DNA of 47,429 nt, taken from positions 1 through 47,429 of IMG/VR virus record IMGVR_UViG_3300031673_000093; one strand, given 5' to 3'. Of this stretch, positions 1 through 47,429 are shown in pieces. The position numbers and the translations under genes are program-made. Under the pieces are notes generated by a model. That model was not told where the DNA came from, did not search any database, and saw nothing but the letters and a program-made list of their open reading frames with translations. How positions within the stretch are numbered: the stretch's first letter is position 1; each line of letters opens with the position of its first letter. This stretch comes from a virus.

Positions 1-92
1 CGACTATCTAAATTATCTTCGTCTCACCACACAAGAATATCTTAATAAATTTAAACAAACCTCTGACGAAAAACCAAATAAGCAGAGGAAAA
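1..92. repeat. Left-end copy of a 92-bp direct repeat (allele junction)
   Basis: Bases 1-92 are identical to 46573-46664; the match stops at base 93. With the right-end repeat this shows that the ends overlap and the molecule closes on itself. The following sequence (93-340) is not the same as 46665-47352, so the window holds two alleles of one locus rather than a simple terminal repeat. Confidence 0.9.
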
Positions 93-298
93 GAATCATG
101 TCAATAATTAAAGACATTTTTAAAACAAAAGAGCAGAAAACTCTTGCTTACTACAATCTCACTAATGGAGATGGTGGATTAACAGAAGATGGTCAGAAAG
201 AATTCATTGATTACATTTGGGAGACAGACAAAGATAAAAGAAAAGAATTTGTTGCAAAAATAGTAGAGCAATACGATGAAGATAATAAAAGGAAATAG
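2..298 (+). CDS. 3' part of a KOW-like early protein (allele A), start lies beyond the left end
   Basis: The frame is open from base 2. Its first ~31 codons encode the same peptide as codons 133-163 of the gene at 46178. An internal ATG at 98 could start a 66-residue protein, but the open frame and repeated flank favour the C-terminal part of a longer gene. If the circle is closed (46178-46572 joined to 1-298) the product is 230 residues, nearly the same as the 232 residues of the right-hand allele. The two distal halves have diverged but keep a pattern: K-x-IF near the start, KTL, an LTE-x-G-like motif, and a charged helical tail rich in E and K. The function of this distal domain is unknown. 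It lies 42 bp before the ParB-like gene. Confidence 0.75.
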   Translation, partial: DYLNYLRLTTQEYLNKFKQTSDEKPNKQRKRIMSIIKDIFKTKEQKTLAYYNLTNGDGGLTEDGQKEFIDYIWETDKDKRKEFVAKIVEQYDEDNKRK

Positions 299-299
299 T

Positions 300-310
300 A
301 AAGGTCGAAG
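300..310 (+). promoter_or_regulatory. AAAGGTCGAAG motif upstream of the ParB-like gene
   Basis: The motif ends 30 bp before the ATG at 341. The other allele has the same 11 bases at 47312-47322, also exactly 41 bp before the same ATG, although the bases between motif and start codon differ. It could be a promoter element or a leader RNA signal. Confidence 0.5.
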
Positions 311-340
311 TAATCATTAATCATTAATTCAGAAAAGAAT

Positions 341-417
341 ATGAAAATAAAAGAAATTCCAATAGATAAAATAAAGATCTATCAGAACATTCGATCAAAA
401 CAAAAGGATGTTGCTAA
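341..417. repeat. 77-bp direct repeat, left copy
   Basis: Identical to 47353-47429, starting exactly at the start codon of the ParB-like gene. The match is 77 bp, a common assembler k-mer length, so the contig probably stopped where the two alleles rejoin. Confidence 0.9.
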
Positions 418-1129
418 TTTAATGAAAAGCATAGAACATGAAGGACTCTTGCACCCAATCGGTGTTTATGAGAAAGATGATTTTTATACTTTAGCTTATG
501 GATGGAGGAGACTTCAAGCTGCGATAAAGTTAAATTGGAAAGTTATTCCTGCTGTTATTCTTCCAGACAAGTTTACTGAAGAGGATTTCTTAACCAAGAA
601 TACTATTGAGAATATACATCGAGAAGAAATAAATCCAATAGAGTTAGGTCGTGTATGTAGGTTGTTTACAAAAAAAGGTTTTACTAGAAGTGAAATTGCC
701 ACAAAACTTCACATTGTAGAAGCTAGGGTTAAAACAACTATGTATATGTATGACAGATTACCAGAAGAATATAGAGATCTGATTGGTTTTATTCCAAGAG
801 GTCAGCACAATAAAGGAAAAATTCCTATGCACGTTGCAACAGTCATTATAAAGTTAAGGTTGTCTAAACCACAGATGAAAAAATTGCTTGAATATGCCAA
901 AGTTCATGAAATGACAACAAACCAAGTGTTTCTAATTGAAAAGTTAATGAGAACAGGATTGTCTTTCGAGAAAGTTATAGCTAACATTGATCGATATGCT
1001 ATAAAAAACATATATCTGTCTGTTATTAAGAAAGAAGTGGAAAGATTGAATCTAGCTACTGACTTCACAGAATATATCAAGGAAATTATTAGAGGAGACA
1101 AACCCCCAAATAAGAATTTACTTATATGA
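341..1129 (+). CDS. ParB/Spo0J-like nuclease-fold DNA-binding protein
   Basis: A 262-residue protein with the ParB N-terminal layout: an opening IPIDKIKIYQNIR stretch, then LMKSIEHEGLLHPIGV (about residues 28-43), then YGWRRLQAA (about 54-62), which corresponds to the GERR-type motif with G-x-RR. Residues near 85-95 contain TIENIHREEINPIE, the usual link to the helix-turn-helix that follows (FTRSEIATKLHI, about 116-127). ParB-type proteins bind or cleave DNA and some act as CTP switches. No ParA ATPase gene is seen, so a phage regulatory or nuclease role is likelier than segregation. The gene leads a forward unit and follows an AAAGGTCGAAG motif. Its first 77 bp recur at the right end of the window. 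Confidence 0.85.
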   Translation: MKIKEIPIDKIKIYQNIRSKQKDVANLMKSIEHEGLLHPIGVYEKDDFYTLAYGWRRLQAAIKLNWKVIPAVILPDKFTEEDFLTKNTIENIHREEINPIELGRVCRLFTKKGFTRSEIATKLHIVEARVKTTMYMYDRLPEEYRDLIGFIPRGQHNKGKIPMHVATVIIKLRLSKPQMKKLLEYAKVHEMTTNQVFLIEKLMRTGLSFEKVIANIDRYAIKNIYLSVIKKEVERLNLATDFTEYIKEIIRGDKPPNKNLLI

Positions 1130-1133
1130 TGAT

Positions 1134-1205
1134 ATGCCAAAAAAAGGACACAGACAAAATGTAAAAAAGGTCGAAGAACAAAAGTTAAATAAGAAAAAAA
1201 TATGA
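1134..1205 (+). CDS. Possible 23-residue basic peptide
   Basis: An ATG five bases after the ParB-like stop opens a 23-codon frame rich in Lys (starting MPKKGHRQNVKK). It ends in a TGA that overlaps the next ATG at 1202 as ATGA. That coupling pattern supports translation, but the frame also spans the AAAGGTCGAAG motif and the composition is simply A-rich, so it may be chance. Confidence 0.3.
   Translation: MPKKGHRQNVKKVEEQKLNKKKI
1166..1176 (+). promoter_or_regulatory. AAAGGTCGAAG motif upstream of the coiled-coil gene
   Basis: Exact copy of the 11-base motif, ending 25 bp before the ATG at 1202. The spacing matches the other intergenic copies. Confidence 0.45.
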
Positions 1206-1483
1206 AAAAACTTCAAATTCTTAATGGTCAGATCCAGACTGATGTGAATGATATAATCAGTGGATTGAGATTAAATATGACCAGTGCAGAAGAATTATTG
1301 AAAGAATTGATTGTGTTAAATGAAAAGATTAAAAAATGGAGTAAGGAAGCAAATGCAATAATGGACGAAGCAACAGCAACAGAAGTATTGGAAGAGGACT
1401 CTGAAACAGAACGATTAGAAAAAATAGAAAGAAAAGAAGAAGCTGAAATTCAAAGATTAGAAAAAATAGAAAGAGAACAATGA
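1202..1483 (+). CDS. Small coiled-coil protein, function unknown
   Basis: A 93-residue protein with no recognised family. The first half has regular hydrophobic spacing. The last third is highly charged (E, K, R) with the repeated segment ERLEKIER / QRLEKIERE, as in a long helix or coiled coil. There is no membrane segment. The stop overlaps the next gene's ATG as ATGA, so the two are probably translated together; the next product is a small membrane peptide, so this protein may sit at the membrane with it. That pairing is inferred only from gene order. Confidence 0.65.
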   Translation: MKKLQILNGQIQTDVNDIISGLRLNMTSAEELLKELIVLNEKIKKWSKEANAIMDEATATEVLEEDSETERLEKIERKEEAEIQRLEKIEREQ

Positions 1484-1590
1484 AAAAATTAAATAGAATA
1501 ATTGATATACTTTTGCTTGTGCTACTTTTACCACTTGGAGTGTTTGTATGTGTCAGTGATTGGATATCTGAAAGGATACTGATAGGTTAA
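1480..1590 (+). CDS. 36-residue single-pass membrane peptide
   Basis: The start codon overlaps the upstream stop (ATGA). After MKKLNRIID comes one strongly hydrophobic stretch of about 18 residues rich in Leu and Val (about residues 8-25), then a short polar tail. This is a typical small phage membrane peptide, inner face first by the positive-inside rule. Its role is unknown; membrane anchoring of replication or host takeover would fit an early gene. Confidence 0.6.
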   Translation: MKKLNRIIDILLLVLLLPLGVFVCVSDWISERILIG

Positions 1591-1601
1591 TTGGCCATTG
1601 A

Positions 1602-1678
1602 TTCTGTCTCGCTCTTATGGGATCCCTTGCTTGTCGCAATGGCGTAAGCAACCCTTTGTGGGTAGGAGGGGGACAGAA
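1602..1678 (+). ncRNA. Candidate structured RNA, locally GC-rich
   Basis: In the 99-bp gap after the membrane peptide the base composition rises sharply in G+C. A 9-bp closing stem pairs TTCTGTCTC (1602-1610) with GGGACAGAA (1670-1678), including one G-U. Inside, TTGCTT (627-632 of kilobase 1, i.e. 1627-1632) pairs with AAGCAA (1646-1651), flanked by GGG (1619-1621) with CCC (1652-1654). No open frame fits the segment. It could be a trans-acting RNA or a leader controlling the gene at 1690. I recognise no known class. Confidence 0.5.
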
Positions 1679-1689
1679 ATGAGTGGCTT

Positions 1690-1926
1690 ATGAAGAAGAA
1701 AATATATAAAAAAATCAAGTGTCCACTGTGCAATGGTAAAGGAATTTATCTGAAATTAGAAAATGGGAATGCAATAACAATCCCTAAATTAAGAAAGAAA
1801 GGATTGACCTATCGACAAATAATGAAAGCAACAGGTATAAAGTCATTGGACTCAATTCATTACTATTTAAAGAGAGATAGAAAACAGGGGAAATGGCATA
1901 ACACACGAAAAAACATTTATGATTGA
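1690..1926 (+). CDS. Small helix-turn-helix protein with a CxxC knuckle
   Basis: A 78-residue basic protein. Residues 10-17 are CPLCNGKG, half of a zinc knuckle. About residues 33-60 read LRKKGLTYRQIMKATG then a short turn and SIHYYLKRD, the layout of a resolvase or MarR-like helix-turn-helix. A DNA-binding regulator is the best reading. It directly follows the candidate structured RNA and overlaps the next gene by 8 bp. It is one of the few candidates here for a protein that binds the repeated operator or motif sequences. Confidence 0.65.
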   Translation: MKKKIYKKIKCPLCNGKGIYLKLENGNAITIPKLRKKGLTYRQIMKATGIKSLDSIHYYLKRDRKQGKWHNTRKNIYD

Positions 1927-2614
1927 CAAAAACAATACATTAATTTCAATTCAAGAATTTATAAATGCATCACTTAAAGAAGTGCAAGATAATAGACCTG
2001 TAAAAAAAATCACTTCTTGGTATGCATCACAGATTGGATCTTGTATGAGAGGAATGTATTTGCAGAGATTAGGAAAAGAACCTGATGAACCATTGGATGA
2101 CAGAACTCTTAGAGTTTTTGATATGGGTAACAAGATTGAAAGTTGGGTTGTAGATTTGATAAAAGCTCAGGAAGTAGAAATTGAAACTCAAGTAAGAGTT
2201 GAAGATGCTGAATTAAATATAACAGGATATGCAGATGCTGTTATCGAAGTTAAAGGAAAGAAAGAAGTTCTTGAAATAAAATCTAAGCATTCAAGAGCTT
2301 TCTGGTGGATGGACAAAAAGAAAGAAGGAGCTATGAGACAGCATCAGTATCAATTGTGGATATATTTGTATCTATTAAAAATAGATCGAGGAAGTATCAT
2401 TTATGTCTCAAAGGATGATTTGTCAATTCTTCAATATCTTGTTTTTAGAAATGACAAACAATTAGAAAAAGAAGTGATGGAGATAATAAATTCATTAAAC
2501 AGAGCTTGGAAAAAACAGGATCCATCATTACTACCTCTTCCTGAAAAAGGAAGTTGGCAAGCTAAATATTGCCGATATCATAAACAATGTCTCAAATATG
2601 AACCAAGATTGTAA
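1919..2614 (+). CDS. PD-(D/E)XK exonuclease, Cas4/RecB-nuclease-like
   Basis: A 231-residue protein, the usual size for Cas4-like phage nucleases. It has GYADAVIEV (catalytic Asp, about residues 102-110), then LEIKSK (about 118-123, the E-x-K core), then QYQLWIYLY (about 141-149, the Q-x3-Y helix of the RecB/Cas4 family). Cysteines near the N-terminus (GSCMRGMYL) and near the C-terminus (YCRYHKQC) are placed like ligands of the iron-sulfur cluster in AddB/Cas4 enzymes, though I count three rather than four clear ones. Expected role: DNA end resection for recombination or degradation of host DNA. It overlaps the next gene by 17 bp. Confidence 0.8.
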   Translation: MIDKNNTLISIQEFINASLKEVQDNRPVKKITSWYASQIGSCMRGMYLQRLGKEPDEPLDDRTLRVFDMGNKIESWVVDLIKAQEVEIETQVRVEDAELNITGYADAVIEVKGKKEVLEIKSKHSRAFWWMDKKKEGAMRQHQYQLWIYLYLLKIDRGSIIYVSKDDLSILQYLVFRNDKQLEKEVMEIINSLNRAWKKQDPSLLPLPEKGSWQAKYCRYHKQCLKYEPRL

Positions 2615-3395
2615 AATTTATAATGGAAATTGGTATAAAGATCCAGAAGTGTATAATAAGTTTTCAAAAGCTGAAGACAAAAATGAAGTTTGTTTTAAAA
2701 TTGTTTCTGATATTTTAAGAGACGAAAAAATACACAATCCTATTGATTTGTGTTCTGGAACAGGAAGAGTTATAGATTATTTATTAACAGAATCTTATAC
2801 CGGAATGATTTATGGTATTGAAAAAAGTAATGAAATGTGTGAATTTTTGGAAAAGAAATATGATTGGCAAGTTGTAATAATTAAAACCCCTACTGAAGAA
2901 TTATTAAATCACCCTTTAAGAAATAATATAAAATCTAGTTTGGTTATCAGTAGATTTGGATTTCCGAGTAAAATTTGGGATAAGAAATTAGCATGGGAAG
3001 AATTAATTGCAGTAGAATCTCTTTTAGCCAAGGATGGTTTATTTATTACATTGGGTTGGGATGAAGATTTTAATGATGAATTAAATGAAATGTGGTATAG
3101 ATTTGTTCCAGATGGATTGCAAGCTAAAAACTTTGATGAATGGAAAAAAGAAAGAAAAAGTTCTATCACAAGTACAAGAAATGCTCATCTTACAATATAT
3201 AAAAAGAACATAAATACTTCTCTCCAATTTAATTCTTTGCAAGAATCAGCTTACATTATGGGAACACTCTTTGGAGAAAGAGCTTTACAGTATATTGTTA
3301 AAGACAATAAAACAAATTGGGAAATGAAAATGTCAATTACAGTTGATACAAAAGAATCAATTAAAAAAATATTAAAAAAATATGAAAGAACTTGA
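2598..3395 (+). CDS. SAM-dependent methyltransferase (class I fold)
   Basis: A 265-residue protein. About residues 46-56 read NPIDLCSGTGR, the glycine-rich motif I that binds S-adenosylmethionine, followed by YGIEKSNEM (about 72-80) with the acidic residue expected to hold the ribose. A later GLFITLGWDED strand fits motif IV/VI. No DNA-methylase catalytic motif (DPPY or PC) is visible, so a small-molecule or protein substrate is likelier. The substrate cannot be named. It is embedded in the nuclease-to-CYTH gene string with overlaps on both sides. Confidence 0.65.
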   Translation: MNQDCKIYNGNWYKDPEVYNKFSKAEDKNEVCFKIVSDILRDEKIHNPIDLCSGTGRVIDYLLTESYTGMIYGIEKSNEMCEFLEKKYDWQVVIIKTPTEELLNHPLRNNIKSSLVISRFGFPSKIWDKKLAWEELIAVESLLAKDGLFITLGWDEDFNDELNEMWYRFVPDGLQAKNFDEWKKERKSSITSTRNAHLTIYKKNINTSLQFNSLQESAYIMGTLFGERALQYIVKDNKTNWEMKMSITVDTKESIKKILKKYERT

Positions 3396-3849
3396 AGTAT
3401 TAGTAAAAATTGAAGAACCAGAAAAAACAGTATTTGAAAAAGTAGAAGTTTTGGGTATAGAAAAAATAAGAGACACTTATTTTAATTTTCCAAAAATCAC
3501 TTTAAGGATAAGAAATTCAAACCGAGGATTAACTCTTACTTACAAAAAGGATATTTTTAGAAAGAAAAAATGGATATATTCTAAAGAGTATGAGACCTCT
3601 GTCAATATATATATATATTCTATTTTAACACTCCTAAAATATAAACCGACTGTTATAGTAGAACAAACTAAATATCACTGCCAAAATGGCATTGAAATTC
3701 AGAAAGTAAAAAGATTAGGTTTGTTTTTGGAAGTAGAAGGAAAAAATAGAAAGAAAATTTGGCAGAGAATAAAAAAAACAGGAATCAAAGTTAGTAAAGA
3801 ATGTAAAGTTGGAAAACCTCAAATGGTGTTAAACAAAAAAGGTCGATAA
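3382..3849 (+). CDS. CYTH-domain protein (class IV adenylyl cyclase / triphosphatase fold)
   Basis: A 155-residue protein with CYTH features: an N-terminal LEVLVKIEEP strand in place of the family's E-x-E-x-K, then TLRIRNSNRG with paired Arg, TYKKD with Lys, an EYETSV stretch, KPTVIVEQTKYHC, and LGLFLEVEG at about residues 113-121, where the acidic residues would bind metal. The family hydrolyses or cyclises triphosphate substrates inside an eight-strand tunnel. The second Glu of the N-terminal signature is Leu here, so activity is uncertain. It overlaps the methyltransferase by 14 bp. Neighbouring nucleotide genes suggest a nucleotide or signalling role. Confidence 0.7.
   Translation: MKELEVLVKIEEPEKTVFEKVEVLGIEKIRDTYFNFPKITLRIRNSNRGLTLTYKKDIFRKKKWIYSKEYETSVNIYIYSILTLLKYKPTVIVEQTKYHCQNGIEIQKVKRLGLFLEVEGKNRKKIWQRIKKTGIKVSKECKVGKPQMVLNKKGR
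3838..3848 (+). promoter_or_regulatory. AAAGGTCGATA motif upstream of the OB-like gene
   Basis: It overlaps the last codons of the CYTH gene and ends 27 bp before the ATG at 3876. It divides two parts of an otherwise continuous forward gene string, consistent with an internal start of a transcription unit. Confidence 0.45.
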
Positions 3850-3875
3850 ATAAAAAAATAATCAAATAAACTATT

Positions 3876-4301
3876 ATGGCCATTTATAAAAAAAGAGTCA
3901 ATGTTGGTGCTTTTCTTAAAAAGGGGACTGATTTTAAAGAAAATGATATCATTGAAATTGCCAGTGAAGGCAAGCAAGTGGAAGGTCAGTTTGGAAATCA
4001 AGATATTTTTTTAGTAAAGTTAGTTGATGGGAAAGAAGGAAATGTTAATCTTAATTCTACTTCAATTAACAATATCATTGATGCTTTTGGAGAAGACAGT
4101 AAACAATGGATTGGGAAGAAGGTTAAAGTCTGGGCAATCTTGTCAAATGTCCAAGGTAAGATGATTAAGGTCTATTACTTTGCACATCCTGAAGCAATTC
4201 TGAGTGATAAAGGAATTTTTGAGTTACCCGGAAAGAAAAGTGATGGTATTCCTACTGTTGAGGAACCATTACCAGAAGAAGAATCAGAACAAAATTATTA
4301 G
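3876..4301 (+). CDS. OB-like protein with acidic tail, candidate single-strand DNA-binding protein
   Basis: A 141-residue protein. The body has alternating beta-strand pattern with the segment INNIIDAFGEDSKQWIGK (about 64-81) followed by VKVWAILS and KMIKVYYFAHP. That arrangement is seen in phage proteins encoded beside recombination genes. The last ~15 residues are strongly acidic (EEPLPEEESEQNY), like the protein-docking tails of SSB proteins. No SSB sequence signature is present, so the call rests on the tail, size and neighbours (a NinB-like gene follows after 1 bp). Confidence 0.5.
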   Translation: MAIYKKRVNVGAFLKKGTDFKENDIIEIASEGKQVEGQFGNQDIFLVKLVDGKEGNVNLNSTSINNIIDAFGEDSKQWIGKKVKVWAILSNVQGKMIKVYYFAHPEAILSDKGIFELPGKKSDGIPTVEEPLPEEESEQNY

Positions 4302-4302
4302 T

Positions 4303-4710
4303 ATGAAAAATATATCTCCAATTTGGAGAGGGAATATAGAAGATGGAAAATTGAAATTAGTTCAGCAAGATCTATTTAGAAAATATCTATATTCCCTTCG
4401 GGGAGAAGTAGAAGTGATAGTTCGTAAATGGAAAAAGAGGAGAAGTGATAACCAAAATAAATATTATTGGGGAGTAGTTATTCCCATCTTGTGTGAAACA
4501 TTAGGATATTCCAATGATGAAATACACGAGGCATTAAAGTGGAAGTTTTTAAGAAATAAAGAAAGAGAAAAGTTACCTACTGTCAAGAGTACAACCGGCT
4601 TATCTACTATAGAATTTAAAAACTACATAGATGAAATTGTTCAGTGGTCGGCACAAGAGGATATAATCATTCCTGATCCAAATCAAATAGATGACAATAA
4701 CAGAGTTTAA
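4303..4710 (+). CDS. NinB-like recombination protein
   Basis: I place the start at the ATG at 4303, just after the upstream stop, rather than the in-frame ATG at 4204 inside the previous gene; this gives 135 residues, the family's usual length. The core reads KKRRSDNQNKYYWGVV (about residues 43-58), matching the R-S/T-x-x-QN-x-x-W motif of NinB-type proteins. Then come ILCETLGYSNDEIHEALK and a C-terminal TGLSTIEFKNYIDEIV stretch ending in IIPDP. NinB binds single-stranded DNA and assists recombination in lambda. It overlaps the next gene by 20 bp. Confidence 0.6.
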   Translation: MKNISPIWRGNIEDGKLKLVQQDLFRKYLYSLRGEVEVIVRKWKKRRSDNQNKYYWGVVIPILCETLGYSNDEIHEALKWKFLRNKEREKLPTVKSTTGLSTIEFKNYIDEIVQWSAQEDIIIPDPNQIDDNNRV

Positions 4711-5056
4711 CAAAAAGTATAAATTAAAAGGAGGGATAAAACAGCTCTTCGATATGAGAGAGGATCTTGCAACATTAAAAGAGATTTCAGAACACTTTGG
4801 AATAAGTAGAGAAAGAATAAGACAGTTAATGGTTGATCTCTTTAAAGAAAATTATGATCCACGATATGAAAGGAGAGAAAAGACAATCAGAGCAATTAAA
4901 AATTTGATCGTAAATTATGGTGTAGAGAAAGTGCAAGTTCTTTATCCGAAGATGAATAGAGATTATTTACAAGCTGCTGTTGATGCTTTTCATTTACAGG
5001 AAAACAATTCTAATTATACAGAAAAAAGTAAGGAGTTATTGAATAAATTATTTTAA
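4691..5056 (+). CDS. Stand-alone sigma-70 region 4-like DNA-binding protein
   Basis: A 121-residue protein. Residues about 31-47 read EISEHFGISRERIRQLM, nearly the consensus of the region 4.2 helix-turn-helix by which sigma-70 factors read the -35 element. No region 2 (the -10-melting part) is present. The C-terminal half is a helical, charged extension. Such truncated sigma-like proteins can redirect host RNA polymerase, as T4 AsiA/MotA partners and other appropriators do, or simply bind DNA. It is the leading candidate reader of the AAAGGTCGAA motif, but this is inference. Confidence 0.7.
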   Translation: MTITEFNKKYKLKGGIKQLFDMREDLATLKEISEHFGISRERIRQLMVDLFKENYDPRYERREKTIRAIKNLIVNYGVEKVQVLYPKMNRDYLQAAVDAFHLQENNSNYTEKSKELLNKLF

Positions 5057-5065
5057 TAATATAAT

Positions 5066-5653
5066 ATGAATGATAAAAAAGCAAAAACAATTGCTCTTGG
5101 AAGTGTTTTATCTGATTTAAGTATCAAGCAAGCATTAAAAAATGGAGAGTTAAAAATAGAAGGGCACAAACCTCTTTATATTGGTCCTTCATCTGTTGAT
5201 TTGCACTTAGAAGCTAATGCTGAAGTTTTGATATCAGATGGAGAACATTGGGCAATGGATATAAAAAACAAAAAAACTTTAACTTTCAAAAAATTTAAAT
5301 TTAAAAAATTGACGATCTATCCAAATGAATTCTATTTAGTTTCCACAAAAGAAAATATAACATTTGGTAATTCTATTGTAGGATTTTTACAAGGAAGAAG
5401 TTCTTTAGCAAGATTAGGATTAAATGTTCATTGTGCAGGTTTTTTCGATGCAGGTTTTTCTGGAACAGCTACTTTAGAATTAACAAATTTTACAAAAAAA
5501 CCTATAATCATTTATAAAGGAATGAGAATATGTCAAATGGTATTTGTAAGAACAGATCGTCCTTCAAGAATTCCATATGGAAAGAAAAAAGACCAAAAAT
5601 ACCAAAAACAGATAAAGCCAAAATTGAGTAAAATATATGAAGACAAAATATAA
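5066..5653 (+). CDS. dcd: dCTP deaminase
   Basis: A 195-residue protein with the trimeric dUTPase-like fold signatures of Dcd: GPSSVDLHLEA (about 39-49), FLQGRSSLARLGLNVH (about 107-122), AGFFDAGFSGTATLEL (about 124-139), the last carrying the catalytic Glu, and a GMRICQMVF strand (about 151-159). It converts dCTP to dUTP, or directly to dUMP in the bifunctional form; which one cannot be told. It feeds thymidylate synthesis with the ThyX-like gene at 8377. The 3' end overlaps the next gene by 17 bp. Confidence 0.92.
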   Translation: MNDKKAKTIALGSVLSDLSIKQALKNGELKIEGHKPLYIGPSSVDLHLEANAEVLISDGEHWAMDIKNKKTLTFKKFKFKKLTIYPNEFYLVSTKENITFGNSIVGFLQGRSSLARLGLNVHCAGFFDAGFSGTATLELTNFTKKPIIIYKGMRICQMVFVRTDRPSRIPYGKKKDQKYQKQIKPKLSKIYEDKI

Positions 5654-6641
5654 AACAATTATACTCGGGGCAGGAGTAGCTGGTCTTGGAGCAGGATCCT
5701 GGCTTAAACATACCAAAGAGGACTTTCTCATTATAGAGAAATTAAATGAAATACCTTTGAATTTAAATCAAGGAGTTCATTATCTACATTCCATTCCACA
5801 GTTACCTTTTGGTGCAGAATTAAAGGAAATAACATTGACTGATGGAGTATTATCCGAAGGAAAAATAAGACACAGACCAGAACTGCAAGACGCTCTTCAA
5901 TATTCAGAGAAAGTTCGTGCCATTCAACATCCATCATCTATTTTTGAAATTGGAAAGAGAACTTCTGTTTTTATTCCAAAGAGTAATAATATGAATGATT
6001 ATATTAAAAAGATGATTAAATATATTGGAAACCATTTTCTTTTAGGTCAAGAAGTGATTGAAATTAATTTGAACAAGAAACAAATATTGGTAGGTAAAGA
6101 AAATATAGAATTTGATAATCTTATTTCTACCATTCCTTTGAACAAATTTCTTCAAATATCCAATGATAAATTGTTTCAAGATATTAATTTTTCTTATATA
6201 CCTATCAACATACTTAATTTTAAAGTTGATAAGATTGTCCCAAATTGGTTAATCAATTTATATGTCCCAGATCCAAAACAAAAAACATATAGATTATCAA
6301 TTTTAAATAATGTTGCATCCATAGAAAGTATTGATAAAATACCTAAAACAGAATTTGGACAGATTAAAGAATTATTTAATATGTTTCATTTGGACATCAA
6401 TGGTTCAAAAAGTTATGTATGGAATCAAGGTAAAATTGTTAGCATAGATATAGATACCCGGATGAAGATTTTAAATCATTTTGTTCCTCTTAAGGTTTTC
6501 CCAATTGGTAGATTTGGTATTTGGAACAACAAACTTCTTATTGATGCAACTATCAATCAAGCTTACTCTGTTTGTAAATATATTACTTCTCATTCTATTT
6601 TTAAGGAAGATATCAATAAATTAATCAATTCTTTAATATGA
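5637..6641 (+). CDS. FAD-dependent oxidoreductase, amine oxidase / UDP-galactopyranose mutase-like
   Basis: A 334-residue protein opening with a dinucleotide-binding fold: KTIILGAGVAGLGAGSWL at about residues 6-23 (GxGxxGxxxG), followed by LIIEK, the acidic residue that holds the ribose of FAD. About residues 160-168 read FDNLISTIP, typical of the second strand region of protoporphyrinogen-oxidase and mutase-like flavoproteins. The length is below most amine oxidases (about 400-450), so a lid domain may be reduced. The substrate is unknown; a sugar mutase acting on surface glycans, or a reductase for nucleotide synthesis, are both open. Such genes are unusual in phages. Confidence 0.7.
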   Translation: MKTKYKTIILGAGVAGLGAGSWLKHTKEDFLIIEKLNEIPLNLNQGVHYLHSIPQLPFGAELKEITLTDGVLSEGKIRHRPELQDALQYSEKVRAIQHPSSIFEIGKRTSVFIPKSNNMNDYIKKMIKYIGNHFLLGQEVIEINLNKKQILVGKENIEFDNLISTIPLNKFLQISNDKLFQDINFSYIPINILNFKVDKIVPNWLINLYVPDPKQKTYRLSILNNVASIESIDKIPKTEFGQIKELFNMFHLDINGSKSYVWNQGKIVSIDIDTRMKILNHFVPLKVFPIGRFGIWNNKLLIDATINQAYSVCKYITSHSIFKEDINKLINSLI

Positions 6642-6991
6642 TAACATTGCTTTCATGGGGCTATAAATTCGGGAGACCACCAGCTAATTTTGCTTTTGAT
6701 GTATCATTCTTAAAAAATCCTTGGAGAGTCAAGGAATTACGAGGTGCATCCAAAAAAACTGTTCTTAAGTTTATGAAAGAGCAGAAAGAATTTGAAGAAC
6801 TTATAACTGCTTTTGTCAATTTGATAAGCATTTATTATTACTTATGGCCAGAAGAAACTCTGGTATTCGCTTTCTGTTGTTCAGCTGGAGAATATCGTTC
6901 ACCAATTGTAGTAGAAGTTTTGTATCAAGAATTAAAAAAAGTTGTCATTCCTGTTCAAATTAAACACACTTCCAATTTAAAATGGAGTTGA
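6638..6991 (+). CDS. Free-standing RapZ C-terminal-like domain
   Basis: A 117-residue protein that matches the C-terminal half of RapZ/YvcJ in motif order: SWGYKFGRPP (about 6-15; family SFGFKYG-P), FDVSFLKNPW (about 20-29; family FDVRFLPNP) and AFCCSAGEYRSPIVVEVL (about 77-94; family GCTGGKHRSV-AE). RapZ senses an amino-sugar phosphate and guides RNase E decay of a small RNA; its kinase-like N-domain is absent here. The residues after the central Cys differ (SAGEYRS for TGGKHRS). It overlaps both neighbours by 4-10 bp. Confidence 0.7.
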   Translation: MITLLSWGYKFGRPPANFAFDVSFLKNPWRVKELRGASKKTVLKFMKEQKEFEELITAFVNLISIYYYLWPEETLVFAFCCSAGEYRSPIVVEVLYQELKKVVIPVQIKHTSNLKWS

Positions 6992-7335
6992 ACAACAAAA
7001 AAATTGGACTATCAGTCTGTATAGAAATTAAGCCAATGTCAGTAAATATAGCATGGCAGGGTAAAAGATACAGAACTCCTGAATATAAAAAGTATACAGA
7101 AGAGATGCTATATTTGTTACCAAAAAAGGAAATGATTGTAGGTCAAGTAGGAATATTCTTATTCTTTTATATAAAAAATCCTAAGCAATGTGATTTGGAC
7201 AACTTTATAAAGCCGGTGATTGATATTCTTGTAAAAAAGGAATATATTAAAGATGATCGTTATATTTATTTTCTACAAGCTCACAAAGAAGAAAGTGAAA
7301 GAAATTTAATTAAAATTGAAATAGTAAAATTATAA
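6982..7335 (+). CDS. rusA: RusA-type Holliday junction resolvase
   Basis: A 117-residue protein, the usual length. It has the family's N-terminal strand (PMSVNIAWQGKRYRTPEY), then KQCDLDNFIKPVIDIL (about 70-85) containing the metal-binding D-x-D-N-x-x-K-x-x-x-D residues, then DDRYIYFLQAHKEES, matching the third acidic position. RusA cuts four-way junctions formed in recombination or replication, so that terminase receives linear DNA. Its placement after NinB-like and nuclease genes is typical of a phage recombination set. An internal Met (about residue 19) could be the true start. Confidence 0.88.
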   Translation: MELNNKKIGLSVCIEIKPMSVNIAWQGKRYRTPEYKKYTEEMLYLLPKKEMIVGQVGIFLFFYIKNPKQCDLDNFIKPVIDILVKKEYIKDDRYIYFLQAHKEESERNLIKIEIVKL

Positions 7336-7340
7336 AATAT

Positions 7341-7649
7341 ATGGCAAAAAATAATAAAACAAACAAAGAGTTAGATGGTTTTCAAAAAGTTGTCCAAGAA
7401 ATGATTCTTCTTAAAGAATCTAAAGCTGGAGATTATCAGAATTCTTGGCAAGTTCTTGGAATAGAAGGATTAAACTATCAGATAGCAAGGAAATTTACAA
7501 GGATCTGGATAAATAGAAATAAAGAAGAATTAAATAATGAAGTATTACGAGACAGTTATATGGACTTAGCAGTTTATTCCATAATGGCTATACAACTTCT
7601 TGATTCTGGAGAAACAAAAGATAAAATTGAAAAGTTATTAAAAGAATGA
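7341..7649 (+). CDS. DUF1599 / nucleotide modification-associated domain 1-like protein
   Basis: A 102-residue protein. The core KAGDYQNSWQVLG (about 29-41), then IARKFTRIWI and VLRDSYMDLAVYSIMAI (about 69-85), fit this family, in which a D-x-x-D-x-A-x-Y helix is conserved. Family members lie near thymidylate synthase and base-modification genes, and are related in pattern to all-alpha NTP pyrophosphatases. A nucleotide-pool role is inferred. The stop overlaps the next start by 4 bp. Confidence 0.7.
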   Translation: MAKNNKTNKELDGFQKVVQEMILLKESKAGDYQNSWQVLGIEGLNYQIARKFTRIWINRNKEELNNEVLRDSYMDLAVYSIMAIQLLDSGETKDKIEKLLKE

Positions 7650-8380
7650 AGAATAAGATCGAAAACAGCCAACTTCAGATAAATCCTATAAAATATAGAG
7701 AATTTCTTTTGTATTTTATTACAAGAAAAAGGAGTCATTCTGATAAGAAAATACTAAAAGAAGTATTTGAAGATGATATTTATGGAAAAATAATTAAACA
7801 CTTATCCGGTGCTGTTATAGATTGTGGATCTTATATTGGAGAAACTCCAATTCTATTCTCTTTACTTGGAGCAAAGCAAGTGTATGCTTATGAACCAAAT
7901 CCTGATTTGTATAAATTGATGCTAAAGAATATTGTCTTAAATAGTAATGTTGCTAATAATATTGTGACAGTTAACAAAGCAGTTGGTGATAAAAGTGCAG
8001 AAGGTGTTATAGTAAATGGAAGAGCAAATTTATCATTTGGAATAGGAAGACATCCACCCTTTTTATCGAAGGAAGATACTTATTCTGTTACTGTCAAAAA
8101 TATTAATGAAATCTTAAAAGAGATTATAAGAGTGCACAAAAAGATTGAATTGATAAAGATAGACATTGAAGGATATGAAGCAAAAGTTATTGAAACAATT
8201 CTTAATGGTTATTATGATAAAATTAAAACAATGATTATTGAATGCCATAATAATAAAAAACTAGAAATAGTATTAAGAAAGTTTAAAGATTTTAATAATT
8301 GGACAATACATATCGTGAGTAAAACAAAAAAGAAAACACATACTTTAACTTTATTGTATTTGATAAATAAAAAAATATGA
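7646..8380 (+). CDS. FkbM-family methyltransferase
   Basis: A 244-residue protein. SAM-binding motif I is VIDCGSYIGETPILFS (about 57-72), followed by VYAYEPNPDLYKLM (about 79-92) with the ribose-binding Glu. IKIDIEGYEAKVIE (about 170-183) is the FkbM hallmark IDIEG-x-E. The family O-methylates sugars and small metabolites. In phages it may modify capsid or host-surface glycans; here it sits between two nucleotide genes, so its substrate is unclear. It overlaps both neighbours by 4 bp. Confidence 0.85.
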   Translation: MKNKIENSQLQINPIKYREFLLYFITRKRSHSDKKILKEVFEDDIYGKIIKHLSGAVIDCGSYIGETPILFSLLGAKQVYAYEPNPDLYKLMLKNIVLNSNVANNIVTVNKAVGDKSAEGVIVNGRANLSFGIGRHPPFLSKEDTYSVTVKNINEILKEIIRVHKKIELIKIDIEGYEAKVIETILNGYYDKIKTMIIECHNNKKLEIVLRKFKDFNNWTIHIVSKTKKKTHTLTLLYLINKKI

Positions 8381-9144
8381 AAATACATTTAATTTCTCAT
8401 ACAAAAGAACCTTTGAAATCAATAGCAGCAGCTTGTCTTAATGTCGGTATTGGAAAAGACATTCGTTCCCTTGATGATGTTCCAAGAGAAGAAGCTGTTA
8501 AAGTTTTCAAGGACACTATAAGTTCATGGCTTACTTCACCATTGGAATTTGCTTCATTCAACTTCTTCTGGGAAGACATCCCTCTATTTTTAAGAAGTGA
8601 ATTAGAAAGAGCAAGAGTAGGTTGGAGTTATGCAGAAAGATCTATGAGGTTTTATCGAGCCGGGAAAAGAAATCCTATAGATAAAATTGATTGGAAGTAT
8701 TTTCCCTCTGTAAAAACAAAAGTGCAAAGAGAAACATTTATTGCTGAATGCAAAAGAGAAATGGAATTATACGAGCATTTAAGATCTGAAGGAATTGAAA
8801 CTTCTGACTGCAGATGTGTTATTGGTTCCTGGTATGGAACAGCTCTTCAGACTTCGTGTACTTATAGGGCATTAAGAGACACAATGGCTGTAAGAATAAG
8901 CAGTCAAGCTCATTCTGGTTGGAGAGATGCTACTAGTCAAATTAAGAAATTGGTAACAGAAGTGGATCCTGTATTAGGAGATGCACTTGTTGATATCTGT
9001 CAGATAACTGGACATTGTGTTTGGAAATCCAAATTGGACAGAGTTTGTGAGGACTGTAAAAAAAGAGGATGGGGAATAAATCATGTGCACGATTTCTCCA
9101 ATGGACAATGCACTTGCGGTTTATTTAAACACGAAGTAAAATAA
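8377..9144 (+). CDS. thyX: ThyX-like flavin-dependent thymidylate synthase with a C-terminal zinc finger
   Basis: A 255-residue protein. SPLEFASFNFFWEDIPLFLR (about 54-73) and the next segment ERARVGWSYAERSMRFY (about 77-93) follow the ThyX pattern, but the signature RHR-x7-S appears as RAR with one extra residue before the S-x-R-F/Y part. A later CTYRALRDTMAVRISSQAH segment matches the second Arg-rich helix. ThyX makes dTMP from dUMP with folate and FAD. The last ~35 residues add CEDCKKRG, HVHDF and CTCG, a treble-clef-like zinc site not usual for ThyX. The lost His and added finger suggest altered specificity, possibly a modified pyrimidine. Confidence 0.75.
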   Translation: MKIHLISHTKEPLKSIAAACLNVGIGKDIRSLDDVPREEAVKVFKDTISSWLTSPLEFASFNFFWEDIPLFLRSELERARVGWSYAERSMRFYRAGKRNPIDKIDWKYFPSVKTKVQRETFIAECKREMELYEHLRSEGIETSDCRCVIGSWYGTALQTSCTYRALRDTMAVRISSQAHSGWRDATSQIKKLVTEVDPVLGDALVDICQITGHCVWKSKLDRVCEDCKKRGWGINHVHDFSNGQCTCGLFKHEVK

Positions 9145-9145
9145 T

Positions 9146-9334
9146 ATGAAAAATAAAAATCAAAAGGAATTCGAATTTCCATATCAAGAAAAATCAGCAA
9201 TCAAATGTCCAAACTGCGGATGTGAATTGAATTTGACTATTGAAGATGATAAAAAGACAGGTAAGTGTCCAAATTGTGGCTATATTGAACCTAGTTATGA
9301 CAATTGGACAAATCAAGAAATACACTTAGATTGA
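9146..9334 (+). CDS. Zinc-ribbon protein
   Basis: A 62-residue protein with two CxxC knuckles, CPNCGCEL (about 20-27) and CPNCGYIEP (about 40-48), about 20 residues apart. It begins one base after the ThyX-like stop, and that protein itself ends in a zinc finger, so the two may work together. No enzymatic region is present. A nucleic-acid or protein-binding role is usual for such ribbons; the partner is unknown. Confidence 0.7.
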   Translation: MKNKNQKEFEFPYQEKSAIKCPNCGCELNLTIEDDKKTGKCPNCGYIEPSYDNWTNQEIHLD

Positions 9335-9353
9335 TTAATAAAAAAAACAATAC

Positions 9354-9740
9354 ATGAAAAAACAAATTATAACAATTGAGAAAGTTGTGCAAATTGTTGA
9401 TACATGGCTCTGGAAAAATAGAGAGTGGCTTGATACAAGCATTGATTTTGTCATTGGAGTAAGCAGAGGTGGATTGATCCCAGCTGTGTGGATTGCAACT
9501 CATTTAAACAAACCACTGACTGTTGTTTATATTAACAAACAAGATGAAGTTTTTATTGATAGAAAAGATTGGATTAAAAATAAGAGAGTTTTAATTGTAG
9601 ATGATACAATAAGAAGTGGAAAAACAATTAAAAAAGTAGATGGATTAATTTTTCCAATTGTTAAAAGTACTTACCACTTCTTTATTATGCCAGATCCAAA
9701 TAACGAGATTTCATTCCCTTGGGATCTTTATGATAAGTAA
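9354..9740 (+). CDS. Type I phosphoribosyltransferase-like protein
   Basis: A 128-residue protein. The PRPP-binding loop is RVLIVDDTIRSGKTIKKV (about 78-95), with both acidic residues and the SGKT loop. FVIGVSRGGLIPAVWIA (about 27-43) is the pyrophosphate loop of hypoxanthine-type enzymes. It should join a base to PRPP or salvage purines. It is shorter than HPRT (about 170), so the hood is minimal. It ends the nucleotide-metabolism string, 100 bp before the polymerase gene. Confidence 0.85.
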   Translation: MKKQIITIEKVVQIVDTWLWKNREWLDTSIDFVIGVSRGGLIPAVWIATHLNKPLTVVYINKQDEVFIDRKDWIKNKRVLIVDDTIRSGKTIKKVDGLIFPIVKSTYHFFIMPDPNNEISFPWDLYDK

Positions 9741-9784
9741 TAATTAGCTGTAGTTTGATACCACTAATGTAATAAACCCTTGTC

Positions 9785-9831
9785 CTAGACAGTTCTAGTG
9801 TGCCAAAAATACACTAAAACACCATTATAAT
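9785..9831 (+). promoter_or_regulatory. Two inverted repeats and a -10-like box before the polymerase gene
   Basis: The 99-bp gap holds CTAGA-cagt-TCTAG (9785-9798), then TAGTGT (9796-9801) facing ACACTA (9811-9816), then TATAAT (9826-9831), only 8 bp before the ATG. No -35 box is seen at the right distance, so an activator would be needed. The repeats look like operator or hairpin sites controlling polymerase expression. Confidence 0.4.
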
Positions 9832-9839
9832 ACAAAAAT

Positions 9840-12800
9840 ATGGATAACTTTGTAAATTTGCACATTCATTCAACTTACTCCTTTCAAGATGGATTAGGTT
9901 TGCCTAAACAATACATTCAGCGATGTAAAGAAATTGGTCAACCGGCTATTGCAGTAACAGACCATGGAAATATCTCAGCACACTTTAAGTGGTATGAAGA
10001 GTGTATAGAAAATAATATAAAACCAATACTTGGTTGTGAGTTTTATGTTAAACCTGCCAATGCAGTTAATGGTCGCAAGCGATATCATATTACAGTTCTT
10101 GCCAGAAATAGTAAAGGATATCGTAATCTTTTAAAATTAGTTACAGAAAGTTGGAAGGAAGAAAACTTTAGTTACAAACCACTTATAACAACCAAGGATC
10201 TTATTAAATTACAAAAGGGATTGATTGTTCTTAGTGGTTGCTGTTCAGGAAAGGTTTCCAAGTTACTTGAATCAAATAATTTTCAAGTTGCTGAAGAAGA
10301 ATTAAAATTTCTCAACAGCAGCATTGATAATTTTTATATTGAAATAATGCCTCTGTCATTTGAGCCGGCAAAAAGGACAATTCCTATCCTTTACAATTTA
10401 GCAAAGAAATTAAATATTCCAATGGTTGCTACAATGGATTGCCACTATGTAACAAAAGACCAATCTCTTTATCAGGAAATTCTTTTGTGCATACAAAGCA
10501 ATGACCAAATGAACAATCCAAAAAGATGGAAGTTTGACCAGAATGATTTTTATTTAAAAACTCGAGAAGAGATGAAACAGTCCTTTCAAAAAGTTGCTCC
10601 CGGATTAGATTTTACAGAAGCTCTTGATAACACAGTCAAGATTTCAGAAATGATTGGTTTTAAATTTCCTACTGCTTCACCAATTTCTTTTCCTATTCCA
10701 GAAAAAGAGAAGAAGGATAAATTGTATCAAATGTGTATTCTGGGAATGAAAAAAAGAGGATTTGTAGGAAATGAAGTGTATGAGAAAAGAATGAAGTATG
10801 AATTTGATTTAATTGTTAAAAAAGAATTTATTGATTACTTCTTAATTTTTACAGACCTTGTTCGTTGGGCTAAAGACAATAACATTCTTGTGGGTCCTGC
10901 AAGAGGATCTTCAGCAGGAAGTTTGGTCTGTTATCTATTAAGAATCACAGAAGTTGATCCAATTGTTCATGACTTAATGTTTGAAAGATTTATTGATATT
11001 AACAGAGAAGACCTTCCTGATATTGATGTTGATTTTGAAGACAGAAAACGACCTCTGATAAAAAGATATCTTGAAAACAGATATGGAAAAGATAAAGTGG
11101 GTCAGTTAGCAACATTTTCTACTTTCAAAGGAAAAAGTATTATAGGTGATTTTGGGAGAATATATAATTTACCATATGTAGTAGAAACAAAACTTAAATC
11201 AATTATAATCGAACGATCTGGAGGAGATTCAAGAGCTTCTTTTACACTTGAAGATACTTTCAAGCAATTCGATTTAGCAAAACAATATCTGAAAGAGTAT
11301 CCATTCCTTTCTCATGCAAAAGGATTTGAAGGACAATTACGCAATATGTCAAGTCATGCTTCAGGTATAATTGTTGCTAATGAACCACTTACAAATTTCT
11401 GTGCAGTATATCAGCAAAGAGGAGAAACAGTTATTTCTCTTGATTATGAATCTGCTAATAAATTAGGTTTTGTTAAGCTTGATATTCTTGGTCTTAACAC
11501 TCTTACTTCTGTTGCCAAAGCTCTTGATTTAATTAAAGAACGAACTGGTAAAGAAATTGATGTTTATAATTTACCTCTTAATGATCCAAAAGTATATGAA
11601 GGATTTAAAGATCCTAAGAAATTATTCGGGATATTTCAATTTGATGGCCAATCTGTAAATCAAGTTTGTAGACAAATTGCTCCTGAAACATTTGAAGAAT
11701 TATCTGCTATCAATGCTCTTTCTCGCCCCGGACCAATGCATGGTCTGGATCTTGAACTTAATGAACCTATAACCTCTGTTTATATAGCAAGGAAGAAGAG
11801 TAAGATTCCTTGGAAGACAGCTCATCCTCTTTTAAAAGACATAACCAAAAACACTCAAGGTGTAATAATTTATCAGGAACAAGTTATGAGAACAATGAGA
11901 GAAGTTGGAGGTATGTCTTGGAAAGACACAGCTCAAATACGAAAGTTAATTAGCCGGTCAATGGGAGTAGAAAGGTTTAATGATTTTAAAGTTAAGTTCT
12001 CAGAAGGAGCAAAGAAAAAAGGTTTGACTAATACTGAAATTGATAACATTTGGTCAGCTATGTGCACATTTGGTTCGTGGGCTTTCAATAAATCCCATTC
12101 TGTTTCTTATTCTATTATTTCTTATTGGACAATGTGGCTTAAAATTTACTATCCTATTGAATATTATGTAGCAATGACAAGCACAATGTTAAGTGAAGAT
12201 AAAATACGCAAAGTGATTAAAGAATATCTCCGAGAAGGTTATGAACTTTTACCTATTGATATTAACAAAAGTAAAGAATCATTCTCAATTGATGGAAAGA
12301 ATTTACGTCTCGGTTTTACTCAAATAAAAAGCATTGGTAAATTAGTATCAGAGAAAATTATCACTGGTCAACCTTATAAAAACATCGATGATTTTGAACA
12401 CAGAGTTAAAATGGGAAAGAAAGCAATTAATTTATTAAGCAAAATGGGAGCATTTGATTCAATAGGTGGCATCACAAAAGTTATAAGAACTCTTTTCGGA
12501 GATGAAATTGAGAAAAAATACGAAGATACAATTACCTTTGAAGAAAAGTTAAAAGTTTGTCCATTGGCAGTTAACTTTAATATAATTGAAAAGTGGGAAA
12601 AGTTTATAAAAAAGAATATCAAATGGAGAATTTCAAAGATCGAACAAGTAAATTCAAGAAATGAAACTGAAACTATAATGGGAATAGTTCATGATAAAAA
12701 CTTAAAAGACAAAGTTGAGGAAGCTCTGACTCGTGGAAAAGTTCCTCCACCAATCAAAAATGGTCAATCAAAATACTGTAACTTTGTGTTAGAGGATGAT

Positions 12801-12977
12801 ACTGATTTTGTAACTTGTAGAATTTCTCCACAAAACTTTCAGAGACTTCATAAACTTATTTTTGAAGAAATTGATAATGATGATGTAATTTTAGTAAGAG
12901 GACGAATGGGTGAAGGAATAAGAATGTTTTTTGTGAATCAGATAATAAATTTAAGCAAAATGAAAAAAAGAATATGA
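9840..12977 (+). CDS. dnaE: DNA polymerase III alpha subunit (family C replicative polymerase)
   Basis: A 1045-residue protein, slightly shorter than bacterial DnaE (about 1160). The N-terminal PHP domain shows VNLHIHSTYSFQDG (about 5-18) and VTDHGN (about 39-44). The palm has ILVGPARGSSAGSLVCYLL (about 350-368) and PDIDVDFEDRKR (about 392-403), where the acidic residues bind catalytic metal. GIFQFDGQSV, SRPGPM and GVIIYQEQVMRTMREVGG follow, matching the fingers. The C-terminal ~200 residues are shorter than in host enzymes, so the beta-clamp and tau contacts may differ. It replicates the phage genome. No helicase or primase gene is seen, so host ones are probably used. Confidence 0.95.
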   Translation: MDNFVNLHIHSTYSFQDGLGLPKQYIQRCKEIGQPAIAVTDHGNISAHFKWYEECIENNIKPILGCEFYVKPANAVNGRKRYHITVLARNSKGYRNLLKLVTESWKEENFSYKPLITTKDLIKLQKGLIVLSGCCSGKVSKLLESNNFQVAEEELKFLNSSIDNFYIEIMPLSFEPAKRTIPILYNLAKKLNIPMVATMDCHYVTKDQSLYQEILLCIQSNDQMNNPKRWKFDQNDFYLKTREEMKQSFQKVAPGLDFTEALDNTVKISEMIGFKFPTASPISFPIPEKEKKDKLYQMCILGMKKRGFVGNEVYEKRMKYEFDLIVKKEFIDYFLIFTDLVRWAKDNNILVGPARGSSAGSLVCYLLRITEVDPIVHDLMFERFIDINREDLPDIDVDFEDRKRPLIKRYLENRYGKDKVGQLATFSTFKGKSIIGDFGRIYNLPYVVETKLKSIIIERSGGDSRASFTLEDTFKQFDLAKQYLKEYPFLSHAKGFEGQLRNMSSHASGIIVANEPLTNFCAVYQQRGETVISLDYESANKLGFVKLDILGLNTLTSVAKALDLIKERTGKEIDVYNLPLNDPKVYEGFKDPKKLFGIFQFDGQSVNQVCRQIAPETFEELSAINALSRPGPMHGLDLELNEPITSVYIARKKSKIPWKTAHPLLKDITKNTQGVIIYQEQVMRTMREVGGMSWKDTAQIRKLISRSMGVERFNDFKVKFSEGAKKKGLTNTEIDNIWSAMCTFGSWAFNKSHSVSYSIISYWTMWLKIYYPIEYYVAMTSTMLSEDKIRKVIKEYLREGYELLPIDINKSKESFSIDGKNLRLGFTQIKSIGKLVSEKIITGQPYKNIDDFEHRVKMGKKAINLLSKMGAFDSIGGITKVIRTLFGDEIEKKYEDTITFEEKLKVCPLAVNFNIIEKWEKFIKKNIKWRISKIEQVNSRNETETIMGIVHDKNLKDKVEEALTRGKVPPPIKNGQSKYCNFVLEDDTDFVTCRISPQNFQRLHKLIFEEIDNDDVILVRGRMGEGIRMFFVNQIINLSKMKKRI

Positions 12978-13008
12978 TATTTAAAATAACTCCTTAATTA
13001 AATAAACT

Positions 13009-13113
13009 ATGAATAAGTTAGATACAATAGAATGGATTTTACTCATAATAGCAGGAACCATAATAGGACTTTGGATAGGGGTGATAATTACTATAAAGTA
13101 TTTTTGGTGTTAA
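13009..13113 (+). CDS. 34-residue membrane peptide
   Basis: ATG at 13009, TAA at 13111. MNKLDTIEW is followed by one hydrophobic stretch of about 22 residues containing a G-x3-G-like pattern (AGTIIGLWIG), then a short tail ending in WC. It is the last forward gene before the converging units. A holin-like or inhibitory membrane peptide is possible; nothing identifies it further. Confidence 0.5.
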   Translation: MNKLDTIEWILLIIAGTIIGLWIGVIITIKYFWC

Positions 13114-13151
13114 AAAAACAAAACCCCAGCGGACCTTTCGGCTGGCTGGGG
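13107..13151 (-). terminator. Rho-independent terminator of the late reverse unit
   Basis: A 7-bp stem CCCCAGC (13124-13130) with GCTGGGG (13145-13151), followed on the reverse strand by a T-rich run read through 13123-13110. On the forward strand only a weak T tract follows, so it acts mainly on reverse transcription. It sits between the converging polymerase and lysis units. Confidence 0.85.
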
Positions 13152-13158
13152 TGATTCT

Positions 13159-13260
13159 TTATACAGTTTCCTCTTCTTCAGGTGTTTCTGGAGTTTCTTC
13201 CTCTGGAGTTTCCTCAGGATTTTCTTCTCCTCCAGTTGATTCTTGATTATAAAAGTTCAT
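13159..13260 (-). CDS. 33-residue acidic Glu/Pro/Thr-rich peptide
   Basis: ATG at 13260, TAA at 13159. The product begins MNFYNQESTGG and then consists almost wholly of E, P and T in near-repeats of EETPEE. Its start follows an AAAGGTCGTTT motif by 25 bp and its stop is just before the terminator, which supports a real gene. It is likely disordered. The function is unknown. Confidence 0.6.
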   Translation of the reverse strand: MNFYNQESTGGEENPEETPEEETPETPEEEETV

Positions 13261-13285
13261 AAAATTATTTGGTTAACCATTTATA

Positions 13286-13296
13286 AAACGACCTTT
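13286..13296 (-). promoter_or_regulatory. AAAGGTCGTTT motif, reverse strand
   Basis: Reverse-strand copy of the recurring motif, with its 3' end 25 bp before the ATG at 13260. Same spacing as on the forward strand, which argues against chance. Confidence 0.45.
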
Positions 13297-13337
13297 TATT
13301 TTCTCATTATACTCTTTTAAAGAGAGTTAGTCAAGGA

Positions 13338-13535
13338 TTACTTCCTATTCGTGTTTAGATACTTAGTAATTTCACCCACAATTAATCCAACTACAACTAC
13401 CACACCTGGAGTTAAATCAAATAGTCCTATCGTTTCAGCTATAAGATCTAATACTGCTATGGCGATTATTCCACCCAATCTCCAGACAAAACTCTTAAAT
13501 CGCTTTATAAAGATTGCTTTATTTTCAGAAGTCAT
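13338..13535 (-). CDS. Holin, two membrane segments
   Basis: A 65-residue protein: charged N-terminus (MTSENKAIFIKRFKS), a first hydrophobic stretch (about 18-38), a short turn with TPG, a second stretch rich in Val (about 43-57), and a basic tail NTNRK. That is the usual class II holin plan. It sits immediately downstream of the lysin gene on the same strand. It would form membrane lesions to release the lysin. Confidence 0.75.
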   Translation of the reverse strand: MTSENKAIFIKRFKSFVWRLGGIIAIAVLDLIAETIGLFDLTPGVVVVVGLIVGEITKYLNTNRK

Positions 13536-13547
13536 ATCAAACTACAG

Positions 13548-13585
13548 CTTTAGCTCTAAAGACCACGTAGGTGGCCATATAGAGC
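13548..13585 (-). promoter_or_regulatory. Holin leader with two mutually exclusive hairpins
   Basis: GCTCTA (13553-13558) pairs with TAGAGC (13580-13585), enclosing GACCAC (13561-13566) and GTGGCC (13571-13576) around a 4-base loop. The strand of the first arm can instead fold as CTTTAG-ct-CTAAAG (13548-13561). Both cannot form at once, as in attenuators. A 13-codon frame (13537-13578) lies inside and could be a leader peptide. Confidence 0.45.
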
Positions 13586-13611
13586 GACAAAAATTGATTA
13601 TAATTAAGAAT

Positions 13612-13622
13612 ATTCGACCTTT
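13612..13622 (-). promoter_or_regulatory. AAAGGTCGAAT motif upstream of the holin leader
   Basis: Reverse-strand copy, overlapping nothing but the gap between lysin and holin. It is 76 bp before the holin ATG and 33 bp before the mini-frame start at 13578. Confidence 0.4.
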
Positions 13623-13633
13623 ATTATGCTTTA

Positions 13634-14629
13634 TCACAATTTCTCTGTTGTATTCAAATCTTTGTTTATTGCTGTCCTTGTAAGAATTCCGAAGTAACCT
13701 GACACTGGTTTAATGTTCTTTCTTATCTGGTAACACTTAACTGCATCTGATGTTACACTCCCATAATAACCAGTAGAATCAATCTCTGGATTAAAGCATC
13801 CAAGATATTTAAGAGTGTCTTGCAGAATCTTTACCTCATCATTCTTTAATCCTTTCCAGAGATTGTTCTCAAAAAAGTATTTCGGTTTTTCTTTATCCTT
13901 TCCCAATAGTTTCTGCCAATCATTTGGAAGATCCACAAGAACACACCAAGCAGATTCAGGAAGATAATTTTTATCAAAATAGAAGTATCCATTGTCTCCT
14001 CTGTCTTTCCCCCAACTATTCTGAATAAAAATATAATCTTTATTATATCCAACTGCTAAACTAACAGCATGTCCCCAATCAGGAAGTCTGGGTGGTTTAA
14101 TGTAGGCACTTTGCCATCCTTCATTGTTTCCATAAAATCCTACCAATATTGCTCCGTATTTATATATAGCTTCTTTTAATTTTGTAAAGTTAACATTAAC
14201 TTTTGCATATCCTCCTATTCTATATTTAATAGCATCTTCTTCTTTTCCATTTATGGGTTTAGCTCCAATATCTTTAAGAACTTTTAATCCTACTCGGAAA
14301 TAAGTTCCTACTCCATCATAGTTATCTATCTCTTTGCACTTCTCATATATCCAGAATCCATCAAATTCAATATTGTTCTGCTCTTTCTGTTCTAAGTATT
14401 CCTTAATAGTGGCACAAGTTTGACCCACACAACTTGGAGAATTTCCCTGGTTTTTAATCTTCATTCTAAATGGAACATTATATTCCTCTGGAATCATTAT
14501 CTTTTCCGGGATTATTGAACTTAACTTTATATCTCTAAAATCGATAGGATCTTTAACCCATCCTTTTCCATATTGTTTCTCCTTTTTTGAGAACACTCTT
14601 TTTAAAAATTCTATAATTGTTTTGAACAT
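13634..14629 (-). CDS. Papain-like (C1) cysteine peptidase with peptidoglycan-binding domain, candidate endolysin
   Basis: A 331-residue protein. The catalytic Cys lies in KNQGNSPSCVGQTCA (about 59-73, with the oxyanion Gln just before), the His in DWGHAVSLAVGY (about 185-196) and the Asn in IQNSWGKDRGDNGYF (about 203-217): the full Q-C-H-N set of C1 peptidases. About residues 258-325 form a PG_binding_1-like domain (DEVKILQDTLKYLG, then YGSVTSDAVKCYQIRK). No signal peptide is seen, so export would rely on the holin. A cysteine peptidase as the lytic part is unusual; it would cut peptide bridges of the wall, or process virion proteins. Confidence 0.8.
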   Translation of the reverse strand: MFKTIIEFLKRVFSKKEKQYGKGWVKDPIDFRDIKLSSIIPEKIMIPEEYNVPFRMKIKNQGNSPSCVGQTCATIKEYLEQKEQNNIEFDGFWIYEKCKEIDNYDGVGTYFRVGLKVLKDIGAKPINGKEEDAIKYRIGGYAKVNVNFTKLKEAIYKYGAILVGFYGNNEGWQSAYIKPPRLPDWGHAVSLAVGYNKDYIFIQNSWGKDRGDNGYFYFDKNYLPESAWCVLVDLPNDWQKLLGKDKEKPKYFFENNLWKGLKNDEVKILQDTLKYLGCFNPEIDSTGYYGSVTSDAVKCYQIRKNIKPVSGYFGILTRTAINKDLNTTEKL

Positions 14630-14641
14630 AGTTTTATTTAA

Positions 14642-17600
14642 TTAAAATGTTATTTTAGGCATTTGTATTCTAGGCATTTTTATCTTAGGCATTTTTATCT
14701 TGGGCATTTTTATCTCAGGAAAGGGTTTAGAAGGAGCTTTCATCTTCTTTTCCTCTTTTCCTACTATGTATTCTGACCATCCAGCCAACATTCCCAATGC
14801 TTGAATCCATTCTCCTGACAATGCTTTTCCTATTCCTTTAGACACTTCATAGACATAACCGGTTGGTAATCCAGTTGCTTTTCCAGTTGCATCAAATAAA
14901 CCTTCAGTAGCTGTTAATAGATCTTCTGTTGTAATGTCATCAATGTCTATTGCAAAGATTTTTCCCATATCTTTAAAAATACTCACAATAGGAATATCTA
15001 AATCATACTCACGCATTCCTAATGCTTTTCTTATAATCCACTCATATCCATCTCCAATTATAAATATTCCATTAAAATTTCCTAACCAAGCAGCTCTTAA
15101 TTGCTCTTCTTTGTCCCATCTACCAAAATCAGAAATCCATTGAAACAGCATAGGAAGAATAAAATGAAATATTGCCATTGTCTTTATAAATTGTCTCTTA
15201 GTAATTCTTTGAGCTGCCAAATTCCTAACAGCACCCAATTCTTTTCTAAAGTATTGATTAACAGTTGATTTAAACATGGTAAACAATTTAAATGCAGAAT
15301 TACCTCTTTGCCATTGGGAAAGATCAGCTAAATCAGCAGACTGTTGAGCTTTCTTAGTAGACAATTCAAACTTTCTAATTCCTATTTTGTGAGCTTCATC
15401 ATGAGACAGTCCTTTCTTTATGGCATTGTCATAGTTGAATTTATAAACACTCCAACCACCAACTATAATAGCTGCTTTGTCACCCAATTGGATATTAAGC
15501 ATTAAACTATTTAAGAAACTAGGTTTCTTTCTGTAAGACATGTATGATTCAGACTCCATTGCTGTCTTAATATCTCTCTCCATGTGTTTTCCCCTTGATT
15601 GCATTAAATCAGATGTCAATAATGTTCTAGTATGAGAAACTGGTCTTCTCCAGAAATCCCATTCACCTTTTGTAAAATCTTTAATTGACACATCATCAGC
15701 AAAAGCTATCCAAGAAACCAATTGTTTTATAGCAATAGATGGTTTAACCATTAAAACTCCTCTTGTAAATCTTCCTCTAAATTTATCTAACCAATTCATA
15801 TTCTGAGTTGTCTCTACTCCTCCTCTTGTGAAATCTTTTATAAATCCATCTAATACTCTTAACAATCCTTTTCCGTCTTTAACTTCATCAACGATAGTTT
15901 GTCTAACTTTTGAATCTCCGAAGACAGAATTTAGATCTCTTACTTTTTTAACCCATGCTTTCCAATGCTCCATTTCAGCTACATGATATTGTAGTACTTG
16001 AACATCACTCTTTTTTTCTATCTCTTTAATATTTCTAACCCTGCTCTTTAAAGCTCCTTTCGTTATTGCTCCTCTAATAACTATTTCTTGTCCAAATTCT
16101 CCAAATCCTCTGGACAAATCTCTGGAAATATCTCCTCTTTTAATTGGAGAATATTTAGGATTGTGAGGAAGATTTATGCCATATATATCTGAATAAATTG
16201 GATTTATTGTTTTGTAATATTCTTGATAAAAATCAAATTCCTTTTGAGCAAGAATTTTGTCTTCTGCAGAAAGAGAATTATCAATAACATCTATCATTTC
16301 TTCTGTGTAATACATTCCCTTAACAAAAGTGTCTTTTAATGTGGGATCTTGCAATTCCATCCATCTTTTCCGAGCTTCAGCTTTTGAAAAGACAAGATCT
16401 TGCATTTTACCTTGAGTGTCTTTAAAAGAACCTAATGATTCTTCAACAGTATCACTTCTCATCTTTCTAAGCATATCTCTATCTGATTTAATATCATAAG
16501 ATTCTATAAACATATTCCTTATTTTTTCTTGGTATTTTCTGTCTCCTTTCTTATTTGCATTTTCTTGGTCTAATGTTTCTCCAAATCTGTGTAAAAAGGT
16601 TTCCTTCTCTTTTACATTAAAGGAAAGCATATCCATAATATCCCACATTCCAACAAAGTCCTTTCCCAATGTAGCAAAGAAGTGTCTAAAATTAGAATCT
16701 ATCTTCTCAATATTTTCTTTGGTAGTTGGTTCAATAGGAACAGATTTAATAGGAGCCACTTTTCTTGGTGTAACTTCTTTGAAAACTCCTATTGGTTCTT
16801 TGGCAAACTTTTTTAATATATCAATAGAGAACCAAGAAACTCCTTGTGGATCTGTTATTTGCTTAAAGTTCTCACCTATTTTCTTAAGATATCGCTGAAC
16901 TTTACCTTCATAGAATTTGTAAATGGGATTTAATGTGTCTATTTTGCCTGAAATGTCAAATTGTTCCGACATTCTATCTAATTCAGGATATAAACTTGAT
17001 TTTTTTGCTTTCTCAATATCATATCCTTTAAAAAAATCATTATATCTTTCTTTCGGCACTGCCTTAAACTTTCCTTCTCCGAGGAGGTCGGTGATTATCC
17101 ATCTATCACTTCCAGCAATTCCTCGTCTTTGAGCAAGTTCCATTCCAATTTTTAATTTATCTGGAGTTAAAACATTTTGACCTCTGACAATATAATCAAT
17201 GGTTCCATCTAAATTGACAATTCCCCAAGGATTACCTTGTTCTCCCAACCCCTCAACCTGCATCGCTGTTTCACCTGTAGGAAATAGCAATTTAGTTTTA
17301 CCATCCTCTGCTGCTCTCTTAATCTCTTCTCTTATTATTCTTTCATGCCAGATGTCTTGAAATGGTTGAAGTTTAGATATTTCTGCCTCTCTAATATTAA
17401 ATGCCTTTATTTTTTCTGGAATACCTATTGTTCCTGTTTTCATCATTCGTTCTTCTTCAAGTTTTCCCTTCTGAAACAAATCACTCTGAAGTTCTATTAT
17501 ACGACGAGTGTTTTGAGTTGTTTTTGGATATTCTCCCATAGTTACAGTTGGACGAACTTTAGAAACTCCTCCCATTTCCTCCACTCTCACATGGGCAAAG

Positions 17601-20600
17601 TAATTGGGAATTATGTCAGCATTAAAATGAATATTACCAGCTGTAGTGGCAATAGGACTTTCATATATAATTTCATTATAATCTGCAACATTACCTTGTA
17701 AATCTCCTCGTAAAGTAATATCCACATATCTATTTCCAGTTTCCCTAATTTCTAAAGGTAACAATCCCATCTTAATCTTCTGAGCTAATTCTTTAACAGG
17801 AATATTCGTAGCATCTGTGTATTCTTCTAATGTTTCTTTAATTAAGTTCTCCTCATCCACAGTCATTCCCTCCTTTCCTTTTATCTCATTAATGATATGA
17901 CCAACATGTGCTTTAGATACAAAAGCACGACCTTTTAGCATTTCTAAGAAGTTCGTTGTTAGGTCTTTGTAACCCTTAAATATGAGTTCAGTTGGAATAG
18001 GAGGTTTAACTTTTTTAGGCACAACTTCCTCTCTGGTAACACCCTTGATGATATCTATTGTTCTATCTCTCCACTGTTGAATCTCAGTATCCTTATTAAA
18101 CTTTTTGAGAGTGCTAGCTAATCGTCCTTCATCCACCAATTCAGTTACTATAGATAAAACTTCTCTCAACTCTACATTTGTTTTATCTCTTATTCCTCCA
18201 GCTAAAGATAATATTTTATTTTCAAGAGCTACTTCATAAGGAGGGATAGTATCTTTATATCTAGCCAAATTCTCCTGAATCATTAATTCAGCTTGCTCAC
18301 TAGTTAATTTAATTGCTTCTCTAAACATATCCAGATTCTTCTGTATTTCAGGAGTAAACTTACCAACTGGTTTCCCTGCTACTTTTTTAGGAGCAGTCTT
18401 TTTTAATGCTTTGAGTATTTTATTCAATAGAGTTCTCTTAGTTTCAGCTATTTCTAACTTTCTAATTCTCTCTTCTATTTCTGGCAATCTCTTTGCTAAT
18501 TGTTCTGGAGTCTGAATATTTTTAATTGCAGCGATAAATTTAGCTTTGTCTTTTAAAGATAGATCAGATTTTTTAAGAAGATCTATCAGTTCTGTTTGAA
18601 CTGCTTTAATCTGTTTTTTAGTAAGCACTTTTCCTTCTCTTGCACCTCTTGCTAGCATCCTTATTCTCTCTTTTAAAGCAGCAATTGGTGTTTTGGGAGG
18701 AGGTGGTGCCACCCTTATTCTTCTCTCTTCTTCAGTTCTTGGAAACTCCAATCTTTCTCTTGCCAGTTTTGCTTCCTCTTCTGTCATCCCTGCAAATCTA
18801 GCTTTTGTGGGACCCAATTCTTGTTCTAATTGTTTTATAGCTTCTTCTCCTTTCAAATAATTTTTAATAGTAGTTTCAACAGCTGCTCTTTTTGCTTCTT
18901 CATCTCCTATCGTTTCTTTTATCACTGTCTTTATGTCTGCTGCCAAATCTTCTGCTATAACTCCGGCATCCTTCTCAGATATTTTTGCTTTTATCAATTC
19001 AGTAACTATTTCAGTTTGTATTGTTCCTACATCAGTTGTTAAGACAGCGGGAGTAGCAATGCTAGTAGCAATTGTTTCTGTTTCTACTGGAGTTAATTCA
19101 GTAACTGCTTTTCTTCCTACTTCTTCTGCAGTAATTACTGCTTCTGCAGGTTGCTTTACCTGTTTTAACTCTGCTTCCAATAAATTTAAAGCATTCTTAC
19201 TTATTGCAACTGTTTGGTCAAATGCTTTCTCTACTTCTTCTCTTGCCACACCTGTTTCTTGTGACATTTTATCTATCACTTTTCGTTTTTCCATTTGAAC
19301 AGACACTCCAGCTTCTCCTCCTTTAGCTTCCATCACCATTTTAGAAGAAGCTGTCCAATTATCTATGGTAGATTTAACCCCTTTAACATCTTCCAATCCT
19401 GCTACTTTTAAAGCTGTTTTCATTTCAGTAGCAGCAGCATCTATGGTTTTTGCTTTACTTAAATCAATACCTTCCACTGTTCGAGCAGCTTTTGGAGAAT
19501 AATGGTCCAATTGAGCCACTGTTTGTTTTTGAAAATTGTTTACAATTAACGAAGGATCTACTTTTATGGATATTCCAGGCAATATTAAACTCATTACAAA
19601 AGAAGGAATAGCTATTCCAACTGCTGTTTCCCACCATCCTTCTGATAATTCCTGTCCTTCTTTAAAAGAAAGTTTTCTATTAATGTTCTGCCATAAGGTT
19701 TGAAGTTCTTCTTGACCAGTTTCAAAAAGAGATGTAGTAATGCCTCTTCTTAACCAATTCTTAGCCATCCAAGATGAAGCTAAACGACCTCCTCCAGTCA
19801 AACCAAACATATATTCGAGTCCTATTTTCTCCAATAAAAAAGTCACAGCTCCTGATCTTACCATTGCCCTCTTACACTCTTCTGTTCCTCCGCCAGCAGT
19901 CCGACAAAGATTGTATTCATCAGAAGCTTCTACTGCACTTATAAAGAATGCACCAACTGTGGTGCTTTTGGTAGCAATAGTAACTCCAACAGCTTCTGTT
20001 ATAGAAATTGCTCCTCCAGTTATAGTATGTAAATACTCTTGCCAGCTAGAAAGTCCCGGTGTTTCATCCGCAATTGATTCTGCTATTTTATTCTGTTCTT
20101 GATTACACAAAGTAATTACATCTTTTGCATATTCACTAACTGGTTGATTTATGGTTTTATTTAAACTTTCATTTATCTTTTTCTGTTCTTTAGCACTTAC
20201 AAATAAATTAACTACTGCTTGGGTTTGCATATTATAAAAGTCCATAAGTCCTATCTTGTCTGCTATTTCATGAACTTCATCTAACAAACCTCTTTTTTGT
20301 TTCAACTTACTTTCTTCTTTTGGCTCAAATATCATTCTAATTCCTGTATAAAAAGCTTTAGGAAGTCCCCACAAAAGTTCACTCTCCAATGTTTTTCCCA
20401 CAATTTCCGCAGCTTCAAAGACCTTACCAATAATAGGAATGTTCTTCATTGTCTCTTTTGCTTCTCTATCAAATTCTTTTAATTTATCCCAAGACGACCT
20501 AAACACGCTGGGAGGTTCTACTTCTGTCCAAGTAGGCAAAGGCAATGTTCTTGGTTCTAAAGTTTTTCCAACCAAATCATAAACATTCTTTTCTTCTTCA

Positions 20601-20713
20601 AATTTAAAATCCAGACCGGGTTGTTTCTCTGTCTTTTGTTTAAAAGCTGAAAAGTCCAAACCTGCATCGGCAGGAGGAGCATAGGTTTTCTTAAATTGAG
20701 AAAAATTTAACAT
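14642..20713 (-). CDS. Giant polyvalent internal virion protein (~2023 residues)
   Basis: I start at the ATG at 20713, just past the upstream stop, not at the GTG/ATG-type position 20761 inside that gene. The N-terminal part has amphipathic and hydrophobic helices (about 200-330: SITEAVGVTIATKS, VTFLLEKIGLEYMFG) like ejection proteins. The middle is a long charged coiled coil (about 430-830). About residues 1080-1200 hold IIELQSDLFQKGK, PFQDIWHERIIREEIKRAAE and LLFPTGETAM, matching the large-polyvalent-protein domain. The C-terminal ~350 residues carry RGVLMVKPSIAIKQLVSW and a membrane-like IFHFILPMLFQWI. Likely ejected with the DNA. The end is a KMPKI repeat tail. Confidence 0.75.
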   Translation of the reverse strand: MLNFSQFKKTYAPPADAGLDFSAFKQKTEKQPGLDFKFEEEKNVYDLVGKTLEPRTLPLPTWTEVEPPSVFRSSWDKLKEFDREAKETMKNIPIIGKVFEAAEIVGKTLESELLWGLPKAFYTGIRMIFEPKEESKLKQKRGLLDEVHEIADKIGLMDFYNMQTQAVVNLFVSAKEQKKINESLNKTINQPVSEYAKDVITLCNQEQNKIAESIADETPGLSSWQEYLHTITGGAISITEAVGVTIATKSTTVGAFFISAVEASDEYNLCRTAGGGTEECKRAMVRSGAVTFLLEKIGLEYMFGLTGGGRLASSWMAKNWLRRGITTSLFETGQEELQTLWQNINRKLSFKEGQELSEGWWETAVGIAIPSFVMSLILPGISIKVDPSLIVNNFQKQTVAQLDHYSPKAARTVEGIDLSKAKTIDAAATEMKTALKVAGLEDVKGVKSTIDNWTASSKMVMEAKGGEAGVSVQMEKRKVIDKMSQETGVAREEVEKAFDQTVAISKNALNLLEAELKQVKQPAEAVITAEEVGRKAVTELTPVETETIATSIATPAVLTTDVGTIQTEIVTELIKAKISEKDAGVIAEDLAADIKTVIKETIGDEEAKRAAVETTIKNYLKGEEAIKQLEQELGPTKARFAGMTEEEAKLARERLEFPRTEEERRIRVAPPPPKTPIAALKERIRMLARGAREGKVLTKKQIKAVQTELIDLLKKSDLSLKDKAKFIAAIKNIQTPEQLAKRLPEIEERIRKLEIAETKRTLLNKILKALKKTAPKKVAGKPVGKFTPEIQKNLDMFREAIKLTSEQAELMIQENLARYKDTIPPYEVALENKILSLAGGIRDKTNVELREVLSIVTELVDEGRLASTLKKFNKDTEIQQWRDRTIDIIKGVTREEVVPKKVKPPIPTELIFKGYKDLTTNFLEMLKGRAFVSKAHVGHIINEIKGKEGMTVDEENLIKETLEEYTDATNIPVKELAQKIKMGLLPLEIRETGNRYVDITLRGDLQGNVADYNEIIYESPIATTAGNIHFNADIIPNYFAHVRVEEMGGVSKVRPTVTMGEYPKTTQNTRRIIELQSDLFQKGKLEEERMMKTGTIGIPEKIKAFNIREAEISKLQPFQDIWHERIIREEIKRAAEDGKTKLLFPTGETAMQVEGLGEQGNPWGIVNLDGTIDYIVRGQNVLTPDKLKIGMELAQRRGIAGSDRWIITDLLGEGKFKAVPKERYNDFFKGYDIEKAKKSSLYPELDRMSEQFDISGKIDTLNPIYKFYEGKVQRYLKKIGENFKQITDPQGVSWFSIDILKKFAKEPIGVFKEVTPRKVAPIKSVPIEPTTKENIEKIDSNFRHFFATLGKDFVGMWDIMDMLSFNVKEKETFLHRFGETLDQENANKKGDRKYQEKIRNMFIESYDIKSDRDMLRKMRSDTVEESLGSFKDTQGKMQDLVFSKAEARKRWMELQDPTLKDTFVKGMYYTEEMIDVIDNSLSAEDKILAQKEFDFYQEYYKTINPIYSDIYGINLPHNPKYSPIKRGDISRDLSRGFGEFGQEIVIRGAITKGALKSRVRNIKEIEKKSDVQVLQYHVAEMEHWKAWVKKVRDLNSVFGDSKVRQTIVDEVKDGKGLLRVLDGFIKDFTRGGVETTQNMNWLDKFRGRFTRGVLMVKPSIAIKQLVSWIAFADDVSIKDFTKGEWDFWRRPVSHTRTLLTSDLMQSRGKHMERDIKTAMESESYMSYRKKPSFLNSLMLNIQLGDKAAIIVGGWSVYKFNYDNAIKKGLSHDEAHKIGIRKFELSTKKAQQSADLADLSQWQRGNSAFKLFTMFKSTVNQYFRKELGAVRNLAAQRITKRQFIKTMAIFHFILPMLFQWISDFGRWDKEEQLRAAWLGNFNGIFIIGDGYEWIIRKALGMREYDLDIPIVSIFKDMGKIFAIDIDDITTEDLLTATEGLFDATGKATGLPTGYVYEVSKGIGKALSGEWIQALGMLAGWSEYIVGKEEKKMKAPSKPFPEIKMPKIKMPKIKMPRIQMPKITF
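14645..14717. repeat. 15-bp tandem repeats encoding a KMPKI tail
   Basis: Four to five copies of a 15-bp unit (core TAGGCATTTTTATCT) encode IKMPK-type pentapeptides at the C-terminus of the giant protein. The copies differ at third positions, so the repeat is maintained at protein level. Confidence 0.8.
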
Positions 20714-20717
20714 TGTA

Positions 20718-22445
20718 TTATCTACCCCACGGCCAAAACTTTTGTCCAAAAGTACGACCATAGGTAACTACTAAAGCATCTTCTATGGCATTTTCTATCT
20801 CTTTAGGAATCTTACCTTCTCCAAATTCTTTTTCTAAATAAGTTGTTATATATTCTTTTGCTTCTTTCCTCGAATAATTCATCTCGTCTTTCAACTGTTG
20901 AATTGAATCTGCTACTGTAAGTGTCTCTTCTTCAATTTTAGTTGGAGTTTTTCCCGCTGCTTTAAAAAGAGACTCAATATCTGCATCTGTCATTTTCTCT
21001 GCACCTGCTCTCAAAGCAACATCAAGATCTTCATAGGTAGCATCAGGATTAGCTGCAATAAATGCTCGAGCATCGGCCATTTCTTCAGTTAATGTTATAC
21101 CATCTTCTCCACCTCCTTTAACTGCTCCAGTAGCAATTGATTTTAACAATTTTGGATCACCATTATTATAGCTAAAGAATGAAGTTACCTGATTACCAGC
21201 AGCATTATATCCAGAAGTGACATAATCCACAGTCATTCCTGGTTCTTTAAGCATAAATGCTTCAATGACTCCAGAAGGAAGTCCAGCTTTTAATTCCAAT
21301 GTTTTCATTGTTGCTTGTAATTCAGGATTCAAATCACTCCAACTCTTCCCTGAATCTACTATCGCTTTTGTTACCACACTTAGATTAGCCCTTGCATCAT
21401 CCCTAACCATATTCTCTCGCTGTAATTCTGATGTTATTCTTCCTTCTATAAGATTCTGGATCTGAATAGCTTGACTGAATGAAGTATTGTAATCTGCAGT
21501 TGCAGCAGCATAATCCATCTGCTTTAATGTCATTGTCTGATTTATAACACTTGCTTTAGTATTATACTCATCTACCAGAACAGCTTTGCTTCTAATTAAA
21601 GCATCTACTTGTTCCTGTCTATCTCTTACAATCTCCTGTTGATGAATTGATATCAAAGACATTGGTCTCAATCTGCCTTCTTCATCCCTAAGATCTGCTC
21701 TTGTTTGGTCTTCTAACTGTCTTATCTCATCGTTTATGCCTGTCATTCTCGTTTCAATAGCTTCCATACCTTTCTCACTCCTCAATGCTTCAAAATCAGC
21801 TTCAAAGGTAGGCAGAGCAGGTTTCTCAGGCACTCCTATTTCTCCAAATTTTCCTGCCACATCTTCTTCTATTTTCTTTCTTCTTGCTTCTTCGCTAGTA
21901 ACAGCCACAGCAGGTTCCTCTTCTTCAATCCCAATTTCTGGTTTAACTCCTGGTGCCACTCCTGCTTCAGGTGCCACCAGTGCTGTTCCTGCTTTAGCTG
22001 CTGTTGGAACATTTAAAGAATACCCAGCATAAATCAAATCAGGATCTTTTATTTGAGGATTCAATCTCATCAATTCTTCAACAGAAGAACCATATTTTGC
22101 TGCAATGCCTGATAAAGTGCCTTCTGTACTTCCTGCTGTCCACTTCGGTATTGTTATTCGTTCAGTCCCGGGAGGTGTTGTTGTAGCCATAGGAGCAGCA
22201 CCTCCTGTTGGTGTAGATGTTGAAGTAGGAGCTTGTTGAATCGGTCCAATAAATCCAGGTTCTCCAGCTTTGGGTGCTGCCGTTACTGGAGTAGCTGCTA
22301 TCTTACTAACATCCGCATAGGTTTTAGCAGTAGAAGATAGAGTTCCTGCTTTCAATTTCTGTAACTCAGATCCAGCAGGAGAAGTAATTTTTCCTTCTTT
22401 TATTGTAAGATAAGCTCCTTGAGGTGTTTTGTAATAAGTTGCCAT
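20718..22445 (-). CDS. LysM-containing virion protein
   Basis: A 575-residue protein. After a low-complexity Pro/Ala/Thr region (about 50-95) comes one LysM domain (about 96-150: TLSGIAAKYGSSVEELMRLN then IYAGYSLNVP), which binds N-acetylglucosamine polymers. A second Ala/Pro linker leads to a long coiled coil (about 190-340) with MTGINDEIRQLEDQ and TLKQMDYAAATADYN. The C-terminal part is helical and acidic. It precedes the giant internal protein with 4 bp between them, so both may be in one injected complex, with LysM anchoring in the wall. No hydrolase motif is seen. Confidence 0.7.
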   Translation of the reverse strand: MATYYKTPQGAYLTIKEGKITSPAGSELQKLKAGTLSSTAKTYADVSKIAATPVTAAPKAGEPGFIGPIQQAPTSTSTPTGGAAPMATTTPPGTERITIPKWTAGSTEGTLSGIAAKYGSSVEELMRLNPQIKDPDLIYAGYSLNVPTAAKAGTALVAPEAGVAPGVKPEIGIEEEEPAVAVTSEEARRKKIEEDVAGKFGEIGVPEKPALPTFEADFEALRSEKGMEAIETRMTGINDEIRQLEDQTRADLRDEEGRLRPMSLISIHQQEIVRDRQEQVDALIRSKAVLVDEYNTKASVINQTMTLKQMDYAAATADYNTSFSQAIQIQNLIEGRITSELQRENMVRDDARANLSVVTKAIVDSGKSWSDLNPELQATMKTLELKAGLPSGVIEAFMLKEPGMTVDYVTSGYNAAGNQVTSFFSYNNGDPKLLKSIATGAVKGGGEDGITLTEEMADARAFIAANPDATYEDLDVALRAGAEKMTDADIESLFKAAGKTPTKIEEETLTVADSIQQLKDEMNYSRKEAKEYITTYLEKEFGEGKIPKEIENAIEDALVVTYGRTFGQKFWPWGR

Positions 22446-22473
22446 ATATTATTTAAAATAATTTATTTATTAT

Positions 22474-23637
22474 TCATGAAATTATAATATTCGGATTTGT
22501 AAGTTCATCGCTAAATTCATCTATAACTCCAGGGGGTATATAAGTTCCTGCTATAACTTTACCCGATGTGTCTTTAAATCCTGTTAAGAAATAAGAATCG
22601 TCCTTCATGTTGCAGATACCCACATAGTAATAATAAATTATGTCAGATTCAAATTTTACTGCAGCTTCATCCCAAGTTAAAGTCATATCTTCTGCCATAG
22701 AACACGCTCTCACATATCCCTTTTCGTCACTTAGACTGTAATAAGAAATAATAAAATGTGTAGAACCCATAGCACAAATGCTTCCTATTCCCATTATTTC
22801 AGATTCCAATTGTTCTCCCAAAGTAATCTCTGAAGTGCTTTCATTATAGGTTCCAACTCCTACATAACAATGATTGGGAAGAGCACGAGTCTGAAATATA
22901 ATAAAATGTAAACTATCCGGAGCAACTATTCCTCTATCTGCGTTTACTCGTGATAAGGTTCCACCCCCAGCTGTTGCTGTTCCAAAGGAAAGAACTTTTG
23001 TTGCTGGAGTCAGAGTTCCTATCCTAATCATTAAATGGTTATAATTTTCAAGACCTTGAGTATTGGCAGTGACAAATTTAGTACCATTAAAAGTGGCAAC
23101 GCTGACAGGATTATTATCATTACCAAGATCATCCACAAGATACTCTGAACCAAGAGTTATAGTTGTTCCCGAAATAGAACCTGCTTTACCGTATACATTA
23201 TTATCTGTGCCGTCATAATAAATTACTACAAAATAAGTATTATCAAAAGCTGCTATAGAAGTATGCTGGCAAGCATGAGCACTAACTTCTACTATTGAAC
23301 CCAATGTAACTGTAGTTCCTGAAACAGTGCCTGCTATTACTTTAATCTTATCACCATCAGAATCATCCATATAAGAAATTACAAAGAGCGAAGAACTTAA
23401 AACAGCAACACTTGTATATATTGCTTCTCCTAATTCAAATTCTGCTATATCATCTGCACTCACAGTTATTACAGTCCCAGCTATTGTTCCCACAACCACT
23501 TTTCCTTTATTGCTATCACCCACATCTCTATAAGCCACTATAAAATGAGTATCATCTAATTTTGCTGTAGAAATATATTCTGCTGCTCCTGATTCAAATT
23601 CTACACCTGTGTCTGGTATTATGGTTATTCCTGACAT
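22474..23637 (-). CDS. Beta-propeller-like repeat protein, candidate receptor-binding protein
   Basis: A 387-residue protein made of about seven repeats of 50-55 residues. Each has a phrase such as DDTHFIVAYRD, SSLFVISYMDD, NTYFVVIYYDG or STHFIISYYSL followed by a G-x-I/V-x-GT-T-I/V-TLG strand pair (GTVSGTTVTLGS, GSISGTTITLGS). This is a blade-like arrangement found in phage and surface adhesion proteins. It lies between the small beta-sandwich and LysM genes at the tail end of the virion set. A fibre or tail-tip role is inferred. Confidence 0.6.
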   Translation of the reverse strand: MSGITIIPDTGVEFESGAAEYISTAKLDDTHFIVAYRDVGDSNKGKVVVGTIAGTVITVSADDIAEFELGEAIYTSVAVLSSSLFVISYMDDSDGDKIKVIAGTVSGTTVTLGSIVEVSAHACQHTSIAAFDNTYFVVIYYDGTDNNVYGKAGSISGTTITLGSEYLVDDLGNDNNPVSVATFNGTKFVTANTQGLENYNHLMIRIGTLTPATKVLSFGTATAGGGTLSRVNADRGIVAPDSLHFIIFQTRALPNHCYVGVGTYNESTSEITLGEQLESEIMGIGSICAMGSTHFIISYYSLSDEKGYVRACSMAEDMTLTWDEAAVKFESDIIYYYYVGICNMKDDSYFLTGFKDTSGKVIAGTYIPPGVIDEFSDELTNPNIIIS

Positions 23638-23638
23638 T

Positions 23639-24133
23639 TTATTCTTGACAACGAATATAGACCGACAGTCTGGCTGCTACACCAGAATCTACGTCAACAT
23701 CCATTGTTAGTGAATCATTTTTAATTAACTTAACAACATCTGGTGCTCCACTATCATCTACAGTATTTGTTCCAGTTATTGAAGGTCTGTGTCCCTGTGT
23801 GGTAAAGATCGTAGTTCCATTCTTATTAATATCAACAGTCAATGTCGTTCCTGCTCCGGGTGCTGTCTCAACATGAATATATACTTTCCTAATTGTGCAA
23901 TCTCTATCTATCACTATCGTTGCTGGATTCCCTTGTCCGGTTCCTGCATCTACAACATGGTCATAAAAAGTATAAGTAACAAATACTTTATCTTCAGTTG
24001 TTTTGCCAACAATTACTGGATTAACTAAAGGAGCCGGTCCCATTTCTGTACCCAGAGAAGTCATTCCTCCTTTAAAAACATCTTTTAAAGTTCGTTGTGG
24101 TAATATTGGTTGGGGTTCAAATAATTCTGCCAT
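23639..24133 (-). CDS. Small beta-sandwich structural protein
   Basis: A 164-residue protein. After an N-terminal Pro-rich stretch (FEPQPILPQRTLKDVF) the remainder is alternating beta strands with Gly/Thr turns, e.g. TIRKVYIHVETAPGAGTTL and SLTMDVDVDSG. No family recognised. It is packed one base from the propeller gene and two from the connector-like gene, so a tail or fibre-base component is likely. Confidence 0.55.
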   Translation of the reverse strand: MAELFEPQPILPQRTLKDVFKGGMTSLGTEMGPAPLVNPVIVGKTTEDKVFVTYTFYDHVVDAGTGQGNPATIVIDRDCTIRKVYIHVETAPGAGTTLTVDINKNGTTIFTTQGHRPSITGTNTVDDSGAPDVVKLIKNDSLTMDVDVDSGVAARLSVYIRCQE

Positions 24134-24135
24134 AC

Positions 24136-25281
24136 TTAAAGATCGTAATATTGTTGAGTTAATAATAATGCTTGACTTGGATTATCAAAAATGTATTTAG
24201 CTTTCTTTCTTTCATATGTTTTCTCATGTCTATCTGCTTCTCCTAAGTTCTTCAGATGCTCTTCCATAAATTGAGCTGTTTTCTGAATGATAAGATTATA
24301 TTCATCGGTTTCACAGTTTAATACATCAGTGACTGCAGTAGCATCCTCTAGATAAGTCCCAGCAGAAGATTGCCAGAAATATCTTGAATAATAAACTACA
24401 CTATAATGTTTGCCAAGTTTCATCACCAAATTATCAAATCTATAATCTGTTTCAGAAACCTTTGCGGTAGTTTTTGTCATATATAGTGCTACATAATCAC
24501 AAGCATCAACATCCACAGTTCCTGATGCTACTTTATCTGCAAAATCAAATCTAAGTAAATTCCATCCTGCATAAAAAGCAACTCCTTCGTTATTGGTAGT
24601 TATTGTAATATAATAATATTCATCAGAGGCTGATCCTATTCTTATAATAAAATTTGTAAGATTAGTTATTGATGAGATATAAACCCACACAAAGATCGAT
24701 CCATTCGTTAAATAATCAGAGATATCAAATGTGTCTAATGAATCATTGTAAATTCCAGCAGTTGTTCCTGAACCTGAACCTATGTCCCAGTTCAAAGAAG
24801 CAGAACCTTTAACACAGTTATCTACATCTTTTGTTATATTCTCTCCGATCCCATATCCTTCCCAATCCCCTACTGAGTCCAATGCATCAATTCCTGTTTC
24901 TTGGTCATCAATTACCCTTGATACCAAAAGTTTATTTACAAGATCGTCTCTGGAAATAGATATCAAATTGTCTTCTTCATTTTTCCTTCTATCAAACTCT
25001 TCTGCAGTAACTAAATCCCATAAAAGTTTTCCTCTCTTTATCTGAGGTTTTATATCAATTATCTTATCTCCTTTCATGGTAGAGGGATAAGTATATTGAA
25101 ATACATCATCGAATAAATTTGGACTTAATGCATCAGATCTTATTGATGACCTTAAATCTATGTCTGACAGAACATCTCTAACTGCACGATTGGCAACAGT
25201 TAAAAAATCAGCTGCAGTAAAGGAACCAGATACAATTGCTGTTACTTCGGTTGAAAGTTCTGAGTGTAGAAAGCTTGCCAT
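24136..25281 (-). CDS. Head-tail adaptor-like protein with an inserted carbohydrate-binding-like jelly roll
   Basis: A 381-residue protein. The helical ends (about 1-115, with RAVRDVLSDIDLRSS, and about 320-381, with IIQKTAQFMEEHLKNLGEA and YERKKAKYIFDNP) look like a gp4/gp6-type neck adaptor. Between them (about 130-290) is a beta-rich domain, with NCVKGSASLNWDIG, GSIFVWVYISS, NLLRFDFADKVASG and DYRFDNLVMKLG, in the order of laminin-G or CBM-like jelly rolls. The last phrase is a common ending of these domains. The insertion would decorate the neck with a glycan-binding face. Confidence 0.55.
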   Translation of the reverse strand: MASFLHSELSTEVTAIVSGSFTAADFLTVANRAVRDVLSDIDLRSSIRSDALSPNLFDDVFQYTYPSTMKGDKIIDIKPQIKRGKLLWDLVTAEEFDRRKNEEDNLISISRDDLVNKLLVSRVIDDQETGIDALDSVGDWEGYGIGENITKDVDNCVKGSASLNWDIGSGSGTTAGIYNDSLDTFDISDYLTNGSIFVWVYISSITNLTNFIIRIGSASDEYYYITITTNNEGVAFYAGWNLLRFDFADKVASGTVDVDACDYVALYMTKTTAKVSETDYRFDNLVMKLGKHYSVVYYSRYFWQSSAGTYLEDATAVTDVLNCETDEYNLIIQKTAQFMEEHLKNLGEADRHEKTYERKKAKYIFDNPSQALLLTQQYYDL

Positions 25282-25299
25282 AAATTTATAATAGTTTAA

Positions 25300-26775
25300 T
25301 TAATTATTTTTAATCGTATGACCTTGAATAAATACAGATCTAATATTAAAAGGATTAGTAACTGAACCATTTGCCCAAGAATAATCCAATCTGAGATCAT
25401 CTATTTTACAAGACCTATTTAATATTTTCCGTCTTGTTGAACTATCTGTGGCAGAATAAGCCAATTGAGTTAATGCTTGTGTAGAAGCTCCTTTATTATA
25501 AGTTAATGTAAAATCACATTTTGCTCCTGCTGCTAATGTCTCAAATTCTACGATTATAGTATCTACAAAAGATTCAAAATTAGATCCACTAACAGGAAAA
25601 GCTATCGTCTTATACCTTGATGTTGTTGCATACCCTCCAAGTTTAGCCAAAGAATAATGTGTTCCATCATCTGAAGCTATAAGGACAGAACCGAAGGGAG
25701 CTGCCATTCCTCCTATATGAGTAGTATATTTTGCAGATCCATATTGAAATAGTTTCACTTCTGTATCAGTGTCTTTTGCTCCCCATAGCATAAGTTTCCC
25801 ACTTGAAAGCCAGGATATGTGTCCCTCATATTCTCCTACCTGTGCCTGATTTGGTAATGATCCTGAATATCTCCTCAATAATTCTACTTGAAGTCCAGAG
25901 ATGTATCCAAAACAATATCCTCCAGTTGAAATCGAATCTTTCCACCATACAAAGGTGATTCCATTCTTTGTATAAAGTGCTCCTAATTCTCCTTGAACTT
26001 CAATTGGATCTCCCTCCCAACTTGAAGACACTCCATCCCAAGTATAAATTCCTGATTGATTAAAGTTAGAACCAGCAGCATTGGGTCTATTTACAGCTAT
26101 TTTCACTCTGTTGTTGTTCCATGTTACAGATACTGCTTGTGCATCTGTCCAGAAATCCAGATGAGTAGGATTTAAAGTTGTCGTGTCAAGTGATGCCACA
26201 TATCTTCCATTTGTGATATAGGCAACATCATCTCCCCCCACTATTCCATAATGAGGAGCATCCTGTAAATGTGCTGCACCAGTGGGAGTAGTTGAGCCCC
26301 AATCAGGATCTATTGCAGGAGTAGCAATAGTTACTTTTGCTATCTCTCCTTCTGTCCCAGTATCATTCCAGAAAACATACACATTAGATTGATAATAAAG
26401 TAAATCTGTTGCTACTTGATAAGTTCCTCCAGTAATTAATAAAGGAAAATTAGCGTCCAATACTGCAGTTGCAGATAATTTAAACACTTTATCTGCACTA
26501 CAGGCATAACTTACATTGGCTGATGTTGCATGTTTTAAAATAGCCACAATAAGATTTGTTCCCAATTCACCATCTTCATTTCCAGAAGTTAAGTCGGTTG
26601 GAGTCGGTCCTTGAGTTAAAACATTCGGATCTATTAAACTGATATCAGTCATAGCAGAAGCTTGATTCTTGTTACCAAAATATGGCCAAGTATTCTCAGT
26701 CCATGCAGGACAGTAACCTCCAAATCCATTAATCCCTCCAAGTGAAATTGTCCAAGTGCTTTTTTCTTTAGGCAT
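25300..26775 (-). CDS. Beta-propeller tail protein, nozzle-like
   Basis: A 491-residue protein rich in Gly, Trp, Tyr and beta turns. It opens with WTISLGGINGFGGYCPAW and contains blade-like phrases (LLYYQSNVYVFWNDTG, DDVAYITNGRYVASLD, GELGALYTKNGITFVWW, LMLWGAKDTDTEVKLFQYG). The C-terminal domain (about 395-491) is a separate beta sandwich. The plan resembles the propeller nozzle of short-tailed phages, and the upstream neighbour order (connector, then this) fits. Homology by sequence is not claimed. Confidence 0.55.
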   Translation of the reverse strand: MPKEKSTWTISLGGINGFGGYCPAWTENTWPYFGNKNQASAMTDISLIDPNVLTQGPTPTDLTSGNEDGELGTNLIVAILKHATSANVSYACSADKVFKLSATAVLDANFPLLITGGTYQVATDLLYYQSNVYVFWNDTGTEGEIAKVTIATPAIDPDWGSTTPTGAAHLQDAPHYGIVGGDDVAYITNGRYVASLDTTTLNPTHLDFWTDAQAVSVTWNNNRVKIAVNRPNAAGSNFNQSGIYTWDGVSSSWEGDPIEVQGELGALYTKNGITFVWWKDSISTGGYCFGYISGLQVELLRRYSGSLPNQAQVGEYEGHISWLSSGKLMLWGAKDTDTEVKLFQYGSAKYTTHIGGMAAPFGSVLIASDDGTHYSLAKLGGYATTSRYKTIAFPVSGSNFESFVDTIIVEFETLAAGAKCDFTLTYNKGASTQALTQLAYSATDSSTRRKILNRSCKIDDLRLDYSWANGSVTNPFNIRSVFIQGHTIKNN

Positions 26776-26776
26776 T

Positions 26777-26962
26777 TTATTTTTTATTATTATGAATCAT
26801 AAAAGGACGACGATATCCAAAATAATATCCGACTACTAACGCCAGAAGAGCAGCAATAAATCCATCTTTTCCCATTCCCAACAATATAATGCATCCAATA
26901 ATGAGAACTATTGCTATAATGTCTTTTGCTTCTATTTGTTTAATCATTGTTTCTGTAATCAT
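26777..26962 (-). CDS. Small two-helix membrane protein
   Basis: A 61-residue protein with two hydrophobic stretches, IIAIVLIIGCIILLGMG (about 15-31) and FIAALLALVVGYYFGY (about 35-50), a short loop and a basic tail. It lies 1 bp from the Cys-rich membrane-anchored gene. It could be a second holin or an assembly factor for the anchored proteins. Confidence 0.6.
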   Translation of the reverse strand: MITETMIKQIEAKDIIAIVLIIGCIILLGMGKDGFIAALLALVVGYYFGYRRPFMIHNNKK

Positions 26963-29140
26963 TTACTCAATTATTATTATTCTTCTTTCTCCTACCACAG
27001 GTCCTTCTCCTGTTCCATAAATGCTCAGAATATAATTTTCTGCTGTATATGTTTGCTCTCCCGCTGCAAATTGATCTCCTGATTTATAATAATGATTTAC
27101 GCCTGCTTTCCCGTCTACCTTTCCCCCTGTTGCCCAGAATATCCCTATAAAGTCTCCTGTTTCTACATCTATTGCTATTGGGGCACTTTCTGAATCTTCT
27201 GTGAATGTCTGTTTGCTTCCTGATGTTACATTTCCTATGGTTACAACATCTCTTGGTGTGTAGGATGTTCCTGTTCCTGAGAAGGTTCCCACCTTACATC
27301 CTGTTAAATCTATGTTCGCCCAAATTTCTATGCTCGTTAATATTCCTGTAGCATTTGCAGGATTTGTTATTTCTATATAAGTATAACCCCCAACTAACAC
27401 TACTGCTTCGTCAGTAGCACCAGGACCTATGTCTATTTCTTCATAAGCATAAGTGACCTTAAGTATTGGTTCATTTCCTGCTGCATTTGCTGAATATGAT
27501 TTAATATACTCATCACCCGAAGGAGTATTTGCATTCACATCCCTACTGCTTCTCAATTGATATTTTGTGTCTCCTGTTAAATTTACCCAAGAGTTGTCTA
27601 AAGAAGGAGAGTCGTAATAAATACCTGTTGACATTCCACTTGTATTCCTCCAGTCCGCATCATAAGTTGCTCCACTGGCATCATAATTGGCTTCTCTGCT
27701 ACCCGAATCTATTGGCTCTGTCCAAGCATATTTATATATTCGCACATCAAAATCAACATCTGAATAATCACTACTTGCTTTTAAACTTAATGATACATCG
27801 GTTATGGTGGCATCGTCGGGAATTGCTGAAGTATCAAAATCAAGATATGTTCTATATACATCAAAAGTTTCTCCCCAAGTACAACCACTTTGGCCTCCAC
27901 ATCCAGATTCATCTGAATTAAAACTATCGCAAGATGTTGCTGTTCCAGAACAACCACTCCATGCCCCCACTCCACAAAAATAATTACAAAAACCTTCATT
28001 ACCATTAGGATAGCCATACCAAGCACAATCATTAATAGTTCCTGTACAATATCCATCCCAAGTACAGCCAACATACACATCCTCACAATCAACTTCATTA
28101 TAAAAATCACCACAAGAATAAATAGGAGTTCCTGCACATTCCCCAACAGTAAATGACCAATCACAACCACTTTGGCCTCCACACCCACTCTCATTATTAT
28201 CAAAATCATCACAAATATCTGCAGTCCCACTACAGGCAGTAGCATAATCTTGTCCTAAATATAAATAACTATCAGCAATAGAGAAACCATAGGATGTTGA
28301 AAGTGCTGTTGCATAAACAGAATCCTCCCCTGCAATATATCCATCGGATGTTTCTCCTGTAGGTTCTGCAATGGGGTCAAGATACAAATTTTCTTTATCC
28401 TTTACATTTCCGATTAAAACAGTTCTTTTATCATATAAATTTAGAGTATATCCTGAATTTAATAAATCATCGAAACCCAATTTTATTTTATCTTTTATAA
28501 TTAAACTATGTTCTTGTTTTTTTATATCATCCCAAGTCAAGCCATTCGCCTCTTCCAAGTGCAAACCAACATACAATAATTTATCTTGATAAACCTGGGG
28601 TATTCCATTAAGAGTCAAAGCATACTTATAATAACTGGGATTTTTGGCAATTACAGCATCATAACTGATTCCATTTACTTCCATAAACTCTTTAGCTTTA
28701 TCCCACCACAAGAAACAAGCACCATCTTGACTTCTCCAATTCCATCCCTGGATTTCACATATATTCTGGGGAACATCAACCACAAAAAATAATCTAACTA
28801 TAACTGAATAATCCTCTTTATAAGAATAAGTAAAATTTCCAGAATTATTATCAAAGCTCATACCTACAACATCTGTAAAATCTTTCCATGTTCCCTCATC
28901 ATTTATCCATTGACATTTTCCAAAAGTTGCGGTGCATTCTTTTTTACCTTCATCATTTGTCCAACAAATCTTAGAAGAACACTCTGAAGTAACTTCATTC
29001 TGATAAACATATTCTTTAGGCAAGTTTTCAAAATTAACATTTGGGAATGCAATAATTGCTGCCAAAACAACTCCTCCTATAATAACAACCACTGCCCATT
29101 TCCAAACATTATTAAGTTTTTGTTTAATTTTTTTAATCAT
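26963..29140 (-). CDS. Membrane-anchored cysteine-rich surface protein (725 residues)
   Basis: The N-terminus has a basic stretch then a membrane anchor (WAVVVIIGGVVLAAIIAF, about 15-32). About residues 300-420 hold repeats of roughly 30 residues with the pattern C-x-GT...C-x-F...E-x-x-C-x2-Q-x-GC-x-W, such as ESGCGGQSGCDW and ESGCGGQSGCTW. The C-terminal half is a beta-rich adhesin-like region (RTYLDFDTSAIPDDATI, then VSLSLKASSDYSD, a DNRLRE-like domain). The paired Cys imply folding outside the cytoplasm. Such repeats are reported in surface proteins of Patescibacteria. A phage-encoded surface or fibre protein is inferred. Confidence 0.6.
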   Translation of the reverse strand: MIKKIKQKLNNVWKWAVVVIIGGVVLAAIIAFPNVNFENLPKEYVYQNEVTSECSSKICWTNDEGKKECTATFGKCQWINDEGTWKDFTDVVGMSFDNNSGNFTYSYKEDYSVIVRLFFVVDVPQNICEIQGWNWRSQDGACFLWWDKAKEFMEVNGISYDAVIAKNPSYYKYALTLNGIPQVYQDKLLYVGLHLEEANGLTWDDIKKQEHSLIIKDKIKLGFDDLLNSGYTLNLYDKRTVLIGNVKDKENLYLDPIAEPTGETSDGYIAGEDSVYATALSTSYGFSIADSYLYLGQDYATACSGTADICDDFDNNESGCGGQSGCDWSFTVGECAGTPIYSCGDFYNEVDCEDVYVGCTWDGYCTGTINDCAWYGYPNGNEGFCNYFCGVGAWSGCSGTATSCDSFNSDESGCGGQSGCTWGETFDVYRTYLDFDTSAIPDDATITDVSLSLKASSDYSDVDFDVRIYKYAWTEPIDSGSREANYDASGATYDADWRNTSGMSTGIYYDSPSLDNSWVNLTGDTKYQLRSSRDVNANTPSGDEYIKSYSANAAGNEPILKVTYAYEEIDIGPGATDEAVVLVGGYTYIEITNPANATGILTSIEIWANIDLTGCKVGTFSGTGTSYTPRDVVTIGNVTSGSKQTFTEDSESAPIAIDVETGDFIGIFWATGGKVDGKAGVNHYYKSGDQFAAGEQTYTAENYILSIYGTGEGPVVGERRIIIIE

Positions 29141-31079
29141 CTATTGTAAATGTCCAACAGACAGAAAGCCAAGTTTCGGCTCCACCTACTGAAGTTATTA
29201 CCATATCTAATCTATCTCCATCAGCCATTGCACCAGTAAGACCTGCTTCGTCTTCTGCTGGAGTATCATCACAATCTAAGTCTGTTCCAGCAACATCTGC
29301 TGGTGAACCATCATCAATCTGTAAATCTAATTGAACCCCATCTGCTTGGTCTGATTCACACCATATCTTTATTATGGTTACAGCAAATCCATTATTGGTC
29401 CAAAACGACTTCAGATCATCACCTGCTGTTGGATCTTCTATGTAAATACACTTTGTATCTGTCCTGACATCTGCATCTACATCTATTTCCAGTGTTCCTG
29501 CTCCTGTTGTACAAGTTAAACCATCGTCGCAAGTTAAAGTAGCAAATACTGGATCAGCTCCTGCTGAACCTACAAGAATTTGTCCATTAGTTCCTACTGT
29601 TAATGCTGTAATTGCAGTATTTCCTGAACCGACTAACACTGAATGATCTGTAGGGTCTGAGAGTCCTGTTCCTCCATAAGACACACCTATGTCGGTGGAT
29701 TGCCAAGTTCCTGTGGCTATTGTTCCTATTGAAGTCAAAGACGAAAGTGTTGTTACTCCTGAATGAATCAAAGTCCCTGTTGTTATGGGTAAAGTTAAAG
29801 TTATTGCTCCAGCCACATCTCCAGTTATCAATCTTACTGCTCCCTGAGCATCATAAAAATCAAGATAGGTTCCTCCATCACTTGATCCGTCAAAACACAA
29901 TCCTGAAGCACAATTTCCTACAGCAGTGACATCTCCTACTCCTACTGCAGTCCAAGAAGGATTGGCTCCCACTCCACCAGTAGTCAAAGCATAACCAGCT
30001 GTTCCATATCCTAATCTTGCATAATCAGTTCCGTTGTAATACATCACATCGCCTTGAGCATCTGAACCTAAAGCAATTTCAGTCCCTGCTACACAATTAG
30101 TGCAAGCCAGTCCAGTAGCATTTCCGGCTTCTGCATCCCCTGCAGCATAATTGCCAGTTGTGTCAGTGGTTAAAGCAATGGTGTCTGCATCTATTACGCA
30201 AGTTGTTCCATTGCAGGTAAATTCTCCATAATCTATTGTAAGTTCTGAAGCAGAAACAGTATCGTCAGTAAGGTCTGTTCCTGTTTGAACTGCCACTCCC
30301 CCTACTTGTAAAGCTCCTGTTGAAACATTGATTGTGCCATCTCCAAAGGTTAGCACAGAGTCAACTCCTGCCGAAGCATTGAATGCCCAAGTGAATCCTG
30401 CTCCACCACCAGCAATATCTGAACCTGAATTTATAAGGAAAGCGTCATCTACATTAAAAGTAGTTCCAACTAAAGTTAAATTAGTTCCTCCTAAATATGT
30501 AGTATTTGTATCTGTATAATTTCCTGCGTGGATATTTGTAGCTCCCTGATCTGTTGTCCAATCAATATGTTCATTAGCAACAAAATTAGTTAAAGCATCG
30601 TGGTCGCAAGTGATTGCTCCAGTGTTAGCCATTGTGCAATCATTGCTCATTATTACTCCAACAGGGTCATTTGAAACATTGCCAACATAAAGGTAAGTAT
30701 CTGCCAAGACCATATCTGTTAAAGCATCCCAAGCACTAGGAACACAATTTGTGATTTCAGAACACTCATCTTTAGTAGCTACTATTGTATTTATTTCTGT
30801 TGTAGCATCGGTACAGGATTCAACTGCACCAGAAGCATTTACTCCTAAAGCATACTCTCCAGCATTACAGTTAGCTCCATTAGCAGATAAAGCTGTTGCT
30901 GTGTTGGCATTACCCGTAAGATTTCCAGTAATCGTATCAATATAGGCAGTACTCCAGTGTTTAGCAGCAGTTCCTATGGTTCCTTCTCCACCTGCTCTTG
31001 GAACGATACCTCTTGTGGCAGCATATACTCCACCAGAAATTAATAATGCTATTATGATTATCCCAATTATTTTTTTCAT
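29133..31079 (-). CDS. Secreted fibre-like protein with signal peptide
   Basis: A 648-residue protein. Residues 1-20 are a classical signal peptide (MKKIIGIIIIALLISGGVYA). The opening TRGIVPRAGGEGTIGTAAKH then ITGNLTGNANTATAL is the sort of repeat seen in phage tail fibres. The body is nearly all beta strands rich in Thr, Gly, Ala and Asp, with repeated GTIATGTWQST and YGGTGLSD motifs. The C-terminal ~110 residues form a separate domain with Cys pairs. It overlaps the Cys-rich gene by 8 bp. A signal peptide on a fibre is unusual. Confidence 0.65.
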   Translation of the reverse strand: MKKIIGIIIIALLISGGVYAATRGIVPRAGGEGTIGTAAKHWSTAYIDTITGNLTGNANTATALSANGANCNAGEYALGVNASGAVESCTDATTEINTIVATKDECSEITNCVPSAWDALTDMVLADTYLYVGNVSNDPVGVIMSNDCTMANTGAITCDHDALTNFVANEHIDWTTDQGATNIHAGNYTDTNTTYLGGTNLTLVGTTFNVDDAFLINSGSDIAGGGAGFTWAFNASAGVDSVLTFGDGTINVSTGALQVGGVAVQTGTDLTDDTVSASELTIDYGEFTCNGTTCVIDADTIALTTDTTGNYAAGDAEAGNATGLACTNCVAGTEIALGSDAQGDVMYYNGTDYARLGYGTAGYALTTGGVGANPSWTAVGVGDVTAVGNCASGLCFDGSSDGGTYLDFYDAQGAVRLITGDVAGAITLTLPITTGTLIHSGVTTLSSLTSIGTIATGTWQSTDIGVSYGGTGLSDPTDHSVLVGSGNTAITALTVGTNGQILVGSAGADPVFATLTCDDGLTCTTGAGTLEIDVDADVRTDTKCIYIEDPTAGDDLKSFWTNNGFAVTIIKIWCESDQADGVQLDLQIDDGSPADVAGTDLDCDDTPAEDEAGLTGAMADGDRLDMVITSVGGAETWLSVCWTFTIDD

Positions 31080-31084
31080 AATTT

Positions 31085-31651
31085 TTAACTTTTTGGCATT
31101 ATGTCGTCGTTGACATCAAGCTCATAATAATTATCAGTTAAATTGGCAGTTACTGGCATCAAATGACCATTAATATCAACTTCAAAAAGTCCCGAATCAA
31201 CAAATTCAAGAGCGTCTTCTGTCGCATTTACTTTTACATATTTACTCCCTTCTCCTAAATAACTTGCAGGAACATCGGTTAATCCAAGAAAAGTAGTTAC
31301 TCCACTTGATTGGTCTGTCCATGACAATATTCCACTTCCATCTGTTATTATCACCTGGTCAGCAGAACCATCAAAGGTTGGGAATGTAAATGCTGAATTT
31401 ATAGACAAAGTAGTTACATTTAAAATACTTGAAGGAGTATAAACTCCATCTGCTGTTCCTGTTAATAATTGATTTATTGTTGGAAGAGTGGAAGTTCCTG
31501 TACCTCCTTGTTCTGGCCAAATAACATTGCCAGAAGCAAATGGCAATTCCTGCACATAAGCATTCATAAACATCAAAATCAGATATCCTAAACCAATCAA
31601 AAGACAAACCGATATTGCTGTTAAAATTAATGCTTTGTTAAAACTTCTCAT
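31085..31651 (-). CDS. Membrane-anchored fibre-like protein
   Basis: A 188-residue protein. A basic N-terminus (MRSFNKALILT) leads into a membrane segment (about 8-30), then NVIWPEQGGTGTSTLPTINQ, the Q-GGTG-T-x-x-P motif common in tail fibres, and a beta-rich body. It contains LTDVPASYLGEGSKYVKVNA, a phrase frequent in fibre repeats. It looks like a shorter member of the same set as the 648-residue protein, and is 5 bp away. Confidence 0.6.
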   Translation of the reverse strand: MRSFNKALILTAISVCLLIGLGYLILMFMNAYVQELPFASGNVIWPEQGGTGTSTLPTINQLLTGTADGVYTPSSILNVTTLSINSAFTFPTFDGSADQVIITDGSGILSWTDQSSGVTTFLGLTDVPASYLGEGSKYVKVNATEDALEFVDSGLFEVDINGHLMPVTANLTDNYYELDVNDDIMPKS

Positions 31652-31662
31652 ATAGGATTGTA

Positions 31663-32079
31663 TTACTTAGGATTATAAATGAAAGTAGTCCATAATCCTG
31701 AACTTACAGTTGCACAAAGACCTTCACTGAGATTTACTCCTATTTCCCAAACTCCTTGAAGAGTTGTTGCATCGGTCAATTGAAAAAATGGAGAAGCAAC
31801 AGAATCAGTTGCATTGGCAAGTATCAGTCCGCCACCAGCAAGATCATTCCCAATGATTATTCTATCCAAAAACACGGGACCTGAATGTACAGCAGTAGCA
31901 ATCTGTCCTTCTGTAACATAACTGGAAATAGAATCGGTTCCTGAACTGATAGTCCGTCCACCCAAAGGATCTTCTTTCTGGAAAGAAGCCATAACTGAAA
32001 TTATAACCACCATTATTAGAATCGCACCCATCACATATAACCATCTATTAAAGTTCATATATTTAAGAAAGTTTTTCAT
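31663..32079 (-). CDS. Membrane-anchored small beta protein
   Basis: A 138-residue protein. The N-terminal MKNFLKYMNFNRWLYV is followed by a membrane stretch (about 16-31) and an outside-facing beta region with a single Cys. The last phrase, GLWTTFIYNPK, is unremarkable. No family recognised. It is first in translation order among the membrane-anchored cluster at 26777-32079. Confidence 0.55.
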   Translation of the reverse strand: MKNFLKYMNFNRWLYVMGAILIMVVIISVMASFQKEDPLGGRTISSGTDSISSYVTEGQIATAVHSGPVFLDRIIIGNDLAGGGLILANATDSVASPFFQLTDATTLQGVWEIGVNLSEGLCATVSSGLWTTFIYNPK

Positions 32080-32109
32080 AAGATTGTTTAATTAATTATT
32101 ATTTTGATT

Positions 32110-32382
32110 TTATGGTTCAACTCGATAATCTACACGGAGATTCATTCCTATTCTTGGAGCCACCACAAGAGTTAAAGTGTCTCCACTAAGAGAATATTCT
32201 TCTGTAAGTATCATTATCAATCCATTCTTTCTGACTTCCAAAGAACTGGCAGGATTTGGAGTATTGGCCAGAGTAAAACTCATATTTGAACCATCAATTG
32301 TTCCTGTTGGAATTTCATCTTCAACAAAGAAAGTGCCATCTTCCAATGATTGGGTAATGTTTGAACTTTCTGTTCTAGCCAT
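32110..32382 (-). CDS. Small beta structural protein
   Basis: A 90-residue protein with the pattern IPTGTIDGSNMSFTLANTP, SLEVRKNGLIM and EEYSLSGDTLTLVVAP. This matches a common phage structural motif of a domain with a 'G...F.L...P' then 'V..NG' strand pair, found at fibre ends and baseplates. Role inferred from size and location. Confidence 0.6.
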   Translation of the reverse strand: MARTESSNITQSLEDGTFFVEDEIPTGTIDGSNMSFTLANTPNPASSLEVRKNGLIMILTEEYSLSGDTLTLVVAPRIGMNLRVDYRVEP

Positions 32383-32386
32383 AATT

Positions 32387-33259
32387 CTAAATCACAATTA
32401 TCGGAATCTTGTGTTTGTCAAAATGCTTCTGGAGAGTTTGAGCTTTCTTATCAATATCTTTTACTCTATCTTCCACAAAATCTTCCCGGTGCTGTATAGC
32501 TTCCTCTCTTCTCTTTAACTTTCCTTCTCGCTCATCCAAATCTTTCATCTTTTCTTGCCTCGTTTTATCAATATCCATCATTTGTCTCCGAGTTTCTTTA
32601 AGATCTTTTTTTGATTGCTCTATTGTTTGCTCAAGTTTAATCTTCTCCTTTTTAAGATCTCCTGAATCTATTTTCTCTTCTGATAAATCATGAATCTCTT
32701 CATTGAGATTAAAAATCTCTCCTTTCCTTAAATGAATTTCAGTTTCTAAATTTGTTACCTTTTCTGATTTTACTACCATCTCATTTGACAATTGTTGATT
32801 TTGCTGCACTAAATCAACATGTTCCGTCTCTTCTTGTTTAAGAGTTTCTTGTAACATAGATATTTCAGCATTCATCTGCTTAATCATTTCTCCACTCTTC
32901 TTTATCTCTTCATCTGCCTCCTTCACTGCTTTCTCTGTTTTCTTATCAATATCTTTCTGAATAGCACCGATAGATTTGATCTTTGTGTCAAGTTCGGTTT
33001 CTTTAATTTTAAGTTCATTCTCAGCTATTTTAACTTCCTCTTTCTTCTTATCTATTATCTTATCCAATTTCTCAATCTCAGTTTCTCTTCCAATAATACC
33101 TTCTTGCTGTTCTGCTGCCACAAACATTGTTTTGTCTCCCACATCTTTAATCTCTTCCAATCTCTTTTCCTCAATGTTAACAGCATCAGAAATCTTCTTC
33201 TGTTCTTTCTTTATTTTAGAAGCAACTTCTTTTTTACCTCGATGTATTCTTAATGCCAT
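32387..33259 (-). CDS. Long coiled-coil protein
   Basis: A 290-residue protein, almost entirely E, K, D, Q, I and L in heptad-like spacing from about residue 15 to 275, e.g. IEKLDKIIDKKKEEVK and LETEIHLRKGEIFNLNEE. The last ~15 residues (FDKHKIPIIVI) are hydrophobic and may dock. It could be a fibre shaft, a tape-measure-like spacer or scaffold. The gene lies within the virion set, four bases from the next. Confidence 0.65.
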   Translation of the reverse strand: MALRIHRGKKEVASKIKKEQKKISDAVNIEEKRLEEIKDVGDKTMFVAAEQQEGIIGRETEIEKLDKIIDKKKEEVKIAENELKIKETELDTKIKSIGAIQKDIDKKTEKAVKEADEEIKKSGEMIKQMNAEISMLQETLKQEETEHVDLVQQNQQLSNEMVVKSEKVTNLETEIHLRKGEIFNLNEEIHDLSEEKIDSGDLKKEKIKLEQTIEQSKKDLKETRRQMMDIDKTRQEKMKDLDEREGKLKRREEAIQHREDFVEDRVKDIDKKAQTLQKHFDKHKIPIIVI

Positions 33260-33264
33260 AATAA

Positions 33265-33672
33265 TTAGTCATTGAATAAAATTACTTTAAGTGTCAAATC
33301 ACCTACTGCCCAAGCAGTTATTGTTGCACAAATATAAGCTAATCCATTAATATTAGCTTCTAATAACCGAAAATCATCTGATGTAGCTGCTGCAACACCA
33401 GTATCTCCATCAATTGCCGACCCGTCTTGCAAATCAATAACTTCTATGTAATCCCACATATTGGCTACTGATCGAGCTGATCCAAAAGCTGGAGAAGCAT
33501 TGGACACAGGACTAATAGCTCCCTGAAACTTTACTGTCAAACCAGGAGATGCATTCACTCCATCTGTAGCAAGAGAAAAGATTACATGTCTAAAGTCCTT
33601 ACAAGGAATAGCTAATCCAGTTCCTGCAGCTCCCTTAACACTAAATATTGTATATTCTACAAATTGTCTCAT
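33265..33672 (-). CDS. Small beta-rich structural protein
   Basis: A 135-residue protein: VEYTIFSVKGAAGTGLAIP, then DFRHVIFSLATDG, TVKFQGAISP and ICATITAWAVGDLTLKVIL, alternating strands with Gly turns. It has the size and composition of a head or tail decoration protein. Its function is not identified. Confidence 0.55.
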   Translation of the reverse strand: MRQFVEYTIFSVKGAAGTGLAIPCKDFRHVIFSLATDGVNASPGLTVKFQGAISPVSNASPAFGSARSVANMWDYIEVIDLQDGSAIDGDTGVAAATSDDFRLLEANINGLAYICATITAWAVGDLTLKVILFND

Positions 33673-33773
33673 TGTTTTCTATAAGCAAGCACATTGCCTA
33701 TAGTGTTAATTAATATTTTTATAGTGCAGAGCAGGGACACTGTCCCACACTCGGATTCACAAGGAAATCCTAT

Positions 33774-33896
33774 TTACTTATCATCTGGAGATGGACAAGG
33801 ATCTTCTGGTGGTGAATTGATTGGTTCTCCAAGATCTGTCGCTCTGACTTTCGTTCCTTTCTTTGACTTTTTTTCTTTTTTTATTTTCTTTTCCAT
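33774..33896 (-). CDS. 40-residue basic/Pro-rich peptide
   Basis: ATG at 33896, TAA at 33774. The first 18 residues are Lys-rich (MEKKIKKEKKSKKGTKVR), the rest Pro/Asp-rich and acidic. The start lies one base after the stop of the gene at 33898, which supports coupling. Unknown function. Confidence 0.5.
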   Translation of the reverse strand: MEKKIKKEKKSKKGTKVRATDLGEPINSPPEDPCPSPDDK

Positions 33897-33897
33897 G

Positions 33898-34074
33898 TTA
33901 TATAGCAATAAATAATTTTTTAATTGAATTAATGACCTTTATATTTAGGGAAAAGAGTAAAAGATGACCACGTTTTTGTTTGTCATAATCCATTGCTCTT
34001 AAAATCCCACATCCAAAAATAGCTCCTTCTGTTTCTCCTTGATTGTATGCTTTGAGCTTCTTAAAAAGTTTCAT
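33898..34074 (-). CDS. 58-residue protein, unknown
   Basis: ATG at 34074, TAA at 33898. It begins MKLFKKLKAYNQGETEGAIF, continues with GCGILRAMDYDK and ends with a moderately hydrophobic INSIKKLFIAI. The spacing of 1 bp to the next start, and the 10-bp hairpin just upstream, support a real gene. No family recognised. Confidence 0.5.
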   Translation of the reverse strand: MKLFKKLKAYNQGETEGAIFGCGILRAMDYDKQKRGHLLLFSLNIKVINSIKKLFIAI

Positions 34075-34099
34075 ATTCTTTTTTTGGTTAATTACCTCA

Positions 34100-34126
34100 T
34101 TCTCGTTCTTTTACAGAGAACGAGAA
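34100..34126 (-). promoter_or_regulatory. Ten-bp hairpin between virion genes
   Basis: TTCTCGTTCT (34100-34109) pairs perfectly with AGAACGAGAA (34117-34126) around a 7-base loop. It lies between the beta-helix stop and the next small gene. There is no T run on either side, so it is a processing or stability element rather than a terminator. Confidence 0.45.
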
Positions 34127-34150
34127 AGAACTGTGAGATATCTAATGACT

Positions 34151-35116
34151 TTAAGTAGTCATTGATAATGCTCCTCCATCTGTTCCATTACGATTATCAA
34201 CAAAACTATAAGTTCCACCACCTACTAAATCTTGAGTAGTAGTTCCAGCAATAGTCATTCTATTGCCACAAGCTACACCACCCCCGATTGTAATGGCATT
34301 AGTAATTGTTGATGTGGCTCCTCCTCCACCATTTGCACATAAGATATCATTGTCATTGGTTTGACCTTTGTAACTAAGATTGTTAATTACAATAGTGGCA
34401 ATGTTTCCGTCTCCAATCATAAAGTTATTTCCTATCACTTTTGCCCAAGTGCAACTAGAAGAAATACTAACAACTGAAGAAAATGTCAAATCAGAGACAA
34501 CAGAAGCAAATGTATTTTTTTCAATCAATTGGAAAGAACTTGATGCTGCAGACATATCTATTGATGGAACACCAGCAGTTGTAGTAGCATACAATCCAAA
34601 ATGATTGTGATGAATATGAGTACAATCAGCAACACCACCAGTAACCATTATAAAACTCTGGTTATTGTAATTCTTACAATAAAATCCAGCAATTTCACAA
34701 TTACCACCAGTTAATAAAATAGCATCATCATCAGCAACCATATGAATCTTTGTTGCACTATTAGAACCACATTCTTGTTTATTAAAGAGATAGTCCATTC
34801 CAATTAAATGAACATCTCTCTTAGACATTGTCAACTTAGTTGCCATATCATAATCATAATCTGAAGGAGCAACAAGAACGTAGTCATTTCTGCTAGCAAC
34901 ACAAGCATCTAAAGCAGCTTGAATTGCTAAATCATCGGTATCTGCACCAGAAGTTGTTATATAAACTCGTGGCACACCATCTCTATCTACCGGAAATTCA
35001 TTCAATAAATCTCCTGCAAAAGAGTCTGCACCATTAGCTACAAAGAATATTTTACCCAATGTAGGAGGTAATGCTTTTGCTATTGCACCATATCTTGAAT
35101 TTTGATTTTCAAACAT
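34151..35116 (-). CDS. Right-handed beta-helix protein (pectate-lyase-like), tailspike-like
   Basis: A 321-residue protein. About residues 50-110 (VYITTSGADTDDLAIQAALDA, then YDYDMATKLTMSKRDVHLIG) match the start of phage-type parallel beta helices. The rungs follow: CEIAGFYCKNYNNQSFIMV, HIHHNHFGLYA, FQLIEKNTFASVV and AKVIGNNFMIGDGN. Catalytic residues for a polysaccharide lyase cannot be placed. It sits directly after the major capsid gene, so a capsid-attached decoration is as likely as a tail spike. Confidence 0.7.
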   Translation of the reverse strand: MFENQNSRYGAIAKALPPTLGKIFFVANGADSFAGDLLNEFPVDRDGVPRVYITTSGADTDDLAIQAALDACVASRNDYVLVAPSDYDYDMATKLTMSKRDVHLIGMDYLFNKQECGSNSATKIHMVADDDAILLTGGNCEIAGFYCKNYNNQSFIMVTGGVADCTHIHHNHFGLYATTTAGVPSIDMSAASSSFQLIEKNTFASVVSDLTFSSVVSISSSCTWAKVIGNNFMIGDGNIATIVINNLSYKGQTNDNDILCANGGGGATSTITNAITIGGGVACGNRMTIAGTTTQDLVGGGTYSFVDNRNGTDGGALSMTT

Positions 35117-35124
35117 TTTATTAT

Positions 35125-35268
35125 TCTCAAGCCCACCGCACTTCCTAAACTCGTTTTAAGAAAACCAGTTATAGCTTGAGATAATAATGAATTAATTATT
35201 TATACAGGTTCACGACTATTCCTGCGACCTAATATATGCGGTGGAGCAGGGATTGAATCTACTCCACC
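35125..35268 (-). ncRNA. Candidate two-state RNA between capsid and beta-helix genes
   Basis: Three arms share one strand. TGCGGTGG (35237-35244) can pair with CCACCGCA (35133-35140), or the overlapping GGTGGAG (35240-35246) can pair with CTCCACC (35262-35268). A separate 8-bp pair, TCTCAAGC (35125-35132) with GCTTGAGA (35174-35181), encloses one arm. The pairings are mutually exclusive, as in attenuators or riboswitches. The 185-bp gap has no good open frame. Confidence 0.5.
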
Positions 35269-35301
35269 AACCCACAAGAGTTTTTTGACTTTGTAAATGG
35301 T

Positions 35302-36315
35302 CTACGCTGAACCGTCTCCTGCCGAAAACTTAATCCACATTCCTTCAACTACTGAAATTCCATAACCGGCTCTGTTTCTAAACTCCCAATCATCTGTTTG
35401 AACATCTTCTGCATTTGAACCAGCAGTAGGAGCAATCATATGAGGTGCTTCCCAAATTCCGATGTAGAAAGAAGACATTGTTGAAGAAGCGATTCCCCAG
35501 TAATATCTTTTAGTAGAATCAGGTGCTCCAGCTGCATCAGTCGCTACTCTCGGAAGAATAACGTGCTTGTATCTGTTCAGATTGACATTCAACACTCCAG
35601 TATGAGCAGCTTCAGGATCAGCAGTAGATTTCAAGTATTCAATAGCAGTATCGCAAGAATTTGGATCGTCAGTTGTCCAGAGAATATCAAAGACAGCTGT
35701 CATTTTCTCACCAAGAGCATTGTAAGTTTCTTCAACAACCAATCTCCTCATTCCTTCTAAAGCTCCTTTTGAAATCCTTGGATTGTTTGCCAATTGATTC
35801 CTATAAGCAGTCGTTGAACCAGCCAATGGATGGTTGCTATCAAACAATTCTTGAGAAGAACTTGCTCCAGTTGTCACATCAATCGTTCTTCCATCTCTGT
35901 CAACATAAGAAGTTTCTTGTCCAAAAGTTAATCTGTGAGAAAGATCCAAGTCAATAGTATTTGGTCCTTTCTTTCCAGCATTAGTCAAACGACGAGTAAC
36001 TTCACTGTATTTGTTCTGTGTTCTCATTTCGTAAGTAATTCCAATGTTATCGGCTACCCTGTAAGAAGTAATTGTATTTGAATAACCTTGTTGAACTTGT
36101 CCTCTGGCTGCTTGGTCTCCTTCTGCTTTATATGTCAAATATTCGTTGTTATCGATTGAAGAAATCTCTCTGGTATTTCCAGTATTAGCAGGAATATTCA
36201 TCTTCTGAACTAATCCAGAAGTTAACATTGCTTGACTTACTGAATTGTAAGCATTTTGCCAAATAATATCCGCCAACTTTACAAAATCACCTAATGTTAT
36301 TGTAGATAATTCCAT
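35302..36315 (-). CDS. Major capsid protein (HK97-fold-like)
   Basis: A 337-residue protein, a usual size for HK97-fold coats. It starts at a helix-rich N-terminus (ITLGDFVKLADIIWQNAYN), followed by YSNTITSYRVADNIGITYEM, the long-helix/spine region, then QELFDSNHPLAGSTTAYRNQ (about 132-151), a motif frequent in Mu-like and related coat proteins, then SKGALEGMRRLVVEE. A strand-rich A-domain ends in GISVVEGMWIKFSAGDG. It lies after scaffold and decoration-like genes. The assignment rests on size, position and motif pattern. Confidence 0.75.
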   Translation of the reverse strand: MELSTITLGDFVKLADIIWQNAYNSVSQAMLTSGLVQKMNIPANTGNTREISSIDNNEYLTYKAEGDQAARGQVQQGYSNTITSYRVADNIGITYEMRTQNKYSEVTRRLTNAGKKGPNTIDLDLSHRLTFGQETSYVDRDGRTIDVTTGASSSQELFDSNHPLAGSTTAYRNQLANNPRISKGALEGMRRLVVEETYNALGEKMTAVFDILWTTDDPNSCDTAIEYLKSTADPEAAHTGVLNVNLNRYKHVILPRVATDAAGAPDSTKRYYWGIASSTMSSFYIGIWEAPHMIAPTAGSNAEDVQTDDWEFRNRAGYGISVVEGMWIKFSAGDGSA

Positions 36316-36321
36316 AGATTA

Positions 36322-36795
36322 TTAAGCAGAAGCACAAATGTCAAGGTCAGCATATTCAGGAAGTTTGATAATCCTAAAAGTACCTTCACCAGCTGTAGTT
36401 GCTCCATCAGCAGTGGCCACTGTTACATCTACAAGAAGTAAATGACCATGAGCTCGTGTATCAACATCAGCTCCTTCGTGGTCTTCCACATCGCAGGGTC
36501 TATCTACATCAGTGCCAATAACAGCTGTTCCATCAGTAATTTTTCCTATCATTAAAGCACTAATATCTCTCGGAACGAAAACATAGAGATCTCGAACTGC
36601 GGAAGAAGTAGCTGAATCTTGAGCTGCAATTCCAACAATCGCAAGAGAAGCAGCAACTGCTAAATCCTTGGCAGCCTGAGCAAGTGTTGTAATTCCAATC
36701 AAATCTCCTTTCTCAACAGCTGCCACAGACGCAGTAAGAACAACTTTTTTCATTAACCATTTTCCTCTGTAAGGTCTGAATGAATTTTGTGCCAT
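36322..36795 (-). CDS. Capsid decoration or head-stabilising protein
   Basis: A 157-residue protein of alternating strands with many Ala, Asp and Val: KVVLTASVAAVEKGDLIGIT (about 17-36), LAIVGIAAQDSATSS and LYVFVPRDISALMIGKITDG. This resembles DUF2190/head-decoration proteins next to coat genes. It precedes the coat gene by 6 bp. Confidence 0.6.
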   Translation of the reverse strand: MAQNSFRPYRGKWLMKKVVLTASVAAVEKGDLIGITTLAQAAKDLAVAASLAIVGIAAQDSATSSAVRDLYVFVPRDISALMIGKITDGTAVIGTDVDRPCDVEDHEGADVDTRAHGHLLLVDVTVATADGATTAGEGTFRIIKLPEYADLDICASA

Positions 36796-36881
36796 TTTAA
36801 ATAATATTAAACTATATTATCAAGATAAATTCGACTAACTTTATCTCGTGATTTTACAAGTTATCATCTTGATTACTCTTA

Positions 36882-37006
36882 ACACCGAGTAGGTGTAAAA
36901 AAGAAAGAGAGCATCAAAAATATGGTGCCCTCCAGTTTGTTTCTGGTCAGGATTATAATTAGAAGGTTCAGTTGGCGAGATTGATTTAACGCCTATATCC
37001 TTCTAA
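36882..37006 (-). ncRNA. Candidate structured leader of the capsid genes
   Basis: The 233-bp gap (36796-37028) has no convincing gene. Going along the window: ACACC (36882-36886) faces GGTGT (36892-36896); CCAG (36932-36935) faces CTGG (36942-36945); TTAGAAGG (36959-36966) pairs with CCTTCTAA (36999-37006), and inside it GGCG (36974-36977) pairs with CGCC (36990-36993). It may be a 5' leader controlling coat translation, or a 3' stability element. Confidence 0.45.
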
Positions 37007-37028
37007 AGTCCTATAAATTTTTATTTTA

Positions 37029-37424
37029 TTATTTCTCTCTGTCAAATTGCTCAAGAATCCCAAAAAGAGTCCGAAGCTCATATTCTGGAATACTTTCACG
37101 TAATCCTTCTTTCTCTGGCAATTCCTTTAAATATAATTTCATGAATGTTGCTTCATCTAATGTTAATTCTATTTCATCTAACTCTTTGGTAAATGCATCT
37201 CTCATCTTGTCCTTGATTTTTAGTGACATCTTCCAATCCTTTACAGAATGAATCTTGGTATCAAATCGTCTCAAGAGACCCATTAATCCTATCAAATCAT
37301 TCCTCACATAATTTATATCTCCTTGAGGAGATTTAGATACTTCAAGTTCTCCTTTCTTATTCTTCTCCTGTGCCTCTTCTTTAATAAATCGTATTTTAAT
37401 CGGTTCAAACTTATTTTCTACCAT
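37029..37424 (-). CDS. Small helical virion or assembly protein
   Basis: I start at the ATG at 37424 (product opens MVENKFEPIKIRFI), not the ATG at 37469, because 37427-37567 encodes a separate small protein. The 131-residue product has a charged loop (EEAQEKNKKGELEV) then helices (LIGLMGLLRRFDTKIHSV, DEIELTLDEATFMKLYLKE). No family recognised. It lies just before the capsid leader. Confidence 0.5.
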   Translation of the reverse strand: MVENKFEPIKIRFIKEEAQEKNKKGELEVSKSPQGDINYVRNDLIGLMGLLRRFDTKIHSVKDWKMSLKIKDKMRDAFTKELDEIELTLDEATFMKLYLKELPEKEGLRESIPEYELRTLFGILEQFDREK

Positions 37425-37426
37425 AA

Positions 37427-37567
37427 TTATTTTGGAGGGTATTCCTTGATTCTTATCTTTTCCAAGCATTGAGGAATACCCTCGTGAATCTTAATTGTTA
37501 ATTCTCCAAATCTATACTTCTTTCTCCAACATTCAACAAGCCATTTTTCATTAGGATGGAGTTCCAT
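37427..37567 (-). CDS. 46-residue DUF2292/YezD-like protein
   Basis: ATG at 37567, TAA at 37427. It overlaps the upstream stop by 17 bp and ends two bases before the next ATG. It reads MELHPNEKWLVECW then KYRFGELTIKIHEGIPQ and KIRIKE, matching the small DUF2292 layout ('YG-x-T-I-x-x-H-x-G'). The function of this family is unknown. Confidence 0.65.
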   Translation of the reverse strand: MELHPNEKWLVECWRKKYRFGELTIKIHEGIPQCLEKIRIKEYPPK

Positions 37568-38018
37568 CCCTATTAATTTTCTGTTTATTTTTTGAGTATC
37601 CACCATTTATTTTAAGTACTTTATCTAGATCTGCAAGATTTATTTTACAATAATCTTTATTGAAAAGTTGTCCATATGCCTTTCGTGTATTCTCCTGGAT
37701 AGAATCTGGCAAAACAGATTGTAAGAGATATTGAATGTTTGCTCCTGATGGATCGAATATCGGTAGTTCTGAATCTGTAAGAATACCTAAGATCTTTGTA
37801 GCAACCGGTGCTATTTCTAATTGACGAAGAGCTGTTAAATCTATTGCCTTTTCTGTTGCTATTGCTTCTAAGGTATCTACCGGATATTCTTCCTTTGCAT
37901 TATCAGCAAATTCTATCTCTATAACATCTCTACCTAAGAAAGTTTTCCTTTCAGCAGAACGAAGATTAACAATCCTACGAGACCCTATAAACTTTCCTAT
38001 TAACTTAATCTTATTCAT
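37551..38018 (-). CDS. Virion-cluster protein, unknown
   Basis: A 155-residue protein. About residues 20-50 (LRSAERKTFLGRDVIEIEF, then EEYPVDTLEAIATE) are strand-rich, the middle carries IAPVATKILGILTDSELP, and the C-terminal end is Lys/Asn-rich. No family recognised. It lies between scaffold-like and decoration genes. Confidence 0.5.
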   Translation of the reverse strand: MNKIKLIGKFIGSRRIVNLRSAERKTFLGRDVIEIEFADNAKEEYPVDTLEAIATEKAIDLTALRQLEIAPVATKILGILTDSELPIFDPSGANIQYLLQSVLPDSIQENTRKAYGQLFNKDYCKINLADLDKVLKINGGYSKNKQKINRDGTPS

Positions 38019-38020
38019 AT

Positions 38021-38512
38021 TTAATTAACAAATTGAACACCGATGGTTAATTCAGTTCCATCATCTAATCTTTGCAATTTTAATGCTTCCTTCTTTGTTA
38101 CATTATCAGTTATCACTCCAATCACTTTTGCTTTAATGCTTTTTTCATATCGTCGTTCAAATTCCATCTCTTCCATCTTTACACTGCTTCCATCACTATA
38201 AATTATTTCTATTATTTGTGATTCTGTCCACACATTTGTTCCTGGGATTTTATAACTACCCTCATCTTGTATCATTCTCCATCCCACAATAAGTTTTCCT
38301 CCTATACTCCTTAATTTTACAATTGGAGGCAAATCTTCTCGATGTCGTGAATAATACCTTGCTAACGCTTTCTTATCAGCAGATTGCATCAAAATATCCC
38401 GATCTTTCTTTAAATCTCTTATCTCATCCAATAAACCTCTAAGAGTTTCTTTTATCTCTTCCTCTTTAATTGGTTTTTCCTCTCCACTTACTTTTGTTGT
38501 TTCTTCAACCAT
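38021..38512 (-). CDS. Virion-cluster protein with N-terminal coiled coil and C-terminal beta domain
   Basis: A 163-residue protein. Residues about 10-45 are acidic and helical (IKETLRGLLDEIRDLKKDRD). The remainder is beta-rich (IVKLRSIGGKLIVGWRMI and VWTESQIIEIIYSDGSSVKM, then a strand pair). A small-virion-protein or assembly role is plausible. Confidence 0.5.
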   Translation of the reverse strand: MVEETTKVSGEEKPIKEEEIKETLRGLLDEIRDLKKDRDILMQSADKKALARYYSRHREDLPPIVKLRSIGGKLIVGWRMIQDEGSYKIPGTNVWTESQIIEIIYSDGSSVKMEEMEFERRYEKSIKAKVIGVITDNVTKKEALKLQRLDDGTELTIGVQFVN

Positions 38513-38521
38513 AATTTTAAT

Positions 38522-39202
38522 TTAGATTAATTTATTTCTTCTTTGGTCTTCCTTAGAAACCCCGAGTTTCTCTCCAACAGCACTTGCTCCTTCAGAAGAC
38601 AATTTTCCTTTACTTTCTGATCCTTTAATTCCTGGTGTCATTCCTCCAGACGAAGAGATTACATCTCCTGATAATGGATTAACCGGTCTGCTTCCTGTTG
38701 CAAGAGTATAAGCATTGGCAATTCTTTCCCTTTGCTTCTCTGAGGTATCATCATCTGGAACAGTAAAGTTCTCATAATGAAAATTGATCTTCTTCTCAAG
38801 TTCTCCATCTCCTTCTGCTAATTTACTTATCATGTCTCTAACAGGTTGTTTCTTGGTATCTATTCTTATCCCTTCCACAGCTTCTTTTAATCCTTTAATT
38901 TCTTCTCTCAATTCCTCTGCCTCTTTTTCTTTCTCTGCTGTTTTTCCTCTTAATTTTCCAAAGTTCTTATCTTTACTTCTCTCTTTCTCTAATTCTTCTT
39001 CAGTTGCTTTTAAAGAATCTTCTTTCTCATTCAACTTAGTTTGAAGTTCTTCAGTTTTACCTTCAAATGCTGCTTTAGCTTCCTCTTTCGCTTCTTCAAT
39101 CTTTGCTTCAACCTCATCGGGAGTTAAAGTTTCATCTAAAGGATTACCTTGTGAATCAAAAACTTCAGGAATTGGATTGCCTTCTTTATCAAATAATTCC
39201 AT
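38522..39202 (-). CDS. Scaffold-like protein
   Basis: A 226-residue protein. The N-terminus has FDKEGNPIPEVFDSQGNP; about residues 30-130 are a dense E/K coiled coil (KEDSLKATEEELEKERSKD); then FTVPDDDTSEKQRERIANAYTL. It ends in a Gly/Ser-rich, basic tail (SKEDQRRNKLI). The plan (acidic coiled coil with a basic tail upstream of the coat gene) is that of capsid scaffolds. It is headed by motif copies at 39231 and 39280. Confidence 0.65.
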   Translation of the reverse strand: MELFDKEGNPIPEVFDSQGNPLDETLTPDEVEAKIEEAKEEAKAAFEGKTEELQTKLNEKEDSLKATEEELEKERSKDKNFGKLRGKTAEKEKEAEELREEIKGLKEAVEGIRIDTKKQPVRDMISKLAEGDGELEKKINFHYENFTVPDDDTSEKQRERIANAYTLATGSRPVNPLSGDVISSSGGMTPGIKGSESKGKLSSEGASAVGEKLGVSKEDQRRNKLI

Positions 39203-39230
39203 AATTAATTTATCATTTGGTTAATAATTA

Positions 39231-39241
39231 TTCGACCATTT
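39231..39241 (-). promoter_or_regulatory. AAATGGTCGAA motif, reverse strand
   Basis: Variant copy with one mismatch (T for A), ending 28 bp before the scaffold-like ATG at 39202. Confidence 0.4.
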
Positions 39242-39279
39242 TAACGATCTTTTTTTAACGCAGATAGAACGAAACTGCA

Positions 39280-39290
39280 GATCGACCTTT
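39280..39290 (-). promoter_or_regulatory. AAAGGTCGATC motif, reverse strand
   Basis: Second copy, 77 bp before the scaffold-like ATG, immediately after the stop of the small gene at 39295. Confidence 0.4.
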
Positions 39291-39294
39291 ATTA

Positions 39295-39459
39295 TTATTT
39301 TTTGGCTATTCTAATCTTAGATTTAGGCATGTGCTTAAACATCTCGTGCATCTTAATCCCTTTCTTCCTAGCAGCCGAAGATGCATAACAATATCGCTTC
39401 CCTGTATCTTTGGAAGTCATACAATATTTACTTCCGCTTCGTGAAAAAGTATAAGGCAT
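39295..39459 (-). CDS. 54-residue small basic protein
   Basis: ATG at 39459, TAA at 39295. The product reads MPYTFSRSGSKYCMTSK then DTGKRYCYASSAARKKG and MHEMFKHMPK. Two Cys and a Ser/Lys-rich, well-spaced pattern look like a genuine conserved small protein rather than a chance frame. I recall similar proteins in large viruses but can name no function. Confidence 0.6.
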   Translation of the reverse strand: MPYTFSRSGSKYCMTSKDTGKRYCYASSAARKKGIKMHEMFKHMPKSKIRIAKK

Positions 39460-39467
39460 ATTTTTGT

Positions 39468-39812
39468 TTAGATGAATTTTCTTATAAAATTTTTCAATCC
39501 TTTATTCATTTCCTCAAGTGTTCCTTTTGCCAATCCTTTTGGACTTTTCATATATTCTGCTTTTTTTCTTAAAACATCAGCTTCTTTACTGTATTGGATC
39601 GCCTTCTTCCGTTGCTCCTCTTGTTTTACACTTGGTCTTACAGTGATACTTCTAGTTGCAGAACTAGTTCCTGCAGCTTCAGCTTGTTTCTTCAAATATG
39701 CTGCACTTGGTCTTACAAAAATGCTTCTAGTTGCAGCACTAGTTCCTGCATATTTTGAAGGAGTAGTTTTTGCCAATCCTTCCTTCATTGATTGTACTAA
39801 ATTTTTTGCCAT
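39468..39812 (-). CDS. Basic protein with an internal TRSI-x-VRPS repeat
   Basis: A 114-residue basic protein. AGTSAATRSIFVRPS (about 22-36) and AGTSSATRSITVRPS (about 46-60) are near-identical, copied at DNA level too. Between and after them are Lys/Ala helices. A short DNA- or capsid-binding protein is possible. Confidence 0.55.
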   Translation of the reverse strand: MAKNLVQSMKEGLAKTTPSKYAGTSAATRSIFVRPSAAYLKKQAEAAGTSSATRSITVRPSVKQEEQRKKAIQYSKEADVLRKKAEYMKSPKGLAKGTLEEMNKGLKNFIRKFI

Positions 39813-39832
39813 AATTGGTGAGTGTTATTAAT

Positions 39833-40000
39833 TTATAATGTTGTCGACTTTATTAATCTATATTTTTCTCTTAATTTGTTTTCTTCTTTTGAAAATTCTT
39901 TCCAACATTTTTCACACAAACAATTACCTTCTCCTAATCTATCATCTTTCCCTTTTAATCTTTCTTCTTTGCCACACTTATTGCAAACATATTTAATCAT
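39833..40000 (-). CDS. 55-residue zinc-ribbon protein
   Basis: ATG at 40000, TAA at 39833. It begins MIKYVCNKCGKEERLKG and continues with NCLCEKCWKEFSKEEN, giving two C-x2-C knuckles 24 residues apart. It ends with a Lys/Arg helix. It is packed between two virion genes, four bases from the upstream stop. Confidence 0.65.
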   Translation of the reverse strand: MIKYVCNKCGKEERLKGKDDRLGEGNCLCEKCWKEFSKEENKLREKYRLIKSTTL

Positions 40001-40004
40001 ATTA

Positions 40005-40325
40005 TTATACAGGAGTAATTACTTCTCCTGGTTCAGATTCTTCCTCCTTCTCGAATCTTGATCTTGATATTTTAACTTGCTCTTCAAACCAATCCACCAT
40101 TTCTTTCAAACAGTAAAGAGCACCTTGATGCCAAATAGCATGTTCCATTGGAACTTTTGTCCAATCTTTTGCTCCCATACTTCTTAACCATTCAAGCTCT
40201 TTTAAAGCAAGGACCTTTTTAAAATGAGATTCATAGAATATCTCTATGTCTCCAGCTCTATTTCTTAACTCTTCATCAGTCAATCGTTCTTTGTCTATTT
40301 CTATAAGATTCTTTCCTGTATTCAT
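40005..40325 (-). CDS. Helical protein beside portal, unknown
   Basis: A 106-residue protein, helical: LTDEELRNRAGDIEIFYE then KVLALKELEWLRSMGAKDW, with an acidic C-terminal tail. It directly abuts the portal stop (start codon next to it). No family recognised. Confidence 0.55.
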   Translation of the reverse strand: MNTGKNLIEIDKERLTDEELRNRAGDIEIFYESHFKKVLALKELEWLRSMGAKDWTKVPMEHAIWHQGALYCLKEMVDWFEEQVKISRSRFEKEEESEPGEVITPV

Positions 40326-42341
40326 TTATTTTAATACTCCAGCAGCAGTTGCAGGTTTTCCTACTGGAGAACCTTCCACTCCCACTTTGGGTGCTTTAAT
40401 CTTTGGTGCTGTAGGTGATTGTGGCATTCCTCCTGGAGCAGCACCAGCAGGTGCAGTCTCTGGAACAGCTTCTTTCTCTTCTTCTTTCCTAAACATCTTA
40501 TTGGGATCTTCTTCCCACACTTCTGCAAACCTTTCTTCAAGCCAATCTGGATTTAATCTTAAACCAAGTTCTAATGCATCCCTTGCCTCTGCACCAAACA
40601 TCAATTTCGACATTTCACTAGATCTTTTATCTTTTGGAACAATATTTATCACCCAAGTTAATTTTACAGACTGAATCTCTTTAGGACTCAAAGCTATTAT
40701 TCTAACCGGCATTCCAATTTTCTTCTTCATTCTATCTTCCATACTCATCAGTTCCTCAGAACTTGGCATCTCTTTTGTAGGAATAGTTAATCTAATCCCT
40801 TGCCCTTCTTCTCCAATATTCCTCTTCCTTGAGACGATCCTATATCTATTCTTCAATGCTTTCCTTGCCTCATCAACTTGAGTATCAATAGGACTAAACC
40901 AATTCTCAAGCAAAATCATTAATCGCTTACTTGCAAGTTTCTTTTCAAGCAAGGTAGCTGCCAGAATAAGGATCCCCATCATTATCCTTGCCTGTCTCTG
41001 AAGTTCTACAATCTGTGTTGCTGTAGGTTTTGCTCCTGCTTCCCTCGCTCCTGTAAAGGTCTGAGAAGCTGTATTAGAATCAATCGATCTCATTATCTCC
41101 TGCACAATATTAAACTCTCCAGTGGTTACTCCTTGAACTTCTTTGTCTGAAACTGGAACCAGAGTATTCGCTTCTATCCCACGAGTAATCTTACCAGGCA
41201 TAAACACTGATTTCGAAATCACTCTTCCTGATAAATTCAGATAAGGAGGAGCAAACGATTTCTGTGTTTTAAGAACTGCCAACTTCATCATCTCATCAAA
41301 GATTGCTACCAGATTCTTATTCTTAAAGATAAATGATTTACCATAAGCAAAATCAAATCTAATTGGCTCTAAATTCTGTTGAACAATTGAATACTCACCA
41401 TGACCCCAAGGAAACGGATATCCCATTGGAAGCATTAGAACTCCATTTAAAATAATCTGAAATTCATTGTTCGGCTTGTCTTGATACTTGATTACTTCTA
41501 CCTGATTCTTATCAGCATCTCCAGTTAATCTCCAACTATTATTAATCATTTCTTCTGAACCTGACCCTGTGAATGATTGTTTATCTCTTGAAACAAATTC
41601 CCACCTTTCCCAGCTTCCATAAATCTGTTCAGCTTCTGTCCTATTTATTATCCTTACTGTAAACTGATAGGGTTGATTCTCATTATCATAAATCCTGAGA
41701 TCTCCTAAATAAACAGAAAGGAGAGAAAGGATCCTCCTTCTTGGTTGTCCCAGCCCTAGGATTCTCTTAGTTTTCCACACTACTCCCTTTATCATTCCCA
41801 GAAACCCTTTACTTATCTTCTTAGAAACTTCCCATTTCTGTTCCCACAATTCTTCTAAGAACACTGTTCCTTGTTTCAACATCTCATACTGCCTCAACAT
41901 CTTCTGTTCTTCATCACCTTCCAATTCTTCTGTCTTATCGATGATGTCTTCCATAGCATTGCCCAACACATTGATAGGAACTTCATTCTTGTTAAATGCT
42001 GAAATGTCAGGTTTAAGATTTAAACCCTGATACGAAGAAAGAAAAGCCATCATTTTTGTTCTCAATGTTCCTGATTGGTAAACAACATCTTGCTTATTCT
42101 TCGTTGCTTTAAGAACAGTATTAGCAGATCTTTCATTCGCTTCATAATATTGGCTTAGAGAAAGATTGTCAAACTCCTCAAACGATTGTTCTCTTGCTAA
42201 TTTGGCTGACTCCAAACGCTTCTGGAGATTACCAATATAAGTTTTCTCCTCATCTGAATAATCAGGAATTTTAATAATCTTTTCCTCCTTCTTCTCTAAT
42301 ATACTTCCTTTTTCAACTTTTAGTGGTTTTAACTCTGGCAT
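40326..42341 (-). CDS. Portal protein
   Basis: A 671-residue protein, within the range of podovirus portals (600-750). It is helical at the start (TYIGNLQKRLESAKLAREQS), has a middle stretch of strands with NRTEAEQIYGSWERW, then a long helix region with NLVAIFDEMMKLAVLKTQ and TQIVELQRQARIMMGILIL (about 440-460), typical of the portal stem. The C-terminal part is Pro/Gly/Ala-rich. It sits next to the large terminase gene in the expected packaging order. Confidence 0.75.
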   Translation of the reverse strand: MPELKPLKVEKGSILEKKEEKIIKIPDYSDEEKTYIGNLQKRLESAKLAREQSFEEFDNLSLSQYYEANERSANTVLKATKNKQDVVYQSGTLRTKMMAFLSSYQGLNLKPDISAFNKNEVPINVLGNAMEDIIDKTEELEGDEEQKMLRQYEMLKQGTVFLEELWEQKWEVSKKISKGFLGMIKGVVWKTKRILGLGQPRRRILSLLSVYLGDLRIYDNENQPYQFTVRIINRTEAEQIYGSWERWEFVSRDKQSFTGSGSEEMINNSWRLTGDADKNQVEVIKYQDKPNNEFQIILNGVLMLPMGYPFPWGHGEYSIVQQNLEPIRFDFAYGKSFIFKNKNLVAIFDEMMKLAVLKTQKSFAPPYLNLSGRVISKSVFMPGKITRGIEANTLVPVSDKEVQGVTTGEFNIVQEIMRSIDSNTASQTFTGAREAGAKPTATQIVELQRQARIMMGILILAATLLEKKLASKRLMILLENWFSPIDTQVDEARKALKNRYRIVSRKRNIGEEGQGIRLTIPTKEMPSSEELMSMEDRMKKKIGMPVRIIALSPKEIQSVKLTWVINIVPKDKRSSEMSKLMFGAEARDALELGLRLNPDWLEERFAEVWEEDPNKMFRKEEEKEAVPETAPAGAAPGGMPQSPTAPKIKAPKVGVEGSPVGKPATAAGVLK

Positions 42342-42353
42342 TGTTATATATTT

Positions 42354-43721
42354 TTATAATTCACCAAATGGATTAATGGGATCAAACTGTGGCTCTTGCT
42401 CTCTCTTTTCCTCCTGAATATCCACTCTGTCTTCATACGCTCTCTTATTCCCTTGTGGATTCAATAATAGATCTTTTACTCCTAGAGCTAACATCCTGAT
42501 AGCATCTGCAGCATGGGATGACCAGTCATGGACAGGATGCTGCTTAAATTCTTGTCTCTTTTCATCATACTCTTTGTGATAATTCATAAGAGCATCTATT
42601 CCCTGCTTGCATTTATTCTTGTCAAACCAGCACCTATTGAATATCCTTCTTGCTGCATCAATTCCTTCTTCTAATGGGAAATTGGGAACAACTTGAAAAT
42701 TAATACCTAACTTCCTTGCTGTCTCTAATCGAGATTTGCCTGTTGTTAACTCTCTAACCTTGATATCATGGGGAGCATAATGTCTGTCATATAAATACTT
42801 TCTGTCTTGCATTACCTTAACATAATGAACTAAACTTTCTCCTGACGACTCATAATAATCAATCAATCTGAAAGTATCACCATGAACCTGAAAGAACCAG
42901 ATTGCCATTGAATCTCCTATTCCAAGATCCCAAGCAGTATTCACTTTTAAATTATAATCATAGGGAACATCTGTAACTCTTCCCTCTGTAATTGCTCTCT
43001 GCAAATATCTCCCATAATAAGAACCTGACATTGCTCCTTCAAAAGAACAATAATACTCTTGCTGTATAAGATCTTCATCCATTCCTTCCTTCCTTTCTTT
43101 CTCAACATCTTCTGGTGTTATTACTGGAGATCCATCTGGCCTCTTAGTATTATCAACAGTTAGCAATTCACAGAACCAATCTGAATTAAGTTGAGCCATA
43201 TTATATAATTCATATCCATGATTGTGTCCTCTCGGAGTGTATAAGAACAATGCCCATCCTCCATTTTCCCTCAGAATTGGTCTTATGAAATCCCATGCTT
43301 GAGGATTCTGCAGAGCATATTCTGAGAATACTGCCCCTACAGGATTTGTTCCAACAATTGCATCAATGTTATCTGTCCCTATTATTTGAAATAAAGAACT
43401 GTTCTTAAATCTTATTTTCATCTCTGATTCATTCGGTTTCCCAGCAATCAAATCTCTTGGAAAGTGGTCAAGGAATCTCATTCCACTTTTGTCAATACCA
43501 TCCCAGATAATCTTCTTCCCTTGAGAATATGTTGGCATAAAGTAATAATAAATCCCTTTCTTTTGCCACATCCTCTTAATCATGTAATTCAAGCCGGTCT
43601 TATCTTTACCTGCTCTTCTGTGCCAGACACATACTCCTCTCTTGATTCCTGAATCTAAAGCATCTAAAACTGGTAGTTGGTATTGTCTCGGGATAAACTT
43701 GTAAGGTATAGTAATCTGCAT
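42354..43721 (-). CDS. Terminase large subunit
   Basis: A 455-residue protein. The Walker A-like motif is VWHRRAGKDKT (about 32-42), Walker B AVFSEYA (about 130-136), and the coupling motif LYTPRGHNHG. The C-terminal nuclease has NTAWDLGIGDSMAIWFF (with a conserved metal-binding Asp) and HAADAIRML (near 410). It packages DNA into the prohead and cuts it. The start lies 12 bp after the 3' arm of the structured RNA in the gap. Confidence 0.92.
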   Translation of the reverse strand: MQITIPYKFIPRQYQLPVLDALDSGIKRGVCVWHRRAGKDKTGLNYMIKRMWQKKGIYYYFMPTYSQGKKIIWDGIDKSGMRFLDHFPRDLIAGKPNESEMKIRFKNSSLFQIIGTDNIDAIVGTNPVGAVFSEYALQNPQAWDFIRPILRENGGWALFLYTPRGHNHGYELYNMAQLNSDWFCELLTVDNTKRPDGSPVITPEDVEKERKEGMDEDLIQQEYYCSFEGAMSGSYYGRYLQRAITEGRVTDVPYDYNLKVNTAWDLGIGDSMAIWFFQVHGDTFRLIDYYESSGESLVHYVKVMQDRKYLYDRHYAPHDIKVRELTTGKSRLETARKLGINFQVVPNFPLEEGIDAARRIFNRCWFDKNKCKQGIDALMNYHKEYDEKRQEFKQHPVHDWSSHAADAIRMLALGVKDLLLNPQGNKRAYEDRVDIQEEKREQEPQFDPINPFGEL

Positions 43722-43732
43722 TGTTATGTTTG

Positions 43733-43888
43733 TAAGTGGGACAGAGATTACTCTCTGCTGAATAAATCCACTTCGGCTGACTTATCTATACACCATTCAA
43801 GTCATTTAACTGAGGATAGCACGAATATGACAAGGGAAGAAATTCTAAAAAAACCCCTTTGGTGACAACTCAGCACCTCGCCCACTTA
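43733..43888 (-). ncRNA. Candidate structured RNA filling the gap between the terminase genes
   Basis: The 167-bp gap holds a consistent nested set of pairs. P1: TAAGTGGG (43733-43740) with CCCACTTA (43881-43888). Inside it are a 6-bp hairpin CAGAGA/TCTCTG (43742-43757) with a GUAA tetraloop on the transcript, a 6-bp hairpin TGACTT (43778-43783)/AAGTCA (43799-43804), and a 5-bp stem CTGAG (43810-43814)/CTCAG (43869-43873) that encloses CAAGGG (43831-43836) with CCCCTTTG (43854-43861). P1 starts one base after the small-terminase stop. A packaging-RNA-like role is only a hypothesis. Confidence 0.55.
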
Positions 43889-44164
43889 TTATCCCGATTT
43901 GTCCTTTACTGAATCTTTAAAAGTTATAATACTTACTTGAATTGGTTCTCCTTCTGCACCGGTATGCTCTAAGCTTTGCTTAGGCAAACCATCAAGCATT
44001 TTCCAAAGCAGATCTCTCATCTTTATGTCTTTTAAATAATACTTACACAACTCTTCAAACTTTTCTGGATTCTCCTTTAAATATTCTTGTATCCATCCCT
44101 TGATACTAGGACCTTTAGGTCTGCCTTTCCTGTTTATATTAGGATCACCTTTTGCAAATGCCAT
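43889..44164 (-). CDS. Terminase small subunit-like protein
   Basis: I start at the ATG at 44164 (91 residues); the upstream position 44185 would be a TTG start. It begins MAFAKGDPNINRKGRPKG, the KG-x-P-N-x-x-GRPKG motif of DUF5681 and terS-like proteins. Then come helices: KGWIQEYLKENPEKFEELC. Located directly before the large terminase gene. It would bind phage DNA and start packaging. Confidence 0.7.
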   Translation of the reverse strand: MAFAKGDPNINRKGRPKGPSIKGWIQEYLKENPEKFEELCKYYLKDIKMRDLLWKMLDGLPKQSLEHTGAEGEPIQVSIITFKDSVKDKSG

Positions 44165-44218
44165 TGTTTTATTGCTGTTTAACAATTAATCTCTCTTGAA
44201 TCATAATTTATTTATAAT

Positions 44219-44247
44219 AAAAAAATCCCGGTATTAAAAAACTGGGA
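44219..44247 (-). terminator. Rho-independent terminator after the 174-residue gene
   Basis: On the transcript, TCCCAGT pairs with ACCGGGA (7 bp, one G-U; window 44226-44232 and 44241-44247), followed by a run of T read from 44225 down to 44219. It overlaps the stop codon of the gene it ends. It separates the initiator operon from terminase, so packaging genes probably have another promoter. Confidence 0.7.
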
Positions 44248-44758
44248 CTACACTCTCTATTGCTTCTTTTTCTCTCTTCTTGGCCATCTCTCTTCTCCAT
44301 CTTAATTCATTGAAAGCACTCCACTTCTTCTGCAATTCAGTAAAAAGAATAGGATCAACCACTGAATAATTAGCAATCCACACATTATCTGAAGTTGGTT
44401 TCTTATTTGTGTCTCCTTTAATCTTTATTGCTCCTAATTCCTGAAACCATAGAAGATGAATAAATGTTCTATCTTTCCAATTACACAGAGTAGAATGCTC
44501 TTTCAAATATCCTTTAAAATCTTTCTCAAACTGCTTGATTATTTCTACTTGAACTGGATTATCTAAATCATATCTCTTTCCAGTATTGTCCTCACCAAAT
44601 ATCTCACCAAATCCTGAAATATCTCTGCTCTTAAAACTTTCAGATTCAGTATCAATCATCACAGGAAGTGTTCCAGCAATCCATTGTTCCTTAAGCTGTT
44701 TAGCTTTCTCATTGTCTATTGCAATTGGAAGACGTGCTCGTAAAAATATTTTAGCCAT
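44234..44758 (-). CDS. Unknown protein in the initiator operon
   Basis: A 174-residue protein opening MAKIFLRARLPIAIDNEKAK, then strands (AGTLPVMIDTESESF) and helices with FIHLLWFQELGAIKIKG and a KPTSDNVWIANYSVVD phrase. The Lys-rich C-terminus ends in SVVPVF. Not recognised. Its position after the replication protein suggests replication or control of it. Confidence 0.5.
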   Translation of the reverse strand: MAKIFLRARLPIAIDNEKAKQLKEQWIAGTLPVMIDTESESFKSRDISGFGEIFGEDNTGKRYDLDNPVQVEIIKQFEKDFKGYLKEHSTLCNWKDRTFIHLLWFQELGAIKIKGDTNKKPTSDNVWIANYSVVDPILFTELQKKWSAFNELRWRREMAKKREKEAIESVVPVF

Positions 44759-44762
44759 AAAT

Positions 44763-45539
44763 TTATAGTTTTAATACTTTTGGCTTATTATTAATCTTCG
44801 AAAGATAGAATGGAAGCTTTATCCGAACAGTTCTTATAGTCCAATTCTCCATCCATTCTTCACCACTCGCAGCTAACCACTTCATACAACCAATTATTTC
44901 CTCCGGCTTCCTCCTGCTCATAAGCATTGTCTTAATAGTCTGCATAACTGGATCAAACTCTGCTCCCTGTAACTCTATCTCTCTGAGATGCTGGTATGTC
45001 TTTAAAATCACATCATAAACCTCTTTCTTATAAGAAATCTTATCTCTGGTTGGCTTGTCCAACCCTCTATCTTTAGATAGAGGTATTGTATTGTTAACTG
45101 TATTGTTATAATTAGAAGACCGACCACCCCCACAAACAGAAGACCGAGCTATCGTGCTTCTGTCTTTTATAGAAGTGTCTTTGACAATCTTTCTATTTTT
45201 ATCAATCTTTTGTCCAAATATCTTAAATGCTTTATAAACTATAAATATCAATCCGTATGGAGTTCTTTCAGTTTTGATATAATTTCCTTTCCTTAGTAAC
45301 TTAATCCATTCTACATATGTGGTTCTTGAAATAGGAATCTCTTTTTTAAATTCTTCAAATTTTACAGGTCGTCCTCCAAGAACCTTTCCTTCACCTTTTT
45401 CTTCATCAATAATTGTCATCTTATCCAGCAGCCACATAAATAGCCAAACAGTTCCCATATCTCTGTCTCCACCCATTGCCTTAAAATGTTTCGGATCTAA
45501 AAGTCCATTTTTTATTGTTATATAAAATCCTTTCATCAT
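44763..45539 (-). CDS. Replication initiator-like protein (winged helix, DnaD/O-like)
   Basis: I start at the ATG at 45539, giving 258 residues (a GTG at 45593 would add 18 unlike residues). The N-terminal part, FYITIKNGLLDPKHF then MGTVWLFMWLLDKMTI, and PISRTTYVEWIKLLRKGNYI, with RTPYGLIFIVYK, form a winged-helix replication-protein domain. The C-terminal part has YQHLREIELQGAEFDPV and ENWTIRTVRIKLPFYLSK, typical of phage replication organisers. Start codons lie in a 12-bp inverted repeat and a GAAAGAAG site lies in the loop. The upstream region holds promoters and operators. Confidence 0.65.
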   Translation of the reverse strand: MMKGFYITIKNGLLDPKHFKAMGGDRDMGTVWLFMWLLDKMTIIDEEKGEGKVLGGRPVKFEEFKKEIPISRTTYVEWIKLLRKGNYIKTERTPYGLIFIVYKAFKIFGQKIDKNRKIVKDTSIKDRSTIARSSVCGGGRSSNYNNTVNNTIPLSKDRGLDKPTRDKISYKKEVYDVILKTYQHLREIELQGAEFDPVMQTIKTMLMSRRKPEEIIGCMKWLAASGEEWMENWTIRTVRIKLPFYLSKINNKPKVLKL

Positions 45540-45580
45540 CTGACTTCTTTCTGATAGAGAGGTGGTAGCAGATGATGAAA
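45531..45580 (-). promoter_or_regulatory. 12-bp perfect inverted repeat that buries the initiator start codon
   Basis: TTTCATCATCTG (45531-45542) pairs with CAGATGATGAAA (45569-45580) around a 26-base loop. The 45539 and 45536 ATGs are within the stem, while the GAAAGAAG ribosome-site-like sequence is in the loop (45545-45552). Opening or binding of this hairpin would switch initiator translation. It could also be a DNA operator. Confidence 0.6.
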
Positions 45581-45626
45581 TAATTCCCACCACCCCACCA
45601 TCAGGAAAAAGTGAATTAGATTATTT

Positions 45627-45637
45627 AGTTATCAACC
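45627..45637. promoter_or_regulatory. Operator box 1 (degenerate): AGTTATCAACC
   Basis: Reverse-strand reading GGTTGATAACT, one base off the AGTTGATAACT consensus. It lies 10 bp downstream of the -10-like box of the initiator promoter, covering the probable start of transcription. Confidence 0.5.
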
Positions 45638-45646
45638 ACTAACTTA

Positions 45647-45675
45647 ATTATCGTTCTTATCAAGAAAAAAGAAAA
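45647..45675 (-). promoter_or_regulatory. Candidate promoter of the initiator operon
   Basis: Reverse-strand GATAAT (45647-45652) as -10, a weak TTTTCT at 17-bp distance (45670-45675), and TTGACC a further 2 bp upstream. The upstream sequence resembles the forward promoter at 46004-46032. Expected start is near 45640, at operator box 1. Confidence 0.5.
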
Positions 45676-45683
45676 GGGGTCAA

Positions 45684-45696
45684 ACAGTTGATAACT
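45684..45696. promoter_or_regulatory. Operator box 2: ACAGTTGATAACT
   Basis: Exact copy of the dyad AGTT-gat-AACT with ACA in front. It lies just upstream of the initiator promoter. Confidence 0.6.
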
Positions 45697-45705
45697 TTTC
45701 TTGGC

Positions 45706-45924
45706 TTATAATTGTATTTTTTTAGAATTGTCTCCACAATGCCATCCAAATTCCCAGCCACAATGACAAATATTCTCTTTTTTGTGAGTTAAACATTTTT
45801 GACAAGACAGAAACAAGTCTCTTCCTGGATACTGGTTTAAGTGAATTTTAAAAGGAATAAGTTCGCAACCTTTTTCTTCAGAATGGAAATGTTTTGATTT
45901 CTGATTCATTTGAAAATCTGTCAC
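45706..45924 (-). CDS. Small Cys/His-rich protein
   Basis: A 72-residue protein with a GTG start at 45924; an ATG at 45909 is an alternative. It carries Cys and His in the order CEL, then LFLSCQKCLTHKK and NICHCGWEFGWHCGDN, probably binding two metal ions. The promoter at 45943-45971 gives a very short leader. It is the first gene of the divergent region. A regulator or host-takeover protein is plausible. Confidence 0.6.
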   Translation of the reverse strand: MTDFQMNQKSKHFHSEEKGCELIPFKIHLNQYPGRDLFLSCQKCLTHKKENICHCGWEFGWHCGDNSKKIQL

Positions 45925-45942
45925 ACATCTATGTCTGTATTA

Positions 45943-45971
45943 ATTATAGCTTTTCCAAGAAGAAGAGTCAA
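45943..45971 (-). promoter_or_regulatory. Sigma-70-type promoter of the Cys/His-rich gene
   Basis: TTGACT (reverse, 45966-45971), exactly 17 bp, then TATAAT (45943-45948): near-perfect consensus. Operator box 3 lies 9 bp upstream of the -35. Expected start is near 45936. Confidence 0.8.
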
Positions 45972-45980
45972 GAGTGCTAA

Positions 45981-45993
45981 ACAGTTGATAACT
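45981..45993. promoter_or_regulatory. Operator box 3: ACAGTTGATAACT
   Basis: Exact copy, between the divergent promoters, 9 bp from the reverse -35 and 10 bp from the -35-like region of the first forward promoter. It may coordinate both. Confidence 0.6.
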
Positions 45994-46003
45994 TTTTGAC
46001 TCC

Positions 46004-46032
46004 TTTTCTTTTTTCTGAAAATGGAGTATAAT
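46004..46032 (+). promoter_or_regulatory. Candidate forward promoter 1
   Basis: TATAAT at 46027-46032, with weak TTTTCT (46004-46009) at 17 bp and TTGACT (45996-46001) at 25 bp. Box 4 begins 8 bp after the -10, over the start. Confidence 0.55.
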
Positions 46033-46040
46033 GAAAGCAG

Positions 46041-46053
46041 ACAGTTGATAACT
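46041..46053. promoter_or_regulatory. Operator box 4: ACAGTTGATAACT
   Basis: Exact copy, 8 bp downstream of the first forward -10 box. Binding here would block transcription. Confidence 0.6.
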
Positions 46054-46079
46054 CTGAAATTCCTGTTTAAAATGACCCC

Positions 46080-46108
46080 TTGACTTTATTTTGTAAAAGA
46101 GCTATAAT
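46080..46108 (+). promoter_or_regulatory. Forward promoter 2, strong sigma-70 consensus
   Basis: TTGACT (46080-46085), 17 bp, TATAAT (46103-46108), then GAAAGCA and box 5. Start expected near 46115. It drives the gene at 46178 and probably the whole forward unit through the circle. Confidence 0.85.
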
Positions 46109-46115
46109 GAAAGCA

Positions 46116-46130
46116 ACAGTTGATAACTGT
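46116..46130. promoter_or_regulatory. Operator box 5: perfect palindrome ACAGTT-gat-AACTGT
   Basis: Perfect 15-base dyad directly on the predicted start of forward promoter 2. It is the most symmetrical copy and probably the highest-affinity site of the set. Confidence 0.65.
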
Positions 46131-46138
46131 CATTAACA

Positions 46139-46149
46139 AAAGGTCGAAG
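46139..46149 (+). promoter_or_regulatory. AAAGGTCGAAG motif upstream of the KOW-like gene
   Basis: Exact copy, ending 28 bp before the ATG at 46178, downstream of forward promoter 2. If that promoter is used, the motif lies in the leader RNA, which leaves open whether it acts in DNA or RNA. Confidence 0.45.
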
Positions 46150-46177
46150 TTTAATTAACTAATTAATTAAAATAATT

Positions 46178-46876
46178 ATGAAATTTAAAGTTGGAGACAG
46201 GGTGAGATTGATTGAAAAGGACAATTGGTGTGATGGATTAACTGTAGGAGACCCTTATACTGTTTCACAAACAGGTAGTGGTATTCGGATAAAAGAGCAG
46301 TCAAGATTGGCTAATATGTCTGCACCAGGTTATTGGATTAGTGAAGATTGTTTTGAATTTATTTCTTCCTCTCCTCATATCCGTAAAGTAATAGTAAAAG
46401 TTCCTACTAAAGAAGATTGGATAGCAGTGGTTAAGCAGGCAATAAAAGATGGATGTGAAAAATGGGGTGAAAGTGGAGAACAATGGGACAGCCATAGAGA
46501 AAAAACATGTATTCGGATAGATGAAGATGGATCTCTCCATTATGGAACAAAAGGAGTGTCTTATGGACAGACCGACTATCTAAATTATCTTCGTCTCACC
46601 ACACAAGAATATCTTAATAAATTTAAACAAACCTCTGACGAAAAACCAAATAAGCAGAGGAAAATTAAAATGAAACTCAATATAATGATGAAAAAAATCT
46701 TTGATAAGGACATAAAAACTCTTATCAAGGCAGATTTTATTGACGGTGATTTAGAGTTCACCGAAACAGGGAAAGAAGCATTATTTGCTGTTCTCTTTGA
46801 ATTAAACAAAGAAGCATTAGTTGTACTTGCTCAAGAAAAAATCCAAGAGGAAGAGAAAGAAAGAGGACGAAGATAA
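46178..46876 (+). CDS. KOW/SH3-like early protein (allele B)
   Basis: A 232-residue protein. The N-terminus (MKFKVGDRVRLIEKDNW, then GDPYTVS) is a small SH3-like barrel as in KOW or ribosomal proteins. The middle has VPTKEDWIAVVKQAIKDGCEKW and ENCI-like strands; the end is a helical domain that differs from the left-end allele. It is the first gene after forward promoter 2 and the operators, so it is expressed early. Its function is unknown. About the first two-thirds are shared between alleles. Confidence 0.65.
   Translation: MKFKVGDRVRLIEKDNWCDGLTVGDPYTVSQTGSGIRIKEQSRLANMSAPGYWISEDCFEFISSSPHIRKVIVKVPTKEDWIAVVKQAIKDGCEKWGESGEQWDSHREKTCIRIDEDGSLHYGTKGVSYGQTDYLNYLRLTTQEYLNKFKQTSDEKPNKQRKIKMKLNIMMKKIFDKDIKTLIKADFIDGDLEFTETGKEALFAVLFELNKEALVVLAQEKIQEEEKERGRR
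46573..46664. repeat. 92-bp direct repeat, right copy
   Basis: Identical to 1-92. It falls inside the KOW-like gene and marks where the two alleles start to differ. Confidence 0.9.
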
Positions 46877-46881
46877 AAAAT

Positions 46882-47346
46882 ATGCCTACAGGAGTATATA
46901 AAAGAAACAAAAAAGAATTGAGACGATTAAAGAAACAAGCATTTCAGAAAGGATGTATTCCTTGGAACAAAGACAAAAAATTGACAGAATATCCTCAAAT
47001 AGGTTTCCAAAAAGGACAATCTTCATGGAATAGAGATAGACATTGGTCAAAAAAGACCAGAAGAAAAATGGGAAAAGCCAAAGAAGGACTAAGAGATGAA
47101 GCAACAAATCGTTGGAAAGGAGATAAAGCTGGAAAAGGACCAATGCACGGATGGGTTTATAGACACAAAGGAAAACCCAAAGTTTGTGAGCATTGTGGAA
47201 TAACTTGTAAAGAAAGAAAGTTAGCTTGGGCAAATAAAGACCATAAATACAGAAGAAAGTTAGAGGATTATATGTCTCTTTGTTATCCTTGTCATAAAAA
47301 GTACGATTTAAAAAGGTCGAAGAATAATAAAAAATTAAATAGATAA
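46882..47346 (+). CDS. HNH homing endonuclease with NUMOD3-like motifs
   Basis: A 154-residue protein. The N-terminal half has repeated FQKGCIPWNKDK and FQKGQSSWNRDRHWSKKT motifs, then RRKMGKAKEG, as in NUMOD3 DNA-binding modules. The C-terminal HNH part has VCEHCGITCKERKLAWANKDH and LEDYMSLCYPCHKKYD, with the two zinc-type Cys pairs and the N-x-D-H centre. It occurs only in the right-hand allele and lies 5 bp after the KOW-like stop, so it is a mobile insertion. Confidence 0.85.
   Translation: MPTGVYKRNKKELRRLKKQAFQKGCIPWNKDKKLTEYPQIGFQKGQSSWNRDRHWSKKTRRKMGKAKEGLRDEATNRWKGDKAGKGPMHGWVYRHKGKPKVCEHCGITCKERKLAWANKDHKYRRKLEDYMSLCYPCHKKYDLKRSKNNKKLNR
47312..47322 (+). promoter_or_regulatory. AAAGGTCGAAG motif in the right-hand allele
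   Basis: It overlaps the end of the HNH gene and stands exactly 41 bp before the ParB-like ATG at 47353, as the motif at 300 does before 341, although the bases between are different. Confidence 0.5.
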
Positions 47347-47352
47347 ACTATC

Positions 47353-47429
47353 ATGAAAATAAAAGAAATTCCAATAGATAAAATAAAGATCTATCAGAAC
47401 ATTCGATCAAAACAAAAGGATGTTGCTAA
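47353..47429 (+). CDS. 5' end of the ParB-like gene, second copy, truncated by the window
   Basis: The first 25 codons of the ParB-like gene at 341, identical over 77 bp to the end of the window. It is the same gene seen after going round the circle, not a duplication. It starts exactly at the ATG, where the alleles rejoin. Confidence 0.8.
   Translation, partial: MKIKEIPIDKIKIYQNIRSKQKDVA

Follow-up and report, generated by a model that had tools for sequence, protein, structure and literature searches.

Free-standing phage endonucleases home by conversion, in which donor sequence replaces the DNA flanking the cut (PMC2988022; PMC12724721), and nuclease genes are often found at the borders of phage genetic exchange (PMC10448857). 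On the assembly side, strain variants form bubbles in phage graph components, as described for Phables (PMC10563150), and contigs from metaSPAdes and MEGAHIT end in an overlap of maxK, as described for COBRA (PMC10914622). The locus that we analyzed had features of each of these systems. Like the T4 mob genes and the I-HmuI-like genes of Skunavirus phages, it contained a small intergenic HNH gene that was present in one form of the locus and absent from the other, beside diverged sequence. Unlike those genes, its 154-aa product, a putative nuclease, matched no HNH profile in Pfam or NCBIfam, and in our own reading of the alignment a D seemed to replace the usual middle N. As in the exchange-border cases, a nuclease gene was located at a segment that differed between close relatives, but here the difference was found within one assembled population and not between isolates. 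Finally, as with the strain bubbles, a circular phage showed two alternative paths and an exact k-mer end overlap; in contrast to those bubbles, both paths were kept in one public contig.

The window is the whole of IMG/VR virus record IMGVR_UViG_3300031673_000093, a metagenome-assembled phage contig of 47,429 nt. Two genes identified the record as a tailed phage: one was terminase-like (42354-43721; PHROG 2, E=1.6e-31), and the other encoded a DnaE-type DNA polymerase (9840-12977; PHROG 405). Searches for RNA families and tRNAs found none. The first-pass annotation had reported that the ends of the contig overlap in two places, and both matches were exact: positions 1-92 (segment R1) were identical to 46573-46664, and positions 341-417 (segment R2) were identical to 47353-47429. 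Because both repeats were cut by the contig ends, these lengths are lower bounds (at least 92 and at least 77 bp). Of the 30-mers in the record, 111 were duplicated, and every one of them came from the two end pairs (63 and 48, respectively). No other exact repeat of at least 30 nt was thus present in the 47,429 bases, which excluded a chance origin of the overlaps. The sequences between the repeats differed, as had also been claimed, and the divergence began immediately inside both repeat pairs, leaving a spacer of 248 nt in allele A (93-340) and one of 688 nt in allele B (46665-47352).

All features of the locus were on the plus strand. The part of the SH3/KOW-like gene common to both paths extended from 46178 to 46664 (162 codons plus 1 nt), and R1 was its 3' part. 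On path A, the gene continued into tail A (in-frame ATG at 98, stop codon at 296-298), and a 42-nt leader then led directly to a gene for a 262-aa ParB N-terminal-domain protein (341-1129; PF02195, E=8e-10, and ParB-like PHROGs), whose first 77 nt were R2. On path B, the same gene ended in a diverged tail (46665-46876) and was followed by the HNH gene (46882-47346) and then by the second copy of the parB start (47353-47429), at which the contig stopped. The frame was open through both closures, giving the expected products of 230 aa via A and 232 aa via B; the 230-aa protein is a prediction that links the shared KOW-like part, at one end of the contig, to tail A at the other. The parB leaders were of equal length in the two alleles, and the leader motif AAAGGTCGAAG was found at the same distance in both, with 40 nt from AAGGTCGAAG to the parB ATG. 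In allele B, this motif fell within the HNH coding sequence. Thus, the HNH gene sat between the tail stop codon and the parB leader, with its last codons overlapping the leader.

A k=77 de Bruijn graph was built from the two implied circles (positions 1-46572 and 418-47429), which had the sizes that had been proposed, 46572 and 47012 bp. The k value was inferred from the right overlap. The graph contained two branch vertices and three unitigs, namely, a common unitig (341-46664), unitig A (16-417), and unitig B (46588-47429), the last of which ended at the final base of the contig. Hence, both the end overlaps and the pair of branch vertices that characterize a circular-mapping genome with a strain bubble were present. 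Walking from A through the common unitig to B rebuilt the contig exactly at its right end and left it 15 bases short at its left end. The suggestion that the overlap reflected an assembler k-mer stop therefore fitted the right end (77 bp) but did not explain the 15 extra bases at the left end (92 bp).

The contig as written holds both copies of the locus, and this would also be the case if both resided on one molecule, either a linear genome whose terminal repeats were unequal or a dimer of ~93 kb with alternating alleles. We regard such a molecule as very improbable because coincidence would have to place its ends precisely one k-mer inside parB, whereas the two-circle graph accounted exactly for the right end. 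To our knowledge, no phage carries terminal repeats that are identical on both flanks but different in the middle. We infer that the two copies represent two strains rather than one molecule. It is highly probable that the record derives from one tailed-phage genome that assembled as a circle, with at least two co-existing close strains caught by the assembler. Strain A would carry the KOW-like gene with tail A and then parB, and strain B would carry the KOW-like gene with tail B, the HNH nuclease gene, and then parB. The assembler would have come in via A, gone once round the shared 46 kb, and gone out via B, halting where parB begins, on a k-mer that it had used before.

A distant relative, L084 (IMGVR_UViG_3300021406_000019; 42.7 kb), was reached via its HNH gene and was judged complete from an exact 127-bp end overlap. 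This genome encoded a 139-aa protein in which a VGDRV-type N-terminus was fused to the same C-terminal tail domain (tail B versus the L084 tail, phmmer E=1e-6; 0 of 5000 shuffles). A ParB gene (PF02195, E=1.6e-22) was located 36 nt after the tail gene with no HNH gene between them, and the HNH gene of L084 was found elsewhere in that genome. This order, KOW-like/tail gene followed by ParB gene, matched the window only if the window's ends were joined via A, and it provided independent support for closure. Together with the k=77 graph, the L084 gene order made the proposal of a circular genome with two alternative alleles well supported. The HNH gene, in turn, was present in B and absent both from A and from between the syntenic genes of L084, and such presence and absence at homologous positions between conserved flanking sequences is the pattern expected of a free-standing homing endonuclease. 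With L084 as the one outgroup, the comparison suggests that the HNH gene was a newcomer at the locus, the direction of change being gain.

Allele B might instead have come from a different phage whose identity to this one was confined to stretches of 92 and 77 bases and which was joined to it as an assembly chimera, and the visible identity around the A/B difference does amount to only those bases. We consider a chimera improbable. A donor so similar at both flanks would practically be a strain of the same phage, and the KOW frame continued into a homologous tail B with the same parB and the same leader length, which indicated that B was allelic and not random.

The two tails (66 aa in A and 68 aa in B) were 32% identical over 44 residues, and their DNA was 61.6% identical over the aligned bases. 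Their protein alignment score was reached by 0 of 5000 shuffles, and the tails are diverged homologues. A third protein of the KOW-like/tail build was encoded by L112, a 44.8-kb contig of a genome labelled as Patescibacteria, and an in-frame ATG opened all four known tails (positions 98 and 46670 in the window, 8710 in L084, and the tail in L112). The tail was a small C-terminal domain with an initial in-frame ATG, joined to VGDRV-type N-termini in phages and in one bacterial-bin contig; it might be translated separately, and no Pfam family was found for it. As for the rest of the protein, the description of the gene as KOW-like came from the resemblance of its short VGDRV-type N-terminus: a Pfam search yielded no match to a KOW profile, and the model of the protein, built from two sequences, had a low-confidence fold (pLDDT 43.5).

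Peptide-pattern searches of viral contigs for the KOW-like gene, ParB, tail A, and tail B returned no close relatives, and an exact 24-mer of R1 was not found in viral contigs, so these searches, from which near-identical records may have been withheld, yielded no close relative carrying either allele alone. Phage records searched at the DNA and protein levels with the KOW-like gene and tails gave no matches, and the tail profile, used as a pattern, gave none in genome contigs. A tail search of 380 genomes labelled as Patescibacteria returned one fusion protein, that on L112. A tail match in L064 was rejected as a chance match because it lay in a GC-rich, unrelated ORF.

The sharp borders of the A/B difference and the occurrence of both forms within one record would also fit a switchable locus, in which site-specific recombination, or recombination by duplication and excision, turns A into B and back within a single lineage. 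However, no inverted or direct repeats bounded A or B except the overlaps themselves, the only nearby inverted repeat (45644-46035) was outside the locus, and neither tail had a second copy elsewhere in the record. Such switching is therefore most unlikely.

Two short motifs were also noted. The motif (A)AGGTCGAAG was located at 301-310, 1167-1176, 46140-46149, and 47313-47322 and on the minus strand near 39237, in each case ~33-40 nt upstream of a start codon. Five of the six GGTCGAA sites in the record were within the upstream windows tested, and the motif is possibly a promoter or leader element. The motif (A/G)ACAGTTGATAACT occurred four times in the intergenic region that separates divergent blocks of genes (45683, 45980, 46040, and 46115), and two of the four copies were inside a 56-nt imperfect inverted repeat (45644-45699 and 45980-46035). 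These copies are iteron- or operator-like.

The HNH superfamily is defined by a beta-beta-alpha metal core with a conserved His, and members of this class have zinc-type cysteines. In an alignment of the window HNH protein and 13 relatives, residues H89, C102, D120, H121, C134, C137, and H138 were invariant and C105 was nearly so; the common motif was W-A-N-K-D-H-K-Y ... C-x2-C-H. The C-terminal half of the protein was well modelled (residues 81-150, pLDDT block means of 82-96). The best structural matches of the model were Gme HNH (Z 5.8), ZRANB3 HNH (Z 5.7), and phage GVE2 HNH (Z 5.0), all of them modest. Using tblastn, we found a phage gene annotated as an HNH endonuclease (E=5e-6), and the protein also matched PHROG 4160 (function unknown; E=7e-4). 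With the HNH profile as query, a sequence search of the PDB returned nothing, and the HNH relative in L084 had only a weak match to PF01844 (E=0.047). The conserved His, the zinc-type cysteines, and the predicted HNH-like fold place the 154-aa protein in the HNH superfamily, as judged from alignment and model. Four relatives were found in bacterial genomes, all of them in Patescibacteria assemblies, which is a hint, and no more, that Patescibacteria host the window phage. The genomic contexts of the HNH family were varied (L108, L113, and L083-L098), as expected of a mobile gene, and several were in Patescibacteria assemblies.

The first-pass annotation had ascribed the A/B difference to homing with co-conversion of the adjacent tail. 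Support was obtained for the HNH domain and for the homology of the diverged tails; homing and co-conversion themselves are plausible readings, as are the nuclease activity of the protein and the direction of transfer. We put the chances slightly above even that the HNH protein is a free-standing homing endonuclease and that A and B came to differ by nuclease-driven conversion between two conserved anchors, which would be the end of the KOW-like part and the start of parB. A diverged tail beside an HNH gene fits co-conversion and fits plain modular recombination equally well, and ordinary mosaic recombination would account for the locus as a whole nearly as well as homing. In a mosaic exchange between related phages, the KOW-parB segment would have been swapped with the HNH gene as a passenger, without nuclease action, and the difference stops at the border of a domain on one side and at the parB start codon on the other, as in modular exchange.

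The ends of ten other viral records (32-43 kb), which came from our HNH and terminase searches, bear on this choice; as they were not a random sample, they give no rate of two-allele ends. Exact end overlaps of 127 bp were found in two records and of 114 bp in one, and the ends of G009 overlapped with a single mismatch (SNP). The ends of G008 (L138, 1-1132; L139, 41175-42309) were two alleles of a GroEL C-terminus with 80% DNA identity that closed with 127 exact bases. The ends of G007 (L136, 1-611; L137, 38425-39035) shared 611 bp at 99.7% and then diverged, with scattered short repeats, and are possibly a repeat-rich variable locus. Two-allele contig ends therefore recur beyond this record, which supports the two-strain reading. 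They also arise without an HNH gene at the junction, as G008 demonstrated, a result that favors mosaic exchange and weakens the claim of homing. On the other hand, the only gene gained in B was an apparently intact nuclease of a kind usually spread by homing, and the different position of the HNH gene in L084 was the behavior of a mobile gene. We rate mosaic exchange without nuclease action as a serious possibility, somewhat short of an even chance. In G008, moreover, the left overlap (78) was shorter than the apparent k (127), indicating that left overlaps are not reliable evidence, and a reading of the 92-bp overlap as 77 plus 15 bases, pointing to a further variant at 46572, was dropped for this reason. 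Starting from nuclease-driven conversion, one could further suppose that the HNH gene mobilizes, besides itself, an alternative C-terminal domain for the early gene next to it, in a module swap under nuclease drive at a domain border that would be the shared in-frame ATG; we consider this unlikely.

The biology of the locus is familiar and of a known kind, and its practical value is mainly as an example of a circular virus with a polymorphic locus. Because the ends carry both alleles, there is no exact terminal repeat, and a complete circle would pass as linear. A public viral contig can thus carry one allele of a segregating locus at each end. Contigs of this type reveal, without reads, polymorphic loci of uncultivated phage populations, and a screen for them would be a cheap way to list nuclease and module polymorphisms.
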